Assembly (NCBI GenBank): GCA_903919315.1
Contig: CAIXHP010000051.1
Location: 1-64,000, forward strand
Direction of reading: 5' to 3'
Source of the DNA: an uncultured Pseudomonadota bacterium
GTDB lineage: Bacteria > Pseudomonadota > Alphaproteobacteria > UBA9219
DNA length: 64,000 nt
This document shows positions 1-64,000 of this stretch, piece after piece; the stretch's first letter is position 1; each line of letters begins with the position of its first letter. The translations under genes were made by a program, and so were the position numbers. The notes beneath the pieces were generated by a model. That model saw nothing but the letters and a program-made list of their open reading frames with translations, was not told the DNA's origin and searched no databases.

Positions 1-17
1 GAAAGGGGAATGTGATT

Positions 18-37
18 CTCTATCCAACTGGATAGAG
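18..37. other. Short perfect hairpin in AT-rich DNA
   Basis: An 8-bp perfect inverted repeat (CTCTATCC, loop AACT, GGATAGAG) lies about 100 bp before the first gene. No run of T follows on either side, so it is not a clear terminator. It may be a remnant of one for a gene left of the window, or an operator. The surrounding DNA is clearly more AT-rich than the rest of the window. Confidence 0.3.
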
Positions 38-135
38 CCTTGGACAGTATTCCTTGCATTTTGGATTCCTTCTTTGGTCGGAAAGAATCCTTATCTTGAA
101 TCTCTTCAAGGCTTTATCCAACTGCGTCCGGTACT

Positions 136-1497
136 ATGGATGTTGGTAAGAGTTTTATCTCTGAGCGTATTCAGGGTGGTCGTGCAAGTCGGGTTCTTGC
201 TCCTTTGGCTCGTCGATCGACGGGATTTTACAATGCCCGTGTTCATCCGCATATGGCTGCCTTAGCTCAAAAAGGATTGACCTTTCATCAGGCCAAGGTG
301 CTTCCGTATGTAGCGGCATTGCCAGCGCGGGGGGTGGCCTTTGTAGAACGACAAATAGGATCAGTGCTTGCATTAAATCAGGAAGTGCTTGCTGAGGCTC
401 GGGCTAGAGTCACCGCCGATGCGCCTGTCGCAAAGCAATATCCGCGTGCTGCGGCATCTGTAACTTGGCGGCATGCTAAAAATGCTCCTGCTGCGGTATG
501 GAATCATTTGCGTCATGCTTCTGGTAAGCGCTTGGGTGCCTATGCATTAACGGCGGTGGCTTTGGTTGGGTCGCGTGAACTGTCTGGCGATCTTAGGCTT
601 GATGTATTGCCGCCTATGCCTTCACCGGCCGTTACGGCTCCTAATGCCAATCCTCCTAGCGCTATAATCTATACTGCCGGCGAAGTGATGATGGACGAGC
701 TAAGAACGAATGGGAATCGCATTGAGCAATTTCCTTTAGGTGCAGGATATCTTAGGAGAAGTATAGCGTACACACAGGAAGGAAAGAGGGCGATCGTCGC
801 CGAGGTCGCAGATTGGATTGCTAATGATTACACCCGTCAGGGACCGAATAGTAACATGAATGGGCATGCTAGAAGTGCTAAAGGCCTTCTATCGAATGGC
901 ACAGGAGATTGGTCATTAGTTGCTGAGAAAGCTGATACAGGCGGTAGGATCAAGTTGGGATCCGCTGATCTCGAAGCCCTTAATGCAGATATTGTCGCGG
1001 GAAGAGATGGGGCAAATACCTATCCCACTATCAACAATATTCTTTCGCTTATGACGCGGATGAAGTTTGTGTTGGGGGCGGCAAATGCTCAATTAACTGG
1101 CGTAAGACATGCATGGAACCCTTTGGCAGTAAGAGAGGCTTTTTTCTACGCTGCGGGCACACTGAACGGAGCCTGCAACATACTAACGGCGGCCAATGCT
1201 GATCCGGCGATTGTTGACGTGGTAGAAAGGCAGTCTGCTGGGCAAAATTTCAAAACCTTGGTTGATCAGTCCTGTGCGGAGGCTGGCTATGCTCCTTGGG
1301 GATGGATATTCAACGGCGGTACAATTAGCGACATTAATCGCATGAGAGCCGCTCTATCCGGTACAATGGTGGACATGGTCACGGTGCAGGAGAATCTTTC
1401 CGGCGGAGCGACATCCGGTGGCCAGGCTGCTGCAGGACAAGCTAGTCACCCATCGACTACAACGAAAGCCGGTGTTGCCCGTCCTGCACCGAAATGA
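136..1497 (+). CDS. Orphan protein of unknown function, 453 aa
   Basis: I do not recognise this protein. The frame is open for 453 codons and ends 19 bp before a strong terminator, which supports a real gene. The first ATG is used; no good Shine-Dalgarno is visible, and a later ATG at about residue 40 is possible. The N-terminal third is rich in Ala, Arg and His. A weak hydrophobic stretch lies near residues 132-146, a Pro/Ala/Asn-rich linker near 155-172, and the C-terminal half looks globular, with Cys at about 355 and 381. The last 30 residues are Gly/Ala/Ser/Thr-rich and probably disordered. Codon use is much more AT-rich (many A/T third positions) than in the genes downstream, which points to recent acquisition. 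Function unknown. Confidence 0.65.
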   Translation: MDVGKSFISERIQGGRASRVLAPLARRSTGFYNARVHPHMAALAQKGLTFHQAKVLPYVAALPARGVAFVERQIGSVLALNQEVLAEARARVTADAPVAKQYPRAAASVTWRHAKNAPAAVWNHLRHASGKRLGAYALTAVALVGSRELSGDLRLDVLPPMPSPAVTAPNANPPSAIIYTAGEVMMDELRTNGNRIEQFPLGAGYLRRSIAYTQEGKRAIVAEVADWIANDYTRQGPNSNMNGHARSAKGLLSNGTGDWSLVAEKADTGGRIKLGSADLEALNADIVAGRDGANTYPTINNILSLMTRMKFVLGAANAQLTGVRHAWNPLAVREAFFYAAGTLNGACNILTAANADPAIVDVVERQSAGQNFKTLVDQSCAEAGYAPWGWIFNGGTISDINRMRAALSGTMVDMVTVQENLSGGATSGGQAAAGQASHPSTTTKAGVARPAPK

Positions 1498-1516
1498 GCC
1501 GTAACCAACCAACGAT

Positions 1517-1548
1517 CCCCGGAGAGGCAACTCTCCGGGGTTTTTTTT
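1517..1548 (+). terminator. Rho-independent terminator
   Basis: A perfect 10-bp stem (CCCCGGAGAG, loop GCAA, CTCTCCGGGG) is followed at once by eight T. It ends transcription of the orphan gene and separates it from ileS. Confidence 0.93.
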
Positions 1549-1768
1549 ATCTTTTGAAGTCCCGTTCGCCGACTGTTTGAGGCTTCAAGATACAGCCCAG
1601 TCTGTGCCCTTACAGTTCCAAAAGCGTCAAACAACACCCCCAGAATCCCGTTTCTCCCCACCTCAAGGGGGCGGGACGCGCCCGCGTCGAGGGCAAATCA
1701 TGGCTTTACCGTCTGGAAACTGTTGCGTATCCTCGCTGTCTTGACCCTTGTTGAGTGTGTTGGAAATT

Positions 1769-4700
1769 ATGACCGAGCCGAAAAAGACCGATTACCGCGA
1801 CAGCGTGTTCCTGCCCAAAACCGATTTTCCCATGCGCGGCAGCCTGCCGGTCAAGGAGCCTGAGCTTTTGGCGCGCTGGAAGGCGGTGGATCTGCACGGC
1901 CAATTGCGGGCGCAGGCGACGGGGCGCGAGTCCTTTATCCTGCATGATGGCCCGCCCTACGCCAACGGCAACATCCACATCGGCCACGCGCTCAACAAGA
2001 TTCTCAAGGACGTTGTCGTGCGCAGCCACCAGATGCTGGGCTTTGACTCGCCCTATGTGCCGGGCTGGGATTGCCACGGCTTGCCCATCGAATGGAAGAT
2101 CGAAGAAAAATACCGCGCGGCGGGCAAGGACAAGGACGACGTGCCGGTCTTGCAGTTCCGCGCCGAATGCCGCGCCTTTGCCGAAAAGTGGAAGAACGTG
2201 CAATCCGACGAATTCCAGCGCCTCGGTGTCGTTGGCGATTGGGCGCATCCCTACGCCACCATGACGAAACAGGCCGAAGCCCGCATCGTCCGCGAAATCC
2301 ACAAATTCCTGCTCAACGGCCTGCTTTACAAAGGCGTAAAGCCGGTGATGTGGTCGGTCGTCGAAAAAACCGCGCTGGCCGAAGCGGAAATCGAATATCA
2401 GGATCACAAATCGACGACGCTGTGGGTGAAGTTTCCGGTGATCCGCAGCGGGCAAGATTCCCTCCCCCCCGTGGGGAGGGTTAGGGAGGGGGGAGCGCCG
2501 CTGGGCGCTGCATCCTCCGAGTCCGCTCCCGTCGGAGCCCCCCCCCACCTAACCTCCCCCACAGAGGGGGGAGGGATCGACGGTGCCAGCGTCGTCATCT
2601 GGACGACGACCCCGTGGACGATTCCCTCCAACCGCGCCATCGCTTGCGGCGACGAGACGGCCTATGGCCTGTACGAAGTCGAGGATGTGGCCGAAGGCGG
2701 GCTGGCGAAGAACGGCGAACGGCTCTTGGTCGCGGTCGAATTGCTTGCGGCGTTCGAAGCACAAGCCAAGGTCAAACTGAAGGAGCTGCAAAGATTCACG
2801 GGCCGCGATCTGGTCGGCACCATCTGCGCCCACCCCTTCCGTGGCCGGGCGGGCTGCGAGGGGTATTTCGATTACGACGTGCCGCTCTATCACGGCGATT
2901 TCGTCACCACCGAGGCGGGCACCGGCTTTGTGCATATCGCGCCGGGGCATGGCGAGGACGACTTCAATCTGGGCCGGAAATACAAAATCAAGTTCGACGA
3001 CACCGTCGGCGACGATGGCCGCTATCTGCCCAACGTCAAGGGTTTCGCCGGATTGTACGTCTACAAGCCGGACGGCAAAGTGGGTGAGGCCAACGGCGCG
3101 GTGATCAAGGCGTTGAGCGAGGCGGGCGCATTGCTGGCCAAACTCAACATCACGCACTCGTATCCGCACTCGTGGCGGTCGAAAGCGCCGCTGATCTTCC
3201 GCACCACGCCGCAATGGTTCATCGCGCTGGACGAAACGCCTGCGGGCGGCAAGGAAACGCTGCGCGAACTGGCGCTGAAAGCCATCGCCGCCACCGACTG
3301 GTATCCCGCCATGGGCGAGAACCGCATTCGCGGCATGGTCGAATCGCGCCCTGACTGGTGCATCAGCCGCCAACGCGCGTGGGGCGTGCCGATCGCGCTG
3401 TTCGTGGGCAAGAGTGACGGCAAACCGCTGAAGGACAAAGCGGTGCTGGAGCGCATCGCCCAAGCCTTCGAAGCCGAAGGCGCGGACGCATGGTACAGCC
3501 GCAAACCGCAGGATTTCCTCGGCAACGCCTACAAGGCCGAAGATTTCCATCAGGTGTTCGACATTGTCGATGTGTGGTTCGAGTCCGGCTCGACGCACGC
3601 GCTCTGCCTCAACCAAGAAGAGGGCGGTTCGCCGTGGCCCAACCTGAAATGGCCCGCCGATCTGTATCTCGAAGGCTCGGATCAGCATCGCGGTTGGTTC
3701 CATTCGTCGCTGCTGGAAGGCTGCGGCACGATGGGCCGCGCGCCCTACAAAGCGGTGATGACGCACGGCTTTACGCTCGACGAGCAGGGCCGCAAATTGT
3801 CCAAGTCGCTCGGTAACGCTCCTGCGCCGCAGGAAGTGTACGACAAACTGGGCGCGGACATTCTGCGCTTGTGGGTGTTGGCATCGGACTATTCGCAGGA
3901 TCAACGCATCGGGCCTGAAATTCTCAAGCAGATGGGCGATCTGTACCGTCGTCTCCGCAACACGCTGCGCTATCTGCTCGGCGCGCTCGATGGCATGAGC
4001 GCGGCGGAACGCTTGCCGGTGGCGGAGATGCCGGAACTGGAGCGTTGGGTTCTGCATCGCCTGAGCGAGCTGGACGCGTCGATCCGCGCCGACATCGCCA
4101 AGTATGACTACAGCCACATGCTGCAGGAATTGCATCACTTCTGCGCCAACGATCTGTCGGCCTTCGCCTTCGACATCCGCAAAGACAGCCTCTATTGCGA
4201 CCGCACGGACAGCCTGCGCCGCCGCGCGACGCGGACGATGTTGGAGCTGGTGTTCGATCATCTGGCGGTGTGGCTGGCCCCCGTCCTGTGCTTTACGGCG
4301 GAGGAAGCCTATCTGGCGCGGCATCCGGGGACAGAGGGCAGCGTCCATCTGCTGACCTATCCGACCGTGCCGACGGCATGGCGCGACGAGGCGTTGGCGG
4401 CGAAGTGGGCCAAGATTCGCGATCTGCGCCGCGTCGTGACCGGCGCGATGGAGCTGGCCCGCAACGACAAAAAAATCGGCTCAAGCCTTCAGGCGCATCC
4501 GGTCGTGTACCTGACGGCGGAGCATGCGGCGTTGCTGCAAGGGCTGGATTTCGCTGAGATTGCCATCAGCTCGTCGCTCACGCTGCGGCAGGAAGCGCCT
4601 CCGGCGGAGGCGTTTACGCTCCCCGACGTGCCGTCCATCGGCGTTGTGATGGGGCTGGCCGAAGGCAAGAAATGCGAACGCTGCTGGCAGGTGTTGCCCG

Positions 4701-4777
4701 AAGTCGGGCGCGATCATGACGATCTGTGCCATCGCTGCCACGATGCCGTCGCGCATGGAACCAAGGTGGGCGCATGA
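1769..4777 (+). CDS. ileS: Isoleucine--tRNA ligase
   Basis: Charges tRNA-Ile with isoleucine in the cytoplasm and edits misacylated valine. The class I signatures are clear: HIGH at residues 70-73 and KLSKS at about 676-680. The C-terminal zinc finger starts with CERCW near 969 and is completed by LCHRCH. The start at 1769 (MTEPKKTDYR) matches the usual family N-terminus; a TTG seven codons upstream is also open. At 1002 residues the protein is longer than most bacterial IleS. Much of the excess is a 40-residue in-frame segment at about 229-269, just before the conserved WTTTPWTIPSN of the editing domain, and this segment is encoded by a palindromic repeat (see 2460-2575). The gene overlaps lspA by ATGA, a common neighbour pairing. 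Confidence 0.98.
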   Translation: MTEPKKTDYRDSVFLPKTDFPMRGSLPVKEPELLARWKAVDLHGQLRAQATGRESFILHDGPPYANGNIHIGHALNKILKDVVVRSHQMLGFDSPYVPGWDCHGLPIEWKIEEKYRAAGKDKDDVPVLQFRAECRAFAEKWKNVQSDEFQRLGVVGDWAHPYATMTKQAEARIVREIHKFLLNGLLYKGVKPVMWSVVEKTALAEAEIEYQDHKSTTLWVKFPVIRSGQDSLPPVGRVREGGAPLGAASSESAPVGAPPHLTSPTEGGGIDGASVVIWTTTPWTIPSNRAIACGDETAYGLYEVEDVAEGGLAKNGERLLVAVELLAAFEAQAKVKLKELQRFTGRDLVGTICAHPFRGRAGCEGYFDYDVPLYHGDFVTTEAGTGFVHIAPGHGEDDFNLGRKYKIKFDDTVGDDGRYLPNVKGFAGLYVYKPDGKVGEANGAVIKALSEAGALLAKLNITHSYPHSWRSKAPLIFRTTPQWFIALDETPAGGKETLRELALKAIAATDWYPAMGENRIRGMVESRPDWCISRQRAWGVPIALFVGKSDGKPLKDKAVLERIAQAFEAEGADAWYSRKPQDFLGNAYKAEDFHQVFDIVDVWFESGSTHALCLNQEEGGSPWPNLKWPADLYLEGSDQHRGWFHSSLLEGCGTMGRAPYKAVMTHGFTLDEQGRKLSKSLGNAPAPQEVYDKLGADILRLWVLASDYSQDQRIGPEILKQMGDLYRRLRNTLRYLLGALDGMSAAERLPVAEMPELERWVLHRLSELDASIRADIAKYDYSHMLQELHHFCANDLSAFAFDIRKDSLYCDRTDSLRRRATRTMLELVFDHLAVWLAPVLCFTAEEAYLARHPGTEGSVHLLTYPTVPTAWRDEALAAKWAKIRDLRRVVTGAMELARNDKKIGSSLQAHPVVYLTAEHAALLQGLDFAEIAISSSLTLRQEAPPAEAFTLPDVPSIGVVMGLAEGKKCERCWQVLPEVGRDHDDLCHRCHDAVAHGTKVGA
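2460..2575. repeat. Family-A palindromic element inside ileS
   Basis: A 116-bp inverted repeat. The left arm starts at 2460 with CCCTCCCCCCCGTGGGGAGG and continues into TTAGGGAGGGGG. The right arm (about 2536-2575) is its near reverse complement and ends in GAGGGGGGAGGG. The centre holds smaller palindromes such as GAGCGCCGCTGGGCGCT. It is read in frame as a Pro/Gly/Arg/Glu-rich peptide within the IleS editing domain. The arms match those around the DUF559 gene at 20.1-20.6 kb, so this looks like an internally deleted, MITE-like copy. Confidence 0.9.
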
Positions 4778-5250
4778 ACCCGCGCTTTCACATCGGTGTC
4801 TATCTCGCAATTGTCGTCGCCATCCTCGATCAGGGCACGAAATGGTGGGTGTTGAACGCGATCATGATCCCCCCGCGCGTGGTGCCGGTAACGCCGTTCC
4901 TCAATCTGGTGCTCAGCTGGAACAAAGGCATCACCTTCGGCCTCTTCAACCGCGATCACCCGTGGATGGTGTATGTCTTCATCGGCGCGGCGGTCGTGAT
5001 TCTGGCGGTGCTGTTGCACTGGATGATGCGCGCCACGACGCTGATGGCGACGCTGGGGCTGGGGCTGATCATGGGCGGCGCGATCGGGAATGTGGTCGAC
5101 CGGAACCGCTTTGGCGCGGTGGCGGATTTCATTGATTTCCACGTCGCGGGCTATCACTGGTACGCCTTCAATCTGGCCGACAGCGCCATTGTGTGCGGCG
5201 TGATCCTGCTGCTGCTCGAACATCTGGCGACCGCCCGCAAAAAGGTCTAG
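4774..5250 (+). CDS. lspA: Lipoprotein signal peptidase (signal peptidase II)
   Basis: Inner-membrane aspartyl protease that removes the signal peptide of diacylated prolipoproteins. The protein is 158 aa with four hydrophobic segments. The conserved catalytic-Asp blocks are visible: GNVVDRNRFGAVADFIDF and AFNLADSAI. The start at 4774 overlaps the ileS stop (ATGA), implying translational coupling. A lipoprotein substrate (the BamF-like protein) is encoded next. Confidence 0.96.
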   Translation: MNPRFHIGVYLAIVVAILDQGTKWWVLNAIMIPPRVVPVTPFLNLVLSWNKGITFGLFNRDHPWMVYVFIGAAVVILAVLLHWMMRATTLMATLGLGLIMGGAIGNVVDRNRFGAVADFIDFHVAGYHWYAFNLADSAIVCGVILLLLEHLATARKKV

Positions 5251-5298
5251 GCTGCGACGCCAAGCTTTTGCCTCAATCCTTTAGCATAGAGTGCTGCT

Positions 5299-5838
5299 AT
5301 GACACGCTTTGTTCACATGACCGTTTTGGGGCTGACGGCGCTGTTGGCCGGATGCGGCGGCGTGGCCGACACGCTCGGCTTTGGCCGCAACCCGCCGGAT
5401 GAATTCGCCGTGGTGGATCGTCCGCCGCTGGCGCTGCCGCCGGATTTCGACCTGCGCCCGCCCATGCCCGGCGCACCGCGTCCGCAGGAGGTCAGCACGA
5501 CCCGGCGGGCCGAAGCGACTCTGTTCGGCGGCGCGACGCAGGACGCGGACGCGACGCGTTCCGATGCCGAGAAGGCTCTGCTCGAATCGGCCGGAGCCGC
5601 CCACGCATCCTCTGACATTCGCGCGACGGTCGACCGCGAAGCGGCGCAAAAGATCGTCAGCTCGCGCCGCTTTGTCGATGATCTGCTGTGGTGGCGCGAC
5701 AATCGCCCGCCCGCCGCGACGGTTGACGCTTCGGCGGAATCCGAACGCCTGAAGGCGGCTCGCGACAAGGGCGAACCGCTCAACAAAGGCCCGACCCCCG
5801 TGATCGAGCGCCAAAAGACGGGATGGCTGGGGCTTTAA
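5299..5838 (+). CDS. DUF3035 outer-membrane lipoprotein, BamF-like
   Basis: A 179-aa lipoprotein. The N-terminal signal peptide ends in the lipobox LAGC (Cys at about 19), so it should be processed by the LspA encoded just upstream. The motif PPDEFAVVDRPPLALPP followed by LRPPMP near residues 31-55 is the hallmark of the alphaproteobacterial DUF3035 family, which I recall being described as BamF, an accessory lipoprotein of the beta-barrel assembly machine. The rest is low-complexity and charged, with a conserved-looking segment FVDDLLWWRDN near 130. The position between lspA and the M16 peptidases is typical. The BamF role is inferred from family membership only. Confidence 0.82.
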   Translation: MTRFVHMTVLGLTALLAGCGGVADTLGFGRNPPDEFAVVDRPPLALPPDFDLRPPMPGAPRPQEVSTTRRAEATLFGGATQDADATRSDAEKALLESAGAAHASSDIRATVDREAAQKIVSSRRFVDDLLWWRDNRPPAATVDASAESERLKAARDKGEPLNKGPTPVIERQKTGWLGL

Positions 5839-5859
5839 CGGACTCAGAAGTGGGGACAC

Positions 5860-7278
5860 ATGGCGCTTCGTTCTTCGTCGCTTCGGGCCGGTTTTGCGCG
5901 GGGTTTGCTCGCGTGCGGTTTGGCCTTGCTGAGCGCGACTTCCGCGCCCGCCGCCGTCTTTTATCCTGAAACTTTTACGCTCGCGAACGGGCTGCAAATC
6001 GTGGTGGTGCCGAACCGCCTGTCGCCCGCCGTGGCCCAGATGGTGTGGTACAAGGTCGGCGCGGCGGACGAAGCTACCGGCCATTCGGGCCTCGCGCATT
6101 ATCTCGAACACCTGATGTTTCGCGGCACGGAGGCCATTCCGGCGGGAAGCTTCAGCGACCTGATCGCGGCGCAGGGCGGCAACGACAACGCCTTCACCAG
6201 CTACGACTACACCGCCTATCACGAAATCGTGGCCGCCGACCGTCTGGCGATGGTGATGCAGATGGAAGCCGACCGGATGCAAAACCTCCGCATCACGCCG
6301 GACTCCGCGATGCCGGAACTTAACGTGGTCTTGTCCGAACGGCAGGAGCGCACCGACAACAACCCGCAGGGCAAATTCGCTGAGCGCGTGCGCCGCGCGT
6401 TGTTCGCCGATCATCCCTATGGCCGCCCGGTGATCGGATGGCGCGACGAAATGGAGAAAATGAGCATCGCGGATGCTGAGCATTTTTACCTAGACCGCTA
6501 CGCGCCCAACAACGCGGTCGTGGTGATCAGCGGCAACGTCGCGACGGCGGACGTGATGCGCCTCGCGGCAGGCACGTTCGGCCGCGTTCCGCCCCGCGCC
6601 GTGCCGCCGCGCCGCGCCTTTCCGAACGTGGAGCCACCGACAGAACGCCGCATCGAAATGACCGACCCCGGCGTGCAGCAACCGCAGCTGAGCGTGTCGA
6701 TTGTGACGGAGTCCTTCGGAACGAATCCCAAAGCGTCCTACGCGCTTGAGGTGTTGAGCGAAGCCTTGGCGGGTGGCGAGGTCGGCGTTTTGTACCGTCG
6801 TTTGGTGATGAAGCGCCAGATCGCCAGCGGGCTTGATGTCAGCTACGACTCCGGCGCGCGCGGCGCAGCGGTCTACACTTTTTCCGCCACGCCGCAACCT
6901 GGGCAGGACATGAAAACGCTGGAAGCGGCCTTGAACGAAGAACTGCGCCGTTTCGCGCGGCGCGGCCTCGACGTGGCGACCGTCGCGGCGGCCAAGGAAC
7001 GAATGCAGCGTTCCGCGATCTTTGCCCGTGACAGCCTGATGGCCCCCGGCTACGTCTTTGGCGCGGCCCTGACGACAGGGCAGAGCGTGGCCGACGTCGA
7101 AGCGTGGCCCGCCCGCATCAAGGCCGTGACGGTAGCCGAGGTCAACGCCGCGCTGCGCCAACTTGTCTCCAGCCCCTTCCGCGTGACCGGCCTGTTGCTG
7201 CCCGACCCCGATGCAACGCCGGAAGCCCGCGCCCAAGCGCAACGCGCGGCGCAACAACCGGCGAAGGATATACGATGA
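5860..7278 (+). CDS. M16 family zinc peptidase, catalytic subunit
   Basis: A 472-aa pitrilysin-family (M16B) metalloprotease with an N-terminal signal peptide (hydrophobic residues about 11-32, ending in SAPAAA), so it acts in the periplasm. The inverted zinc motif HxxEH is present as HYLEHLMFRG near residues 81-90, and the downstream zinc-ligand Glu probably lies in the NVVLSERQERTDN segment. The start has a GGGGA Shine-Dalgarno. It overlaps the next M16 gene by 4 nt; the pair probably forms an active/inactive heterodimer, as is usual for processing-peptidase-like M16 proteins. The substrate is unknown. Confidence 0.94.
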   Translation: MALRSSSLRAGFARGLLACGLALLSATSAPAAVFYPETFTLANGLQIVVVPNRLSPAVAQMVWYKVGAADEATGHSGLAHYLEHLMFRGTEAIPAGSFSDLIAAQGGNDNAFTSYDYTAYHEIVAADRLAMVMQMEADRMQNLRITPDSAMPELNVVLSERQERTDNNPQGKFAERVRRALFADHPYGRPVIGWRDEMEKMSIADAEHFYLDRYAPNNAVVVISGNVATADVMRLAAGTFGRVPPRAVPPRRAFPNVEPPTERRIEMTDPGVQQPQLSVSIVTESFGTNPKASYALEVLSEALAGGEVGVLYRRLVMKRQIASGLDVSYDSGARGAAVYTFSATPQPGQDMKTLEAALNEELRRFARRGLDVATVAAAKERMQRSAIFARDSLMAPGYVFGAALTTGQSVADVEAWPARIKAVTVAEVNAALRQLVSSPFRVTGLLLPDPDATPEARAQAQRAAQQPAKDIR

Positions 7279-8648
7279 CTCCAAAATCCCACGCCCTCAC
7301 AACGTGGACGCGCATCGTCGCTCTGGCCGTGTTCGCGGTCGTCGCCTTCGTCGCGCCCGCTCGCGCCGCGTCCGTTCCCATTCAGGAAGTCACCAGCCCC
7401 GGCGGCATCAAGGCGTGGTTGGTGCGCGACGACAAATTGCCGTTGATCGCCCTGCATTTCGCGTTTCGCGGCGGTGTGGAGCAGGACGCGCCGGACAAGC
7501 AGGGTCTGGCGGTGCTGGCCGCCGCGCTGCTGACCGAAGGCGCAGGCCCGTACGACGCGGCGGCGTTCCAGCAGAAATTGGCCGACCAATCGATCCAGCT
7601 CGGCCTGTCCGCCGGACGCGATGCTTTGGAAGGCGATGTGAAGACCCTACGCGCCACGCGCGGCGCGGCGTTTGACCTGTTGCGTCTGGCGTTGACCCAG
7701 CCGCGCTTTGATGCCGAGGCCATCGAACGCCTGCGCGGCCAGCAATTGACTCGCATCAAGCTCCAGCAGGGCGATCCCGAATGGCAAGCGCGTCGCGCCC
7801 TGTTCGCGCAGGTGTTCGGCGACCATTCCTACGGCCAGCGCCAGCTCGGTTCGCCCGCGCCGCTCGGCGGTCTGACGCGCGACGACGTGCGCGGCTTTGC
7901 GGCGCGGCATCTGGCCCGCGACAATCTGGTGGTGGCGGTGGCGGGCGACATCGCGCCGGACGAATTGGCCAAGGCTTTGGATTACGTCTTTGGCGCACTT
8001 CCCGCAGCGGCCCGTCTTGCGCCCGTGCCGGATTTTGTCGCGAGCGCCGCGTCCGCGACTCTGTTGGTGCCGCGCGAAGGCACGCAGACGCAGTTGCTTT
8101 TCACCCGCCCCATGCCGCGCCGCGACGATCCCGATTGGTACGCCGCTGAGATCGTGAACTACATTTTGGGCGGCGGCGGCTTTACCTCGCGCCTGATGCG
8201 CGAAGTGCGCGCCCGCGAAGGTCTGACCTATGGCATTTCGACCGGACTCGCGCCGATGGATCACGCTTCGTTGCTGATGGGGCAGGCGGCGGCGGACAAT
8301 CCCAAAGCGGGGCGGGCGTATGATCTGGTCATGCAGGTCTGGCGCGATCTGTACCGCGACGGCGCGACGGCGGACGAGATTCAAGCGGCCAAGGATTACC
8401 TGACCGGCGCGTTACCGCTCCGCTTGACCTCCACCGAAGCCATCGCCGATATACTGGTCGCCATCCAGTTGCAGCATCTGGGCATCGACTATCTGGATCG
8501 GCGCAGCGACCTGATCCGCGCGGTCAGCGCCGAGGACGTGCAGCGCGTCATCCGCCGCTGGTTCGCGCCAGAGCCGCTAACATGGGCGCTGGTCGGCGAA
8601 CCCGAAGGCATCACGCCCACTTTCACGCAAGAACAGACGAAGGACTGA
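7275..8648 (+). CDS. M16 family peptidase-like protein, non-catalytic partner
   Basis: A 457-aa partner of the preceding M16 peptidase, with its own signal peptide (ending ARAAS near residue 33). The zinc motif is absent: where the catalytic subunit has HxxEH, this one reads GGVEQDAPDKQG. The substrate-binding C-terminal half is conserved, including GGGGFTSRLMREVRAREG followed by LTYGI. The ATGA overlap at 7275 fixes the start. Known M16 pairs work as heterodimers in which this subunit completes the chamber; I infer the same here. Confidence 0.93.
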   Translation: MTPKSHALTTWTRIVALAVFAVVAFVAPARAASVPIQEVTSPGGIKAWLVRDDKLPLIALHFAFRGGVEQDAPDKQGLAVLAAALLTEGAGPYDAAAFQQKLADQSIQLGLSAGRDALEGDVKTLRATRGAAFDLLRLALTQPRFDAEAIERLRGQQLTRIKLQQGDPEWQARRALFAQVFGDHSYGQRQLGSPAPLGGLTRDDVRGFAARHLARDNLVVAVAGDIAPDELAKALDYVFGALPAAARLAPVPDFVASAASATLLVPREGTQTQLLFTRPMPRRDDPDWYAAEIVNYILGGGGFTSRLMREVRAREGLTYGISTGLAPMDHASLLMGQAAADNPKAGRAYDLVMQVWRDLYRDGATADEIQAAKDYLTGALPLRLTSTEAIADILVAIQLQHLGIDYLDRRSDLIRAVSAEDVQRVIRRWFAPEPLTWALVGEPEGITPTFTQEQTKD

Positions 8649-8656
8649 GAACGACG

Positions 8657-10168
8657 ATGAGCGGCAACCCGACCCAAACCGAAGCGTGGAAAGCCCTGCA
8701 AGCGCATCAGACGCAAACGCGCGGACAAAAACTCGCCGACCTGTTCGCGGCGGATCCCCAACGCGCAGAACGCTTTACCCGGACGCTGGACGGCCTGACC
8801 GTCGATTTTTCCAAAAACCACATCACCGAGGAAACCGTCCGGCTGCTGCTTGATCTGGCAGTGGCGCAGGGGGGCGAAGACTGGCGCGAACGGATGTTCC
8901 GGGGCGACAAGATCAACGCTACCGAAGACCGCGCCGTGTTGCACACGGCCCTGCGCGCGCCGACCGACGCGCCGATTACTGTGGACGGCCACGACATCAT
9001 CCCCGACATCCGGGCGGTCGAGGCGCGGCTCGCGGCCTTTGTGGAGGACGTTCGCGAGGGAAGGTGGCGGGGTGCCACGGGCCAGCCGATTTTGCACATC
9101 GTCAACATCGGCATCGGCGGCTCCGACCTCGGCCCGCGCCTTGTCATGGGCGCGCTCCGCGCCTACGCCAGCGGCCCGCAGGTTCACTTTGTCGCCAACG
9201 TCGATCCGGCGGATATTCTGGGCGTGCTGGCGGGGCTTGATCCGGCCACGACCTTGTTCGTCGTCGCCTCCAAGACCTTCTCGACGCAGGAAACGCTCCT
9301 CAACGCCCGCACGGCGCGGCAATGGCTGGTGGCGGCTCTGGGCGAGGATGCGGTGGCACGGCACTTCGTCGCCGTCTCCGTCAACCGCGAAGCGGTGGAA
9401 AAATTCGGCATCGCCGCCGCGTCTATGTTCCCGCTGTGGGATTGGGTGGGGGGGCGTTACAGCCTCTGGTCGTCGGTCGGACTCAGCTGCGCTTTGGCGC
9501 TGGGTTGGAACCATTTCAAGGCGTTGCTGGCCGGAGCTGCGGTCATGGACGAGCATTTCCGTACCGCGCCCATGGCCCAGAACATCCCCGTCCTGATGGC
9601 GCTGGTGGGGGTGTGGTACCGCAACTTTCGCGGCGCGGCGAGCCTCGCCATTCTGCCCTACAGCGAAGGTCTGCGCGAGCTGCCCCGCTTCCTCCAGCAG
9701 CTGGACATGGAGAGCAACGGCAAATCGGTCGACCGCGACGGCCTCGCGCTGGACTATGCCACGGCCCCCGTCATCTTCGGCGAATGCGGCACAGTGGGCC
9801 AGCACAGCTTCCACCAATGGCTGCATCAGGGGACGGACGCGATCCCTGCGGACTTCATCGGAGTCCGGCAGGACGATTGGGGGCAGCCTGAACACCACCG
9901 CGTCCTCCTCGCCAACCTGACGGCCCAGACCGAAGCCCTCATGAACGGGCGGCAGGAAAGTGACCTCTGCCGCACCAATCCCGGCAACAAGCCCAGCACG
10001 ACGCTATGGCTTGATCGCCTCGACCCCCACCGCCTCGGCATGCTGCTGGCGCTTTATGAACACAAAGTGGCCGTGCAGGGCTTTGTCTGGAACATCAACA
10101 GCTTTGACCAATGGGGCGTCCAATTGGGCAAAAAGCTGGCGGAAGAAGCGCTGGCGGCCAAGGGATAA
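8657..10168 (+). CDS. pgi: Glucose-6-phosphate isomerase
   Basis: Interconverts glucose-6-phosphate and fructose-6-phosphate in the cytoplasm. At 503 aa it has full family length. Visible signatures are NIGIGGSDLGPRLV, SKTFSTQETL, GGRYSLWSSVGLS and GQHSFHQWLHQG, and the C-terminal NSFDQWGVQLGK block carries the conserved lysine. The start at 8657 is 8 bp after the previous stop, so it is probably co-transcribed with the M16 genes. Confidence 0.97.
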   Translation: MSGNPTQTEAWKALQAHQTQTRGQKLADLFAADPQRAERFTRTLDGLTVDFSKNHITEETVRLLLDLAVAQGGEDWRERMFRGDKINATEDRAVLHTALRAPTDAPITVDGHDIIPDIRAVEARLAAFVEDVREGRWRGATGQPILHIVNIGIGGSDLGPRLVMGALRAYASGPQVHFVANVDPADILGVLAGLDPATTLFVVASKTFSTQETLLNARTARQWLVAALGEDAVARHFVAVSVNREAVEKFGIAAASMFPLWDWVGGRYSLWSSVGLSCALALGWNHFKALLAGAAVMDEHFRTAPMAQNIPVLMALVGVWYRNFRGAASLAILPYSEGLRELPRFLQQLDMESNGKSVDRDGLALDYATAPVIFGECGTVGQHSFHQWLHQGTDAIPADFIGVRQDDWGQPEHHRVLLANLTAQTEALMNGRQESDLCRTNPGNKPSTTLWLDRLDPHRLGMLLALYEHKVAVQGFVWNINSFDQWGVQLGKKLAEEALAAKG

Positions 10169-10217
10169 CACTGACGACTCATTGGTCTTTCCCAGCGTTC
10201 GGCGCTAAACTGCGCCC

Positions 10218-10937
10218 ATGAGCGAACCGCGATCCCCCACCGAACTTTGGGCCGCCGAGTATCAGGCAGGAGGCGTGCCGTCTTCCGTGCGCATCGCGCC
10301 TTCGGGCGCGGTGGTGTGGGCGGTGGGCGCGTTGCAGCGGCGGAATTTTCCGCTGCGAATCGCCGTCGATGTCGGTTGCGGTCGGGGCCGGAACAGCCTT
10401 TTTCTCGCCGCGATGGGCCTGCGGGTGACGGCGCTGGACTTCACCGCCAACGCGATTGCGGCGCTGACGCAAGAAGCCAAAAAGCGTCGTCTGGACGACA
10501 AAATCCGGGCCGTGGTGCATGACGTGGTCGAACCTTGGCCGATAGGCGGTCAGGATGTCGATCTGGTGATCGACACTTTTTGCTTCAAACACATCACGCA
10601 GCGTGAATGGCGGCAGGGCTACAAACAACACCTGCTGGATGTCCTCAGCGTGCGCGGGCACTATCTGATTTCGTTCGCCAGCGTCGGCGACGGCTATTAC
10701 GGGCGCTACACCCAGCCGACGGATGTCGCCTCCGGAGCGGCGATGGTGGTCGACCCCGTCAACGGCATCCCCTCAGTGCTGTTCTCGCGCGAAGCCATCG
10801 TGAAGTTCTTTGCGCCGGAGCTTGTGCTTTTGGATGAATTAAAGAACAACAAACCGGTGGTCATACACGGCGCGACCTACGAACGCGAAACCTACGCCCT
10901 CCTGTTCCGCCGCTCCCCGCGCCATTTTGTGAGTTAA
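10218..10937 (+). CDS. Class I SAM-dependent methyltransferase
   Basis: A 239-aa protein with a class I methyltransferase fold. Motif I is VDVGCGRGRNSLFLA at residues 50-64, the acidic end of strand 2 is TALDF, and motif IV-like DLVIDTFCFKH follows near 116. It resembles TehB/UbiE-like small-molecule methyltransferases, but I cannot name the substrate. It starts 49 bp after pgi and precedes a toxin-antitoxin pair that has its own promoter. Confidence 0.8.
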   Translation: MSEPRSPTELWAAEYQAGGVPSSVRIAPSGAVVWAVGALQRRNFPLRIAVDVGCGRGRNSLFLAAMGLRVTALDFTANAIAALTQEAKKRRLDDKIRAVVHDVVEPWPIGGQDVDLVIDTFCFKHITQREWRQGYKQHLLDVLSVRGHYLISFASVGDGYYGRYTQPTDVASGAAMVVDPVNGIPSVLFSREAIVKFFAPELVLLDELKNNKPVVIHGATYERETYALLFRRSPRHFVS

Positions 10938-10954
10938 GCGCGTAGGGCGAAAAC

Positions 10955-10990
10955 TTGACAAAATCCCTTGGTATGACTTATTGCTACCAA
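10955..10990 (+). promoter_or_regulatory. Toxin-antitoxin promoter with overlapping operator
   Basis: A consensus -35 TTGACA (10955-10960) is followed after 17 bp by a -10-like TTATTG (10978-10983). A perfect inverted repeat, TTGGTA (10968-10973) and TACCAA (10985-10990), brackets the -10. This is the expected layout for autorepression by a ribbon-helix-helix antitoxin. The binding itself is inferred. Confidence 0.7.
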
Positions 10991-11010
10991 TGAAGCAAAA
11001 AGGGGTCGCC

Positions 11011-11292
11011 ATGCCGAACGTCGAGAAAATCAGTATCGCCCTGCCGCCGGAAATGGCCGCCCTCATGCGGCAAGTCGTGGAGGCCGGAGAATATGCGTCC
11101 AACAGCGAGGTGATCCGCGACGCTCTGCGGGATTGGACGTACAAGCGCGAACTGCGGCTACGGGGGCTGGAGGATTTGCGCGCCGTGTGGGACGAAGCGA
11201 TCCACGATTCCCGCGCCCGGGTTCCTGCCGAGGATGTTCTTAAGCGGTTACGCAGCAAGTATCGGGCGCTTGTCGAAACGGGCGCTAAATGA
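11011..11292 (+). CDS. ParD-family (ribbon-helix-helix) antitoxin
   Basis: A 93-aa antitoxin of a type II system. The N-terminus KISIALPPEMAALMRQVVEA and the following GEYASNSEVIRDALRDW are typical of ParD/CopG-like ribbon-helix-helix proteins: a beta strand for DNA contact and two helices for dimerisation. The C-terminal half should bind and block the toxin. The start at 11011 is chosen because AGGGG sits 5 bp upstream. It overlaps the toxin gene by ATGA, ensuring coupled synthesis. The complex probably represses the promoter at 10955-10990. Confidence 0.9.
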   Translation: MPNVEKISIALPPEMAALMRQVVEAGEYASNSEVIRDALRDWTYKRELRLRGLEDLRAVWDEAIHDSRARVPAEDVLKRLRSKYRALVETGAK

Positions 11293-11600
11293 GGGTCGAA
11301 TTCTCGGCCTATGTCGAGTCCGACCTTGACGAAATCGCGGCCTACATCGCGGCGGACAATCCGGTTCGGGCCGTCCGTTTCATTGATGAAATCGACGCTT
11401 TCTTTGCCAGAATTGGCGAGAACCCACGTCAGTACCAGCTACGTCCGGATATCCGGCCCGACATGCGCCTCGCGGTGCATGGGCACTATGTCATTCTGTT
11501 CCGGATTCGCGCCGACTGTGTGAGCGTGGAACGGGTCGTTCACGGCGCTCGCAATCTGGTCAATCTCCTTGAGCCGGAAGGCCTGACGGGCAGCGCGTGA
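11289..11600 (+). CDS. ParE/RelE-superfamily toxin
   Basis: A 103-aa toxin. The N-terminal RVEFSAYVESDLDEIAAYIA and the C-terminal HGHYVILFRIRADCVSVERV followed by VHGARNL match the ParE branch of the RelE fold. ParE proteins usually inhibit DNA gyrase and RelE proteins cleave mRNA; the ParD-type partner favours the ParE role. It overlaps the antitoxin by 4 nt. Full length, with no sign of decay. Confidence 0.9.
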   Translation: MRVEFSAYVESDLDEIAAYIAADNPVRAVRFIDEIDAFFARIGENPRQYQLRPDIRPDMRLAVHGHYVILFRIRADCVSVERVVHGARNLVNLLEPEGLTGSA

Positions 11601-11696
11601 CGACCGACTCGACGGGCCGCCTTGCGCCTTGACTCCGAGGCCCCGCGCCCGTACTTTGCGGCCAGTTTCGATCGGTTAACGGTGGGGAGGCGGTTC

Positions 11697-12023
11697 ATGA
11701 CGAACGATCCTGAGCGCGACCGGTTGGACGACCTCGCGGAACGGATACGCCAAGCCGAAAAACGGGCGGAACCGACACCCGCAAAGTCGGAAACGGATGT
11801 CGAAGCGGATCGCGCCACGGTCAAGGCCAGTCGGATGGGTTTCGATTTTGCCGCTGCCGTGCTGATATGCGCCGCGCTGGGGTGGTTGATCGACCGAATA
11901 CTGGGGACGGGGCCTTGGGGAATCATCCTGATGCTTTTCGCCGGTTTTGCGGTCGGAATGATGAATGTGTGGCGCGCGATGAGCGGCTATGAGCAGACGG
12001 TCGGATGGCGGAAAAAACGCTGA
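11697..12023 (+). CDS. atpI: ATP synthase assembly protein I
   Basis: A 108-aa inner-membrane protein. A charged N-terminal half (about 50 residues) is followed by two membrane segments, FDFAAAVLICAALGWLID and GPWGIILMLFAGFAVGMMNV, which is the AtpI pattern. AtpI helps assemble the c-ring and/or supplies Mg2+. The ATG at 11697 is preceded by GGGGAGG. It heads the Fo gene cluster, 45 bp before atpB. Confidence 0.92.
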   Translation: MTNDPERDRLDDLAERIRQAEKRAEPTPAKSETDVEADRATVKASRMGFDFAAAVLICAALGWLIDRILGTGPWGIILMLFAGFAVGMMNVWRAMSGYEQTVGWRKKR

Positions 12024-12068
12024 GGCGTTTCCTTCATCCGCAAAGACCTTTGAGACGAGGGAACACGC

Positions 12069-12815
12069 ATGGCGTCGCCGATAGAACAATTTGAAATCCA
12101 CGCCCTCACGCCGCCCCTGTTCCATCTGGCGGGACAACCGGTCGCTTTCACCAATTCCGCGCTTTACATGTTTTTCGCCGTTGCGTTGGCCACGGCGTTG
12201 ACCGTTCTGGCGATGCGCCCCCGCGCGATCGTGCCGGGACGCTGGCAGATGCTGGCCGAAACCCTCTACAACTTCATCGCCGACATGGTGGCCAGCGCCG
12301 CCGGAGAAAAGGCCAAGCCGTTCTTTCCGTTCATCTTCACCGTCTTCATCTTCATCATGTGCTGCAACATGCTGGGCATGATCCCGCACAGCCTGACGGT
12401 GACGAGCCATATCGTCGTCAATCTGGCGCTGGCGCTGTTCATTTTTGTCGTCATCACGGTGACGGGCTTCGTCAAACACGGCTTTCGCTTTTTTGGACTG
12501 TTCGTGCCGCACGGCGTGCCGTGGGCGCTGCTGCCGTTCATGATGGTGATCGAGGTGGTGTCGTTTCTGGTGCGGCCCTTCAGCCTTTCGGTTCGTTTGT
12601 TCGCCAACATGCTGGCCGGGCATATTCTGCTGAAAGTGTTCGCGGGCATGACGGCCAGCCTCGCTACGGCGGGCGGTCTGGCGGTGATTGGCGTCTTGCC
12701 TCTGGCGCTTAACGTTGCTATCACCGCGTTCGAGTTCTTTGTCGCCGGGTTGCAGGCCTACATCTTTGCCATCCTGACGGCGGTTTATCTGCGCGATGCG
12801 CTGGAGTTGCACTAA
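12069..12815 (+). CDS. atpB: ATP synthase Fo subunit a
   Basis: The 248-aa membrane stator subunit that forms the proton half-channels against the c-ring. The essential arginine is in FSLSVRLFANMLAGH (near residue 177), and the C-terminal block FVAGLQAYIFAILTAVYL is typical. Several hydrophobic helices are present. A GAGGGA Shine-Dalgarno precedes the ATG. Order atpI-atpB-atpE-atpF'-atpF; the F1 genes are not in the window, as is common in alphaproteobacteria. Confidence 0.97.
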   Translation: MASPIEQFEIHALTPPLFHLAGQPVAFTNSALYMFFAVALATALTVLAMRPRAIVPGRWQMLAETLYNFIADMVASAAGEKAKPFFPFIFTVFIFIMCCNMLGMIPHSLTVTSHIVVNLALALFIFVVITVTGFVKHGFRFFGLFVPHGVPWALLPFMMVIEVVSFLVRPFSLSVRLFANMLAGHILLKVFAGMTASLATAGGLAVIGVLPLALNVAITAFEFFVAGLQAYIFAILTAVYLRDALELH

Positions 12816-12888
12816 GCAGAGCGACGAAGTTGTATTGAGCGGACGACAGAGTTAACGTTTTCACCACACAGACCAAAGGGAGTTTTCG

Positions 12889-13116
12889 ATGGAAGGTTCA
12901 ACGATCAAGTTGCTGGGCGCGGGCATTTCGATGGTGGGCGCTTTGGGCGCCGGTATCGGCCTCGGCATGCTGTTCGCCGCGTGGCTCAGCGCGATTGCGC
13001 GGAACCCTTCCGCCGAAGCCAAGCTCAAGCAGGTCGGTTTCGTCGGCTTTGCCGCGACCGAGCTGGTGCTGCTGATGTGCTTCGTCGTTTCGGCGCTGCT
13101 CATTTTCGCGGTCTGA
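12889..13116 (+). CDS. atpE: ATP synthase Fo subunit c
   Basis: A 75-aa hairpin of two membrane helices that forms the rotor ring. Helix 1 has the glycine motif GALGAGIGLG, the loop is ARNPSAEAKL, and helix 2 carries the proton-carrying Glu58 in FAATELVLLMC. No Na+-binding pattern is evident, so H+ coupling is likely. It is separated from atpB by 73 bp. Confidence 0.97.
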   Translation: MEGSTIKLLGAGISMVGALGAGIGLGMLFAAWLSAIARNPSAEAKLKQVGFVGFAATELVLLMCFVVSALLIFAV

Positions 13117-13134
13117 GTCACGGAGTTCGGGCGC

Positions 13135-13680
13135 ATGGCGATGGGAATCAGGCGGGCGGGATTGGCGGGCGGCGCTCTGGCGCTTCTGGCCGATTCGGCG
13201 CGCGCGGAAGAGGCCGCGAAAGCGGGCCTGCCGCAATTTGATCCCACCGTCATTCCCGGCCAGTTGTTCTGGCTGGCGCTTAGTTTCGGCCTGCTTTACG
13301 CCCTGATGGCTTGGGTGGCTTTGCCCGCCATCCGGAAAACGCAGGAACGTCGCGGCGTGGTGGTTCGGGGCGACCTCGATGCCGCCGCCGCCGCGAACGC
13401 GAAGGCCAAAGCCACGCAAGCCGAATATGAAAAAGCCCTGATCGAAGCGCGCATCAAGGCGCAAGCCGCCGTGAGCGGTCTGGCTGAGGCGGCCGAGAAA
13501 GAATCCGTGGCGCAGCAAACGGCGCGGCAACGCGAATTGAACCGCCGCATCGCGGCGGCAGAAGTCCAAATCGCCGTAGCCCGCCATGCCGCGCTCAAGG
13601 ACGTGGACGCGGCCGCCGTCGAATTGGCCGACGTGATCGCCGACCGAGTCGCGGGTCTGAAGACGGGAGCGGCGCGATGA
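13135..13680 (+). CDS. atpF': ATP synthase Fo subunit b' (b2)
   Basis: A 181-aa peripheral-stalk subunit. After a short N-terminal extension (ending DSARAEEAA) comes one membrane span, QLFWLALSFGLLYALMAWV, and then a long Ala/Glu/Lys-rich coiled coil that reaches F1. A second b-type subunit is typical of phototrophic and alphaproteobacterial ATP synthases. It overlaps atpF by 4 nt. Confidence 0.93.
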   Translation: MAMGIRRAGLAGGALALLADSARAEEAAKAGLPQFDPTVIPGQLFWLALSFGLLYALMAWVALPAIRKTQERRGVVVRGDLDAAAAANAKAKATQAEYEKALIEARIKAQAAVSGLAEAAEKESVAQQTARQRELNRRIAAAEVQIAVARHAALKDVDAAAVELADVIADRVAGLKTGAAR

Positions 13681-14195
13681 CTCACGAAACCGGTTTTCTC
13701 TCGGATCCGATTGTTTGGTACGCTCTGGCGCTGGTTCTCTTCCTCGGCATCGCATGGTGGAAGATTCGCGGGCCGATGCTGGGCTGGCTTGACGGCGAGA
13801 TTGCCAAGGTCGCCGGTGAATTGGAACAAGCCAAAAAATTGCGCGCCGAAGCCGATGCCGTGCTGGCCGACTACACCGAACGCCAGCGGGTCGCGTTGGA
13901 AGAAGCCGATGCCATCGTGGCCCACGCGCAGGAGGAAGCCGCGCGTTTGCGCGCGACCGCCGAGCAGGATTTAAAGGCGGCGCTGGAGCGCTGCGAACAA
14001 CGCGCCATGCAACGCATCCGCATCGCCGAGGCCGAGGCTTTGGCCGCCGTCCGTCGCGCGGTGGTGGATCAGGCCGTCGCGGGCGCGGTCGCGGCGCTGA
14101 CCGCGAAACTCGACGACGCGGCCTCCGCGAAATTGATGGATCAGGCGATTGCCGAAGTGCCGCATTTGATGCCCGCCGCTGCCAAGACCGCTTAG
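13677..14195 (+). CDS. atpF: ATP synthase Fo subunit b
   Basis: A 172-aa peripheral-stalk subunit that pairs with b'. One membrane span is present (residues about 12-25, WYALALVLFLGIAWW), followed by a long amphipathic coiled coil rich in Ala, Glu and Arg (EQAKKLRAEADAVLADYTE and onward). The start overlaps the atpF' stop (ATGA). It is the last ATP synthase gene of this cluster. Confidence 0.94.
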   Translation: MTHETGFLSDPIVWYALALVLFLGIAWWKIRGPMLGWLDGEIAKVAGELEQAKKLRAEADAVLADYTERQRVALEEADAIVAHAQEEAARLRATAEQDLKAALERCEQRAMQRIRIAEAEALAAVRRAVVDQAVAGAVAALTAKLDDAASAKLMDQAIAEVPHLMPAAAKTA

Positions 14196-14208
14196 GGTCG
14201 GGGCCGCC

Positions 14209-14820
14209 GTGTTCCCCCCTCCCGCCACCGCGAAAACTCAGTCCATCGCCGATCTGTTGCGCCATCTGCAATCGACCATTGCCGGTGGCGACACGGTGAC
14301 GATTGGCCACATGCTGCAATTGTTCGGCGTGCGCGGCTTCGCCTTTTTCCTGCTCGTCTTGGCGTTGATGAACATCGTCATCTTTATGGTGCCGGGCGTG
14401 TCGTTTTTGTTCGGCCTGCCGATGGTTATTCTCGCGGTGCAAATGGTGTTGGGCTTTCCCACGCCGATCTTTCCCGCCTTTATCCGCAACGGCACCATCA
14501 AGCGCGTTTTTCTGGTGCGCGGGCTTGAAATCGGCATTCGCGGGATGAGCAAGGTCGAGCATCTGATCCGACCGCGCTTTCTCTTCCTGTCCGGCCCGCA
14601 TCTGGATCGCGTTCATAGCCTTTTGGCGCTGCTGCTGGCGATACTGGTGTCCTTTCCGTTGCCGGTGTTGAACATTCCGCCCTCGCTGGGCGTGATCGCG
14701 TTGGCGGTCGGCATGATGCAGCGCGACGGCCTGTTCGTCATTGCTGCCTACGCCATCGCCGCGTGGAGCCTGTGGCTCTACAAATCATTAGGGCACGTTG
14801 CCCAGATGCTGGTCAGTTGA
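14209..14820 (+). CDS. ExoD-family membrane protein
   Basis: A 203-aa integral membrane protein of the exopolysaccharide synthesis ExoD family. The N-terminal SIADLLRHLQSTIAGGDTVT, then GHMLQLFGVRGFAFFLLVLA and GVSFLFGLPMVILAVQMVLG, match the family, and further hydrophobic segments lie near residues 125-185. The first ExoD was found in rhizobial exopolysaccharide and alkali-tolerance mutants; its molecular role is unclear. The start is GTG, 13 bp after atpF, with AGGG upstream. Confidence 0.85.
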   Translation: MFPPPATAKTQSIADLLRHLQSTIAGGDTVTIGHMLQLFGVRGFAFFLLVLALMNIVIFMVPGVSFLFGLPMVILAVQMVLGFPTPIFPAFIRNGTIKRVFLVRGLEIGIRGMSKVEHLIRPRFLFLSGPHLDRVHSLLALLLAILVSFPLPVLNIPPSLGVIALAVGMMQRDGLFVIAAYAIAAWSLWLYKSLGHVAQMLVS

Positions 14821-14854
14821 GGTCTCGCCCCGCGACAATTCCCTAGGTGCCGTT

Positions 14855-15811
14855 ATGAGTGTCCTGTTCCAAGCCCTCACTAAAGCCGCGCGTGATCACG
14901 AGGCGCGGACATGCTGTGCCGCGCCGGTAACGGCGCTCCAGACGGGCATGCCGGTAACGGCGCCCCAGACGGATGCGCCGGTGAACGCACAGCCCATGCC
15001 TGTGGTGGTGCCCTTGCTGGAAATGTCGCCGCCGTCAAAGACTGTGTGGTTCGTGGTCGCGGGCTTTGCGGCGTTTCTGGCGGTGGCCGTCGGAGCCGCT
15101 GTGGCGGTCTATGCGGCGAAACGATCCGTGGCCCCCGCCCCCGCCGTGCTGATGGGTGCGTCGCCCGTCGCCCCCGATCTGTCTGTTCAGGGCATCGCGC
15201 TACCGGCGGACAGCCTAAACCCTCCCGCGTTGGATGATTCCGCGACGGACGAGATCGTGAATCAGGTCAAATCCCTGCCTGCGCTGGAGCGCGGGAGCGC
15301 CGCTCAAACGTCGCAGAAAAAGATCATCGTGCATGACGAGGAGAAACCTCTCCGCGACGAAGCTGGCGACGACGTGCAAGCGCTGCTGGAACGCGGCAAT
15401 TACGCCGGAGCGCTCCGGCTCTATGATCAAATGCTGGACAACAATCCCAAAGACACGCGGCTTCTGCAAGGAAAGATCAGCGTTTTAGAGCAAAGCGGTC
15501 TGGCCTCTGCCGCTGCGGCCCTGCGGCGGATGGCGGAAGATTATCCCGGCTATGTGCCGTTGCAGGCGGCGCTCGCGCGGCAACTGACGCGCCAAGGCGA
15601 TGCGGCGGGCGCGGCGGCGGCGTGGCAAAAGGCTTTGGCGCTCGATCCGGACAACGCGTCCAGTCGCCTCAGCCTCGCCGTCCTGCTGGATCATAACGGG
15701 CAAAGGGACGCAGCGCTGGAGCAATACCGGAAGCTGCCGTCGCCGCGATCACCGGAGGTGCAGCGTCGTCTGGATTACCTCAGCGGAACATCGTCCGACA
15801 AGGCCGAGTGA
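14855..15811 (+). CDS. Membrane-anchored TPR protein, MshN-like
   Basis: A 318-aa protein with a short cytoplasmic N-terminus (MSVLFQALTKAARDHEAR), an imperfect Pro/Val/Thr/Ala repeat at about residues 25-50, one membrane span (about 63-87) and a periplasmic region. The C-terminal half from about 180 contains tetratricopeptide-like repeats (NYAGALRLYDQMLDNNPKD, GDAAGAAAAWQKALALDPDN). This architecture, paired with the GspA/MshM-type ATPase immediately downstream, resembles MshN of MSHA pilus loci. No other pilus or type II secretion genes are nearby, so the partner machine is unknown. Confidence 0.65.
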   Translation: MSVLFQALTKAARDHEARTCCAAPVTALQTGMPVTAPQTDAPVNAQPMPVVVPLLEMSPPSKTVWFVVAGFAAFLAVAVGAAVAVYAAKRSVAPAPAVLMGASPVAPDLSVQGIALPADSLNPPALDDSATDEIVNQVKSLPALERGSAAQTSQKKIIVHDEEKPLRDEAGDDVQALLERGNYAGALRLYDQMLDNNPKDTRLLQGKISVLEQSGLASAAAALRRMAEDYPGYVPLQAALARQLTRQGDAAGAAAAWQKALALDPDNASSRLSLAVLLDHNGQRDAALEQYRKLPSPRSPEVQRRLDYLSGTSSDKAE

Positions 15812-15815
15812 AGGC

Positions 15816-16673
15816 ATGCCGTTTCTGCAACATTTCGGTTTGAACGACTATCCCTTCGGCCTCACGCCCAACCCGCGCCTTTTTTTCCCGTCCGAACAGG
15901 CGCAGGCGCTGTTGGATGCGCTTGCCTTCGCGATCACGCGCGGCGACGGATTGCTCAAGGTGGTGGGCGAGGTGGGGAGCGGCAAAACGCTGCTGTGCCG
16001 GATGTTGTTGGAACGCCTGCGCGCGCAGCCGGTCAACACCGCCTATTTCAACGCGCCGATCGCCATGACGGGCGCGCAGCTGCCGCACCTCGTTGCGCGC
16101 GAATTCGGCCTTGATCCGCAGGATGTCGTCGACCCCCTGCGCGAGCTGCGCCGCTTTCTGCTCGACGAACACGCGCAAGGCCGCCGCAACGTCCTCATCA
16201 TCGACGAAGCGCAGGCGCTGGGTGTCGAGGGGCTGGAGGCGGTGCGCCTGCTCTCCAATCTGGAGACGGACACGGACAAGCTGCTGCAAATCGTGCTGTT
16301 TGGCCAAGCCGAGCTGGATCAGCTCTTGCGCCGTCGCGACCTGCGCCAGATGGCGCAGCGCTTGAGCTTTTCCTTCACGACAAAGCCGTTCTCTGACATG
16401 TCCACGGCGGCCTATGTGCGTTTCCGTCTGGAGCGTTGCGCCGGAATTGGCATGGCCCGCGCGGTTTTCTCACCTGCGGCGTTGCGGCATCTGGCGAAAA
16501 CCAGCGGCGGCTTGCCGCGCATCGTCAACCGGTTGGCGGACAAAGCGCTGCTGGCGGCCTACGCCGAGGACGCGGCCATCGTGGAGCCGCGCCATATCCG
16601 CGCCGCTCTGCGCGAAACGCCGGATTTGCGGCGCGGCTGGCGAACGCTGTGGTGCCGAATCGGCCTCGCTTGA
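15816..16673 (+). CDS. AAA ATPase of the GspA/ExeA/MshM type
   Basis: A 285-aa ATPase. The N-terminus (FGLNDYPFGLTPNPRLFF) is the classic ExeA/MshM opening. Walker A is GEVGSGKT, Walker B is VLIIDEAQAL, and the C-terminal lid region includes TSGGLPRIVNRLADKALLAA. ExeA binds peptidoglycan through an extra C-terminal domain; this protein ends right after the ATPase domain, so it is the short MshM form. The start at 15816 is 4 bp after the TPR gene. It faces ispA on the opposite strand with a 3-bp gap between stops. Confidence 0.85.
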   Translation: MPFLQHFGLNDYPFGLTPNPRLFFPSEQAQALLDALAFAITRGDGLLKVVGEVGSGKTLLCRMLLERLRAQPVNTAYFNAPIAMTGAQLPHLVAREFGLDPQDVVDPLRELRRFLLDEHAQGRRNVLIIDEAQALGVEGLEAVRLLSNLETDTDKLLQIVLFGQAELDQLLRRRDLRQMAQRLSFSFTTKPFSDMSTAAYVRFRLERCAGIGMARAVFSPAALRHLAKTSGGLPRIVNRLADKALLAAYAEDAAIVEPRHIRAALRETPDLRRGWRTLWCRIGLA

Positions 16674-16676
16674 ACG

Positions 16677-17576
16677 TCAGGACTTGCGGTCGACCACGAA
16701 CCGCGCCACGTCTTCGAGATTTTTGGCGCGTCCGTTGAAGACGCTGAGATGCTGGACGGCCTGCTCGGAAAGCAGCCGCGCCTGATTGCGGGCGCGGTCG
16801 AGTCCGAGGATGGTGACGAACGTGGCTTTGCCCGCCTGCGCGTCGCGGCCCACGGATTTTCCGGTTTCCGCCTCGGTGCCTTCGGCATCCAGCAAGTCGT
16901 CGATGATCTGGAACGCGAGGCCGAGGTCGTGAGCGTAAGCGCGGAGCGCGTTGTGGTGCTGCATCGAAGCTTTGCCGAGGATCGAGCCCGCTTCGGCGGA
17001 GAAAGCGATCAACTCGCCGGTCTTCAAGCGTTGCAGGCGCGTGATCGCGCCGATGTCGAGTTCTGAGCTTTCGGCGATGAGGTCGAGCATCTGTCCACCC
17101 ACCATGCCATGCACACCCGATGCCTTCGCCAGCGCCGTCACGAGATTGCAGCGCACCTTTGGGTCTTCGTGCGTGCGCGAATCGGCCAGAATTTCGAACG
17201 CCAGAGTCAGCAAAGCGTCGCCCGCCAGAATGGCGGTGGCCTCGTCATAGACCTTATGCAGCGTCGGCTTTCCGCGCCGCAGGTCCGCATTATCCATCGC
17301 GGGCAAATCGTCGTGCACCAAAGAGTAGCAATGCACGCACTCCACGGCGGCCGCGACGCGCAACGCGCAGTCCTGATCGACACCGAACAATTGCGCCGCG
17401 CTCATGACCAAAAAAGGGCGGAGGCGTTTGCCGCCGCCGAGCGCGCTGTAGCGCATCGCGTCGAACAATTTCTGCTCGGCGAAATCGGATTTGGGAAGAA
17501 TGCGCTCCAGCGCATCGGTGACGGAATTGGCGGCATCCGCCATGGCGGCGGCGAGGGTCGGGCTGACGGAGGGCAT
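16677..17576 (-). CDS. ispA: Polyprenyl synthetase (farnesyl diphosphate synthase type)
   Basis: A 299-aa enzyme that condenses IPP with allylic diphosphates. Both aspartate-rich motifs are present: DDLPAMD (first, about residues 88-94) and DDLLD (second, about 223-227), plus GGKRLRPFLV and the Lys/Gln-rich GKATFVTILG. The two-residue insertion in the first motif (DDxxxxD) is typical of bacterial IspA/FPP synthases. It lies 28 bp downstream of xseB on the same strand, a frequent pairing (in many genomes dxs follows; here it does not). Confidence 0.93.
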   Translation of the reverse strand: MPSVSPTLAAAMADAANSVTDALERILPKSDFAEQKLFDAMRYSALGGGKRLRPFLVMSAAQLFGVDQDCALRVAAAVECVHCYSLVHDDLPAMDNADLRRGKPTLHKVYDEATAILAGDALLTLAFEILADSRTHEDPKVRCNLVTALAKASGVHGMVGGQMLDLIAESSELDIGAITRLQRLKTGELIAFSAEAGSILGKASMQHHNALRAYAHDLGLAFQIIDDLLDAEGTEAETGKSVGRDAQAGKATFVTILGLDRARNQARLLSEQAVQHLSVFNGRAKNLEDVARFVVDRKS

Positions 17577-17604
17577 GAGGGGGGATCCGCTGTTGGGGGA
17601 AAAG

Positions 17605-17856
17605 TTAGGGTTTAAAAGGAGTTAGGCTGACACCCGCTTCGGTGGTGGCAATTTGCTCGATGCGGGCCTGCGCCTCGCGGAGCTTGGCTTCGCAGTGCCG
17701 TTTGAGAAGCGCACCGCGTTCGTACGCGCCGATGGCATCGTCCAGCTTGGCCTTGCCGTCTTCGAGCTGCTTGACGAGCTTTTCCAGCTCGGCGAGCGCG
17801 TCCTCAAAGCTCAGCTTGGCGATATCGGAGGGGAGGGGTGACGATGCCTGATTCAT
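17605..17856 (-). CDS. xseB: Exodeoxyribonuclease VII small subunit
   Basis: An 83-aa helical protein. The core LSFEDALAELEKLVKQLEDG, then KAKLDDAIGAYERG, is the XseB signature. With XseA it degrades single-stranded DNA. The frame is open further upstream, but the ATG at 17856 (MNQASSPLP) gives normal family length. It is followed by ispA. Confidence 0.92.
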   Translation of the reverse strand: MNQASSPLPSDIAKLSFEDALAELEKLVKQLEDGKAKLDDAIGAYERGALLKRHCEAKLREAQARIEQIATTEAGVSLTPFKP

Positions 17857-18047
17857 AACGGGGACTTTAAGCCGATCCGGGGGCGCGGAGCAAGGGCTGG
17901 GTTGTGTGCAACCGCCACGCGCAGAGCCAGAATCGCGAGGGTAAGGTTGCGTCAAGGGCCATTCCCCTGTATAGGTGGGAGCTTGCGCCTCAGAGAGCGG
18001 AACAAGCCCTGTTCGGGGCTTGGACGATGCGGAAATGAGGCACAGAC

Positions 18048-18092
18048 TTGACTTTCTTCCTCGGCAGGTTAATTGTACTCAGATGGTACCAT
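18048..18092 (+). promoter_or_regulatory. Candidate suf operon promoter and operator
   Basis: A -35-like TTGACT (18048-18053) is followed after 17 bp by a weak -10 AATTGT (18071-18076). A perfect 10-bp palindrome ATGGTACCAT lies at 18083-18092, 15 bp before the regulator start codon. The Rrf2-type regulator encoded directly downstream is the obvious candidate to bind here. Functional assignment is inferred. Confidence 0.5.
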
Positions 18093-18107
18093 TTCAGGCG
18101 GTGACCC

Positions 18108-18560
18108 ATGATACGGATGAGTAAACTGGCTGACTATTCGTTTGTCATTCTGAATCAGATGATGAGCGCGGGCGGCGAGCCGAGTTCGGCGTCGGATTTG
18201 GCGACAAAAACGACGTTGCCGTTGCCGACTGTGGCCAAATTGATGAAAATGCTCGCCAAAAACGGGCTCGTAACAGCGCACCGCGGCGCGACGGGTGGTT
18301 ATCGTTTGGCGCTGCCGCCCGAGAGTATCTCCATTGCCCGCATCATCGAAGCCGTGGATGGCCCGATCACTCTGACCGAATGCGTGGACGAAACCGAACC
18401 CGCCTGCGCGGTGCAACGCTATTGCCCGATGTACAGGGGCTGGGGCCGCGTTAATGAGGCCATGCGCCATGCGCTGGAAAATGTGTTTCTGGCGGATATG
18501 GTCGGCTGCCCGTCGTGTACCTGCCATCCCGAACCGGGAGCGGCGACGGTAAGCGTGTGA
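18108..18560 (+). CDS. Rrf2-family SUF operon regulator
   Basis: A 150-aa winged-helix repressor of the IscR/SUF-regulator family. The N-terminus ([17 protein letters not shown]) and the recognition region ([28 protein letters not shown]) are typical. Candidate Fe-S ligands are Cys in LTECVDE and in the CAVQRYC pair; the C-terminus adds GCPSCTC. It should sense Fe-S status and control the suf genes that follow 26 bp downstream. The start at 18108 fits family alignments; an internal ATG at 18117 is possible. Confidence 0.88.
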
Positions 18561-18586
18561 CCCCACGCGCAGTGGAGAGGCTTTTC

Positions 18587-20053
18587 ATGGACGCTAAGGT
18601 CGGTACGGCGACGCAGATCGAAACTCTGGTCGGGGCCGGATACAAATACGGCTTTGTCTCTCCCATCGAAACCGAAACCGCGCCCCAGGGACTCAGCGAA
18701 GACACGGTTCGTTTCATCTCTGCGAAAAAAGGCGAACCGGAGTGGCTTTTGGACTGGCGGCTCAAGGCGTACCGGCTCTGGGTGACGCTCCGCGAGCCGG
18801 ACTGGGCCCATCTGAAACACCCGCCGATTGATTATCAAGCCTCCAGTTACTACGCCGCGCCCAAGAAAAAGGCGCAACCGGCGAGCCTCGACGAAGTTGA
18901 TCCCGAACTGCTGCGCGCCTACGCCAAGCTCGGCATCCCGCTGCGCGAACAGGCGATGCTGGCCGGAGTCGCGCCCAAGGTCGCGGTGGATGCCGTGTTC
19001 GACAGCGTGTCCGTCGCGACGACCTACAAAAAGGTGCTGGCCGAGCAAGGCATCATCTTCTGCTCGATCGCCGAAGCCGTGCGCGAACATCCCGATTTGG
19101 TGAGAAAATACCTCGGCTCGGTCGTGCCCGTTGCCGACAATTTCTTCGCGACTCTGAACACCGCCGTCTTCACCGACGGTTCCTTTGTCTATATCCCCAA
19201 GGGCGTGCGCTGCCCGATGGAACTGTCCACCTATTTTCGCATCAACGCCGCGAATACGGGCCAGTTCGAACGCACCCTCATCATCGCCGACGACGACAGC
19301 TATGTCAGCTATCTCGAAGGCTGCACCGCGCCCAAGCGGGACGAAAACCAGCTGCATGCGGCGGTGGTGGAACTGGTGGCGCTGGATCGGGCGCAGATCA
19401 AATACGCCACGGTGCAAAACTGGTACCCCGGCGACGCTGAGGGCAAGGGCGGCATCTACAATTTTGTCACCAAGCGCGGCCTGTGCCGTGGCATCGCCTC
19501 GCGCATTTCATGGACGCAGGTGGAAACCGGTTCGGCCATCACATGGAAGTATCCCAGCTGCGTGTTGCAGGGCGACGATTCGGCGGGCGCGTTCTATTCC
19601 ATCGCCATCACCAACCATCATCAGCAAGCCGACACCGGCACCAAGATGATCCACATCGGCAAGAACACGCGCTCGACCATCGTTTCCAAAGGTATCAGCG
19701 CCGGACACGCGCAGAACACCTATCGCGGTCTCGTCAAAATCCTCCGCACCGCCACGGGCGCGCGCAACAAGACGCAGTGCGACTCGCTGTTGATAGGGGC
19801 CACCTGCGGCGCACATACCGTGCCCTATATCGAATCCCGCAACCCCACGGCGCGGGTGGAGCATGAAGCCACCACGTCAAAGATCAGCGAAGACCAGTTG
19901 TTCTATTGCCAACAGCGCGGCCTCGACCCCGAAGAAGCCATGGCCCTTATCGTCAACGGATTTTGCAAAGAGGTTTTGCAGGAACTCCCCATGGAATTCG
20001 CCGTCGAAGCCCAAAAATTGGTAGGGATCAGTCTGGAAGGAAGCGTAGGCTGA
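18587..20053 (+). CDS. sufB: Fe-S cluster assembly protein SufB
   Basis: A 488-aa scaffold subunit of the SufBCD complex. Conserved blocks include [60 protein letters not shown] and [13 protein letters not shown]. The ATG at 18587 has GGAGAGG 6 bp upstream. A family-A repeat begins within 6 bp of its stop, the left end of an inserted DUF559 element. Confidence 0.97.
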
Positions 20054-20058
20054 ATCCC

Positions 20059-20571
20059 CTCCCCCTCGTGGGGAGGGTTAGGGAGGGGGGAGCGCCGCTT
20101 GGCGCAAACCGCCCAGACAAGAGGAACGGAGATGCGGCTCAACGACCACCAAAACACGCCCCACGACCACCAGCGGGCCAAAGCCCTACGCAACGGCGCT
20201 TCGTCGGTTGAGCGAAAGCTATGGCGGTTGCTGCGCGTGAAAGCCGCCCGGAAAGGTTTAAAGTTCCGCAGGCAATGCGCGGTGCATCCGTACTTCGCCG
20301 ACTTTGCGTGCCTTGAGGCGCGGCTGTTGGTAGAGTTGGACGGATCGTCGCATGAGACGCGGCTTGCGTATGACCAAGCGCGGGACGATGATTTGCGGCG
20401 GCGCGGCTTTGTGATCGCGCGGTTTAGTAACGACGATGTGCTGCGCAACGGCGAAGGTGTCGTGGCGGCGATTTTGGAGAAGGCGGAAGTTTTGGCGCAT
20501 AGTGATAAGCCTTGCGCCGGGCGGAACGCCCCCCTCCCCAACCCTCCCCACGAGGGGGAGGGAGCATTGAA
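20059..20571. mobile_element. Family-A element carrying a DUF559 gene
   Basis: About 0.5 kb bounded by imperfect inverted repeats of roughly 45 bp. The left end (about 20059-20106) reads CTCCCCCTCGTGGGGAGGG then TTAGGGAGGGGGG and on to GGCGCAA. The right end (about 20512-20571) is its reverse complement with a few changes. The only gene inside is a DUF559 endonuclease. The same arms without the gene occur in ileS, after sufT, after ppiC, beside gpmI and in addA. The insertion separates sufB from sufC. Mobility is inferred from the structure and copy distribution; no target duplication is obvious. Confidence 0.65.
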
Positions 20572-20596
20572 GGCGGAAGAAAGACATCATGCTTGA
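20132..20596 (+). CDS. DUF559 endonuclease-domain protein
   Basis: A 154-aa protein with the DUF559 fold, related to Vsr-type short-patch repair endonucleases. Key features are SSVERKLWRLLR near residue 25, FRRQCAVHPYFADFACLEAR, then LLVELDGSSHE; the Asp of ADFAC and the Glu and Asp of VELDG are the likely metal ligands. The C-terminal WRNxxVL-like region is FSNDDVLRNGEG. The start at 20132 follows GGAACGGAG; an upstream start at 20099 would lie in the repeat. The last 25 residues (from GRNAPLPNPPHEGEG) are translated repeat arm. The stop overlaps the sufC start by 8 nt, so sufC translation may be coupled to it. Its role in DNA transactions is unproven. Confidence 0.85.
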   Translation: MRLNDHQNTPHDHQRAKALRNGASSVERKLWRLLRVKAARKGLKFRRQCAVHPYFADFACLEARLLVELDGSSHETRLAYDQARDDDLRRRGFVIARFSNDDVLRNGEGVVAAILEKAEVLAHSDKPCAGRNAPLPNPPHEGEGALKAEERHHA

Positions 20597-21341
20597 TATC
20601 AACAACCTCCACGCCGTCGTTGACGGTAAGGAAATTCTCAAAGGCATCAACCTGCATGTTCCGGCGGGCGAGGTGCATGCCGTCATGGGCCCGAACGGCG
20701 CGGGCAAGAGTACGCTGTCCTATGTGCTGGCGGGACGCAGCGGGTACGATGTGACGCAAGGTTCGGTGGCGTTCCGGGGACAAGACCTGCTGGCGCTAAA
20801 GCCGGAGGAACGCGCGGCGGCGGGCCTCTTTCTGGCGTTTCAATATCCGGTGGAAATTCCGGGCGTGACCAACATGAATTTCCTCAAGACCGCCCTGAAC
20901 GCCGTGCGCGAGGCGCGGGGCGAAAGCCCACTCGACGCGATGCAGATGCTCAAGCTGCTGCGCGACAAGGCGAAAAACATCGGCATGACGGAAGACATGT
21001 TAAAGCGCGCCGTCAACGCCGGCTTTTCCGGCGGCGAGAAAAAGCGCAACGAAATCCTGCAAATGGCCGTGCTGGAGCCGCGTTTCTGCGTGCTGGACGA
21101 AACCGACAGCGGCCTCGACATTGACGCGCTCAAGGTCGTCGCCGATGGCGTCAACGCGCTGCGCGGGCCTGATCGCGGCATGCTGGTCATCACCCACTAT
21201 CAACGCCTGTTGGACTATATCAAGCCCGACCGCGTGCATGTGCTGGCGCAAGGCCGCATCCAACGCGAAGGCGGCCCGGAACTGGCGTTGGAACTGGAAG
21301 AAAACGGCTACGCCGCTTTCGGCGGGGACGCGGCGGCATGA
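20589..21341 (+). CDS. sufC: Fe-S cluster assembly ATPase SufC
   Basis: The 250-aa ABC-type ATPase of the SufBCD complex. Walker A GPNGAGKST (near residue 36), signature FSGGEKKRNEI, Walker B CVLDETDSGLDIDAL and the His switch VITHYQR are all present. The SufC-typical sequence LAFQYPVEIPGVTN is seen. Its start overlaps the end of the inserted DUF559 gene, and its stop overlaps the HAD gene (ATGA). Confidence 0.97.
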   Translation: MLDINNLHAVVDGKEILKGINLHVPAGEVHAVMGPNGAGKSTLSYVLAGRSGYDVTQGSVAFRGQDLLALKPEERAAAGLFLAFQYPVEIPGVTNMNFLKTALNAVREARGESPLDAMQMLKLLRDKAKNIGMTEDMLKRAVNAGFSGGEKKRNEILQMAVLEPRFCVLDETDSGLDIDALKVVADGVNALRGPDRGMLVITHYQRLLDYIKPDRVHVLAQGRIQREGGPELALELEENGYAAFGGDAAA

Positions 21342-22024
21342 AAGCGGACGCGAAATTCATCGTCTGGGATTGGAACGGCACGTTGCTGGACGATGCCGCG
21401 CTGTGGATGCAGGCGATGAATTCCATTCTGGTGCGCACGAACCGCCGTCCGGTCGATCTGGACTATTTCCGCACCGTGTGCGTGTTTCCGGTGCATACAA
21501 CCTATCGCAACCTCGGCTTTACCGAGGACGAAATCGAAAACCAGCTCTCCGTTCTGCACGGCCTCGCGCAGGAACATTACGCCCGCGCCGCCGTGGCGGC
21601 GGCGCTGCGGCCCTCCGTTCCCGCTCTGCTGGAACAATGGGTGCGGCAGGGATTGTCGCAACTTATCCTAAGCAATCACTTCGTCACCGCGATCGAAGCC
21701 GATCTGGAACGCTTTGGCGTGCGCCAGCATTTCACGCGCGTTCTGGCCATGAACCATGTGCAGGAACAGGTGGTGGGGACGATACGAAAGGGCGAGCGGT
21801 TGCGACTCTATCTGCAGGAACAGGGGGGCAAGCCCGCCAACGGCTTGATCGTCGGCGATACCGAGGAAGAAGTGGAAATCGCGCGTGCGCACGGCATGGT
21901 CAGTGTCGCCATCACCGGCGGCGTGGCCTCGGAAGAGCGCCTCCGCGCGGCGCAGCCCGACTATGTGATCCATGATCTGAGCGAGATGCAGCCCATCCTC
22001 GCCGCGCAGGGGTTTGTCTCATGA
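21338..22024 (+). CDS. HAD-family hydrolase inside the suf operon
   Basis: A 228-aa haloacid-dehalogenase-like phosphatase. Motif I is WDWNGTLLDD (nucleophile Asp near residue 11), motif II is LILSNH (about 108), motif III includes the Lys near 150 (TIRKGER), and motif IV is GLIVGDTEEEVEIA. It resembles phosphoglycolate phosphatase/Gph proteins, but DxN replaces the common DxD/DxT of phosphatases at motif I. It overlaps sufC and sufD by 4 nt at each end, so it is a fixed operon member. HAD genes are not standard in SUF operons; the substrate is unknown. Confidence 0.87.
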   Translation: MKADAKFIVWDWNGTLLDDAALWMQAMNSILVRTNRRPVDLDYFRTVCVFPVHTTYRNLGFTEDEIENQLSVLHGLAQEHYARAAVAAALRPSVPALLEQWVRQGLSQLILSNHFVTAIEADLERFGVRQHFTRVLAMNHVQEQVVGTIRKGERLRLYLQEQGGKPANGLIVGDTEEEVEIARAHGMVSVAITGGVASEERLRAAQPDYVIHDLSEMQPILAAQGFVS

Positions 22025-23118
22025 CCTTCGCCGCCGTCCTCCAGCGCAGCCAAACTGAGCGCGAGGCGTGGAAATACACCTCGCTCAAGGATTGGGCGGC
22101 GGTGGCGTTCGCACAGGCTATGCCGTTCGCGGTGCCGGTCGCGCCCATGGTCCGGACAGCGTCGTTGCCGCCGTTTCATCGCCTTGTGTTCGTCAACGGC
22201 GTGTGGGACGCGGCGGCTTCGCAGCTCAACGATTTGCCGAACACCGTGATGCAAGGCGATCCCCAACAAGGTTATCGGCTGACGCTGGCGGGCCAGACCT
22301 GCCTCGTTACCGCGCCGATTGAACTTCTGTTCATCAACAAGGCCGAAGCGCGGCCTGTGGAAGCCGCGACGAATCTCCGCATCGCGCTGGGCGAAAGCGG
22401 ACGGTTGACGCTGATCGAACGCCACCTCGGCGCGGGCGAAGACCTGTTCGCCCATGTGCTGGCCACCGAAATCGAATTGGAGCCTCAGGCCAAGCTGGTC
22501 CATGGAAAAATCGTGCACGGCGATGCGTCCACGGTGCATTTGGCGCGGACGCGGGTGCGGGCGGACAGGGGCGCGTATTACGACAACTTCGCGTTGCTGT
22601 GCGGCGGCAAGCTGGTGCGCAACGAAATCGACGTGACGCTGGCGGATGAAATGGCGCAAAGCCGCCTTAACGGGCTGATGCTGCTGCGCGAAGGCGACCA
22701 CGCCGACACGACCACGCGCCTCACGCACGCCGCGCCGCACGGTACCAGCCGCCAGTTCTACAAATCCGTCGTCTCTGAAAAGGCGAAGGCCGTGTTTCAG
22801 GGCAAGATCGTTGTGGCCGAAGGCGCACAGAAAACCGACGGACATCAACTCAGCCGCGCTCTCCTGTTGTCGGATCGAGCGGAGATGGACGCGAAACCGG
22901 AATTGGAAATCTACGCCGACGATGTGAAATGCAGTCACGGCAGCACCGTCGGCGATCTGGACGAACAGGCCATGTTTTACCTGCGTTCGCGCGGCATCGG
23001 CGAGGCCGAAGCGCGCACGTTGTTGATCGAGGCTTTTGTCACCGAACTGGTTGACAATATTCAAGTATCTGAACTGCGCCGGGCTGTACGTAACGAGGTG
23101 AGTGAATGGCTGCGATGA
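22021..23118 (+). CDS. sufD: Fe-S cluster assembly protein SufD
   Basis: A 365-aa SufB paralogue in the SufBC2D complex. The C-terminal signature VKCSHGSTVGDLDEQAMFYL and the following RSRGIGEAEARTLLIEAF carry the conserved Cys/His region. The N-terminal half is less conserved, as usual. The start overlaps the HAD stop (ATGA). Confidence 0.95.
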   Translation: MTFAAVLQRSQTEREAWKYTSLKDWAAVAFAQAMPFAVPVAPMVRTASLPPFHRLVFVNGVWDAAASQLNDLPNTVMQGDPQQGYRLTLAGQTCLVTAPIELLFINKAEARPVEAATNLRIALGESGRLTLIERHLGAGEDLFAHVLATEIELEPQAKLVHGKIVHGDASTVHLARTRVRADRGAYYDNFALLCGGKLVRNEIDVTLADEMAQSRLNGLMLLREGDHADTTTRLTHAAPHGTSRQFYKSVVSEKAKAVFQGKIVVAEGAQKTDGHQLSRALLLSDRAEMDAKPELEIYADDVKCSHGSTVGDLDEQAMFYLRSRGIGEAEARTLLIEAFVTELVDNIQVSELRRAVRNEVSEWLR

Positions 23119-24332
23119 ACTCTGTCGCGGAGCGCCGCGCCGATTTTCCCGTTTTGACGCAAACGGTGCATGGCAAGCCGCTCGTTTATCTCGACACCGG
23201 CGCAAGCGCTCAGAAGCCCCGCGCGGTGCTGGAGGCGATGCAAAGCTTTTACGAGCGCGAGTACGCCAACATCCATCGTGGCGTGCATGAATTGAGCGCG
23301 CGCGCGACCGAGCGGTACGAAACGGTGCGCGGCGACGTGCGCCGTTTCCTGAACGCCGCGCATGCGGATGAAATTGTCTTCACGCACGGCGCGACCGAGG
23401 CGATCAATCTGGTGGCGCAAGGCTGGGGCCGAACCTTTCTCAAGGCGGGCGACGAAGTCCTCGTCACGCAGTTGGAGCATCACGCCAACATCGTGCCGTG
23501 GCAGTTGTTGCAACAACAAACCGGAATCACCCTGCGCGTCGTGCCGATCACGCCCGACGGCGACGTGTTGATCGCGGACGTTGCGGCGGCGCTTTCACCG
23601 CGCACGAAATTGGTGGCGGTGGCGCACGTCTCCAACGCGCTGGGCACCGTGCTGCCGGTCGCGGCCATCGCCGAAATGGCGCACGAAGCGGGGGCACTGA
23701 TCCTGATCGACGGTTGTCAGGCGGCCAGCCACATGTCGGTCGACGTGCAGGCCTTGGGCGCGGATTTTTATGTGTTCGCAGGGCACAAATTGTACGGCCC
23801 CACGGGCATCGGCGTGTTGTATGGCCGCCGCGACATTTTGAACGCCATGCCGCCCTATCAGGGCGGCGGCGACATGATCGAGTCCGTGCGTTTCTCCGGC
23901 ACGACTTTCCGCGAGCCGCCATACCGCTTCGAAGCGGGAACGCCGCCGATTGTCGAAGTGATCGGCCTCGGCGCGGCGCTGGCCTACGTCAACGCCATCG
24001 GCCTCGACAACATCGCGCGGCACGAAGATTTACTGCTGCGCTACGCCACGGAAAAACTTTCGGCCATCGAAGGCTTGCGGATCATCGGCACCGCGCCGCG
24101 CAAGGCGGGGATCGTGTCCTTTGTGATGGCGAACATTCACCCGCACGACATCGGCACCATCCTCGACCGCCACGGCATCGCCATCCGCGCGGGGCATCAT
24201 TGCGCCCAGCCGGTCATGGAGGCGTTGGGTCTTCCGGCGACGGCGCGGGCCTCGTTCGGCCTCTACAACACGACCGCCGACATCGACGCGCTGGCGGCGG
24301 CGGTGATCCGGGCGCGGGAGCTTTTCGCATGA
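23106..24332 (+). CDS. sufS: Cysteine desulfurase SufS
   Basis: A 408-aa PLP enzyme that takes sulfur from cysteine for cluster assembly. The PLP lysine is in FVFAGHKLYGPTGIG (near residue 227) and the catalytic Cys in IRAGHHCAQPVM (near 363). The start at 23106 follows GAGG at 7 bp; a second ATG at 23115 would give an ATGA overlap with sufD. The next gene is the sulfur acceptor SufU, which fits a SufS-SufU pair rather than SufS-SufE. Confidence 0.96.
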   Translation: MAAMNSVAERRADFPVLTQTVHGKPLVYLDTGASAQKPRAVLEAMQSFYEREYANIHRGVHELSARATERYETVRGDVRRFLNAAHADEIVFTHGATEAINLVAQGWGRTFLKAGDEVLVTQLEHHANIVPWQLLQQQTGITLRVVPITPDGDVLIADVAAALSPRTKLVAVAHVSNALGTVLPVAAIAEMAHEAGALILIDGCQAASHMSVDVQALGADFYVFAGHKLYGPTGIGVLYGRRDILNAMPPYQGGGDMIESVRFSGTTFREPPYRFEAGTPPIVEVIGLGAALAYVNAIGLDNIARHEDLLLRYATEKLSAIEGLRIIGTAPRKAGIVSFVMANIHPHDIGTILDRHGIAIRAGHHCAQPVMEALGLPATARASFGLYNTTADIDALAAAVIRARELFA

Positions 24333-24811
24333 ACGACACGCCGCTCAACGACGATCTGCGCGATCTGTATCAGGACTTGATCCTCGACCACGGCAAACAT
24401 CCGCGCAATTTCCGCGTTCTCGACGGCGCGAACCGCGAAGCGTTGGGCCACAACCCGCTGTGCGGCGACCGTTTAGTGCTGTCGTTGAAAGTCGATGCCG
24501 ACAACGTGGTGCGGGACGCGGCGTTTCAGGGCAGCGGTTGCGCCATCTCGACCGCCTCCGCCTCGATGATGACCGAAATGCTGAAGGGCCGCAGCGTCGC
24601 CGAAGTGGAAAAACTGTTCGACTATTTCCACGCGCTTTGCACCGGCGCGACACCGAGCGCCGAAGGTGTGGCGGCGGACGATGTCGAACGGCTCAACGCT
24701 CTGGCGGGCGTGCGGCATTATCCGGTGCGCGTGAAGTGCGCGACTTTGGCGTGGCACACGCTCCGCAACGCGCTGGTGCCAAGCGACGAAAAGAAGGCGA
24801 GCACGGAATGA
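24329..24811 (+). CDS. sufU: Fe-S cluster assembly protein SufU
   Basis: A 160-aa IscU-like sulfur-transfer protein. The three conserved Cys are visible: NPLCGDR, GSGCAISTASASMM and VKCATLAWHTL; the Asp of CGD completes the zinc site. The insertion between the second and third Cys is typical of SufU rather than IscU. It overlaps sufS (ATGA) and sufT (ATGA). Confidence 0.94.
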   Translation: MNDTPLNDDLRDLYQDLILDHGKHPRNFRVLDGANREALGHNPLCGDRLVLSLKVDADNVVRDAAFQGSGCAISTASASMMTEMLKGRSVAEVEKLFDYFHALCTGATPSAEGVAADDVERLNALAGVRHYPVRVKCATLAWHTLRNALVPSDEKKASTE

Positions 24812-25137
24812 CGACCGCGCCGCCCGACCTCATGGAGAAAATCCTCGCCGGATTGCGCACGGTGTACGACCCGGAAATTCCTGTGAATCTCTACGATCTG
24901 GGCCTGATCTACCGGATCGAGCCGATGCCTGTCGCCGATGGGAAATATGATCTGGCCATCGACATGACCTTGACCGCCCCCGGCTGCCCCGTGGCGGGCG
25001 AGATGCCCGACATGGTGCGCGACGCGCTCATTGATATGCCCGAACTGAACGAAATAACCGTCCGTCTGGTGTGGGATCCCCCGTGGGATCAATCGCGCCT
25101 GTCGGACGAAGCGCGGTTGCAGCTGAATATGTTTTAG
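24808..25137 (+). CDS. sufT: SufT-type DUF59 (MIP18-like) protein
   Basis: A 109-aa protein of the DUF59/PaaD family. The signature VYDPEIPVNLYDLGLIYRIE and the motif TAPGCPVAGEMPDMV (conserved Cys near residue 60) are clear, and VWDPPWDQSRLSDEAR follows. SufT proteins help Fe-S maturation. It is the last gene of the operon; a family-A palindrome follows its stop. Confidence 0.94.
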   Translation: MTTAPPDLMEKILAGLRTVYDPEIPVNLYDLGLIYRIEPMPVADGKYDLAIDMTLTAPGCPVAGEMPDMVRDALIDMPELNEITVRLVWDPPWDQSRLSDEARLQLNMF

Positions 25138-25146
25138 CGCCTCCCT

Positions 25147-25310
25147 ATCCTCCCTCCCCCTCGTGGGGAGGGTCGGGGAGGGGGAAGAACGACTGGGATG
25201 TGGCGTGTGTGATAGGGGGATAGGATAGCGGGCAGTACCGTTCTTTTTCTCCAACATTCTCCTTGCGGAACGCCCCCCTCCCTAACCCTCCCCACGAGGG
25301 GGCGGGGATT
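25147..25310. repeat. Family-A inverted repeat between sufT and pepN
   Basis: Two family-A arms face each other about 80 bp apart. The left arm (about 25147-25187) contains CTCCCCCTCGTGGGGAGGG. The right arm (about 25263-25310) contains the reverse complement, including CCCTCCCTAACCCTCCCC. The middle differs from other copies. It may fold into a large hairpin and attenuate read-through from the suf operon. The remaining 25138-25395 spacer shows no gene. Confidence 0.8.
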
Positions 25311-25395
25311 GTTTTTTTCATCGCTCTTTTGCTTCTTTCCGTACGCTTCCGGTGCTAAAGACGGGGGCGAACCTTTAACTTTTTTCGGTGATTTC

Positions 25396-28041
25396 ATGTC
25401 TGCTGCCAAAACCGCCCGCTCCAAAAAAGATACGCCCGCGCCGGAAGTGCGCTTGGCCGATTACGCGCCGCCCGCTTTTCTGGTGGATCGGGTGGAGTTG
25501 GATGTCGACATTCAGGCCAAGCACACGCGCGTGCGTTCGCGCCTGCAACTGCGGCGCAATCCGATGGCCAAGGATAAAAAGGCCGCGCTCGTGCTGAACG
25601 GCGAGAGCCAGCGGTTGGTGGGCGTGACGCTCGACGGCAAAAAGCTGACGGCCAAAGCCTACAAACTCACGCCGCACGACATCACGATTCCCGACATGCC
25701 CGACGCGTGCTGTCTTGAGGTCGAAAGCACCAACGAGCCGGAGAAGAACACGGCGCTGTCGGGCCTCTACGCCGCCGGAGCGATGCTCTGCACCCAATGC
25801 GAGGCCGAAGGCTTTCGCCGCATCACCTTTTATCCCGACCGCCCCGACGTGCTGGCGAAATTCACCGTCACCATCCGCGCGGATCGGAAACGCTATCCCG
25901 TTCTGTTGGCCAACGGCAATCTGGTGGCCAAGGGCAGCGCCAAGGACGGGCGGCATTGGGCGAAGTGGGAAGACCCGTTCCCCAAGCCCTGCTATCTCTT
26001 CGCGCTGGTGGCGGGCAAGCTCGACAAAGTCGCCGACCACTTTGTGACCAAGTCGAAACGCAAGGTTCTGATCGAAATCTATGTCGAGCCGGGCAAGAAA
26101 AAGGAAACCGGTTTCGCGCTCGACGCGATCAAGAAAAGCATGAAGTGGGACGAAGACACCTACGGCCTCGAATATGACCTCGACCGCTTTATGATCGTCG
26201 CCGTCAGCTTCTTCAACATGGGGGCGATGGAGAACAAGGGGCTGAATATCTTCAACGATGCCTGCGTGCTGGGCCGTCCCGACACCGCGACCGATCATGA
26301 CATCGCCTTCATCGAGCGCGTGGTGGGCCACGAATATTTCCACAATTGGACCGGCGACCGCATCACCTGCCGCGACTGGTTCCAATTAAGCCTCAAGGAA
26401 GGCCTGACGGTCTTCCGCGAGCAGGAATTCTGCGGCGACATGAACGCGCGGGCGTTGGAACGCCTGATGACCGTGTGGAGCCTCCGCCGCTCGCAGTTCG
26501 CTGAGGACGCGGGCGCGATGGCGCACCCGATCCGCCCCGCCTCGTATCAGACGATCGACAATTTCTACACCTCGACCGTCTATCAAAAAGGCTCCGAAGT
26601 CGTGCGCATGATCCAGACCCTCGTGGGCCGCAAAGGCTTCCGCAAGGGCATGGATTTGTATGTGAAGCGCCACGACGGACAGGCCGCCACCTGCGAAAAC
26701 TTCGTCGCGGCGATGGCCGACGCGAACAAGATCGACCTCGGCCAATTCATGCTGTGGTACAGTCAGGCGGGAACGCCCGTCCTTGACATCACGGGCCGTT
26801 ACGACGCGAAGAAAAAGACCTTTACGCTGCGCGTGAAGCAGTCCGTTCCACCCACGCCCGGCCAAGCGAAGAAACAGCCGATGCATATTCCGCTGGCGGT
26901 AGGCTTGTTGGATGAAAAGGGCAGGGACATCGCGAACACTTTTGTTCTCGATCTCTACAAGGCCGAAGAGGAATTCGTGTTCAAGAACGTCGCCGGAAAA
27001 CCGACGCCGTCGCTGTTGCGGAACTTCTCCGCGCCGGTGCGCGTGAATTACCCCTACACCGACGACGATCTGCTGTTCCTCATGGCGCATGACTCGGACG
27101 CTTTCAACCGCTGGGAATCCGCGCAAAAGCTGTTCATGAAATACATCCTCGGCAGTCTGACGGCGCGGCGCGGCGCGGGCGTGCCGGACGCGTTCATCGC
27201 GGCGCTGGGCGCGGTGCTGCGCGACCGCAAGATGGACGCGGCGACCAAGGCGATGACCCTGACGTTGCCGAGCGAGGCCGAACTGGGCCTCGCCCTGCGG
27301 GCGCAGGGCAAGTTGATCGATCCCGTGACGCTGTACCACGCGCGGCAGAGCGTGATACGCGCCGTGGCCGGTGGTCTGGAAGACCAGCTCTGGACAACCT
27401 ATGAAAAGCTCGCCTCCACGCTGGCCGAAAAAGCGAGCGACGGCGCGGCGCGCGGCCAGCGCAGCCTCAAGAATCTCTGCCTCGCCTATCTGGGCAAGGT
27501 GGCGGAGGCGGACATTGTGCCTTTGGCCGCCGAACGCGTGGCGCAAGCGCGCAACATGACCGACACGATGACGGGACTCGACATTTTGGTCGACACCGAC
27601 ACGCCGACAAAGGCCGCGATGCTGGCCCTGTTCGACAAGCGCTACCGCAGCCAGCCGAACGTCATGGATCACTGGTTGGGCGCGCAAGCGGCGGCGCGGC
27701 GCTCCGGCGTGTTGAAGGACGTGCAAAAGCTGATAAAGCATCCGGCCTTCGCGCTCAACAACCCCAACCGTGTGGCGGCGTTGCTCGGCGCGTTCACGGC
27801 CAATCCGCTGGGCTTTCATGCCGAGGACGGCAGCGGCTATCGCTTCATCGCCCGAATCATCCCCAAATTGGATCGACTCAACCCCCAAGCGGCAGCCCGG
27901 CTGGCGAAGCCCTTCCTGCGCTGGCGCGATTTCGACGCGGGACGGCAGAAGCGGATGAAGGCGGAACTCAAGAAACTCGCGACGCGCAAGGCGTTGTCCG
28001 TCAACGTCCGCGAGGTGGTGGAGAAAAGCCTGAAGGGCTGA
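25396..28041 (+). CDS. pepN: Aminopeptidase N (M1 family)
   Basis: An 881-aa cytoplasmic zinc aminopeptidase. The exopeptidase motif GAMEN is in FFNMGAMENKGLNIF, and zinc binding is HEYFHNW with the second Glu in LKEGLTVFREQEF. The bacterial PepN domain order is present: N-terminal beta domain, catalytic domain, then the helical C-terminal domain. The start at 25396 is chosen because the upstream in-frame extension runs back into the repeat. Confidence 0.96.
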   Translation: MSAAKTARSKKDTPAPEVRLADYAPPAFLVDRVELDVDIQAKHTRVRSRLQLRRNPMAKDKKAALVLNGESQRLVGVTLDGKKLTAKAYKLTPHDITIPDMPDACCLEVESTNEPEKNTALSGLYAAGAMLCTQCEAEGFRRITFYPDRPDVLAKFTVTIRADRKRYPVLLANGNLVAKGSAKDGRHWAKWEDPFPKPCYLFALVAGKLDKVADHFVTKSKRKVLIEIYVEPGKKKETGFALDAIKKSMKWDEDTYGLEYDLDRFMIVAVSFFNMGAMENKGLNIFNDACVLGRPDTATDHDIAFIERVVGHEYFHNWTGDRITCRDWFQLSLKEGLTVFREQEFCGDMNARALERLMTVWSLRRSQFAEDAGAMAHPIRPASYQTIDNFYTSTVYQKGSEVVRMIQTLVGRKGFRKGMDLYVKRHDGQAATCENFVAAMADANKIDLGQFMLWYSQAGTPVLDITGRYDAKKKTFTLRVKQSVPPTPGQAKKQPMHIPLAVGLLDEKGRDIANTFVLDLYKAEEEFVFKNVAGKPTPSLLRNFSAPVRVNYPYTDDDLLFLMAHDSDAFNRWESAQKLFMKYILGSLTARRGAGVPDAFIAALGAVLRDRKMDAATKAMTLTLPSEAELGLALRAQGKLIDPVTLYHARQSVIRAVAGGLEDQLWTTYEKLASTLAEKASDGAARGQRSLKNLCLAYLGKVAEADIVPLAAERVAQARNMTDTMTGLDILVDTDTPTKAAMLALFDKRYRSQPNVMDHWLGAQAAARRSGVLKDVQKLIKHPAFALNNPNRVAALLGAFTANPLGFHAEDGSGYRFIARIIPKLDRLNPQAAARLAKPFLRWRDFDAGRQKRMKAELKKLATRKALSVNVREVVEKSLKG

Positions 28042-28118
28042 TTCGCGGACTTGCCATTTCGGGTTGTATCGGCAAGACTGCGCTTCCCGCCTCGTTCCTC
28101 TTGCTTCAGGATGGCCCC

Positions 28119-28691
28119 ATGAAATTCCCGCGTTTGTTGCTTGCGCTCGCTACCGTTGTGTCCGTCGCATGGCCCTCCATGGCGGCACGGGCCGAAACGG
28201 CGCCGTCGCTCCCCAATCTGGTGTCGTTCGGCGCGGGTTGGTTCGACGTCACCCCCAACACGCCGCGCAAGCAGGCGATTGAGTTCCGCTTGGAACATCG
28301 CTGGGGCGCGTCCCTGTTGCCGATGACCAGCGATTACTTCACCAGTTGGAATTCATGGCTCCAGATTCATCCCTTCGCCGGTCTTCAGACCACCACGCAC
28401 GCCTACCTGTATGGTTTCGGCGGTTTTGTGTTCGACTTTCTGATCGGCGACCACTGGGTGATTTCGCCCAATGTCGCCGTCGGCGCCTATGATCGGGGCA
28501 ACGGCAAGAATCTCGGCTGCAGGGTTGAGTTCCGCTCGACGATGGAGGCGGGCTACCGCTTTGAAAATGAAATGCGCGTGACCGCCTATTTCGGCCACAC
28601 GTCGAACGCGCGGATGACGCACCTGAATCCGGGGGTCAACTCGCTTGGCCTCTATGTCCATGTGCCGACCAGCGTGATTTTCGGCCTCTGA
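28119..28691 (+). CDS. PagL-like acyloxyacyl hydrolase family protein
   Basis: A 190-aa outer-membrane beta-barrel protein with a signal peptide (cleavage near residue 25). The lipid A 3-O-deacylase signature is near the C-terminus: GHTSNARMTHLNPGVNSLGL, with His160 and Ser162 in the H-x-S catalytic positions. In PagL the catalytic Glu lies 12 residues after the Ser; here that position is Asn174. So the barrel is PagL-like but the catalytic triad is incomplete, and lipid A deacylase activity is doubtful. It ends at a bidirectional terminator. Confidence 0.8.
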   Translation: MKFPRLLLALATVVSVAWPSMAARAETAPSLPNLVSFGAGWFDVTPNTPRKQAIEFRLEHRWGASLLPMTSDYFTSWNSWLQIHPFAGLQTTTHAYLYGFGGFVFDFLIGDHWVISPNVAVGAYDRGNGKNLGCRVEFRSTMEAGYRFENEMRVTAYFGHTSNARMTHLNPGVNSLGLYVHVPTSVIFGL

Positions 28692-28713
28692 GCCGCGCCG
28701 ACCGCACGAACGA

Positions 28714-28742
28714 AAAGCCGCCCTTCGCCGGGCGGCTTTTTT
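28714..28742. terminator. Bidirectional terminator
   Basis: An 11-bp stem AAAAGCCGCCC / GGGCGGCTTTT with a 6-nt loop, flanked by A on the left and T on the right. It serves the PagL-like gene (plus) and the FliL-like gene (minus), which converge here. Confidence 0.92.
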
Positions 28743-28746
28743 CGTG

Positions 28747-29175
28747 TCAGAGTACGATAAGTTCGCGGAAGGACAGACCACGGACATGCACCGGCCCGCT
28801 GGCCTGATTGATTTCGATCAGCAACTCGCCGCGCAGCCAGCGCAGTTCGGGCGTTTCCTGAAAGTCCTTGGCGGTGAGGCGTTGTGAGAAGGCTTGCAGC
28901 CGATCCATGATGCGCGGCAGGTAGGATTCGACCAAGGCCGTGTCTTTGGCATCCACCTCAAGATTGATTCCCAAGCGCACCGATCCGCCGCGCATATCGG
29001 CGTTCATCATCTTCAGCGTGACCACGGGCATCTCGTAGTAGCCGGTGACCGGAGCCGGTTCACGCAACAACTTGCGGATGTTGCCGGTGATATCGAAGTG
29101 ATAGCCGATAAACGCCATAACGATGGTAAAGGCGAGGTAGAGGCCCAGAAACAGAAAAAACTTTTGCATACCCAT
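28747..29175 (-). CDS. FliL-like single-pass membrane protein
   Basis: A 142-aa protein with one N-terminal membrane segment (residues about 5-24) and a periplasmic domain. The pattern MPVVTLKM, then VRLGINLEVDAKD, then VESYLPRIMDRL resembles the FliL flagellar basal-body family (a strand-rich start, a helix with PRI, then a strand VHVRGLSFRELIV). No flagellar gene is nearby, so a motility role cannot be claimed. The start is at 29175 or the second ATG at 29169. Confidence 0.6.
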   Translation of the reverse strand: MGMQKFFLFLGLYLAFTIVMAFIGYHFDITGNIRKLLREPAPVTGYYEMPVVTLKMMNADMRGGSVRLGINLEVDAKDTALVESYLPRIMDRLQAFSQRLTAKDFQETPELRWLRGELLIEINQASGPVHVRGLSFRELIVL

Positions 29176-29575
29176 GAAAGGAACTCGCTAGAACGCCAGA
29201 AAACCCGCGCAACGGCGGTCGCGCGACCCGGGTGAGTATAGTTGACGAAAGATAAGGAGCCTTTAATCCCATACCGCGTACCGATGAGCGGCCGTCTGTC
29301 CAAAAAAGATCCTTAATTACCCATGGTTAAAATGTGGGATTTTGCCGAGTCGCCCGGCAGATCGGCCTTAAGAAACGGCGGCTTAACCTTCTTTTTGCTG
29401 GGGCGAAACCACTATGTTGTTGTGTAATATGCTAACATTACGCCGGAAAGTTGTAATAATCTTTCTGGGGCTTTAACGTGGAAAAAAGTTTACAAATCGT
29501 TTATAGTGAGGACACTCTTTTCGTTGTCGACAGCTCCGTTCAGAAGTCGATGAGTGGTTTTGAGAGGATGCATTA
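29176..29575. other. AT-rich intergenic region upstream of the sugar transferase
   Basis: No gene is visible in these 400 bp. The stretch from about 29390 to 29510 is unusually AT-rich. It contains an inverted repeat GTAAT (29424-29428) N8 ATTAC (29437-29441), a possible operator. The long leader up to the ATG at 29576 suggests regulated expression of the downstream gene. Clear -35/-10 boxes cannot be fixed with confidence. Confidence 0.4.
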
Positions 29576-31150
29576 ATGCTACTTCGCGATGGTTCGACGG
29601 CTCGCCAGTCGAATTTCCAGAACGCCGAACCGGTCTACCCTAAGTCGCCAGTCACCACGCTAAAAGGTGCGGAAGCGAATTTGGCAAGCCTGCTGACCGA
29701 AGTTCAACGCGATGATGTCGCGGCTCAATGCGCGCCCGTGCGCCTGCGGCGTGATGTCCGCAAGGCGCTGCGCTGGTATGTCCCCGCCGACATTGTCGCT
29801 CTGGTGCTGAGCTTTGTCGGCGCGTGGGGCGTGGCATCTTTGATCGATGGGATGCTGTTCGGCCGGTCGATCGATCTGCTTGACGAGTCCGGCATCATGC
29901 GCCTCGCGCAGTTTTTGGTCATCGCGGCGGGTGTCGTCCTGTGGTTCCACCATACCGGCCATTACAGTGTGCGGATGCCGTTTTGGCTGGAAGGCAAAAA
30001 AATCGTCGGCACGCTGATGTTCGCGACCGTCATTGACGGTTTCCTGCAATTTGCCTCCAAACAGGACGCGTCGCGCCTCTGGTTGATGAGCGCGTGGGCG
30101 GTGGCGGCTCTCGGCATCGTCGTTTTGCGGATAGTTCTGCGTGGTGCGATGCGCCGTCGGGGCGCGTGGCAGGTTCCTACCCTTTTGGTGGGCGCGGGCG
30201 TGACGGCGCAGGAAGCGCGCGCTGCCCTCCAGTCCGAACCGGGCCTTGGTTATGAAATTACGGCGCAGGTCAAGGACTTGCCGGACGCGTTCCTTCAGGC
30301 CGGACGTTCATGGGAAGCGCTGTGCGCCCGTCACGACGTTGATTATATTGTGGTGGCGCTGGACGGCGCGGAGTTGGGTCGCGCAGGGCAACCTTTGTCC
30401 CAGCTGACGCGCGAAGCCGTGCCCTTTGCGGTGGCCCCGCCGTTGGGAAATCTGCCGGTGCTGGGGATGATGCCGCAGTATTTCTTCAACCACAACATCA
30501 TGCTTTTGGCGCGTCGGAGCGGGCTGGAGCAGCCCTTGCCGCGCTTTATCAAGCGCAGTTTCGACATCGTGGCTTCGGGCGTGGCGTTGCTCGCGCTGAG
30601 TCCTCTGTTTCTGTCGCTGGCGCTGCTGGTGCGGCTCGATGGCGGTTCGGCCTTGTTTCCCAACCGGCGCGTGGGGATGGACGGCAAGCGGTTTGGCTGT
30701 CTCAAATTCCGCTCGATGGTGCCGGAATCCGACAAGGTGTTGCGCCAGTATCTGAACGTGGCGGGCCCCGCCGTGCGCGAGGAATGGCATCTCTACAAAA
30801 AGCTGCGCGGCGAAGACCCGCGCGTGACGCGCATTGGCCGTTTGCTGCGCAAAACCAGCCTCGACGAATTGCCGCAGCTCCTCAACGTCCTGAAAGGCGA
30901 TATGAGTCTGGTCGGCCCCCGTCCTATCCTGCCGAGCGAGTTGGACGAATACGACAACGATATCGCGCATTACTACCGCGTGCGCCCCGGCATCACCGGC
31001 CTATGGCAGGTCAGCGGCCGCAACGAGGTCACCTACGCCCAGCGGGTGCAGATGGACAGCTGGTACGTTCGTAACTGGTCTCTGTGGCACGACATCGTCA
31101 TCCTGTGCAAAACCGTCCCGGTCTTGCTCAAGCGCAGGGGCGCCTACTGA
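29576..31150 (+). CDS. Undecaprenyl-phosphate sugar phosphotransferase (WbaP-like)
   Basis: A 524-aa polyisoprenyl-phosphate hexose-1-phosphate transferase. After about 50 cytoplasmic residues come four hydrophobic segments, a nucleotide-binding-like middle domain and a C-terminal bacterial sugar-transferase domain: [61 protein letters not shown], then [14 protein letters not shown]. It starts exopolysaccharide or O-antigen repeat units. The tripartite form resembles WbaP (galactose) more than short PglC forms; sugar specificity is not readable. No glycosyltransferase cluster is adjacent. Confidence 0.9.
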
Positions 31151-31296
31151 CCGGCGTGTTTCTTTGCCGCAGGGGTTGTTCCGAACATCCTAATCATGCC
31201 ACAATTCACAGGCTTGATTCGCCTCGGCATCCCCGGCGGCGTTAGGCTGTAGTGCGCGGTTTTGTCTCAAGTTGTCCCAACAGGAAGGAAACAGAC

Positions 31297-32184
31297 ATGT
31301 CGAAGACGTTTCGTATGGCCGTATTGGCTTTGGCTCTGGGCGCGATAGCCCTGCCGGTTACGGCGGCGGAAAAGGCGGGCGAAGATCCCGTCGTGGCGCG
31401 GGTCAACGGTCAGGAACTGCACCGTTCGGACGTGGTGCGCGAATTGCAGGCTTTGGGGCCGCAGGCGCAGCAAGTCCCGCCGCAAATGATCTATCCGCAA
31501 TTGCTGCAAAAGCTGATCGACACAAATCTGGTGTCGGCTCAGGGCTATAAGCAGGGCGTGCAGAACGACAAGGAAGTCAAGGATCGCCTCAAGGATGCGG
31601 AAGCGCAGATCGTCGCCGACGTCTATGTCCGCAAGACGGTCACCCCCAAGATCACGGACGAAAAGCTCAAGGCGCGTTACAACGAATTGTCCGCCAAGTT
31701 CAAGCCTGAGGACGAAGTCCGCGCGCGGCACATCCTTGTGCCCACCGAAGCGGAAGCCAACGATATCCTCAAGCAGCTGAAGGACGGCGCCGATTTCGCC
31801 AAGCTCGCGGCTGAAAAGTCGAAGGACTCCGGGTCGGCCAAGCAGGGCGGCGATCTGAGCTATTTCGCCAAGTCAGCGATGGTGAAGCCCTTCGCCGATG
31901 CCGCGTTTGGCATGAAGACGGGCGAAGTCAGCGAAAAGCCGGTGAAGACCGAATTCGGCTATCACATCATCAAGGTCGAAGACCGCCGCAAGTCTTCGCC
32001 CCCGCCGATGGCCGAAGTAAAGGATCAGCTCACCAACCAAGTCGGGCAGGAACTGGTGCAGCAGATGGTGAAGGATCTTGAAGCCAAGGCCAAGATCGAA
32101 CGCTTCAACATCGACGGCACCCCCCTGAAGGCCGCCGAAGCGACCGTCAAGGACGAACCCAAGCCCGAAGAAGACAAGAAGTAA
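31297..32184 (+). CDS. Periplasmic parvulin-type peptidyl-prolyl isomerase
   Basis: A 295-aa PpiC/SurA-like foldase. The signal peptide ends in VTAAEK (near residue 23). A chaperone-like N-terminal region follows, and the rotamase domain spans about residues 130-225 (RARHILVPTEAEANDIL, GGDLSYFAKSAMVKPF, FGYHIIKVEDRR). The C-terminus is charged and ends KPEEDKK. The ATG at 31297 is preceded by an AGGAAGGAAA purine run. A family-A arm follows 7 bp after the stop. Confidence 0.93.
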   Translation: MSKTFRMAVLALALGAIALPVTAAEKAGEDPVVARVNGQELHRSDVVRELQALGPQAQQVPPQMIYPQLLQKLIDTNLVSAQGYKQGVQNDKEVKDRLKDAEAQIVADVYVRKTVTPKITDEKLKARYNELSAKFKPEDEVRARHILVPTEAEANDILKQLKDGADFAKLAAEKSKDSGSAKQGGDLSYFAKSAMVKPFADAAFGMKTGEVSEKPVKTEFGYHIIKVEDRRKSSPPPMAEVKDQLTNQVGQELVQQMVKDLEAKAKIERFNIDGTPLKAAEATVKDEPKPEEDKK

Positions 32185-32191
32185 CCCCTAA

Positions 32192-32245
32192 AAGCCCTCC
32201 CCCCTTGGGGGGAGGGTTGGGTGGGGGGTCTCTTCCCGCAAGAGC
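32192..32245. repeat. Single family-A arm after ppiC
   Basis: One repeat arm (AAAGCCCTCCCCCCTTGGGG, then GGAGGGTTGGGTGGGGGG and TCCCGCAAG) lies between the isomerase stop and its terminator. It matches the right-hand arms of the tandem units at 40.3-40.7 kb in inverted orientation. A partner arm is not visible. Confidence 0.75.
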
Positions 32246-32273
32246 AGGCCCCTCCATCCCACGCACCCAAAAC

Positions 32274-32303
32274 AAAAAAGGCCCGGTAAACCCGGGCCTT
32301 TTT
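32274..32303. terminator. Bidirectional terminator between ppiC and nadC
   Basis: A 7-bp GC stem GGCCCGG / CCGGGCC (32280-32286, 32292-32298) is extended by an A-run on the left and a T-run on the right. It serves the convergent isomerase and nad operons. Confidence 0.9.
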
Positions 32304-32321
32304 CTATGCCTTCACCAAAAC

Positions 32322-33176
32322 TCAGCCGTGCGCTTCGTCCAGCCCGATGTCCAGAACCGGCGCGCTGTGCGTGAGCCAGCCGCAGGAAATGCGATCCACG
32401 CCCGTCGCCGCGATGGCGGGAACGGTGGCCAGCGTTACGCCGCCCGAAGCCTCGGTGATAAAGCGCCCGTTCACGCGCCGCACCGCCTCGGCCAGCGTCG
32501 CTGGGTCCATGTTGTCGAGCAGCACCGCGTCGATCGGCAAATCCATCGCCTCGGCCAGTTGATCGAGACTGTCCACCTCCAGCTCGATCTTCACGAGATG
32601 CCCGGCGGCCGCTCGCGCCCTCTCCACGGCGGGACGCACGCCGCCCGCGACGGCGATGTGGTTGTCCTTGATGAGGATCGCGTCGTCCAGCCCAAAGCGG
32701 TGATTGCTGCCGCCCCCAGCCCGCACCGCGTATTTCTCGATGGCGCGAAGGCCCGGTGTCGTCTTGCGCGTGTCGCAAATCCGCGCCTTGTGTGGCCTGG
32801 CCGCCTCGACCAACGCGCGGGTGGCCGTGGCGATACCGCTGAGATGTCCCAGAAAATTCAGCGCCGTGCGTTCCGCCGCCAGCATGGCCCGCGCCGATCC
32901 TTCGACCGTGGCGATCACCGCTCCGGGCGCGACGGGTGATCCGTCGGGAATCCGCACATCGAACGCGATGTTCTTGTCACAAAGATGAAACGCGAGCCGC
33001 GCCAGATCAAGCCCTGCCACAACGCCCGCCTGACGCGCCACCATCGTCGCCCGCCAGACGCAAGCCGCCGGAACAATCGCGTCGGTCGTCACATCGCCCG
33101 CCCGCCCCAAATCCTCAACCAACGCGGCGCGGACAAGCGGTTCGATAAGCAAATCGGATAGTGGAGAAAGCGACAT
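32322..33176 (-). CDS. nadC: Nicotinate-nucleotide pyrophosphorylase (carboxylating)
   Basis: A 284-aa quinolinate phosphoribosyltransferase, the last of the three de novo NAD enzymes encoded here. Signatures: [68 protein letters not shown] and ASGGV. Two adjacent ATGs are possible; 33176 is better spaced from GGAG. It lies 29 bp after nadB. Confidence 0.96.
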
Positions 33177-33205
33177 CATAAACTCCGTTGAAAGATCAAC
33201 CTGTA

Positions 33206-34786
33206 TCACCAAAACCGCCCCATCAACGTCATTCCGGAAAATTTGCGCCGCAAATTTGTCCGGAACCCCGTGAAAGCAGCCGCTCGCGCTTTCGCGCCGT
33301 TTCCGTCAGCCGTCGCCGGAATCGCCAGCCCCAGTTCGTCAAGCGTCAGACTCCGCGACTCCGCCTTCGCCAACGTCGCCGGAAAATCCATGCGCGTGTG
33401 AGCGCCACGGCTTTCTTCACGCCGCAACGCCGCCGTGGCGATCATCAAGCCCACCAGCGCCCGATCATCCCGCGCCGCCAGAGGCGCGAGTTCCGCCACG
33501 GCCTGTTCCAACCCCGCTTTGTCGCGCAGCACACCAACATGGCGCGTCATGAGAGCGCGAACCCGCGACTCGTTGGAATCAAGCCGCGCCGCAGGCGCTT
33601 GGGGAAGCGCTCCGTTCAAGCCTTCCGCCCGCCCACGCAAGCTCCGCCCCACGCGCTGCCCCATCACGACCGCTTCCAGCAGCGAATTGCTGGCCAAACG
33701 GTTGGCCCCGTGCAACCCCGTCGCCGCCACTTCGCCGCAAGCCCACAGCCCCGGCACCGACGCGCAGCCGTCGGCATCCACCGCCACGCCGCCCATGTGG
33801 TAATGCGCGGCGGGCAGGATGGGGATAGGCTGGCGCGACGGATCGATTCCGGCGGCGACGCACGAAGCATGAATGGTCGGAAACCGCGTCGCGAAATGCG
33901 CGATGTTCCGCACGTCGAGAAACACCCGCTGCCCCTGCCGCAGTTGTTGCCAGATGGCGCGAACGACGATGTCGCGCGGCTCCAAATCGCGGCGCGGCGC
34001 GAATTGCATAAAGGCTTCGCCAGTGGAATTCACCAGCGCCGCGCCTTCGCCGCGCAGCGCCTCGCTGGCCAAGGGCATGGGATCAAGCGCGACATCCATC
34101 GCCGTAGGATGAAACTGCACGAATTCCAAATCGCGCAACGCCGCGCCACATCGCGCCGCCAACGCCAAGCCCTGTCCCCACGATCCCAGCGGATTGGTGG
34201 TGTGCTGCCACAACGCGCCCACGCCGCCGGTGGCCAACACGACCTGCCGCGTAGCCACGTCATGGAACGCGCCGGATGAATCCCGGTAACGCACACCGAC
34301 CACAATGCCGTCGCGGGTCAGAAGGTCCGTCGCCTCGGCATCTTCGATGAATGTGATCGACGGCGTATCCTTCGCCCGCGCTACCAGCGCCTGCATGATC
34401 GCCGCGCCGGTGCTGTCGCCCTGCGCGTGGACGACGCGGCGGCGGCTGTGCGCGCCTTCGAGGCTGAGTTGGCGCTGGCCGTCGGCGGCGCGGTCAAAGG
34501 CCACGCCCCATTGTTCCAGTTGTTCGATCGCGTCCGGCCCGGCCCCGGTCACCAAACGCACGATGGCCGGATCGCACAAGCCCGCCCCTGCGGCCAACGT
34601 ATCGGCGGCATGAAGTTCCGGGTTGTCATCCCCGCCCACGGCGGCGGCGATGCCGCCTTGCGCCCACGCGCTGCTCGTCCATGTCCCCGTCGCGCGTCGC
34701 GCCAGCACCGTCACGGGCTGCGGCGCGAGCGTGAGCGCCGCGCTTAGTCCCGCGAGGCCGGAACCGATGATGAGGGGAGGGGGCAT
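33206..34786 (-). CDS. nadB: L-aspartate oxidase
   Basis: A 526-aa FAD enzyme that makes iminoaspartate for NadA. The FAD fingerprint is [16 protein letters not shown] at the N-terminus; [32 protein letters not shown] and [20 protein letters not shown] are typical. It starts 7 bp after the nadA stop, in the order nadA-nadB-nadC. Confidence 0.97.
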
Positions 34787-34793
34787 GGCGGGT

Positions 34794-35792
34794 TTAGCGA
34801 ACCGCCATCATGCGCTCGACCGCGCGGCGGGCGCGGACGGCGACATCGTCGGGAACCGTCACTTCGTGCGTCATGGTCTCCAACGCGGAACGGATGTTCT
34901 TGAGCGTGATGCGTTTCATGTGCGGGCACATCTGGCACGGACGCACAAAGGCGATGTCCGGATGCCGCGCCGCGATGTTGTCGCTCATCGAACATTCGGT
35001 GAGGAGAAGGACGCGGGCGGGATGCTCGGTGTCCACATAATCGCTCATCCGAGCGGTGGAACCGGCGAAATCGGCTTCGGCCACGACATCGGGGGGGCAT
35101 TCGGGATGCGCCAGAACGACGAGGCCCGGAGTCTGGGCGCGATAGGCGCGAATCTCCGCCGCCGTGAACCGCTCATGCACTTCGCAATGGCCCTTCCACG
35201 CGATGATCTTGACGCGCGTTTCCGCCGCGACGTTTTGCGCCAGATATTCGTCGGGAATCATGATGACCTGCGGAACGCCCAGTGATTCCACGATTTGCTT
35301 TGCGTTGCCGGAGGTGCAGCAAATGTCCGACTCCGCCTTCACCGCCGCCGAAGTGTTGACATAGGTAATGACCGGCACGTCGGGATACTTTTGGCGCAGC
35401 AACCGCACATCCGCCGCCGTGATGGATTCCGCCAGCGAGCAACCCGCCCGCAAATCGGGGATCAGAACCGTGCGCGAAGGGTTGAGCAGCTTGGCCGTCT
35501 CGGCCATGAAATGCACGCCCGCCAGAACGATGACATCCGCCTGCGCCGTTGCGGCTTCCCGCGCCAAGGCCAGCGAGTCGCCGACAATGTCGGCCACGCC
35601 GTGGAAAATTTCAGGTGTCTGGTAATTGTGGGCGAGGACGATGGCGTTGCGCTGGCGCTTCAGGTCTTGGATTGCCAGCACGTCGCCCGCGAAACCGGCC
35701 CATTCCTCCGGCGGAATGACGGTTTTGACGCGCTCATACAACGCCGCCGTCGCCGCTATCGCCTCGCGCACCGAACCAAAGGAACCATCCAT
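34794..35792 (-). CDS. nadA: Quinolinate synthase
   Basis: A 332-aa [4Fe-4S] enzyme that forms quinolinate from iminoaspartate and [25 protein letters not shown] and HPECPPDVV are conserved. The cluster Cys are in [19 protein letters not shown] and [12 protein letters not shown]. The start at 35792 (MDGSFGS) is chosen because GGGAG lies 6 bp upstream; the frame is open 11 codons further. Expression is probably controlled by the palindromic promoter region at 35794-35883. Confidence 0.97.
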
Positions 35793-35793
35793 A

Positions 35794-35883
35794 TTATGCT
35801 CCCTTTGAGCATTATGAGAGGCCAAAAAATGTGACCCTCGCGGCCACCCCCGAATATGATCATGCTGAGCATAAGCGCGTCAA
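35794..35883 (-). promoter_or_regulatory. nadA promoter with two palindromic operators
   Basis: On the minus strand a -35-like TTGACG (35878-35883) and a -10-like TCATAT (35854-35859) are 18 bp apart. Between them sits the perfect 11-bp palindrome ATGCTGAGCAT (35862-35872). A second site, ATGCTC N5 GAGCAT (35796-35812), overlaps the Shine-Dalgarno/leader of nadA. Both sites share the half-site TTATGCTC or TAATGCTC. This looks like repressor control of NAD synthesis, as known for NadQ/NrtR-type regulators. Which protein binds is not shown by the sequence. Confidence 0.68.
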
Positions 35884-35935
35884 GCGAATTTCGGCGCAGA
35901 ACACGGTTGTATTGGCCCTGAAAACAAGGCCGTGG

Positions 35936-36655
35936 TCAGGGTTTCTGATGTCGTTTTCGGGTGGCGGCCTTCTTTCTGAGGCCTTCGACATAGGCGGGGT
36001 TGTCGAGCACACGGGCGACTTTGCCCGGAATTTTTCGCCCCAACGTCCACAAATAATGAAATTGAGCCCGAAAGCTGTCGGCGATGGCCTGATTTTTGAC
36101 GATCACCGTACGCTGTTCTTCCCACATGATCAGGACAAAGCGGTTCTTGTAGACCAGATAGGGAACTTTCCCCATCAGCTCCTTGGGGATCCAGCGATAG
36201 ACGTTGGGCTGCGCCATGAGGAAAACATCGCCTTCCTCCGCCAGAATCTTTTCCTTGAAACGTGTCTTTTGATGATGCGCTTCGTAACGCAGCACCTGAT
36301 CGGGGGCGTGCTTCTCGAACAGCCGTTCGTTCAGTGAGCACATCAGAGCCTCATCATCCGGCCCCTGCATACAGGCAAACAGGTCGTCGTTTTGCTTTTC
36401 GATAAAGTCAGGCCCGTCGTACTGCAGGATTTCAAAGAGTTCACGGCGCTGTTTGATGCCCGAGTCCTCGGTGAACACGATGCCCGCGCCTTCAAAGGCG
36501 TTGCGGAGACGTTGCAGCGTTCCGGCGCGTGGCGAGATGAGGTCGCGCTCAATATTGTTGACGCTGGGCAGCGACACGCCGGACGCTTTGACGAGATCCG
36601 CCTGTTTCCATTTCAACATCGCCCGCGCTGCGCGAATTTGCCCCGGTGTGATCAT
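35936..36655 (-). CDS. XRE-family transcriptional regulator
   Basis: A 239-aa protein with an N-terminal Cro/C1-type HTH (residues about 3-55: GQIRAARAMLKWKQADLVKA, SGVSLPSVNNIERD). The remaining 180 residues are an unrecognised domain rich in aromatic residues (YRWIPKELMGKVPYLVYKNR), ending in a basic tail. It is upstream of nadA on the same strand, but the nadA promoter lies between them. One ATGCTCA half-site (36710-36716), like those at nadA, is in its own upstream region, so control of nadA by this protein is conceivable but speculative. Confidence 0.8.
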   Translation of the reverse strand: MITPGQIRAARAMLKWKQADLVKASGVSLPSVNNIERDLISPRAGTLQRLRNAFEGAGIVFTEDSGIKQRRELFEILQYDGPDFIEKQNDDLFACMQGPDDEALMCSLNERLFEKHAPDQVLRYEAHHQKTRFKEKILAEEGDVFLMAQPNVYRWIPKELMGKVPYLVYKNRFVLIMWEEQRTVIVKNQAIADSFRAQFHYLWTLGRKIPGKVARVLDNPAYVEGLRKKAATRKRHQKP

Positions 36656-36788
36656 CTAGTGTTCCTTTCGCGTTTTCTGCCGCAAAGTATGCGCAGCACC
36701 TATATAAAGATGCTCAGAAACTATTAAATTTGTGTTTCACTGCGTCCAGAACAAAAAGCGCATTTCAAAAAGATGAAAGGATAAAGAG

Positions 36789-37538
36789 ATGTTGACGCAA
36801 AACGTGATTGTTTTGGGCGCAAGTTCGGCCATAGGCCGAGTGCTGGCGCACCGCGCAGCGTCGAGCGGCGAACGCCGCGTTCTGGCCGTCGCGCGATCCG
36901 AGGTGCCAGAGTCGCTGGCCCCGTTGCGCGGCGTTACCTGCCTTTCGGGCATTGATCTGTGCAGCGAGAAAAGTTTGAACACTCTCGCCGCCACGGCGCA
37001 GACTGTCTTTCAGGGGCGAGGACCGTTCGCGGCCGTGCATTGCGTCGGTGATTTCTGGCGGCACGCGCCGTTGACGCGTACGCCTTTGGCCGAAAGCCTG
37101 AGGGTCGTGCAAAGCAACATCAACACCCTGATCGGCGCGGCGACGGCCTTAACGCCGGTGATGATCGCGGCAGGCGGCGGGCGGTTCGTGACGTTCAGCT
37201 GCAATTCCGTGCGCCACAATTTTCCCAACATGGCGCCGTTCACGGCGGCCAAAGCGGCGGTGGAATCGTTCACGCGATCCCTGTCCAACGAGTGCGCCCC
37301 ACAGGGCGTGTCGGCCTTTGCCGTCGCCTTGTCGTCGGTGGCGACGGAAAAAGTAATGCGCGACGAGCCGAACGGCGATCATGCCCATTACCTCACGCCG
37401 GAGGTTGTCGCCGATTTTGTTCTTGCGCAGGTTCTGACCCTGCCGCATCAGGCGACGGGAAATGTCCTTAGCCTGTTCGAAGCCAGCCCCAGTTTCTTTG
37501 GAACGGGCTATTTCGATCGACATCCCCAACCGGCCTAA
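36789..37538 (+). CDS. Short-chain dehydrogenase/reductase family protein
   Basis: A 249-aa Rossmann-fold protein. The nucleotide-binding motif is VLGASSAIGRVLA (residues 8-20). The usual YxxxK catalytic pair is altered: the segment PFTAAKAAVESFTRSLSNE has Phe151 where Tyr is expected, while Lys155 is kept. Catalysis by the normal SDR route is therefore doubtful. The gene stands alone on the plus strand, diverging from the XRE gene, and its stop overlaps the EnvC gene end by 4 nt. The substrate is unknown. Confidence 0.82.
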   Translation: MLTQNVIVLGASSAIGRVLAHRAASSGERRVLAVARSEVPESLAPLRGVTCLSGIDLCSEKSLNTLAATAQTVFQGRGPFAAVHCVGDFWRHAPLTRTPLAESLRVVQSNINTLIGAATALTPVMIAAGGGRFVTFSCNSVRHNFPNMAPFTAAKAAVESFTRSLSNECAPQGVSAFAVALSSVATEKVMRDEPNGDHAHYLTPEVVADFVLAQVLTLPHQATGNVLSLFEASPSFFGTGYFDRHPQPA

Positions 37539-38683
37539 GGCGCGTTCGCGTGTTGGGTGGCGCCGTTGGCCATCGGGTCGAGGGGGTCGCCGTTGTGACG
37601 CCATTCGAAATACAGTTCGGGCCGCGCGCTGCCGCCGCTGGGCAGAACGCCGAGCGGCTCGCCCGCCGCCACATTTTGCCCCATGTCGGCATCGATCCGG
37701 CCAAAGCCGGACAGAAAGCTGTGATAGCCGTCGCCGTGCTGCAAAATGACGATCTGGCCATAGCCCCGGAACGGCCCGGCGAACACCACGCGCCCGTCGC
37801 GCGGAGCGACCACGGGGCTGTCCGGCGCGGCGGTGAGCGTTAGGCCTTGGCTGGACACGCCTGCCTCGTCCTTTGCGCCGAATGTGCGCGTGATGCGTCC
37901 CGCCACCGGCAGCCTGAGACCGGCGCGCAAACGCTGCGCTCCCTTGGGCGCGACGGGGCGGCTGACCTTTTCCATCAGTTGCCGCAGATCCTTGGCTTCG
38001 GCGGCCAGAGCCTCAAGCTGTTTGGCGATGGCGGCTTTTTGCGCGGCCGTCTTTTGCAGCAAGCCTTGGCGCGTGCGCATCAGTTGATCGAGGTTGCTGC
38101 GCTGCCATGCCAGATTCTGCCGCGCGGCGGCGACGATGCGCTTTTTTTCGGTGAGCGTTTGCAACGTGGCTTCGAGATCGCCCAACTCGTTCGTCAAACC
38201 CTCCGTCTCCGCCTGCAGGCGCGGCAATAACGTGCGCAGCAGGATGGCGCGATGAACGTGATCCTCCGTCGGCGCGTCGCGGAGCAGGAAACTTTCCGGC
38301 GGTTGAAGGCTCAACTGCGTCAACGCGCTCGTCAACTGCACCAGCCGCGCACGGGACGCGCCGAGCGTGCCGGAACGGTTGGAGACTTTCTGCTCCAGCT
38401 CCGCGAGACTGTCCTCCAGCCGATCCTGTTCTTCCTGCTTGTCCTGCAACGCTTCGGTGGCGGTGATCAACTGGCCTTTGAGGAGGTCGAGGTCTTGCGT
38501 CGTCGCCTGTTCGCGTTGCTCCAACGCCTCGGCTTCCTGCTTTTGCTGCGCCAGAGATTGCTCGATCTGCTGCAGTTCCTCAGCCGTTTCGGCGCGCGCG
38601 GGCGGCGCGGCGATCAGGGCAAACAGCACCAATCCGGCGACGCTCTTCAACGTGGCGGTGGACAAACGAAACTCAACCGACAA
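37535..38683 (-). CDS. EnvC-like murein hydrolase activator
   Basis: A 382-aa periplasmic protein: signal peptide (ending PPARAE near residue 32), a long coiled coil (about 35-250) and a C-terminal LytM/M23-like domain. The LytM zinc ligands look replaced: SQGLTL, YHSFLSGF and ELYFEWR stand where HxGxD, YxHL and HLHFE are usual. EnvC-type factors are catalytically dead and activate amidases at the division site, so this role is likely. The start is TTG at 38683 with GGAGAG upstream, and it overlaps the gpmI stop by 11 nt. Confidence 0.85.
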   Translation of the reverse strand: MSVEFRLSTATLKSVAGLVLFALIAAPPARAETAEELQQIEQSLAQQKQEAEALEQREQATTQDLDLLKGQLITATEALQDKQEEQDRLEDSLAELEQKVSNRSGTLGASRARLVQLTSALTQLSLQPPESFLLRDAPTEDHVHRAILLRTLLPRLQAETEGLTNELGDLEATLQTLTEKKRIVAAARQNLAWQRSNLDQLMRTRQGLLQKTAAQKAAIAKQLEALAAEAKDLRQLMEKVSRPVAPKGAQRLRAGLRLPVAGRITRTFGAKDEAGVSSQGLTLTAAPDSPVVAPRDGRVVFAGPFRGYGQIVILQHGDGYHSFLSGFGRIDADMGQNVAAGEPLGVLPSGGSARPELYFEWRHNGDPLDPMANGATQHANAP

Positions 38684-40217
38684 TCAAACTCTCCCCGTCC
38701 ATTTCCGGTGGCTGAGGCATGCCCATCAGCGCGAGCAAAGTGGGCGCGACATCGGCGAGTTTGCCGTCGCGGAGTTTTGTGACCGACTTGGGCGCGTTGA
38801 TCAACGCGACGGGCACGCGGGCCAGCGTGTGCGCCGTGTGCGGGCCGTGGGTGGTGGAATCGTACATCGTCTCGCAGTTGCCGTGATCCGCCGTGAGCAG
38901 CACGACGCCGCCCTGCCGCTCCACCGCCGCGAACAGCCGTCCGAGGCATTGATCCAACGCTTCCAAAGCCTTGATAACGGCATCGAGCATGCCGGTATGG
39001 CCGACCATGTCGGGGTTGGCGTAGTTCAGGACGACGAAATCGACTTTGCCCGCGTCGATGGCGGCCACGACCTTATCCGTCACCTCCGGCGCGGACATTT
39101 CCGGTTGCAGGTCATAGGTCGCCACTTTGGGCGAAGGCACTAGAATGCGCGTCTCGTCGGGATAAGGCTCCTCGCGCCCGCCGTTGAAATAGAACGTGAC
39201 GTGCGGGTATTTCTCGGTCTCGGCGATGCGGAGTTGCTTCAATCCGGCGCGGGCCACCAACTCGCCCATCCCGTTGTCGATCTGCTTGGGCGGGAACAAC
39301 GCGGTCAGGTATTTGTTGAGCAGCGCGGAATACTCCACCATGCCTGTGGCGGCAGCAAAGGCGAGAGTTTTCTTGCGGGCAAAGCCGTCGAACGCGGGAT
39401 CCAGCAACGCTTGCAGCATTTGCCGCGAACGATCGGCGCGAAAATTGGCGAACAAAACGCCGTCGCCGTCCTTCATGCCCGCATAGCCGTTCAGAGCCAC
39501 GGGCAGCACGAATTCGTCGCCTCCGGCATTGACCGCGTAACTGGCGCGAATCGCGGCAACGGGGTCGGTGGCCGCCGCCCCCGTTCCTTGGGTGAGAAGG
39601 TCATAGGCGGTTTCGATGCGCTCCCAAATCTTGTTGCGATCCATGGCGTAATAACGGCCGCAGAGCGTGGCGAGCTTGACCCCTGGCAAAACCCGCAGAC
39701 GGTCATGCAGGTGCGCGATCTGCTCCGCGCCGCTTTGCGGCGGCATGTCGCGGCCATCGAGGAAGGCATGGACGGCGACCGGGACTCCGGCGGCGGCGAC
39801 GATTCGGGCCAGCGCGACGATGTGGTCCTGATGCGCATGAACGCCTCCGGGCGAGGCGAGGCCCATGATATGGCAGGTGCCGCCGCTTTGCTTCAGCGCG
39901 GCGATGTGCGCCACAAGCGCGGGGTTGTGGTCAAGCTCGCCGCGCGCGATGGCGCGGTCGATCATCGGCAAATCCTGAAACACCACGCGCCCCGCGCCCA
40001 GATTCATGTGGCCGACTTCGGAATTACCGATCTGCCCCTTTGGCAGACCGACGTTTTCCTCCGCCGCGTCCAGCAGCGCGTGCGGGCTGGCCGCCCAGTA
40101 TTTCCTGAACACCGGCACATGGGCGCGAGTCGTGGCATTGTCGGGCGCGTCGTCGCGATAACCCCAGCCATCCAAAACGCACAGAACGACGGGGCGGGGG
40201 CGGGTGGTCGGTGTCAT
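38673..40217 (-). CDS. gpmI: 2,3-bisphosphoglycerate-independent phosphoglycerate mutase
   Basis: A 514-aa Mn-dependent glycolytic enzyme converting 3- to 2-phosphoglycerate. The metal and catalytic motifs are visible: VLDGWGYRDD, KGQIGNSEVGHMNLGAGR (nucleophile Ser), HQDHI, FRADRSRQ, NYANPDMVGHTG and TADHGNCE. It is translationally coupled to the EnvC-like gene; gpmI followed by envC is a frequent order in proteobacteria. Confidence 0.96.
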   Translation of the reverse strand: MTPTTRPRPVVLCVLDGWGYRDDAPDNATTRAHVPVFRKYWAASPHALLDAAEENVGLPKGQIGNSEVGHMNLGAGRVVFQDLPMIDRAIARGELDHNPALVAHIAALKQSGGTCHIMGLASPGGVHAHQDHIVALARIVAAAGVPVAVHAFLDGRDMPPQSGAEQIAHLHDRLRVLPGVKLATLCGRYYAMDRNKIWERIETAYDLLTQGTGAAATDPVAAIRASYAVNAGGDEFVLPVALNGYAGMKDGDGVLFANFRADRSRQMLQALLDPAFDGFARKKTLAFAAATGMVEYSALLNKYLTALFPPKQIDNGMGELVARAGLKQLRIAETEKYPHVTFYFNGGREEPYPDETRILVPSPKVATYDLQPEMSAPEVTDKVVAAIDAGKVDFVVLNYANPDMVGHTGMLDAVIKALEALDQCLGRLFAAVERQGGVVLLTADHGNCETMYDSTTHGPHTAHTLARVPVALINAPKSVTKLRDGKLADVAPTLLALMGMPQPPEMDGESLIVG

Positions 40218-40290
40218 CGGTTCAGTCCTTAAAGTTGGGCGCAGAGCGGCGATTCTAGCGCGTCTTCACGCCAGCGCCACATCCTTTCGT

Positions 40291-40667
40291 CCGTCCCCTG
40301 AAACAATCCCCGCCCAAATTCCTCCCCCCTTGAGGGGGAGGTTAGGAGGGGGGTGGGTTCCGCAAGGACGAAGTCGGCAAGTCCATCTCCCGCCCGCCGC
40401 AAAGCTCGCGCCATGAACCGGCACCTACGGACCACGACCCCCCACCCAACCCTCCCCCCAAGGGGGGGAGGGCTTTTGTTCCGTCCACTGAAACAACCCC
40501 CGCCCCAATTCCTCCCCCCTTGAGGGGGAGGTTAGGAGGGGGGTGGGTTCCGCAAGGGCAAAGTCAGCCAATCCATCCCCAGCCGCAAAGCTCGCGCCAT
40601 GAACCGGCACCTACGGGCCATGACCCCCCACCCAACCCTCCCCCTCAAGGGGGGATGGCTTTTTGTT
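40291..40667. repeat. Tandem pair of ~190-bp family-A units
   Basis: Two direct copies (40291-40480 and 40481-40667) each hold two facing family-A arms: left CCTCCCCCCTTGAGGGGGAG then GTTAGGAGGGGGG, right CCACCCAACCCTCCCC onwards. The shared core includes AAGCTCGCGCCATGAACCGG. A third CCGTCCC start follows at 40668. The 3' end of the peptide-binding gene lies inside unit 2. Apart from this, the 427-bp gap 40218-40644 holds no gene. Confidence 0.9.
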
Positions 40668-42489
40668 CCGTCCCCCACCACGTCTCCAAAATCGCGCCAT
40701 AAATCGGCGTGACGGCGGGGTGGGCGACGCGGGCGGGCCAAAAGGCGACGTGATCCGCGCCCAGATGATAGAACGGGACGACATAATGCCCCGCCAGCAA
40801 AACGCGATCCAGCGCCCGCGTCGCGGCGACCAGATCCTCGCGCGTCAGGGCGGCGGGAATGGCGGTTGCCAGAGCGTCCACCACCGGATCGCGCACGCCG
40901 GGATAATTGCGGCTGCCGTTCTGCGCCGCCGAAGCCGCGCTCCAATAGGCCGACTGTTCGTTCCCCGGCGACAGGCTGTTGAACCAGCGCCCCGTGGTGA
41001 CGTCAAAGTCAAAGCTCGTCAACCGCGCCTGAAACTGGGCGCTGTCCACCACACGCGCATGCGCCATGATGCCGATGCGCTTGAGCGCCCGCGCCCACTC
41101 CAGCGCGATCTTCTCTTCGGCGGGATCGCTGAGCAAGACCTCAAAGCTCACGGGAGTCGCATCCGGCGTGTACAACTGCCCGTCTTTCAACACATACCCC
41201 GCCGCTTTCAGTTTGTCCGAAGCCTTGAGCAGATTGGCGCGTAACGACTCCTCGCCATCGGTCGCGGGCGGAGCTGGCGACGTGGTGAAGATGGCGGGCG
41301 GCAGTTGCGCGCGGAACGGCTCCAACCGCTCCAACTCTTTCCCTTGCGGCAAGCCCGTGGCGGCGAGTTCCGAGTTGGGGAAAAAACTCTCCGTCCTGCG
41401 GTACAGACCATGAAACAGCGATCGGTTGATCCAGCCGAAATCGAACGCATAGCCGACCGCTTCGCGCAGCGCAGAGTCTTGAAACAGCGGGCGGCGCGTG
41501 TTGAGGATAAAGCCGGAAATGGCTTCGGGCCTCTGATGTTCGAAACGCTCCAGCTTGAGCCGTCCGTCGCGCAAGGCTGGCGATTCATAGGCCGTCGCCC
41601 ATTTGTTCGGATCCGGCTCGCGGCGCAAATCGAATTGTCCGGCTTTAAACGCCTGCAACGCGATGCTGTCGTCGCGGTAATAGTCGAAGCGGATCGTGGC
41701 GAAATTATACAGCCCGCGCTGCGCCGGAACGTCGCGCCCCCAATACTGCGGATCGCGGGTGTAGGTGACGGAGCGCCCCGGCTCCAGCTTTGTCAGCTTG
41801 TAAGGGCCGCTGCCCACAGGCGGGCGCAAGGTGGTACGGTTAAAGTCGCGGTCAAGCCAGTCATGCTGCGGCAACACGGGCATGAGCGCCATGATTAGCG
41901 GCATCTCGCGGTCAATGCCGCCGTCGGGATTGCGCTTAAAGGCAAAACGTACGCAGCGCTCGCCGCATTTTTCCGCGCTCTCCACCTTTTTGTAATAGGT
42001 GCGGTGGTTGGGGCGGCCTTTTTCGCGCAGCGTGGCGTAGGAGAACAAAACATCGTCCGCCGTGATCGGCACGCCGTCCTGCCAGTGCGCGGCGGGATTG
42101 AGGTTAAAGGTGATGGCGGAACGGTCTTCGGAAACCTCGACGCTCTCGGCGATGAGACCATAGAGCGAAAAAGGCTCGTCCCAGCTCCGCGCCATCAGGC
42201 TTTCATACACCAGCGCAAACGCGCCCAATCCCAAACCCTGCGGCGTTTGCCCGCGAATGATAAAGGGGTTCAGACTATCAAACGACCCCACCACGCCGAG
42301 GCGTAATGTCCCACCCTGCGGCGCGTTCGGATTGGTGTAATCGAAATGCGTGAAGCCGGGAGCGTATTTCGGCGTTCCATGCATGGCGATGGCCGTCTCC
42401 GCCGCCGTAGCGGGGAGAGCCGTTAACGAAAGGCCCAAACAGACAAAACGGACAAAACGGCGCATGGCGACCAACCGGAAAAAACGCAT
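40645..42489 (-). CDS. Family 5 extracellular solute-binding protein (peptide ABC transport)
   Basis: A 614-aa periplasmic binding protein resembling YejA/oligopeptide-binding proteins. The signal peptide fits best from the second Met (42465: MRRFVRFV to PATAAE). Typical blocks: GGTLRLGVVGSFDSLNPFII, LNPAAHWQDGVPITADDVLF, PPVGSGPYKL, VTYTRDPQYWGRD and LREAVGYAFDF. No permease or ATPase gene is adjacent, so it is an orphan binding protein here. The final residues after WWG (TEQKAIPP) and the stop codon are encoded by the repeat at 40.6 kb, so the native C-terminus was probably replaced by the insertion. Confidence 0.92.
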   Translation of the reverse strand: MRFFRLVAMRRFVRFVCLGLSLTALPATAAETAIAMHGTPKYAPGFTHFDYTNPNAPQGGTLRLGVVGSFDSLNPFIIRGQTPQGLGLGAFALVYESLMARSWDEPFSLYGLIAESVEVSEDRSAITFNLNPAAHWQDGVPITADDVLFSYATLREKGRPNHRTYYKKVESAEKCGERCVRFAFKRNPDGGIDREMPLIMALMPVLPQHDWLDRDFNRTTLRPPVGSGPYKLTKLEPGRSVTYTRDPQYWGRDVPAQRGLYNFATIRFDYYRDDSIALQAFKAGQFDLRREPDPNKWATAYESPALRDGRLKLERFEHQRPEAISGFILNTRRPLFQDSALREAVGYAFDFGWINRSLFHGLYRRTESFFPNSELAATGLPQGKELERLEPFRAQLPPAIFTTSPAPPATDGEESLRANLLKASDKLKAAGYVLKDGQLYTPDATPVSFEVLLSDPAEEKIALEWARALKRIGIMAHARVVDSAQFQARLTSFDFDVTTGRWFNSLSPGNEQSAYWSAASAAQNGSRNYPGVRDPVVDALATAIPAALTREDLVAATRALDRVLLAGHYVVPFYHLGADHVAFWPARVAHPAVTPIYGAILETWWGTEQKAIPP

Positions 42490-42613
42490 CGACCCGCGAT
42501 CTTTACCATATTGGCCGCCGTTTCAAGGAAGAAACCATTTTGTGCGGCTGGACAGACGGTTAGGTCGCGCCGTAACGTCGCGCCATTACACCAGAAACTG
42601 GGAACGGGCCTTT

Positions 42614-43132
42614 ATGACGGATTCTCTATTATCAGGACGTTCACAGTCGATTGAAACCGCCTTTGCAACCTGCGCGCGTGAATTGGGGTTGCCGCCGCTT
42701 CTCCTCGATCAGAACATCACCTACAACACGCGGTTGCGGTTGAGCGATGCGGGATTCGACTGTCTGACGGTCTCCCGAATCGGCTTGAGGAGTGCGCCGG
42801 ACTGGGTTTTGTTGAAGCAGGCGCATGATTTAAGTCGTGTTCTCGTGACGCATGACAAGGATTTTGTGCGCAAAGCCGAGCTTATCGCCAGCAACAAAGC
42901 GGGCATCGTCGTTCTTCCGGCGGTCGGCCCGCGCCCGAAATTCGCGCCGCCCTTTGCCGCGTACGCCCTCGACCATTTTATGTATCAACTGGGTCGTGGA
43001 AACGTGACCTGGCCGCGTTTGCTCGCTCATTATGGCCGGGACGGCGAACTCAAGCTGTTCCGCGTCAACGCGGGGACAGGCGAACTCCATCTCCGCAGAA
43101 GCACACCCTATATGAAAGGCCCGAACCCTTAA
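42614..43132 (+). CDS. DUF5615/PIN-like domain protein
   Basis: A 172-aa protein. The segment PLLLDQNITYNTRLRLSDAG then FDCLTVSR, and VLVTHDKDF near residue 80, match the DUF5615 (Mut7-C-like PIN) pattern: a first Asp (LLLDQN) and THDKDF as candidate metal-binding nuclease residues. Such proteins are often toxins or RNases in small modules, but no antitoxin gene is next to it. The ATG at 42614 follows GGGAACGGG. The C-terminal 70 residues are unrecognised. Confidence 0.7.
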   Translation: MTDSLLSGRSQSIETAFATCARELGLPPLLLDQNITYNTRLRLSDAGFDCLTVSRIGLRSAPDWVLLKQAHDLSRVLVTHDKDFVRKAELIASNKAGIVVLPAVGPRPKFAPPFAAYALDHFMYQLGRGNVTWPRLLAHYGRDGELKLFRVNAGTGELHLRRSTPYMKGPNP

Positions 43133-43159
43133 TCGTCGTCGGCGCAAGCTTTCGGTCAA

Positions 43160-44425
43160 TCAATGCTCCGCCATCCATTTGATCAGCGGCAGCCACACCT
43201 CGCGGGGTGCCCTGCTGCTGGCGAGAAGCCCGATATGGCCCATCATCGGCTCGTGCAGCGTCGCGCCGTGCAAGAGCCGCGCGAGGGGCAGGGCGGAATC
43301 CGGCGGCACGATCTTGTCGCGGCCCGGCACCAGAACATACGATGGAATGTTGAGCTTCTGCGGATCAATCACTTGGCCGTCGATTTTCCAGCGCAGCGTT
43401 GCCGTGCGGTTTTCGCCGTACCACTCCCTCAAACATGTGCGGGCGACGGGCGCGGTGAGCGGCACGCCGTCGTTCAGCCAGTCTTCCGTCAGCACAAAGC
43501 GCCGCGCTTCGGGGCTGGCGGGGTCAAAGGTGGCAAAGCGCGTGAATTTCCGCGCCGCGTGCATCGGTTGAAACGCCGCGAACAAATGTTGGATCACAGA
43601 GACCGGAAGACAGCCCAACTCGCGCAGGAACGGCTCAACCTTGTCGGCCACCTCGCAGAAAACGTCGCCATCGCCAAAGTCCCACGGTGTTGCCATGAGC
43701 GCGAGCGACCGCGCCTTTTCCGGCCACAGAGCCGCCAAGGCCAACGCCAACAGTCCCCCCATGCAATAACCGAGAATATGCACATCGCCCCGGCGCGAGG
43801 CGGGAGCGTCCTGACTCGTCACGAAATCCACGATGGGGAGCAGGCGCTGCATGACGTAATCCGCAACCCTGAAATCGCGCTCGTCGTCGCCGGGCGCGTC
43901 CCAGTCCACCACGAGAGGCCGCAGTCCCACCGAGGCCATGAGGCGCAACAGCGAGTGATCGGCATCGAGGTCGAGAATATCAAAACGGTTGATGAGCGAC
44001 GGAATGACCAGAATCACGGTCCCGCCCGCCGGGTTATAGTCGCGCAGCTTGGTCGTGCCGCTCTGCCAAATGACGGGCGCTTCCGGCGCGTCGCGGCGCA
44101 CGGGGCTTTGGTGATAGGTGCGAAGACCCGTGACGAACCGCTGCGCGCGCGCGATGGCTTCGTCAGCGATGGCCTGTCGTAGATTTTCCGCCTGTTCGGG
44201 ATCCTGAAGGCTTGCGCGTTCGCGGCTGAGCCTCGCCGCCAGCGGTTGCAGCGTCGTGGGCAGGTGGGGTGGCCACACGGGACTTGAGTTCAGCAACTTG
44301 TCGCTCAAGCTCGGCCAGATGAGCGGTAAGCTCAGCCAAGCTCCCATCGCCAGCGGCAGTTGGCGCGCTGTTTCGGTTTGCAGTCTTTTGATTATCTTGA
44401 ACTCCGTCCGTTCCATGCGACCCAT
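43160..44425 (-). CDS. PhaC-like polyhydroxyalkanoate synthase / alpha-beta hydrolase
   Basis: A 421-aa alpha/beta hydrolase of the PHA synthase family. The lipase-like box is GYCMGGLLALAL with Cys221 as nucleophile; the Asp is in VPGRDKIVPP and the His in MMGHIGLLAS. VIPSLINRFDILDL and VVDWDAPGDDERDF are typical. It lacks the long N-terminal domain of class I PhaC (about 560-600 aa). The N-terminal RQLPLAMGAWLSLPLIWPSL looks conserved in alphaproteobacterial homologues as I recall them, so the start near 44425 (or 44416) seems real. That makes the first ~263 bp overlap the upstream gene in another frame. Confidence 0.85.
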   Translation of the reverse strand: MGRMERTEFKIIKRLQTETARQLPLAMGAWLSLPLIWPSLSDKLLNSSPVWPPHLPTTLQPLAARLSRERASLQDPEQAENLRQAIADEAIARAQRFVTGLRTYHQSPVRRDAPEAPVIWQSGTTKLRDYNPAGGTVILVIPSLINRFDILDLDADHSLLRLMASVGLRPLVVDWDAPGDDERDFRVADYVMQRLLPIVDFVTSQDAPASRRGDVHILGYCMGGLLALALAALWPEKARSLALMATPWDFGDGDVFCEVADKVEPFLRELGCLPVSVIQHLFAAFQPMHAARKFTRFATFDPASPEARRFVLTEDWLNDGVPLTAPVARTCLREWYGENRTATLRWKIDGQVIDPQKLNIPSYVLVPGRDKIVPPDSALPLARLLHGATLHEPMMGHIGLLASSRAPREVWLPLIKWMAEH

Positions 44426-44606
44426 GTTGCATCATGGCTGTCCATTCGGCAAACATCTGGCTCATCGGAGCCACCATCCGCGCCAGATCGGCCTTCGCCT
44501 TGGGATCGGTGGCATAGGAGCCGAGGTGTTCCTGCCACAAATCGAGCGCGTCTTGCGCCAGCGTCGTCCATTCCGGAGGCTGCGGTGGTTGTTGTTTTGT
44601 CGCCAT
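44163..44606 (-). CDS. Small coiled-coil protein, possible PHA synthase partner
   Basis: A 147-aa protein. The N-terminal half (WTTLAQDALDLWQEHLGSYA, ARMVAPMSQMFAEWTAMMQ) is helical and phasin/PhaE-like. A coiled coil (SLAELTAHLAELERQVAELK) follows, and the C-terminus is a Gly/Ser/Thr/Arg/Lys-rich tail. It precedes the PhaC-like gene and overlaps it by up to 263 nt. Its helical, coiled-coil make-up and position suggest a granule or PHA-synthase-associated subunit, as with PhaE/PhaR partners of short synthases. The assignment is by context. Confidence 0.65.
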   Translation of the reverse strand: MATKQQPPQPPEWTTLAQDALDLWQEHLGSYATDPKAKADLARMVAPMSQMFAEWTAMMQHGSHGTDGVQDNQKTANRNSAPTAAGDGSLAELTAHLAELERQVAELKSRVATPPAHDAATAGGEAQPRTRKPSGSRTGGKSTTGHR

Positions 44607-44801
44607 GCGCCGAATTAAGCACAATCGATTGCGCTGCGCCAGAGGTCGCGCGACGAAATCCGTGATCTGTGGCGGCGAAAAGACCGCGAAAAAAATCTGT
44701 GCGCGCGGTTGCGAATTCAGCTTGAGTTTTTGCCTGCGTGCGATCAATATTAACCTTGCTTACTTTTCTCGCATGGAAGCCACAGGATCGGGAACATTGC
44801 C

Positions 44802-45767
44802 ATGAACGACGCCTCTGCCAAGCCCACGGTCACCATCAAGAAATACGCCAACCGCCGCCTTTACAACACCGCGACCAGCTCATACGTGACGCTGGAGAAT
44901 CTGTCGGTGATGGTCAAAGAGGGCACCGAATTCAACGTTTACGATGCCAAAACCGGCGAAGACCTGACCCGTTCCGTCCTGACGCAGATCATCGTCGAGG
45001 AAGAGGGCAAATCCGGCCAGCAAAACCTGCTGCCCATCAGCTTTTTGCGCCAGTTGATCGGCTTTTACGGCGACAATATGCAGTGGATGGTGCCGAAATA
45101 CCTCGAACAAAGCATGGACGCGCTTTCCAAGAACCAAGACCAGATGCGCGGCTATCTGCAATCCACGTTCGGCCACATGTTCCCCTTTGGCACCACGCTG
45201 GAGGAGATGGGCAAGCAAAATCTGTCGATGTTCGAACGCACCATGCGCCTGTTCGCGCCGTTCGCGGCGATTGACGGCGCGACCGACAACGGTGCCACGA
45301 CCGCCACGGGTGCGGACAGCGACGCTGCGGCAACCGCCGATGGCGCTCCTGCCCCCACGACGGATACAGCCACAACAACCAAGGCCGCAACGCCCATGAC
45401 CGCGACCGAAGAAGCGCGGGCAACGGCGGCGGCAGCGGCGGTTTCCGCCTTGGCCTCCGTCACGAACATCAACCGTCGTCTTGAATCCGTGGCTCCGGCG
45501 GTGTCGGCGGCGATCATGAGCGAAGAAGCGGCGGCTCCGGCCTACGCTTCGGGCGGCGGCGCGGCGACCCCCGTCTATGCCTCCACAACGTCTGCTAGCT
45601 CCGCAGCCTCGTCCTATGGCAGCAGCAGCGCGACGTCCGCGCCGATGTCCATGCCGATGGCCAACGTGCAAAACACCATGTCGAGCGCTCCCAGCGCCGA
45701 CGACATGCAGCAAAAAATCGCCAATCTGCAACGCCAACTGGCCGAGCTGGCAAAAAACCGGGGCTGA
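44802..45767 (+). CDS. phaR: Polyhydroxyalkanoate synthesis repressor PhaR
   Basis: A 321-aa regulator that binds DNA and PHA granules. The PHB/PHA accumulation regulator domain is at residues 8-70 (TIKKYANRRLYNTATSSYVT, GEDLTRSVLTQIIVEEE), followed by NLLPISFLRQLIGFYGD and FGTTLEEMGKQN. Residues about 165-295 form a long Ala/Thr/Ser/Pro-rich extension not seen in typical ~190-aa PhaR proteins, and the end carries a short coiled coil (QQKIANLQRQLAELAKN). It diverges from the PHA synthase genes across a 195-bp AT-richer promoter region, which fits autoregulation and control of PHA genes. Confidence 0.93.
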   Translation: MNDASAKPTVTIKKYANRRLYNTATSSYVTLENLSVMVKEGTEFNVYDAKTGEDLTRSVLTQIIVEEEGKSGQQNLLPISFLRQLIGFYGDNMQWMVPKYLEQSMDALSKNQDQMRGYLQSTFGHMFPFGTTLEEMGKQNLSMFERTMRLFAPFAAIDGATDNGATTATGADSDAAATADGAPAPTTDTATTTKAATPMTATEEARATAAAAAVSALASVTNINRRLESVAPAVSAAIMSEEAAAPAYASGGGAATPVYASTTSASSAASSYGSSSATSAPMSMPMANVQNTMSSAPSADDMQQKIANLQRQLAELAKNRG

Positions 45768-45786
45768 TTTCAATCCCCTCCCATCG

Positions 45787-45817
45787 CAATCGCGCGGAAC
45801 CCCTGTCCGCGCGATTG
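45787..45817 (+). terminator. Probable terminator after phaR
   Basis: A perfect 12-bp stem CAATCGCGCGGA / TCCGCGCGATTG with a 7-nt loop lies 19 bp after the phaR stop. The T-run is weak (TCGTTT), so termination efficiency is uncertain. Confidence 0.7.
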
Positions 45818-45845
45818 TCGTTTGAGCAGCCCGCCACACACACCC

Positions 45846-46083
45846 GCGTCATTTCCGCGAAAGCGGAAATCCATCTCCTGTCCGTGACGCGGGCGCTGCG
45901 TTCGGAGGCTTGGGCGCTCAAGGCAACGCCGGGTGAGGCAAGACAAAGCTCGCCATAACCACCAGCGTCATTTCCGCGAAGGCGGAAATCCATCTCCTGT
46001 CCGTGACGCGGGCGCTGCGTTCGGAGACTTGGGCGCTCAAGGCAACGCCGGGTGATGGATTTCCGCCTTCGCGGAAATGACGC
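45846..46083. repeat. Family-B palindromic element and partial tandem copy
   Basis: The complete element spans 45965-46083 (119 bp) with perfect 30-bp inverted ends (45965-45994 and 46054-46083). They begin GCGTCATTTCCGCGAAGGCG and end AAATCCATC. A second copy starts exactly 119 bp earlier (45846) and matches for about 90 bp, but its right arm is lost. The core pattern ATTTCC N8 GGAAAT resembles dRS3-type repeats (ATTCCC N8 GGGAAT) known from Neisseria. The rest of the 45768-46235 gap holds no gene; no riboswitch was recognised upstream of ahcY. Confidence 0.9.
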
Positions 46084-46235
46084 GGGGGGAGTGGCTACCC
46101 CGTTATCCCCTTGAATAAAACCGCATTCCGCCCCTCGCGGGCAGGGCGCGGGCGGGAGATTTCGATTCCCCTTTGGCAGGGAATGCTCTAGGTTGCCCGA
46201 ACTCTTTTCCTCCTCCCATCCCCGCCGAGGTTTCC

Positions 46236-47537
46236 ATGTCGCACGCCGCTTCCCACGATTTCAAAGTCAAGGATCAAAGCCTCGCCGCTTGGGGCCGCAA
46301 GGAAATCACGATCGCGGAAATCGAGATGCCCGGCCTGATGGCCCTCCGCGCGGAATACGGCAAGGCGCAGCCGTTGAAAGGCGCGCGAATCGTCGGCTGT
46401 CTGCACATGACGATCCAGACGGCGGTTCTGATCGAAACCCTGATCGCGCTGGGCGCGTCGGTGCGTTGGTCGTCGTGCAACATTTTCTCGACGCAGGATC
46501 ACGCGGCGGCGGCCATCGCGGCGGCGGGCGTGCCCGTGTTCGCATGGAAAGGCCTGACCGAAGACGAATATTGGTGGTGCATCGAACAGACCTTGTCCGG
46601 CCCCGACGGCTGGAAGCCCAACATGCTGCTCGACGACGGCGGCGACCTGACGCGTCTGGTGCATGAAAAGCATGCCGACCTTCTCGCGGATATTCGCGGC
46701 GTGTCCGAAGAAACCACGACCGGCGTGCATCGCCTCTATGACATGATGAAGGCGGGAACGTTGAAGATTCCGGCGTTCAACGTCAACGACAGCGTGACGA
46801 AATCAAAGTTCGACAATCTGTACGGTTGCCGCGAAAGCCTCGTGGACGGCATCCGCCGCGCCACCGACGTGATGATGGCGGGCAAAGTCGCGGTGGTGTG
46901 CGGCTATGGCGACGTGGGCAAAGGCTCCGCCGCCAGCCTCCGCAACGCCGGAGCGCGCGTCCTCGTGACGGAAATCGACCCCATCAACGCGCTGCAGGCC
47001 TCGATGGAAGGCTACGAAGTCGTGACGATGGAAACGGCGGCCCCGCGCGGCGACATTTTCGTGACGGCGACCGGCAACGTCGATGTCATTACGCTCGATC
47101 ACATGCGCGCGATGAAAGACCGCGCCATCGTTTGCAACATCGGTCACTTTGATTCGGAAATCCAGATCGACGCGCTGCGCAATTACACATGGGACGAAGT
47201 CAAACCGCAGGTGGACGAAGTGGTGTTCCCCGACGGCAAGCGCCTGATCGTCCTCGCCAAGGGCCGTCTGGTCAACCTCGGCTGCGCGACGGGCCACCCC
47301 AGCTTTGTGATGAGCGCGTCCTTCACCAACCAGACGTTGGCGCAGATCGAACTGTGGACGCATCCGGGCCAGTACGAGCGCAAGGTCTACACGCTGCCCA
47401 AACACCTCGACGAAAAAGTGGCGCGCCTGCATCTCGCCAAGCTCGGCGTTCAGTTGACGCAGTTGAGCGCGAAACAGGCCGACTACCTCGGCGTAACCAT
47501 CGCCGGACCGTACAAGCCCGACCACTACAGGTATTAA
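46236..47537 (+). CDS. ahcY: Adenosylhomocysteinase
   Basis: A 433-aa NAD-dependent enzyme that hydrolyses S-adenosylhomocysteine to adenosine and homocysteine. Signatures: [44 protein letters not shown], the NAD loop [16 protein letters not shown], and GHFDSEIQI. The C-terminal PYKPDHYRY is the classic end. The start at 46236 (MSHAASHDF) gives a normal length. Confidence 0.98.
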
Positions 47538-47655
47538 GGCGGCAGGAATTAACCATTTCCTTGCGGGGCAAGATGGCCTATTTAGGTCGTCTCCCGCCGA
47601 GGCTCGCGCAAAGCGGGAAACAGTCTGATTTTGGGAAGGCCTCGCTCGTTTCGTC

Positions 47656-50151
47656 ATGTTGCACCGTTTGCCCACCAAAGCCCCCGTCATCGCCGCCGCC
47701 ACGGCTGTCGTCGCCATCGCTTTGGTGTTCGGCGGCGTGAAGGCCGGACTCGAAGCCAGCCAATTGGCGCTGGGCGTTTTGTCCGTGCTGACGCTGGTAT
47801 TGGGTTGGCGCACATGGATGCTCAGCCGCGCCCAGCAACAGCGCGAACGCCACATGCGCCAGATGCGCTTCATCGCCGACCGTTTCTTGGGCTTGGCGCG
47901 TACGCTGCCGGGCGGTTACTGCCTGTTCACGCAGCAAGGCGTGTTGCGCGAAGAATTGGGCGTCGCCGAACGCGTAGGGCTGGAGAAAATCGGTCACTTC
48001 GACGATCTGGTCGCCGCCGTCAAGGAAGGCCCGGAACTGGTCGAAAAATTCCGCAACCTTCAACGCATCGGCGAAGCCTTCACGTTGCAGGTCAAGGCCA
48101 ACAACGATTTCGATCTGCAAGTGACGGGCCGCCGTTTCCGCATCGGGCGCGAAGGGCCGCAGGTCGACGTGTTGTGGTTCAGCGACAACCCCGCCGCCGC
48201 CCGTCAGGTCGAGCAGAAATCCGCCGCCTTGGCCGATGCCGAAGCGCGTATGCGCGCGACGCAGGCGATGCTTGACGCTCTTCCGTTCCCCATCTGGGGC
48301 CGTTCGCCCGATCTGCGTCTCGCGATGTGCAACGCGGCCTACGCCAAGGCCGTGGACGCTTCCGCAGCGGCGGTTCTGCAGGAACAACATGAACTCGTGT
48401 CGCAAACCGCGCACGGCGGCAACGGCCGAGCCTTGGCGGCCAGCGTGCTCAGCCGTGGCGAATCGCAGCGCGAGCGCCGCCACGTCATCATCAACGGCAA
48501 GCGCCGTTTGCTGGAAATCACCGAACTCCCCTTCCGCCCCGGCGTGCCGGACGGGCAGGGCAAGGACGCGCCCGTGCAAGCCTTGCTCGGCTTTGCGGTT
48601 GATGTGACCGTGGAGGAGGAAAAGGAAACCGAACTGCAGCGCCATCTGGCCGCGCATCACGAAGTGATGGAGCATCTCGGCTCCGCCATCGCGATCTACG
48701 GCCCCGGCATGCGCCTTGAATTCTACAACCGCGCCTATCAACGGCTGTGGGAAGCGGATGAAGCCTTCCTCGACAGCAAGCCGACCTTTGGCGAAGTGCT
48801 GGAAGATTTGCGCACGCGCCGCCGCGCCCCGGAACAGGCCGATTTCCAGCGTTACAAGAAAGAGCGTCTGGCGCTGTTCACCTCGCTTTTGGAGCCGCGC
48901 GAAGATCAGATGCATCTGCCGGACGGCACCTCGCTGCGCATTCTGGCGGTGCCGCATCCCTTTGGCGGCCTGATGTTCGTGCATGAGGACGTGACCGACA
49001 AGCTGGCGATGGAATCCTCCTACAACACGTTGATCGCGGTGCAACGCGAAACGCTCGACAACCTTGCCGAAGGCATCGCCGTGTTCGGACAAGACGGCAA
49101 GCTGCGTCTGTTCAACCCCGCCTTTGCGCGGATATGGAAATTGCCGCACGATTATCTGGCGGGCGAACCCCACGTCGGCGAGCTTTTGGAGCATATGAAG
49201 CCGCTGTTCGACTTCGGCGACGACTGGAACGCGTTCAAGAGCGAAATGGTCGGTTACACCCTCGACCGCCACCCGCGCACCGGGCGCATCGAACGCGCCG
49301 ATCTGGCCGTGATCGAATTCCTGACCGTGCCGCTGCCCGACGGCGCGGTGCTGAACAGCTATCTCGACGTGAGCGATTCGGTTCGGATCGAGCAAGCGCT
49401 CCGCGCCAGCAACGCCGCGCTGGCGACGGCGGATCGCTTGAAATCGGACTTTGTCGCCAACGTGTCGTACCAATTGCGCACGCCGCTCAACACCATCACC
49501 GGCTTTGCCGAAATTTTGACCGAGCAGTATTTCGGCACGCTGAACGACCGCCAGCTCGAATACACGCGCACCATCAAGGAGGCGAGCGAGAATCTGTCGC
49601 GCCTCATCAACGATGTCCTCGACCTCGCCACCATCGAAGCCGGGCGCATGTCGCTGGATCGCAAGCCCGTCGCGGTCGCCGACCTCCTCAACGCCGCCAA
49701 ACAAATGACGGCGGAATGGGCGCGGCAGCAGGCGTTGGAAATCATTATCGACTGCCCGTCCGATCTGGGCCGCTTTGACGTGGACGAACACCGCATGAAG
49801 CAGGTGTTGTTCAACCTCATCAGCAACGCCATCAAATACACGCCCGAAGGCGGCCGCATCACGCTCGGCGGACGGCGGCAGGCCGAGTGGATCGTGTTGA
49901 GCGTGGCCGACACCGGCATCGGCATTCCCGAAGCCGACCGCGAACGCGTGTTCGGCAAATTCGAACGCGCCAACCCGCAGGCGCGGCAGAGCGGCGCGGG
50001 TCTGGGCCTCAGCCTCGTGAAGAGCTTCGTCGAACTCCACGGCGGCCGCATTGAGATCACCAGCGACATCGACAAGGGCACCTGCATCAGCTGCACCATC
50101 CCCGTTCATGCGTCGGCCGGGGAAGAGCCAAAGCGCCGTGTCGCCGAATAA
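47656..50151 (+). CDS. divL: DivL-type sensor kinase with tyrosine in the H-box
   Basis: An 831-aa membrane-anchored PAS kinase. Two N-terminal hydrophobic segments (about residues 11-28 and 37-54) are followed by several PAS domains (about 215-320, 335-455, 465-580) and the DHp and HATPase domains. The H-box reads NVSYQLRTPLNTI: Tyr605 replaces the phospho-His. NLISNAIKYTPEGG, DTGIGIP and GAGLGLSL show an intact ATPase fold. Tyr in this position is the hallmark of Caulobacter DivL, which steers CckA-CtrA and the cell cycle. It is followed by tsaE with overlap. Confidence 0.9.
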   Translation: MLHRLPTKAPVIAAATAVVAIALVFGGVKAGLEASQLALGVLSVLTLVLGWRTWMLSRAQQQRERHMRQMRFIADRFLGLARTLPGGYCLFTQQGVLREELGVAERVGLEKIGHFDDLVAAVKEGPELVEKFRNLQRIGEAFTLQVKANNDFDLQVTGRRFRIGREGPQVDVLWFSDNPAAARQVEQKSAALADAEARMRATQAMLDALPFPIWGRSPDLRLAMCNAAYAKAVDASAAAVLQEQHELVSQTAHGGNGRALAASVLSRGESQRERRHVIINGKRRLLEITELPFRPGVPDGQGKDAPVQALLGFAVDVTVEEEKETELQRHLAAHHEVMEHLGSAIAIYGPGMRLEFYNRAYQRLWEADEAFLDSKPTFGEVLEDLRTRRRAPEQADFQRYKKERLALFTSLLEPREDQMHLPDGTSLRILAVPHPFGGLMFVHEDVTDKLAMESSYNTLIAVQRETLDNLAEGIAVFGQDGKLRLFNPAFARIWKLPHDYLAGEPHVGELLEHMKPLFDFGDDWNAFKSEMVGYTLDRHPRTGRIERADLAVIEFLTVPLPDGAVLNSYLDVSDSVRIEQALRASNAALATADRLKSDFVANVSYQLRTPLNTITGFAEILTEQYFGTLNDRQLEYTRTIKEASENLSRLINDVLDLATIEAGRMSLDRKPVAVADLLNAAKQMTAEWARQQALEIIIDCPSDLGRFDVDEHRMKQVLFNLISNAIKYTPEGGRITLGGRRQAEWIVLSVADTGIGIPEADRERVFGKFERANPQARQSGAGLGLSLVKSFVELHGGRIEITSDIDKGTCISCTIPVHASAGEEPKRRVAE

Positions 50152-50599
50152 AATCGTCCCTCTGCCCGACCTCGCCGCGACCGAGGCGCTGGCGGCGCGA
50201 CTCGCGCCGTTGCTGCGCGCGGGCGATGCCGTGACGTTGCAAGGCGATCTGGGCGCGGGTAAAACGGCTTTGGCGCGGGCCTTGCTGCGTTCCTTGGGCG
50301 TGACCGGCGATGTTCCGAGTCCGACCTTTACCTTGGTGCAAAGCTACGACACGGCGCGGTTTCCGGTTTATCATTTCGACCTCTACCGCCTGAAACGCGG
50401 CGACGAGGTGGAGGAACTGGGCTGGGACGATGCCTTGGCCGAAGGTGTGGTGCTTGTCGAGTGGCCGGAACGCGCCGCCGCCTTTATGCCGCGTGACCGT
50501 CTGGCGCTGACACTGGACATGGACGCAAACGGCCAGCGCCGCGCGACGCTGGAGACGCATGGCGCATGGATAGCGCGGGCAGGGGACGTGTGGCCATGA
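50138..50599 (+). CDS. tsaE: tRNA threonylcarbamoyladenosine biosynthesis ATPase TsaE
   Basis: A 153-aa P-loop ATPase needed for t6A37 modification of tRNA. Walker A is LQGDLGAGKTALARALL; SPTFTLVQSY, HFDLYRL and LVEWPERA are conserved. I prefer the GTG at 50138 (normal family length, GGGAAGAG upstream, 14-nt overlap with divL). An ATG at 50108 gives a 10-residue longer form. Confidence 0.94.
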   Translation: MSPNKIVPLPDLAATEALAARLAPLLRAGDAVTLQGDLGAGKTALARALLRSLGVTGDVPSPTFTLVQSYDTARFPVYHFDLYRLKRGDEVEELGWDDALAEGVVLVEWPERAAAFMPRDRLALTLDMDANGQRRATLETHGAWIARAGDVWP

Positions 50600-51573
50600 C
50601 CCCGTCCGTCGCCGCGTTTCTGGAACAGGCCGGATGGGCGCAGGCGCGGATAACGCCGATGCAAGCCGACTTCTCGCCGCGCCGTTACGCGCGGCTGGAA
50701 CGCGCTGATGGCCGCCGCGCTATCCTGATGCAGGCCGCCGCCGACCAGAAAACGCCCGCCTTCGTCGCCATCGCCTGCCTGTTGCGCGATCTGGAACTTT
50801 CCGCCCCCGTCCTGTACGCGGCCGAGCCGGACAACGGCCTCGTTCTGATGGAGGATTTCGGCGACCGCAACTTCGGCGCTTTGCTGGACGCGGGCGAAGA
50901 CGCGTGGCCGCTTTACCGCCGCGCCACGGATGTGCTGGCGCATTTGCATCAAGCGTTTGACGCGGCGAACGCCATGCCTCTCCCGCTTTTCGACGCCGCG
51001 CTGTTCACGGCGCAGGCGGAATTGTTCCTTGATGCCTACATCCCTTTCGCCCAAAGCCGCGAAGCCACGCCGGGCGAGCGCGAAGGATTCCGCGCAGCAT
51101 GGCTTGAGGCATTAAAGCCTTTGGACTCCCTGCCGCAAACGCTGCTGCTGCGCGATTATATGCCCGACAATCTGATGGACTTGCCGGAGCGTGAGGCTTG
51201 GCGCGGCGTCGGCGTGCTGGATTTTCAGGACGCGGGACGCGGCCCCATCGCCTATGACCTCGCCTCGCTGTGCGAGGCCGTGCGCCGCGACGGCGGCCCC
51301 GCGCTGCAGGAGGATGTCTTGGCGCAATATCACCGCCAAAATCCCGCCGTGGCTTTGCCGGACCTCCGCCGCGCCTGCCGCGTGCTGGCCGCGCAAAGAC
51401 ACACCCGCATCCTCGGCATCATCGCGCGTCTGGCGCAACAGGGACGGCGCGAAAAGCTGGCCCTCTTGCCCCGCGTCGGCGGTTATCTGGCGACGTTGTT
51501 GAAGGACGACGCGCTGCGCGATGTCGCAAAGATCATCGGAACGACAGAGTCGGCGTTTGCGACGCGACCTTGA
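50596..51573 (+). CDS. amgK: Aminoglycoside-phosphotransferase-like sugar kinase (AmgK-like)
   Basis: A 325-aa kinase of the APH/choline-kinase fold. The catalytic region is LLLRDYMPDNLMDL (with Asp in place of the usual His of HxDxxxxN) and VGVLDFQDAGRGPIAYDLAS (the DxD metal site), with LVLMEDFGDRNF in the N-lobe. In many bacteria AmgK phosphorylates MurNAc at C1 and works with MurU, whose homologue lies 1.4 kb downstream, so peptidoglycan recycling is likely. It overlaps tsaE by 4 nt. Its 3' end overlaps a minus-strand orphan gene by 41 bp. Confidence 0.87.
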   Translation: MTPSVAAFLEQAGWAQARITPMQADFSPRRYARLERADGRRAILMQAAADQKTPAFVAIACLLRDLELSAPVLYAAEPDNGLVLMEDFGDRNFGALLDAGEDAWPLYRRATDVLAHLHQAFDAANAMPLPLFDAALFTAQAELFLDAYIPFAQSREATPGEREGFRAAWLEALKPLDSLPQTLLLRDYMPDNLMDLPEREAWRGVGVLDFQDAGRGPIAYDLASLCEAVRRDGGPALQEDVLAQYHRQNPAVALPDLRRACRVLAAQRHTRILGIIARLAQQGRREKLALLPRVGGYLATLLKDDALRDVAKIIGTTESAFATRP

Positions 51574-52183
51574 GCGGTTGACGAATAAGCGCATCGCAAC
51601 CATAGCCCTGAAGCGACCCCTCGACCGCGAATTCCGGAGCGCCAACCACGGATGTTCCGACGTAAGCATAGCCTTTCGGGCGCTTAAAACTCCGGCAGCT
51701 TATCTCCATCTCATCGTAAGGTGGAAGGCCGGAAAAAGCGACGACGGCGTGGGGGTTCAATCGCTGTACGGTTTCTTGCCACGCGGTCGGCGTGCTGCGG
51801 GGACTTGTGAGAAAATTGGGATCGTCCTCGAATAGCTTTGCCAACGCATAGGCTTCTTTGGTCGGGTCAAGGATGAACCCAACCACCATAAGATCCGTGC
51901 GGGGCAGCGACAGATCGGGGTTAAGGATGTCGTGTCCGTTGCGACAATCCACCGGCGTATACCGGAAATCCGGATCGACGTTGATGCCTCCGCTGGCGCA
52001 AAAGATCATGGCATGGGCGAGCCAGTATTGATCCCTCAAACTCAGCTCGCCGCCCTCAACCACCGCCCCGACGGCGGTTATGTTCCTGACAACTGGCGCG
52101 CTGCGGTCTGTTATCTGCCCGCAGTACTGCCGGAAAGTTTGCAGAGAGGGGGAGCTGGAAGAAATGGTAATGATTTTGCTCAT
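51533..52183 (-). CDS. Orphan protein, first of a tandem paralogue pair
   Basis: A 216-aa protein of unknown family. It aligns along most of its length with the next gene: VVRNITAVGAVVEGGELSLR versus VVRNITAAGAMLENNGLSFR, then VDPDFRYTPVDCRNGHDIL versus VDPDFRVTPVNYNNGHDIL, and TAWQETVQRLNP in both. No signal peptide or membrane segment is visible. An AGGA Shine-Dalgarno precedes MSKIITISSSS. It sits between amgK and murU on the opposite strand, and its last 13 codons overlap the amgK end. Base composition is more AT-rich than its neighbours. Function unknown. Confidence 0.75.
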   Translation of the reverse strand: MSKIITISSSSPSLQTFRQYCGQITDRSAPVVRNITAVGAVVEGGELSLRDQYWLAHAMIFCASGGINVDPDFRYTPVDCRNGHDILNPDLSLPRTDLMVVGFILDPTKEAYALAKLFEDDPNFLTSPRSTPTAWQETVQRLNPHAVVAFSGLPPYDEMEISCRSFKRPKGYAYVGTSVVGAPEFAVEGSLQGYGCDALIRQPLKVASQTPTLSFR

Positions 52184-52247
52184 GAAAATTTTCCTGTTAG
52201 GCGTGCTTCAATCGCCATGATTCGCGTCGTGAGACTGGCTTGCGCAA

Positions 52248-52886
52248 TTAGGGGGCCGGCTTTTGCCCCGTGACTTTGACGGCTTGGCGGATCAGCGCAT
52301 CACGGCCAAAGGGCTTCAAGGGGCCAGAGGTCGTCGCCGTGGGGGCCATAACTGGCTGTGGCCCCACGGTGGTATAGCCGTCAGGTCGTGGAAAGCTTCG
52401 GGAACAGACTTCTATCTGCCTAAAAGGCAGAGCAAAAAAAGTAACGACAACGAGCGGATTGAGCCGCTGCACCGTCTCCGTCCACGCGGTTGGCTGGCAG
52501 CGAGGGCTTACGCTATAGCCTGCCTGATGACCTCGCCTATGTTCCTTGTTACCTGCGACGGTGCTGCGGTTGATGATGAAACAGACCACGAGAAGATCGG
52601 TGGGAGGCAGCGCGAGTTTGGGATCCAGAATGTCGTGCCCATTGTTGTAATTCACGGGCGTTACACGGAAGTCGGGATCGACGGCGATATTTTGGTCGTT
52701 ACATAGAGCCAGCGTATGGTGCAGCCAGTGGCGATCCCTAAAACTCAGTCCGTTGTTTTCAAGCATGGCCCCGGCGGCGGTTATGTTCCTGACAACCGGC
52801 TGGTCTCGTTCTGTCGCCGTGCGGCAAAGAGAGCGGAATTCGCTCAGGCTTTGGTTCGAGGAGGGCAGGGTAATAAATCTGCTCAT
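52248..52886 (-). CDS. Orphan protein, second of a tandem paralogue pair
   Basis: A 212-aa paralogue of the preceding gene, roughly half identical by eye. Shared blocks are RNITAAGAMLE, VDPDFRVTPV, NNGHDILDPKLALPPTDLLV, TAWTETVQRLNPLVVV and SFPRPDGY. The start at 52886 (MSRFITLPSS) follows AGGAACC; the frame is open 18 codons further. Conserved polar residues (Arg in VVRNIT, Asp-Pro-Asp, Asn-Gly-His-Asp) suggest a functional site, but I recognise no known enzyme. The pair probably arose by duplication after insertion. Confidence 0.75.
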   Translation of the reverse strand: MSRFITLPSSNQSLSEFRSLCRTATERDQPVVRNITAAGAMLENNGLSFRDRHWLHHTLALCNDQNIAVDPDFRVTPVNYNNGHDILDPKLALPPTDLLVVCFIINRSTVAGNKEHRRGHQAGYSVSPRCQPTAWTETVQRLNPLVVVTFFALPFRQIEVCSRSFPRPDGYTTVGPQPVMAPTATTSGPLKPFGRDALIRQAVKVTGQKPAP

Positions 52887-52962
52887 AATGGTTCCTATAA
52901 AAAGTACGATTTGAGTAGGGAAAGCATGGACTATGGGCAATTTCTATCCTTAAATTACTTTC

Positions 52963-53697
52963 ATGATGGATTCGCTCTCTTCAACCGCCATGATTCTCGC
53001 TGCCGGTCTCGGTGCGCGGATGCGGCCCTTGACGTTAACCAAGCCCAAGCCGTTGCAGGAGGTGGGCGGGCGGACGATGCTTGATCATGCGCTGGATCGG
53101 CTGGTGGGTATCGGCATCCGGCGCGTCGTCGTCAACGCCTTTCATCTGGCCGAGCAGATCGCGGCCCATGCCTCGCGGCGGTCGGATGTGGAGATCGTCG
53201 TCATCCGCGAAACGGAATTGCTCGACACCGGCGGCGGCATTAAAAACGCGTTGCCGTGGTTCGGCGGCAAGCCCTTCTTTGCGCTCAACGCCGACCTGCC
53301 GTGGGTGGACGGGGCCATGCCGTCGCTGCAGCGCCTCGCCGCCTTTTGGGAGCCGTCGCGCATGGACGCCGCCCTCCTGCTCATGCCGACCGCCAAGGCG
53401 CGGGGGTTCGGGGCGGAGGGCGACTTTATGCTGGAGCCGGATGGCCGCGTGTGGCGGCAAAACGCCCCCGTGCCGCGCTCCCACGTCTGGATCGCCGCCC
53501 AAATTTTGAAACCTCACTTGTTCGATGAAGTTCAGGAAAAAGCTTTTTCCAACAATGTGATATGGAATGCTGTTGAAGCGCGGTCTGCGCTGTTTGGGCT
53601 GGAGCATGACGGCGCTTGCTACCACGTCGGCACCCCGGAAGACTTGGTCGAAGCCAACCGCCTGTTGGCCAGCGGCGCGGGGTGGGGCGTGGCATGA
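52963..53697 (+). CDS. murU: Nucleotidyltransferase, MurU-like
   Basis: A 244-aa NTP-transferase: the loop MILAAGLGARMRPLT and TKPKPLQEVGGRTMLDHAL give the nucleotide-binding site, with TGGGIKNAL and NADLPW (metal Asp) following. It should make UDP-MurNAc from MurNAc-1-P in the AmgK/MurU recycling route; mannose-1-P guanylyltransferase-like activity is the alternative. The start at 52963 lacks a strong Shine-Dalgarno. It overlaps addB by ATGA. Confidence 0.88.
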   Translation: MMDSLSSTAMILAAGLGARMRPLTLTKPKPLQEVGGRTMLDHALDRLVGIGIRRVVVNAFHLAEQIAAHASRRSDVEIVVIRETELLDTGGGIKNALPWFGGKPFFALNADLPWVDGAMPSLQRLAAFWEPSRMDAALLLMPTAKARGFGAEGDFMLEPDGRVWRQNAPVPRSHVWIAAQILKPHLFDEVQEKAFSNNVIWNAVEARSALFGLEHDGACYHVGTPEDLVEANRLLASGAGWGVA

Positions 53698-56648
53698 CGC
53701 AGGCTTTGGCGGTCTTCACCATCCCCCCCCACGTCGCCTTCGTCGAGGCGCTGGCCGGAGACTTGTGGCGGCAGGCCGAGGCGGATCCCCTGCGGCTGGC
53801 CTCGATGCTGGTGCTGCTGCCGACGCGGCGCAGTTGTCGCCTTTTGCGCGAAGCCTTTCTGCGTGTGACGGGCGGCAAGGCGGCGCTGCTGCCCCGCATG
53901 CAACCTTTGGGCGACGTGGACGAGGTCGAGCTTTATTTCGCCGCCGGAGCGTCCAGCCTCGCGATCCCTCCCGCCATCCCGCCGTTGCGGCGGCAGATGT
54001 TGTTGACTCGCTTGATCCTAAAAAAGGACTCCGGCCTGCCGGTGGACCAGGCGGCGCAATTGGCGGCGGCCTTGGGCGATTTGCTGGATCAGGTGCAAAC
54101 CGAACGCCGCGACTTCGCCGATTTGGAAAAACTGGTGCCGGAGAATCTCGCCGCGCATTGGCAACAGACGTTGGATTTCCTCAAGATCGTCACGGCGGCA
54201 TGGCCGTTGGTGCTGGCGGAGGAGGGGTGTCTCGACTCCGCCGCGCGGCGCAACCGCATTCTGGAAACGCAGGCGGAAACATGGCGCGCCGCGCCGCCGC
54301 CGCTTCCGGTGATCGCGGCGGGTTCAACCGGATCGGTGCCCGCCGTGGCCGACTTGCTCACCGTCATCGCCGGATTGCCGCAGGGCCGCGTGGTGCTGCC
54401 GGGCCTCGATCAGGCGCTTGACGAAGCCGCATGGCAAGCCTTGGACGAAAGCCACCCGCAATTCGGCATGAAGCAATGGCTGGAACAGGCAGGCGTACGG
54501 CGCGAGGACGTGGCGGCGTTCGGTTCCGGCGGCGCGAGCGTCCACCGCGTGCGCTTGCTGCAAGAAGCGATGCGTCCCGCCGAAGAGACGCAGGCTTGGC
54601 GCGATTTAACGCCGGAAGTGATTACGCGCGACGCGCTGACAGGCTTGTCGCGTCTGGAGCTCGACCACCAGCAGGAGGAAGCCGAAGTCATCGCGCTGCG
54701 CCTCCGCGCCGCGTTGGAGGAACCGGGAAAAACCGCTTCGTTGGTCACGCCGGATCGAGCGTTGGCCGAGCGCGTTGCGGCGGCGTTGCGGCGCTGGGGT
54801 ATTGAGGCCAACGATTCGGCGGGCGCGTCGCTGGCGGCGTTGCCGACCGGAAGTTTTCTCTTGGAAGCGCTGCGCGCCGCCGCGCCGCAGGCCTCGCCCG
54901 TGGATGATCTCGCGCTGTTGAAACACCCGCTGGCCGCGTGCGGACTCGACGCCGCCGAATGCCGTCGTCGCGCGCGGCAGATCGAAGTGAAAGTCTGGCG
55001 CGGCGTGCGTCGCGCCGACGGCTGGCGCGGCGTGGCGACGGCGCAGGACGACAATGGCGCGGCGCTCATCGCCTCGACCCAGCTGGCCGACTGGATCAAC
55101 GCCCTCGCCGATTTGTTTGAGCCCGTGACGGCGACATGGAATGAAAAACGGCCCCTCACCGAACGCCTGAGCCAGCATATCGCCTTGGCGGAAGGATTGG
55201 CCGCGAAGGACGAAGTCCCCGGCGCGGCGCGTCTGTGGCGCGGCGAAGCGGGCGAGGCCGCCGCGCTGTGGCTGGACGACTGGCGGCAAGCGGCGCAGGA
55301 TTTTCCGCCCATCACCGGCAATGATTATACGCAGTTGTTCGCCAGCCTGTTGCGTCAAGTCATGGTGCGCCCCGCCTATGGCCAGCACCCGCGTCTTAGC
55401 ATTCTGGGGCCGTTGGAAGCGCGGCTGCATCACGCCGATCTGGTGATCCTCGGCGGCCTGAACGAAGGCACTTGGCCGCCCGAAGCGACGATCGACCCGT
55501 GGTTGTCGCGGCCCATGAAGAAAGAATTCGGCTTGCCGTTGCCGGAACGGCGCTTGGGGCTGGCAGCGCATGACTTTGTGCAGTTGGCGAGCGCCCCCGA
55601 AGTCCTCCTCACCCGCGCGCGCCGCGTCGGCACAGCGCCCACGGTGCCATCGCGCTATGTGCTGCAGATCGAAGCGGTGCTGCAAGCGCTGGGCTATCAC
55701 GGGCCGGAGCAAGACGCGTTGGCCCCCGCCGAACCGTGGCAATACTGGGCGCGGCAGCTCGACAAGCCGGAGGTGATCGCGCCGTGTCGCCGCCCCGAAC
55801 CTTGTCCTCCTGTGGCGGTGCGGCCCCGTCGTTTGTCGGTGACGGAAATCGGCACATGGCTACGCAACCCTTATGCCATTTACGCAAAGCATGTTTTGAA
55901 GCTGAAGAAACTCGACGACATCGACGCCGACGTGACGGCATCGGAACGCGGCACGATGATTCACGCGGCGCTGGAGCGACTCGTCGTCCGGCACAAAGAC
56001 GCGTGGCCGTCGGAGCCGGAAGCGCTGCGCGACCTGCTGGCCATTGGGCGCGAGCTGTTCGCGCCGTTCGCGGACAGGCCGCAGGTGGCCGCGTTCTGGT
56101 GGCCGCGCTTTGAGCGCATCGCCGCGTGGTTCGTTGAAAACGAAGCCAAGCGGCGGAAAACGGGAATCCGCATTCTGGCGGCGGAGCGCGACGGCGCGAT
56201 GAGCTTGGCGGGCGGCGCGTTCACCTTGCGGGGCCGCGTGGATCGCATCGACCTGCTGCCGGATGGCCGCGCCGCGATCCTCGATTACAAAACCGGCGGC
56301 GTGCCGTCGCAGAAAGACGTCGCCTCCGGTATCGAACCGCAACTGCCGCTGTTGGCGCTGATGCTGGAAGCGGGCGGCTTTGCCGAACTGGGACGCTTTG
56401 AGGCGGGCGAATTGGAATACTGGCATTTGCAGGGCGCGACCAGTGGCGAGAAACTCACGACGATCAAAGGCGACATCGCCGCCCTGATGGCGGAGGCGCA
56501 AGATGGGCTTGAGGCGTTGCTGGCGGCATTCGCCAAGCCTTCCACCGCCTACGAAGCCGTGCCCAGGCCGCGTTTTGCGCTGCGCTACGACGATTACGCG
56601 CATCTGGCGCGGTTGGAAGAATGGGGAAGATTCGAGGGCGAAGCATGA
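53694..56648 (+). CDS. addB: Double-strand break repair protein AddB
   Basis: A 984-aa subunit of the AddAB helicase-nuclease, alphaproteobacterial type. A helicase-like but degenerate N-terminal part (VLLPTRRSCRLLREAFL, no clear Walker A) and VILGGLNEGTWPPEATIDPW followed by LSRPMKKEFGL are typical. The C-terminal PD-(D/E)XK nuclease has GTMIHAALERL, LRGRVDRIDLLPDG and AAILDYKTG. AddAB resects breaks for RecA loading. It overlaps murU and addA by 4 nt each. Confidence 0.95.
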   Translation: MTQALAVFTIPPHVAFVEALAGDLWRQAEADPLRLASMLVLLPTRRSCRLLREAFLRVTGGKAALLPRMQPLGDVDEVELYFAAGASSLAIPPAIPPLRRQMLLTRLILKKDSGLPVDQAAQLAAALGDLLDQVQTERRDFADLEKLVPENLAAHWQQTLDFLKIVTAAWPLVLAEEGCLDSAARRNRILETQAETWRAAPPPLPVIAAGSTGSVPAVADLLTVIAGLPQGRVVLPGLDQALDEAAWQALDESHPQFGMKQWLEQAGVRREDVAAFGSGGASVHRVRLLQEAMRPAEETQAWRDLTPEVITRDALTGLSRLELDHQQEEAEVIALRLRAALEEPGKTASLVTPDRALAERVAAALRRWGIEANDSAGASLAALPTGSFLLEALRAAAPQASPVDDLALLKHPLAACGLDAAECRRRARQIEVKVWRGVRRADGWRGVATAQDDNGAALIASTQLADWINALADLFEPVTATWNEKRPLTERLSQHIALAEGLAAKDEVPGAARLWRGEAGEAAALWLDDWRQAAQDFPPITGNDYTQLFASLLRQVMVRPAYGQHPRLSILGPLEARLHHADLVILGGLNEGTWPPEATIDPWLSRPMKKEFGLPLPERRLGLAAHDFVQLASAPEVLLTRARRVGTAPTVPSRYVLQIEAVLQALGYHGPEQDALAPAEPWQYWARQLDKPEVIAPCRRPEPCPPVAVRPRRLSVTEIGTWLRNPYAIYAKHVLKLKKLDDIDADVTASERGTMIHAALERLVVRHKDAWPSEPEALRDLLAIGRELFAPFADRPQVAAFWWPRFERIAAWFVENEAKRRKTGIRILAAERDGAMSLAGGAFTLRGRVDRIDLLPDGRAAILDYKTGGVPSQKDVASGIEPQLPLLALMLEAGGFAELGRFEAGELEYWHLQGATSGEKLTTIKGDIAALMAEAQDGLEALLAAFAKPSTAYEAVPRPRFALRYDDYAHLARLEEWGRFEGEA

Positions 56649-59600
56649 GCGAACCTGCGCATCCTTTCAGCGACGGGCTGATCGTCCCCTTGGCCCCCGC
56701 CGATCCGCAGCCGGACGCGGAACAACGCCGCGCCTCGCATCCGACGGCTTCGGTCTGGGTCGGCGCTTCGGCGGGATCGGGCAAGACCAAGGTGCTGGCG
56801 GATCGCGTGACGCGGTTGCTGTTGGCGGGGGTCAAGCCCCAGAAAATCCTGTGCCTCACCTTCACCCGCGCGGCGGCGGCGGAAATGTCGATCCGCCTGA
56901 CGCGGCGGCTGGCGCGTTGGGCGACATGCTCCGACGACGCGTTGCGGCACGATCTGGACGAATTGCAAAACGCCGCGCCGGAGCCGGAGCAACTCGACGC
57001 GGCGCGGCGGTTGTTCGCGACGGTGCTGGCTTGCCCCGGCGGCATGAGGATTCGCACGCTGCACGCCTTCGCGCAGGAAATCCTGCGCCGCTTTCCGCTC
57101 GAAGCGGGCCTGTCCCCGCATTTCGCGTTGCAGGAGGAAGCGGATGCCGCCGCGCTGCTGCATGAAACGCAAAACGATCTGCTGCAGGAGGCCGCCGCGA
57201 ATCCCGACGGCGCGGAGGGAAGGGCGCTTCGTCTGTTGGTCAAAGACCTCGGCGAAGACAGCTTCACCAGCATCCTGCGCGAAGCCAGCAAAGACCCGCA
57301 ACGTCTGAATGCCGCGCTCGACAAGGCCGGAGGCTTCGCCCAACTGGTGAACGCGCTGCGCGGATTGCTGGCGCTGGAACCGGACGACACCGAAACCTCC
57401 ATCCTCCGCGCGGCGGTGGAGACAATGGACTCTCCCTCCCGCGTCATCCCCGCGAAGGCGGGGATCCATCACCTAACGCCGACACCGTCACCGTCGGCCC
57501 CGACTCTGCCCCCGCATGAGATGGATCCCCGCCTTCGCGGGGATGACGCAAGGGGAGAAGCGGCCATAAAACAAGCGGCAACGTGGCTGGCGGCAGGCTC
57601 GTCGACGGACGCGGAGAATGCGAAGCGCATCACGGACTGGCTCGCCGCGCCGCTCGAAGAACGCATGGCGACGTTTCATGACTATTGCCGAGGCTATCTG
57701 ACCGCCAAGGGCGAAGTTTACGCTAGGCCAGCCACCAAAAAAGTGGTGGCCGCTCACCCGGAAATTCTGGACATTCTGGCCGCCGAAGCCACGCGCGTAA
57801 GCCTCGTCAAGGAACGCCTCGATGCCGTGCGCACCGCCGAACAGACGGAAGCCTTGCTGACTTTGGCCGTCACGCTGATCGAACGTTACGCGGCGCGCAA
57901 GGCGGCGCAGGGCATGCTTGATTACGACGACCTCATCCGCCACACCGTCGCGCTGCTGCGCCGTCCCGGCATCGCGCCGTGGGTGTTGTTCAAGCTGGAC
58001 GGCGGTGTTGATCATATTTTGGTGGACGAAGCGCAGGACACCAGCCCCGAACAATGGGACATCATCCGCGCCTTGGCCGAGGATTTCTTCGCGGGCGACA
58101 GCGCGTGGACGCAGAACCGCACGTTGTTCGTCGTCGGCGACGAAAAGCAATCCATCTATAGTTTTCTCAAGGCCGACCCCGACGCTTTTGACCGGATGCG
58201 GACGCACTTCCGCCAGCGCATCAACGAATCCGGCAAGGATTACCGCGACGTGGCGTTGAATGTCTCCTTCCGCTCGACCCCCGCCGTTTTGAAGGCGGTC
58301 GATGCCGTGTTCGCGGCGGATCACGCCCGGCGCGGCGTGGCGCGGGACGAGGTGCGCCATTATCCCCACCGCCGCGAGGCCGTGGGCCGCGTGGAAGTGT
58401 GGCCGTTGAAGGAATTGACCAAGGACGAGGCGACAGAGGGCGCATGGACTTTGCCCGTGGGGTACGAACCGGAACAAGACCCCGCCGTGGAGCTGGCCGC
58501 GACGCTGGCGGAGCGGATCAAGGCGTGGGTGAAAAGCGGCGCGACCGTCTATGACCGCACACTCAAACAAGACCGTCCCCTCACGCCCGGCGACGTGATG
58601 ATTCTGGTGCAGACGCGCGGCCGCTTCGTCGATCATCTGGTGCGCCAGCTCAAGGAGCGGAATGTTCCGGTGACGGGCGTTGACCGCATGACGCTGGCCG
58701 CGCAGCTCGCGGTGATGGATCTGGTCGCGCTGCTGCAATTCACGTTGCTGCCGGAGGATGATCTAACGCTGGCGACGGCGCTGCGCGGGCCTTTGCTCGG
58801 AGGCTCCGAAGACCAACTGATGCAACTCGCCATCGGCAGGACGGGAAGCCTGTGGCAAAGCCTGAAGGCAAACGAAGCGTACGCGCCTTGGCGCGATTAT
58901 CTCCAACGCTGCCTCGATGCCGCCGACAACATCACGCCCTTTGCGATGCTGGCGCGGCTGCTCAGCGAACCGTGCCCCGCCGACGAACACAGCGGCCGCC
59001 GCGCGTTGTGGGCGCGGCTCGGCCCCGACGCGCAAGACCCGATGGACGAATTGCTGAACGCCGCGCAGGATTACGGCGCGCGGCACACGCCGTCGCTGCA
59101 AGGCTTCCTGCATTGGCTGATGGCCTCGGAAGCCGAGATCAAGCGCGAACTCGACTCCGGCGCAGGCCAAGTGCGAATCACGACGGTTCACGCCGCCAAG
59201 GGGCTGGAGGCTCCCGTGGTGATCCTGCCCGACACTGTGCGCGTGCCGAACAAAAACAAACTGCCGAAATTTCTGTGGGACTCCGAACGCCAAATTCCGT
59301 TCTATCTGGCGCGCGAACCGATCAACGGCGCCATGCGCCGCTTGCGCGAAGGGGCGCGGCAAAAACAGTTGGAGGAATACCGCCGTCTGCTCTACGTCGC
59401 GCTGACCCGCGCCGCCGACCGGCTTTATGTGTGCGGCTGGAAACCGTCCAGAACGGAAGGCTTTGACGAGTCGTGGTACCACCTGATCCACAGCGCGTTA
59501 AAGCCCCTGCACGAACCCTCCGCCGAAGCGGGCGAAGCCGTCGTCGCTTTCGCCGATCCTGACGTGCGTGGCGCGATGGCCTCCCTCCCCCTCGTGGGGA

Positions 59601-60217
59601 GGGTCGGGGAGGGCGGCGTTCCACCCGCCGAACCGCTGGCCATCCCCTCATGGCTCCACCGCGTCCCGCCGCCTGAACCCTCGCCGCCACGGCCCCTCAC
59701 GCCGTCGCGCCCCACCGAGGACGAACCTGCGTTGGCGCCGCCCCAAGACGCGCGGCGCTTCGCGCGTGGCCGGATCATCCACCGCTTGCTGCAAAGCTTG
59801 CCAGAGGTCGAGGCCGCGCAGCAGGAAAGCGTCGCTTTGCGTTTTCTTGCCAACCCGCAACACGCCCTCACGCCGGACGAACAGGCCGACGTGGGCCGCG
59901 AGGTTCTGGCCTTGTTGCGCCATCCCGATCACGCGCCGTTGTTCGCGCCGGGCAGCCGCGCCGAAGTTCCCATCGTGGGGCGTTGCGAGGATCGTCTGAT
60001 CGCGGGGCAGGTGGATCGCCTGTGCGTGCGGGACGGCGAAGTCTGGATCGTCGATTACAAAACCAACCGCCCGCCGCCGCAAGATGCCGCGAACGTTCCC
60101 GCCATCTACCGCCGCCAAATGGAGGCCTACCGCTCTGTGCTGCGGGAAATCTATCCCGACAAAATGGTGCGTTGCTTCCTGCTCTGGACGTACGACCTGC
60201 GGCTGATGGAGCTGTGA
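56645..60217 (+). CDS. addA: Double-strand break repair helicase AddA
   Basis: A 1190-aa UvrD-type helicase with a C-terminal nuclease domain. Walker A GASAGSGKTKVL (near residue 39), LTFTRAAAAEM, HAFAQEILRRFP, LDYDDLI, VDEAQDTSPEQWDII, VGDEKQSIYSF, TVHAAKGLEAPVV and ALTRAADRLYV are the helicase motifs. The nuclease has GQVDRLCVRDGEVWIVDYKT. Two in-frame repeat insertions are present: family B at about residues 266-302 and one family-A arm at about 979-995. Both lie between conserved motifs, so activity may be kept. Confidence 0.96.
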   Translation: MSEPAHPFSDGLIVPLAPADPQPDAEQRRASHPTASVWVGASAGSGKTKVLADRVTRLLLAGVKPQKILCLTFTRAAAAEMSIRLTRRLARWATCSDDALRHDLDELQNAAPEPEQLDAARRLFATVLACPGGMRIRTLHAFAQEILRRFPLEAGLSPHFALQEEADAAALLHETQNDLLQEAAANPDGAEGRALRLLVKDLGEDSFTSILREASKDPQRLNAALDKAGGFAQLVNALRGLLALEPDDTETSILRAAVETMDSPSRVIPAKAGIHHLTPTPSPSAPTLPPHEMDPRLRGDDARGEAAIKQAATWLAAGSSTDAENAKRITDWLAAPLEERMATFHDYCRGYLTAKGEVYARPATKKVVAAHPEILDILAAEATRVSLVKERLDAVRTAEQTEALLTLAVTLIERYAARKAAQGMLDYDDLIRHTVALLRRPGIAPWVLFKLDGGVDHILVDEAQDTSPEQWDIIRALAEDFFAGDSAWTQNRTLFVVGDEKQSIYSFLKADPDAFDRMRTHFRQRINESGKDYRDVALNVSFRSTPAVLKAVDAVFAADHARRGVARDEVRHYPHRREAVGRVEVWPLKELTKDEATEGAWTLPVGYEPEQDPAVELAATLAERIKAWVKSGATVYDRTLKQDRPLTPGDVMILVQTRGRFVDHLVRQLKERNVPVTGVDRMTLAAQLAVMDLVALLQFTLLPEDDLTLATALRGPLLGGSEDQLMQLAIGRTGSLWQSLKANEAYAPWRDYLQRCLDAADNITPFAMLARLLSEPCPADEHSGRRALWARLGPDAQDPMDELLNAAQDYGARHTPSLQGFLHWLMASEAEIKRELDSGAGQVRITTVHAAKGLEAPVVILPDTVRVPNKNKLPKFLWDSERQIPFYLAREPINGAMRRLREGARQKQLEEYRRLLYVALTRAADRLYVCGWKPSRTEGFDESWYHLIHSALKPLHEPSAEAGEAVVAFADPDVRGAMASLPLVGRVGEGGVPPAEPLAIPSWLHRVPPPEPSPPRPLTPSRPTEDEPALAPPQDARRFARGRIIHRLLQSLPEVEAAQQESVALRFLANPQHALTPDEQADVGREVLALLRHPDHAPLFAPGSRAEVPIVGRCEDRLIAGQVDRLCVRDGEVWIVDYKTNRPPPQDAANVPAIYRRQMEAYRSVLREIYPDKMVRCFLLWTYDLRLMEL
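57441..57549. repeat. Family-B palindromic element inside addA
   Basis: Perfect 30-bp inverted repeats (57441-57470 and 57520-57549) flank a 49-bp centre. The arms begin GCGTCATCCCCGCGAAGGCG and end GGGATCCATC. The element is read in frame: the left arm gives VIPAKAGIHH and the right arm MDPRLRGDDA. The core ATCCCC N8 GGGGAT makes it a variant of the repeat at 45.8-46.1 kb. Confidence 0.93.
59581..59630. repeat. Single family-A arm inside addA
   Basis: One arm (CTCCCTCCCCCTCGTGGGGA then GGGTCGGGGAGGG and GGCGTTCC) is translated in frame as SLPLVGRVGEGGVPP in the linker between the helicase and nuclease parts of AddA. No facing arm is seen within 200 bp. Confidence 0.85.
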
Positions 60218-60220
60218 GCG

Positions 60221-60721
60221 CTAGACGGCAGGGGCGAGTGTGTTGTTGCGCGGTTTCGGAGCCTCAGCTCTCGGCGCAGCCTCAGGGGTTGTCGCAGCCG
60301 GAGCCTCCCAAGCATCCCTGAACCGATGCGTCGCCATGCGAAGCTTGTGCGCTTGCTCAAAAGTCAGCAAATCGGCTTTGTGCAAGGCCGTCGGGAGGCG
60401 TTCCGCCACGGCGACGAGAGCTTCGCGGTCGCGGGCCTCGGCACCAAGGACACCCAGAGTGTAGGTGCTGTTCTGTCCCGGCACGTACGGCATTTTCGTT
60501 AGCTCAATCTTCTTTCCGCCGGGCAGCAGGGAACTTTTGTCGTTGACGAACTCCTGCAAGGCGGCATCGACTTCGGTGTCATAGCCTCGGCGGAACGAGA
60601 GAGAGACATGGCCCGCCGCAACGCATCCCGCCTCGGCCACTTTCAGCGCGACCGAGTCGCATAAATCGCTGCCCCCAAATTTGACGGCGAAGGAACCACC
60701 GCTTGGATTGCCTCTGCCCAT
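60221..60721 (-). CDS. Orphan protein, 166 aa
   Basis: Not recognised. No signal peptide or membrane segment. The N-terminal half mixes strands and Cys (LCDSVALKVAEAGCVAAGHV), followed by SLSFRRGYDTEVDAALQEFV and a helical segment near residues 105-140. The C-terminal 25 residues are Ala/Pro-rich. GAGGAG lies 8 bp before the ATG at 60721, supporting the start. It converges with addA, with 3 bp between the two stops. Function unknown. Confidence 0.7.
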   Translation of the reverse strand: MGRGNPSGGSFAVKFGGSDLCDSVALKVAEAGCVAAGHVSLSFRRGYDTEVDAALQEFVNDKSSLLPGGKKIELTKMPYVPGQNSTYTLGVLGAEARDREALVAVAERLPTALHKADLLTFEQAHKLRMATHRFRDAWEAPAATTPEAAPRAEAPKPRNNTLAPAV

Positions 60722-60870
60722 GTTAACGGCTCCTCAAAACACTTTCGATCAAACACAGTCCGACTATGGCCTTACGTCGAACCATCATGCCCGAGAATGA
60801 TTGTTGCGGGGTTAATGGCGGCGTAAAAAGCCTGAAATAAACGATTTATTTACCGATTCTTGGCTTCGCC

Positions 60871-61887
60871 TCAGAGGTAGCTCTTGACCATCGTTTCCGC
60901 GATCTGGACGGCGTTGAGGGCCGCGCCCTTGCGGAGGTTGTCGCCGACGATCCAGAGGTTGAGGCCGTTTTCGACCGAGATGTCCTCGCGGATGCGGCTG
61001 ACATAGACGTTGTCTTCGCCGGCGCATTCGACGGGCGTGACAAAGCCTTCCTCGTGCTGATAGTCGATGACGGTGATGCCGGGAGCCTTCTTCAGCGCGG
61101 CGCGGGCCTCGTCGGCGCTGATCGGATTCTCGAATTCGACGTTGACGGCTTCGGCGTGGCAAAGGAAGACCGGGACGCGCACACACGTGGCCGCGACCTT
61201 GATCTTGGGGTCGAGAATCTTCTTGGTCTCCACCACCATCTTCCATTCTTCCTTTGTCATGCCGTCTTCCATGAACACGTCGATTTGCGGAATGACGTTA
61301 AAGGCGATCTGTTTTGTAAACTGTTCCTTCACCAACGCGTCGTTGACGAAGATAGCGCGAGTCTGGGTGAACAACTCGTCCATCGCCTCGCGGCCCGCGC
61401 CGGACACGGATTGATAGGTTGCGACGACGATGCGTTTGATCTTGGCGATGTCGTGCAGCGGCTTGAGCGCCACCAGCATCTGGATCGTCGAGCAGTTCGG
61501 GTTGGCGATGATGTGGCGCTTCTTGTAACCGGCCAAGGCTTCGGGGTTCACCTCCGGCACGACCAACGGAACATCGGGATCCATGCGGAATTGCGAGGTG
61601 TTGTCGATGACGATGCACCCGGCGGCGGCGGCGCGCGGCGCGAATTCTTCCGAAATCTTGGCCCCCGCCGACGACAGGCAGAAATCCACGCCCTTAAAAT
61701 CGAATTTCGCAAGGTCATAGACGGTGAGAACCTGATCCTCGCCAAAGCTGACCTGCCCCCCGGCGGAACGGCCCGAAGCCAGCGCGATCACGTCGCTGAC
61801 CGGAAAGGCGCGCTCGGCGACCGTTTTCAACATCTCCTGCCCAACGGCTCCGGTGGCTCCGACAACGGCGACTTTGAATTTTTTCAT
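60871..61887 (-). CDS. asd: Aspartate-semialdehyde dehydrogenase
   Basis: A 338-aa NADPH enzyme of the lysine/threonine/methionine and diaminopimelate pathways. VVGATGAVGQEML is the cofactor loop, Cys132 in ANPNCSTIQML is the catalytic nucleophile, and the His in LCHAEAVNVEFE is conserved. AGGA precedes the ATG. It is transcribed alone, with the orphan gene downstream on the same strand. Confidence 0.97.
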   Translation of the reverse strand: MKKFKVAVVGATGAVGQEMLKTVAERAFPVSDVIALASGRSAGGQVSFGEDQVLTVYDLAKFDFKGVDFCLSSAGAKISEEFAPRAAAAGCIVIDNTSQFRMDPDVPLVVPEVNPEALAGYKKRHIIANPNCSTIQMLVALKPLHDIAKIKRIVVATYQSVSGAGREAMDELFTQTRAIFVNDALVKEQFTKQIAFNVIPQIDVFMEDGMTKEEWKMVVETKKILDPKIKVAATCVRVPVFLCHAEAVNVEFENPISADEARAALKKAPGITVIDYQHEEGFVTPVECAGEDNVYVSRIREDISVENGLNLWIVGDNLRKGAALNAVQIAETMVKSYL

Positions 61888-62080
61888 TTTGTGATCCTGC
61901 GGTTATATTCCGTGTACCCATATGCTATAGTGAACGGGACGTGGAGCGGCAACCCCTATGTTGCGGTTCGGCGCGATCGTTAAGCTCTGCACGCAAGCGT
62001 TTTCGCGGCTTGCAGGCGGGTGCTTAACGCTTTGTTCAGTGTTCTTAATGAATGATTGCCGTTCTCAATCGGAGGCCATG

Positions 62081-63220
62081 ATGAAGTCAGTCGTCCTTGC
62101 GGGCTACGCGCGCACGCCCTTTTGTTTTGCCGGAAAAGGCGAGTTTGCGCGGGTGCGCCCGGACGATCTGGCGGCGGCGGCGGTCAAGGGGCTGGTGGCG
62201 CGCTCGGGCGTGAGCCCTGAGCATATCGAAGACCTGCTGATGGGCTGCGCTTTTCCCGAAGGCGAGCAGGGGTTGAACGTGGCGCGACTGGTGGGCTTCC
62301 TCGCCGGATTGCCGGACACGGTGGCGGGCGCGACGGTGAACCGCTTTTGCGGCTCGTCGATGCAGGCGATCCACATGGCGGCGGGCGCGATCCAGATGGG
62401 CGCGGGCGAGGTTTTCATCTGCGCCGGAGTCGAATCCATGTCGCGAATCCCGATGTCGGGCTTTAACCCGATGCCGAACCCGGTCTTGGCCGCGACGATG
62501 CGCTCGGCCTATATGAGCATGGGCGAAACGGCGGAAAACGTGGCCCGCAAATACAAAATCGCCCGCAAACAGCAGGAGCTGTTCGCGGTTCAGTCGCACA
62601 CAAAGGCGGCGGCGGCGCAGAAGGCGGGCCTTTTGAAAGACGAAATCGTCCCCATCGCGACGGAAGACGGCGTGGTGGAAAAAGACGGCTGCATCCGCCC
62701 GGATTCGACGGCGGAAAAAATGTCGCTGCTCAAGCCCGCGTTTGACGAAAAGGGCAGTGTGACGGCGGCGACATCCTCGCCCCTGACCGACGGCGCGTCG
62801 GCGGTGCTGGTGGCGAGCGAAGATTACGCCCGCGCCCACAATCTGCCCATTCTGGCGCGGATCAAATCCATCGCCGTCGCCGGATGCGCCCCCGAAATCA
62901 TGGGCATCGGCCCCGTCGCCGCGTCGCGCAAAGCCTTGGCGCGGGCCGGATTGGCGATCAAGGACATCGATATCGTCGAACTCAACGAAGCCTTCGCCAG
63001 TCAGGCGCTGGCCTGTCTTTGGGATTTGGAAATCAACGAAAGCCGGGTTAATCTCGATGGCGGCGCGATCGCGCTGGGCCATCCTCTCGGCGCGACGGGC
63101 GCGCGCATCACCGGCAAGGCGGCTCAATTGCTCAAACGAACCGGCGCGCGCTACGCCTTGGCCACGCAATGCATCGGCGGCGGTCAGGGGATTGCAACGG
63201 TTCTGGAGGCGGTGACGTAA
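62081..63220 (+). CDS. Thiolase (acetyl-CoA acyltransferase, FadA-like)
   Basis: A 379-aa thiolase. Acylated Cys90 is in NRFCGSSMQAIHMA, the catalytic His is in GGAIALGHPLGATGARI, and the second Cys is in TQCIGGGQGIA. ELNEAFASQAL is conserved. With the 3-hydroxyacyl-CoA dehydrogenase that follows (stop and start overlap by 1 nt), it forms a beta-oxidation pair. The start at 62081 is 5 bp after GGAGG; a GCAAGC/GCTTGC hairpin lies in the leader at 61993-62013. Confidence 0.94.
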   Translation: MKSVVLAGYARTPFCFAGKGEFARVRPDDLAAAAVKGLVARSGVSPEHIEDLLMGCAFPEGEQGLNVARLVGFLAGLPDTVAGATVNRFCGSSMQAIHMAAGAIQMGAGEVFICAGVESMSRIPMSGFNPMPNPVLAATMRSAYMSMGETAENVARKYKIARKQQELFAVQSHTKAAAAQKAGLLKDEIVPIATEDGVVEKDGCIRPDSTAEKMSLLKPAFDEKGSVTAATSSPLTDGASAVLVASEDYARAHNLPILARIKSIAVAGCAPEIMGIGPVAASRKALARAGLAIKDIDIVELNEAFASQALACLWDLEINESRVNLDGGAIALGHPLGATGARITGKAAQLLKRTGARYALATQCIGGGQGIATVLEAVT

Positions 63221-64000
63221 TGGCCACGGACATTCAACAAGTCGCCGTCATCGGCTCAGGCGTGATGGGCAGCCAGATCGCGGCGCATATCACCAACGCA
63301 GGCGTTTCCGTCCTGCTGCTCGATATCGTCCCCAAGGACGCCACCGACCGGAACATGCTGGCCAAGGGCGCGCTCGACAAGCTACAAAAGATGGACCCCG
63401 CGCCGTTCATGCACCCCAAGAACGCTAAGCTGATCATGCCCGGCAATCTCGACGACGATCTGCACAAGCTCAAGGATTGCGACTGGATCATCGAAGCCGT
63501 TCTGGAAAACCCGCAGGTGAAAAGCGACCTGTACAAAAAGATCGACGCGGTGCGCAAGCCCGGCTCCATCGTCTCGTCCAACACCTCCACCATTCCGCTG
63601 AACGTGTTGACGGGCGGACAGTCGGACGCGTTCGCCGCCGATTTCCTCATCACGCATTTCTTTAACCCCCCGCGCTACATGCGCTTGCTCGAAGTGGTGA
63701 CGGGCCCCAAGACGCGCAGCGGCGCGGCGGAACTTGTGCGCGATTTCTGCGACAAGCGTTTGGGCAAAGGCGTGGTGACGTGCAAAGACACGGCGGGTTT
63801 CATCGCCAACCGCCTCGGCGTCTATTTTCTCCAAGTCGCCGTCAACGAGACCATCGCGCTTGGTCTGACGGTTGAAGAGGCCGACGCGGTGTTCAGCCGA
63901 CCGGTCGGCATGCCCAAGACGGGCGTATTCGGCCTGCTGGATCTCGTCGGCATTGACCTGATGCCGCTGATTGCCAAAAGCTTTATGACCACGCTGCCGC
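63220..64000 (+). CDS. 3-hydroxyacyl-CoA dehydrogenase (FadB-like), partial
   Basis: The first 260 codons of a protein that runs past the window. The Rossmann motif VAVIGSGVMGSQIAAHI starts at residue 8, followed by IIEAVLENPQVKSDLY, SSNTSTIPLN, THFFNPPRYMRLLEVV and DTAGFIANRL, all typical of 3-hydroxyacyl-CoA dehydrogenases. An N-terminal dehydrogenase domain often precedes an enoyl-CoA hydratase domain in alphaproteobacterial proteins of ~770 aa; whether that holds here is not visible. Confidence 0.93.
   Translation, partial: MATDIQQVAVIGSGVMGSQIAAHITNAGVSVLLLDIVPKDATDRNMLAKGALDKLQKMDPAPFMHPKNAKLIMPGNLDDDLHKLKDCDWIIEAVLENPQVKSDLYKKIDAVRKPGSIVSSNTSTIPLNVLTGGQSDAFAADFLITHFFNPPRYMRLLEVVTGPKTRSGAAELVRDFCDKRLGKGVVTCKDTAGFIANRLGVYFLQVAVNETIALGLTVEEADAVFSRPVGMPKTGVFGLLDLVGIDLMPLIAKSFMTTLP

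Follow-up and report, generated by a model that had tools for sequence, protein, structure and literature searches.

Tandem genes of an undescribed alphaproteobacterial family of proposed single-gene units between amgK and murU

In an uncultured alphaproteobacterium, two adjacent genes that separate amgK from murU, the muramate-recycling pair, represent a family that has not been described before; it consists of single-gene units and is restricted, as far as sampled, to a few alphaproteobacterial orders. We analyzed these genes within a window of 64,000 nucleotides, the whole stretch of DNA under study, together with their homologues and the corresponding loci of related genomes. The reading that we favor, with a probability of roughly 0.55, is that a unit of this family inserted at the amgK/murU junction, was copied there later, and encodes a Rossmann-like ligand-binding protein or enzyme. 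The evidence comprises the family and its distribution, the insertion site, an altered AmgK tail, a copy of the murU start lying between the two genes, and purifying selection in a relative.

Both paralogues are intact open reading frames on the minus strand between amgK and murU; the first (51533..52183, encoding P0001, 216 aa) is convergent with amgK and overlaps it, and the second (52248..52886, encoding P0002, 212 aa) is divergent from murU. An earlier note on this DNA had described two proteins of about 215 aa, about half identical to each other and sharing four conserved blocks, and this description holds, as P0001 and P0002 are 50% identical over their full length and the blocks VVRNIT, VDPDF, NGHDIL and TAWxETVQRLNP are all present in both. 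The genes had also been called AT-richer and strand-reversed; the GC content of the pair is indeed 57% versus 64-66% in tsaE, amgK and murU, with a GC content at third codon positions of 0.64-0.66 versus 0.72-0.79 in the same three genes. On sequence grounds, the pair can be regarded as real genes and not chance open reading frames, since 39 homologues were detected by profile and a close orthologue pair displays a dN/dS of ~0.05.

According to NCBIfam profiles, the order of the host operon is tsaE-amgK-murU-addB, all on the plus strand: the upstream gene tsaE (50051..50599; TIGR00150); amgK (50596..51573; NF045698, 173.5 bits), encoding an N-acetylmuramate/N-acetylglucosamine kinase with an altered C-terminus; murU (52963..53697; NF045697, 198.5 bits), encoding a MurNAc-1-P uridylyltransferase; and addB, the next gene (53616..56648; TIGR02786). 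For tsaE and addB these are the limits of the open reading frames, the true starts possibly lying further in; AmgK and MurU are recognized clearly, though with scores under the curated cut-offs (500 and 370, respectively), as expected for a divergent lineage. The amgK/murU pair is thus split and the end of amgK overlapped, as had been noticed before: 41 bp (51533..51573) are shared with the P0001 gene, in which the last 13 sense codons of amgK and its stop are read from the complement of the family gene. The C-terminus of AmgK in relatives reads ...PV(R)xW plus 6-9 aa; in the window it reads ...DVAKIIGTTESAFATRP, the conserved tail being replaced by IIGTTESAFATRP from position 51532. Given that the P0001 open reading frame ends at 51533, one breakpoint falls within the terminal part of amgK. 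The split pair and the replaced AmgK tail raise the question of how peptidoglycan recycling copes.

Relatives keep amgK and murU close, which bears out the proposed insertion into this pair: in 19 of the sampled relatives with both genes at the locus, the two are within ~125 bp and no family gene lies between them, the gap being 33 bp in G011, which belongs to the same family as the window's organism. A reciprocal arrangement was found in G013, where a family copy lies between dnaX and ybaB and amgK/murU are kept contiguous; in G000 the situation is the opposite, dnaX and ybaB being contiguous and constituting the reciprocal empty site. The family is therefore not a standard member of the amgK/murU operon, and its members sit at other junctions instead of always at this locus.

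The recycling operon displays further variation among relatives. In G004 (L065, 2456-2980) an antisense orphan of 169 aa, unique to this genome among those sampled from the order, occupies the amgK/murU junction; it was considered as a family homologue and rejected as unrelated, and it makes it possible that the junction is an insertion hot spot. AmgK and MurU constitute one continuous open reading frame, a gene fusion, in G029 (L083), and TsaE and AmgK apparently lie in one open frame in G025 (L081), again a gene fusion. The murU gene of G009 (L077, ~2744-2940) carries an in-frame insert of ~65 residues, SLRAQRSNP...WIATLRFASLAMT, resembling a palindromic repeat element that has settled within coding sequence.

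Profile searches, with a profile built stepwise, recovered 39 family members, distributed in 8/33 genomes of the window's order, 25/142 genomes of a second alphaproteobacterial order and 2/2 genomes of a third, several of the member genomes being incomplete drafts. In a class-wide sample 5 of 385 genomes carried members, and in a phylum-wide sample of 398 genomes the only match was in the window's own genome. P0001 and P0002 had no family match in Pfam, NCBIfam or PHROGs; no credible match was obtained for any of the 39 members in Pfam, PADLOC, PHROGs and NCBIfam; and the family profiles yielded chance-level matches only, nothing credible, against PDB sequences. The assertion that the proteins match no known family is thus upheld, and a literature search returned nothing on the family. 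Although none of the five libraries of families and structures that were searched contains it, it is widespread enough for study. All members share a core, xxIxxVGA - D - helix - P-F - VNLxxGxDFLxxxxxaDLVxxxxI - S - W - GAKxVxxxGxxxE, in which G42, D54, D97 and W147 (numbering of the L100 member) are invariant or near-invariant in the family alignment. For the closest orthologue pair, L094/L095, dN is 0.027, dS is 0.50 and dN/dS is ~0.05. Members of the family can accordingly be described, from this relative pair, as functional proteins under purifying selection, and together with the conserved core this agrees with the retained function suggested earlier.

Members are mostly single and located at unrelated housekeeping junctions, including fba/gap (L101), hisA/hisF (L110), SpoU methylase/polA (L098) and uvrB/endonuclease V (L107); another lies at glmM (L010), and others adjoin lpd, acnA, guaA and thymidylate synthase. 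Members form one more tandem pair, of independent origin, which lies antisense between DUF983 and SURF1 (L093, 6094-7796). A common partner gene was rejected, as neighbors vary except within subclades. Phage, effector or immunity neighbors, which the earlier note had suggested looking for around homologues, were not found in the context survey. It is rather unlikely that the family represents a single-gene accessory function in phage defense, immunity or of the antitoxin type that selection has spread. The patchy, divergent and self-contained nature of the family, usually with one copy per genome, would suit such a gene, as would the L009 member near a type I restriction-modification locus; but that locus is the one exception among housekeeping neighbors, which are not defense islands, there is no credible PADLOC or PHROG match (best PADLOC E 0.01, for one member only), and no relative of the family was detected in the viral, phage and plasmid collections searched. 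A defense, phage or plasmid origin was rejected on the lack of matches in PADLOC, PHROGs and the phage and plasmid collections.

Vertical inheritance has a place in the history of the family: in some subclades the gene stays by the same neighbor (acnA, lpd or guaA), and there its constancy reflects vertical descent. That the whole family is an ancient, vertically inherited set of paralogues with much loss and rapid divergence, and with no movement of single genes, is nonetheless improbable. Stable synteny in these subclades and the high divergence of members, which would hide orthology, speak for it; against it stand the empty contiguous sites in most relatives, the replaced AmgK tail, the flanking duplications described below, and congeners carrying the family gene at different sites. 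In the congeners G013/G018, AmgK is 65% identical versus 19% for the family protein, and in G012/G015 the values are 64% versus 29%; copies in congeners thus diverge far more than AmgK, which argues against simple orthology. Fast divergence and differential loss of ancient paralogues could still mimic transfer.

Insertion and copying at the amgK/murU junction, the reading we prefer, also find support in short flanking copies. Between the two family genes, at 52206..52226 (plus strand), lies a copy of the murU start matching at 19/21 nt its intact source inside murU (52979..52999, plus strand), with a score that only 1 of 5000 shuffles, and 0 of 3386 real same-length stretches of the window, attained. 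The most plausible reading of this copy is a trace left when the second gene copy arose beside murU, and it supports a copying event in situ. A single member, L011, has a 36/38-nt flanking copy of the next gene's leader and start codon, the 38-nt sequence occurring exactly twice in that genome, and another, L113, is flanked by a 32/38-nt copy of the lpd C-terminus, HPTLTEVTKEAALA. Duplication of the neighbor's terminal 21-38 nt across the unit, seen in 3 of ~37 loci, suggests insertion with target duplication; since L011 and L113 are single members, insertion may duplicate its target, in which case the window may contain a second insertion. The second copy in the window may accordingly represent either a tandem duplication or a second insertion. 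The mode of movement is weakly supported, because in 34 of ~37 loci flanking duplication does not rise above background, and a search for terminal inverted repeats in member loci found none, own-pair scores equaling cross-pair scores. Searches of Pfam, NCBIfam and PHROGs revealed no transposase or recombinase encoded by the family, nor was a recombinase linked to it.

We propose that a unit of the family would have inserted between amgK and murU in the reverse orientation, cutting off the native tail of amgK, so that AmgK would now end in a dozen residues from the inserted DNA, and giving murU a divergent neighbor. Later, another copy would have arisen beside murU, with part of the murU start left behind between the two. 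Of the transfer followed by duplication that had been put forward for these genes, insertion and copying are retained, and an origin in another species is one possible source: given that members were detected in these alphaproteobacterial orders only, the data fit relocation or exchange among them equally well as distant transfer. We infer movement as single units; such movement into core operons is made testable by the reciprocal empty sites and by the leftover pieces of host-gene ends. A bolder proposal, which we regard as speculative and rather improbable, is that of a new minimal mobile unit, in which one recombinase-less gene inserts at housekeeping junctions or gene ends with a 20-40-nt target duplication, its product being a new enzyme or sensor of Rossmann-like fold from which these bacteria benefit.

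Profiles lead to no known family, and among folds Foldseek places methyltransferases nearest, with poor overlap. Two confident AlphaFold2 models predict an alpha/beta domain: that of P0001 has a pLDDT of 82 and a pTM of 0.84, and that of a member from the second order a pLDDT of 86 and a pTM of 0.87. Among the PDB matches listed for P0001, most were NNMT/INMT-type methyltransferases (E 6e-5 to 8e-4, probability 0.92-1.00), with TM-scores of 0.27-0.38 and an rmsd of ~10 Å, and methyltransferases also lead the list against viral structures; for the second model they come first, but every E-value is at least 0.013, and anamorsin is among the weak matches. For the seven-stranded 3-2-1-4-5-7-6 sheet that characterizes class I enzymes, the Foldseek probability reaches 1.00 at a TM-score of about 0.35. 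With TM-scores of 0.32-0.42 for the best fold matches, the predicted fold class is tentative. A true class I SAM-dependent methyltransferase, NNMT-like and acting on a small metabolite or signal, would account for these matches, for the beta-alpha-beta ... beta-alpha-beta-beta-beta order and for D[FI]L...aDLV where motifs III-IV belong. Such an enzyme is unlikely, however, given the low TM-scores and high rmsd of the P0001 matches and the weak ones of the better second model, the absence of the SAM glycine motif (E/DxGxG motif I, expected after strand 1), which is present in 0/39 members, a probability of 1% in profile-profile comparison (hhalign) with the relatives' methyltransferases, whose profile consisted of two sequences only, and the lack of any methyltransferase match in Pfam or NCBIfam. 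Membership among SAM methyltransferases was rejected on the missing motif I and the failed profile-profile comparison. The family protein is instead predicted to be a Rossmann-like ligand-binding protein, either enzyme or sensor, and is unlikely to transfer methyl groups from SAM. To judge by conservation, a putative ligand pocket is probably lined by G, D, D, D and W residues that vary little or not at all and by an E that most members keep; the ligand would most likely be small and nucleotide-like, bound by an enzyme or sensor that is not an ordinary SAM methyltransferase and that presumably acts in the cytosol.

The downstream neighbor lies on the opposite strand in 26/34 member loci versus 145/345 (42%) of background genes (Fisher p 2e-4), a tendency only, because related loci are non-independent and gene calling followed a simple rule. 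A regulatory insert, in which the antisense pair acts on peptidoglycan recycling through antisense transcription over amgK or by providing murU with its own promoter, is very unlikely: the 41-bp convergent overlap, the divergent start beside murU and the strand tendency are compatible with it, but host genes vary by lineage (dnaX, gap, hisF, lpd, acnA) with no common target, and the protein core is conserved under purifying selection. A promoter-like element, TTGACATAAT, was observed near the start codon of family genes in L034, L096, L101, L106, L113, L115 and others; it is enriched near family gene starts (14/37 within one mismatch) and also occurs at the starts of other genes, for which reason it was rejected as a family-specific operator and looks like the ordinary strong promoter of those bacteria. 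No promoter consensus turned up in the window.

Several known systems offer partial parallels. Genomic islands integrate at gene ends with att duplication, for example at guaA or tRNA genes. The family resembles them in the copy of a host gene's end beyond the insert (lpd in L113; the next gene's leader in L011), but its insert is a single gene of ~0.7 kb with no integrase and a new target each time. Like orphan, or taxonomically restricted, bacterial gene families, it occurs in a narrow lineage only, is AT-richer and is usually monocistronic; it differs in its 39 traceable members, in purifying selection and in being bounded, in some cases, by duplicated host sequence. With the class I SAM methyltransferase fold (NNMT_PNMT_TEMT) it shares the alternating alpha/beta order, three late strands and a conserved Asp before the equivalent of the fourth strand, whereas glycine motif I is lacking, there is no room for strand 3 and its helices, TM-scores are below 0.4 and sequence profiles give no support. 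Dre2/anamorsin contains a degenerate methyltransferase-like domain, from which the glycine loop, one strand and two helices have disappeared (PMC3440578). As a weak match of the second model, it provides a precedent for a methyltransferase fold with no glycine loop; the family, from a different lineage, has no Fe-S cluster domain and is likened to it by fold match, not by sequence.
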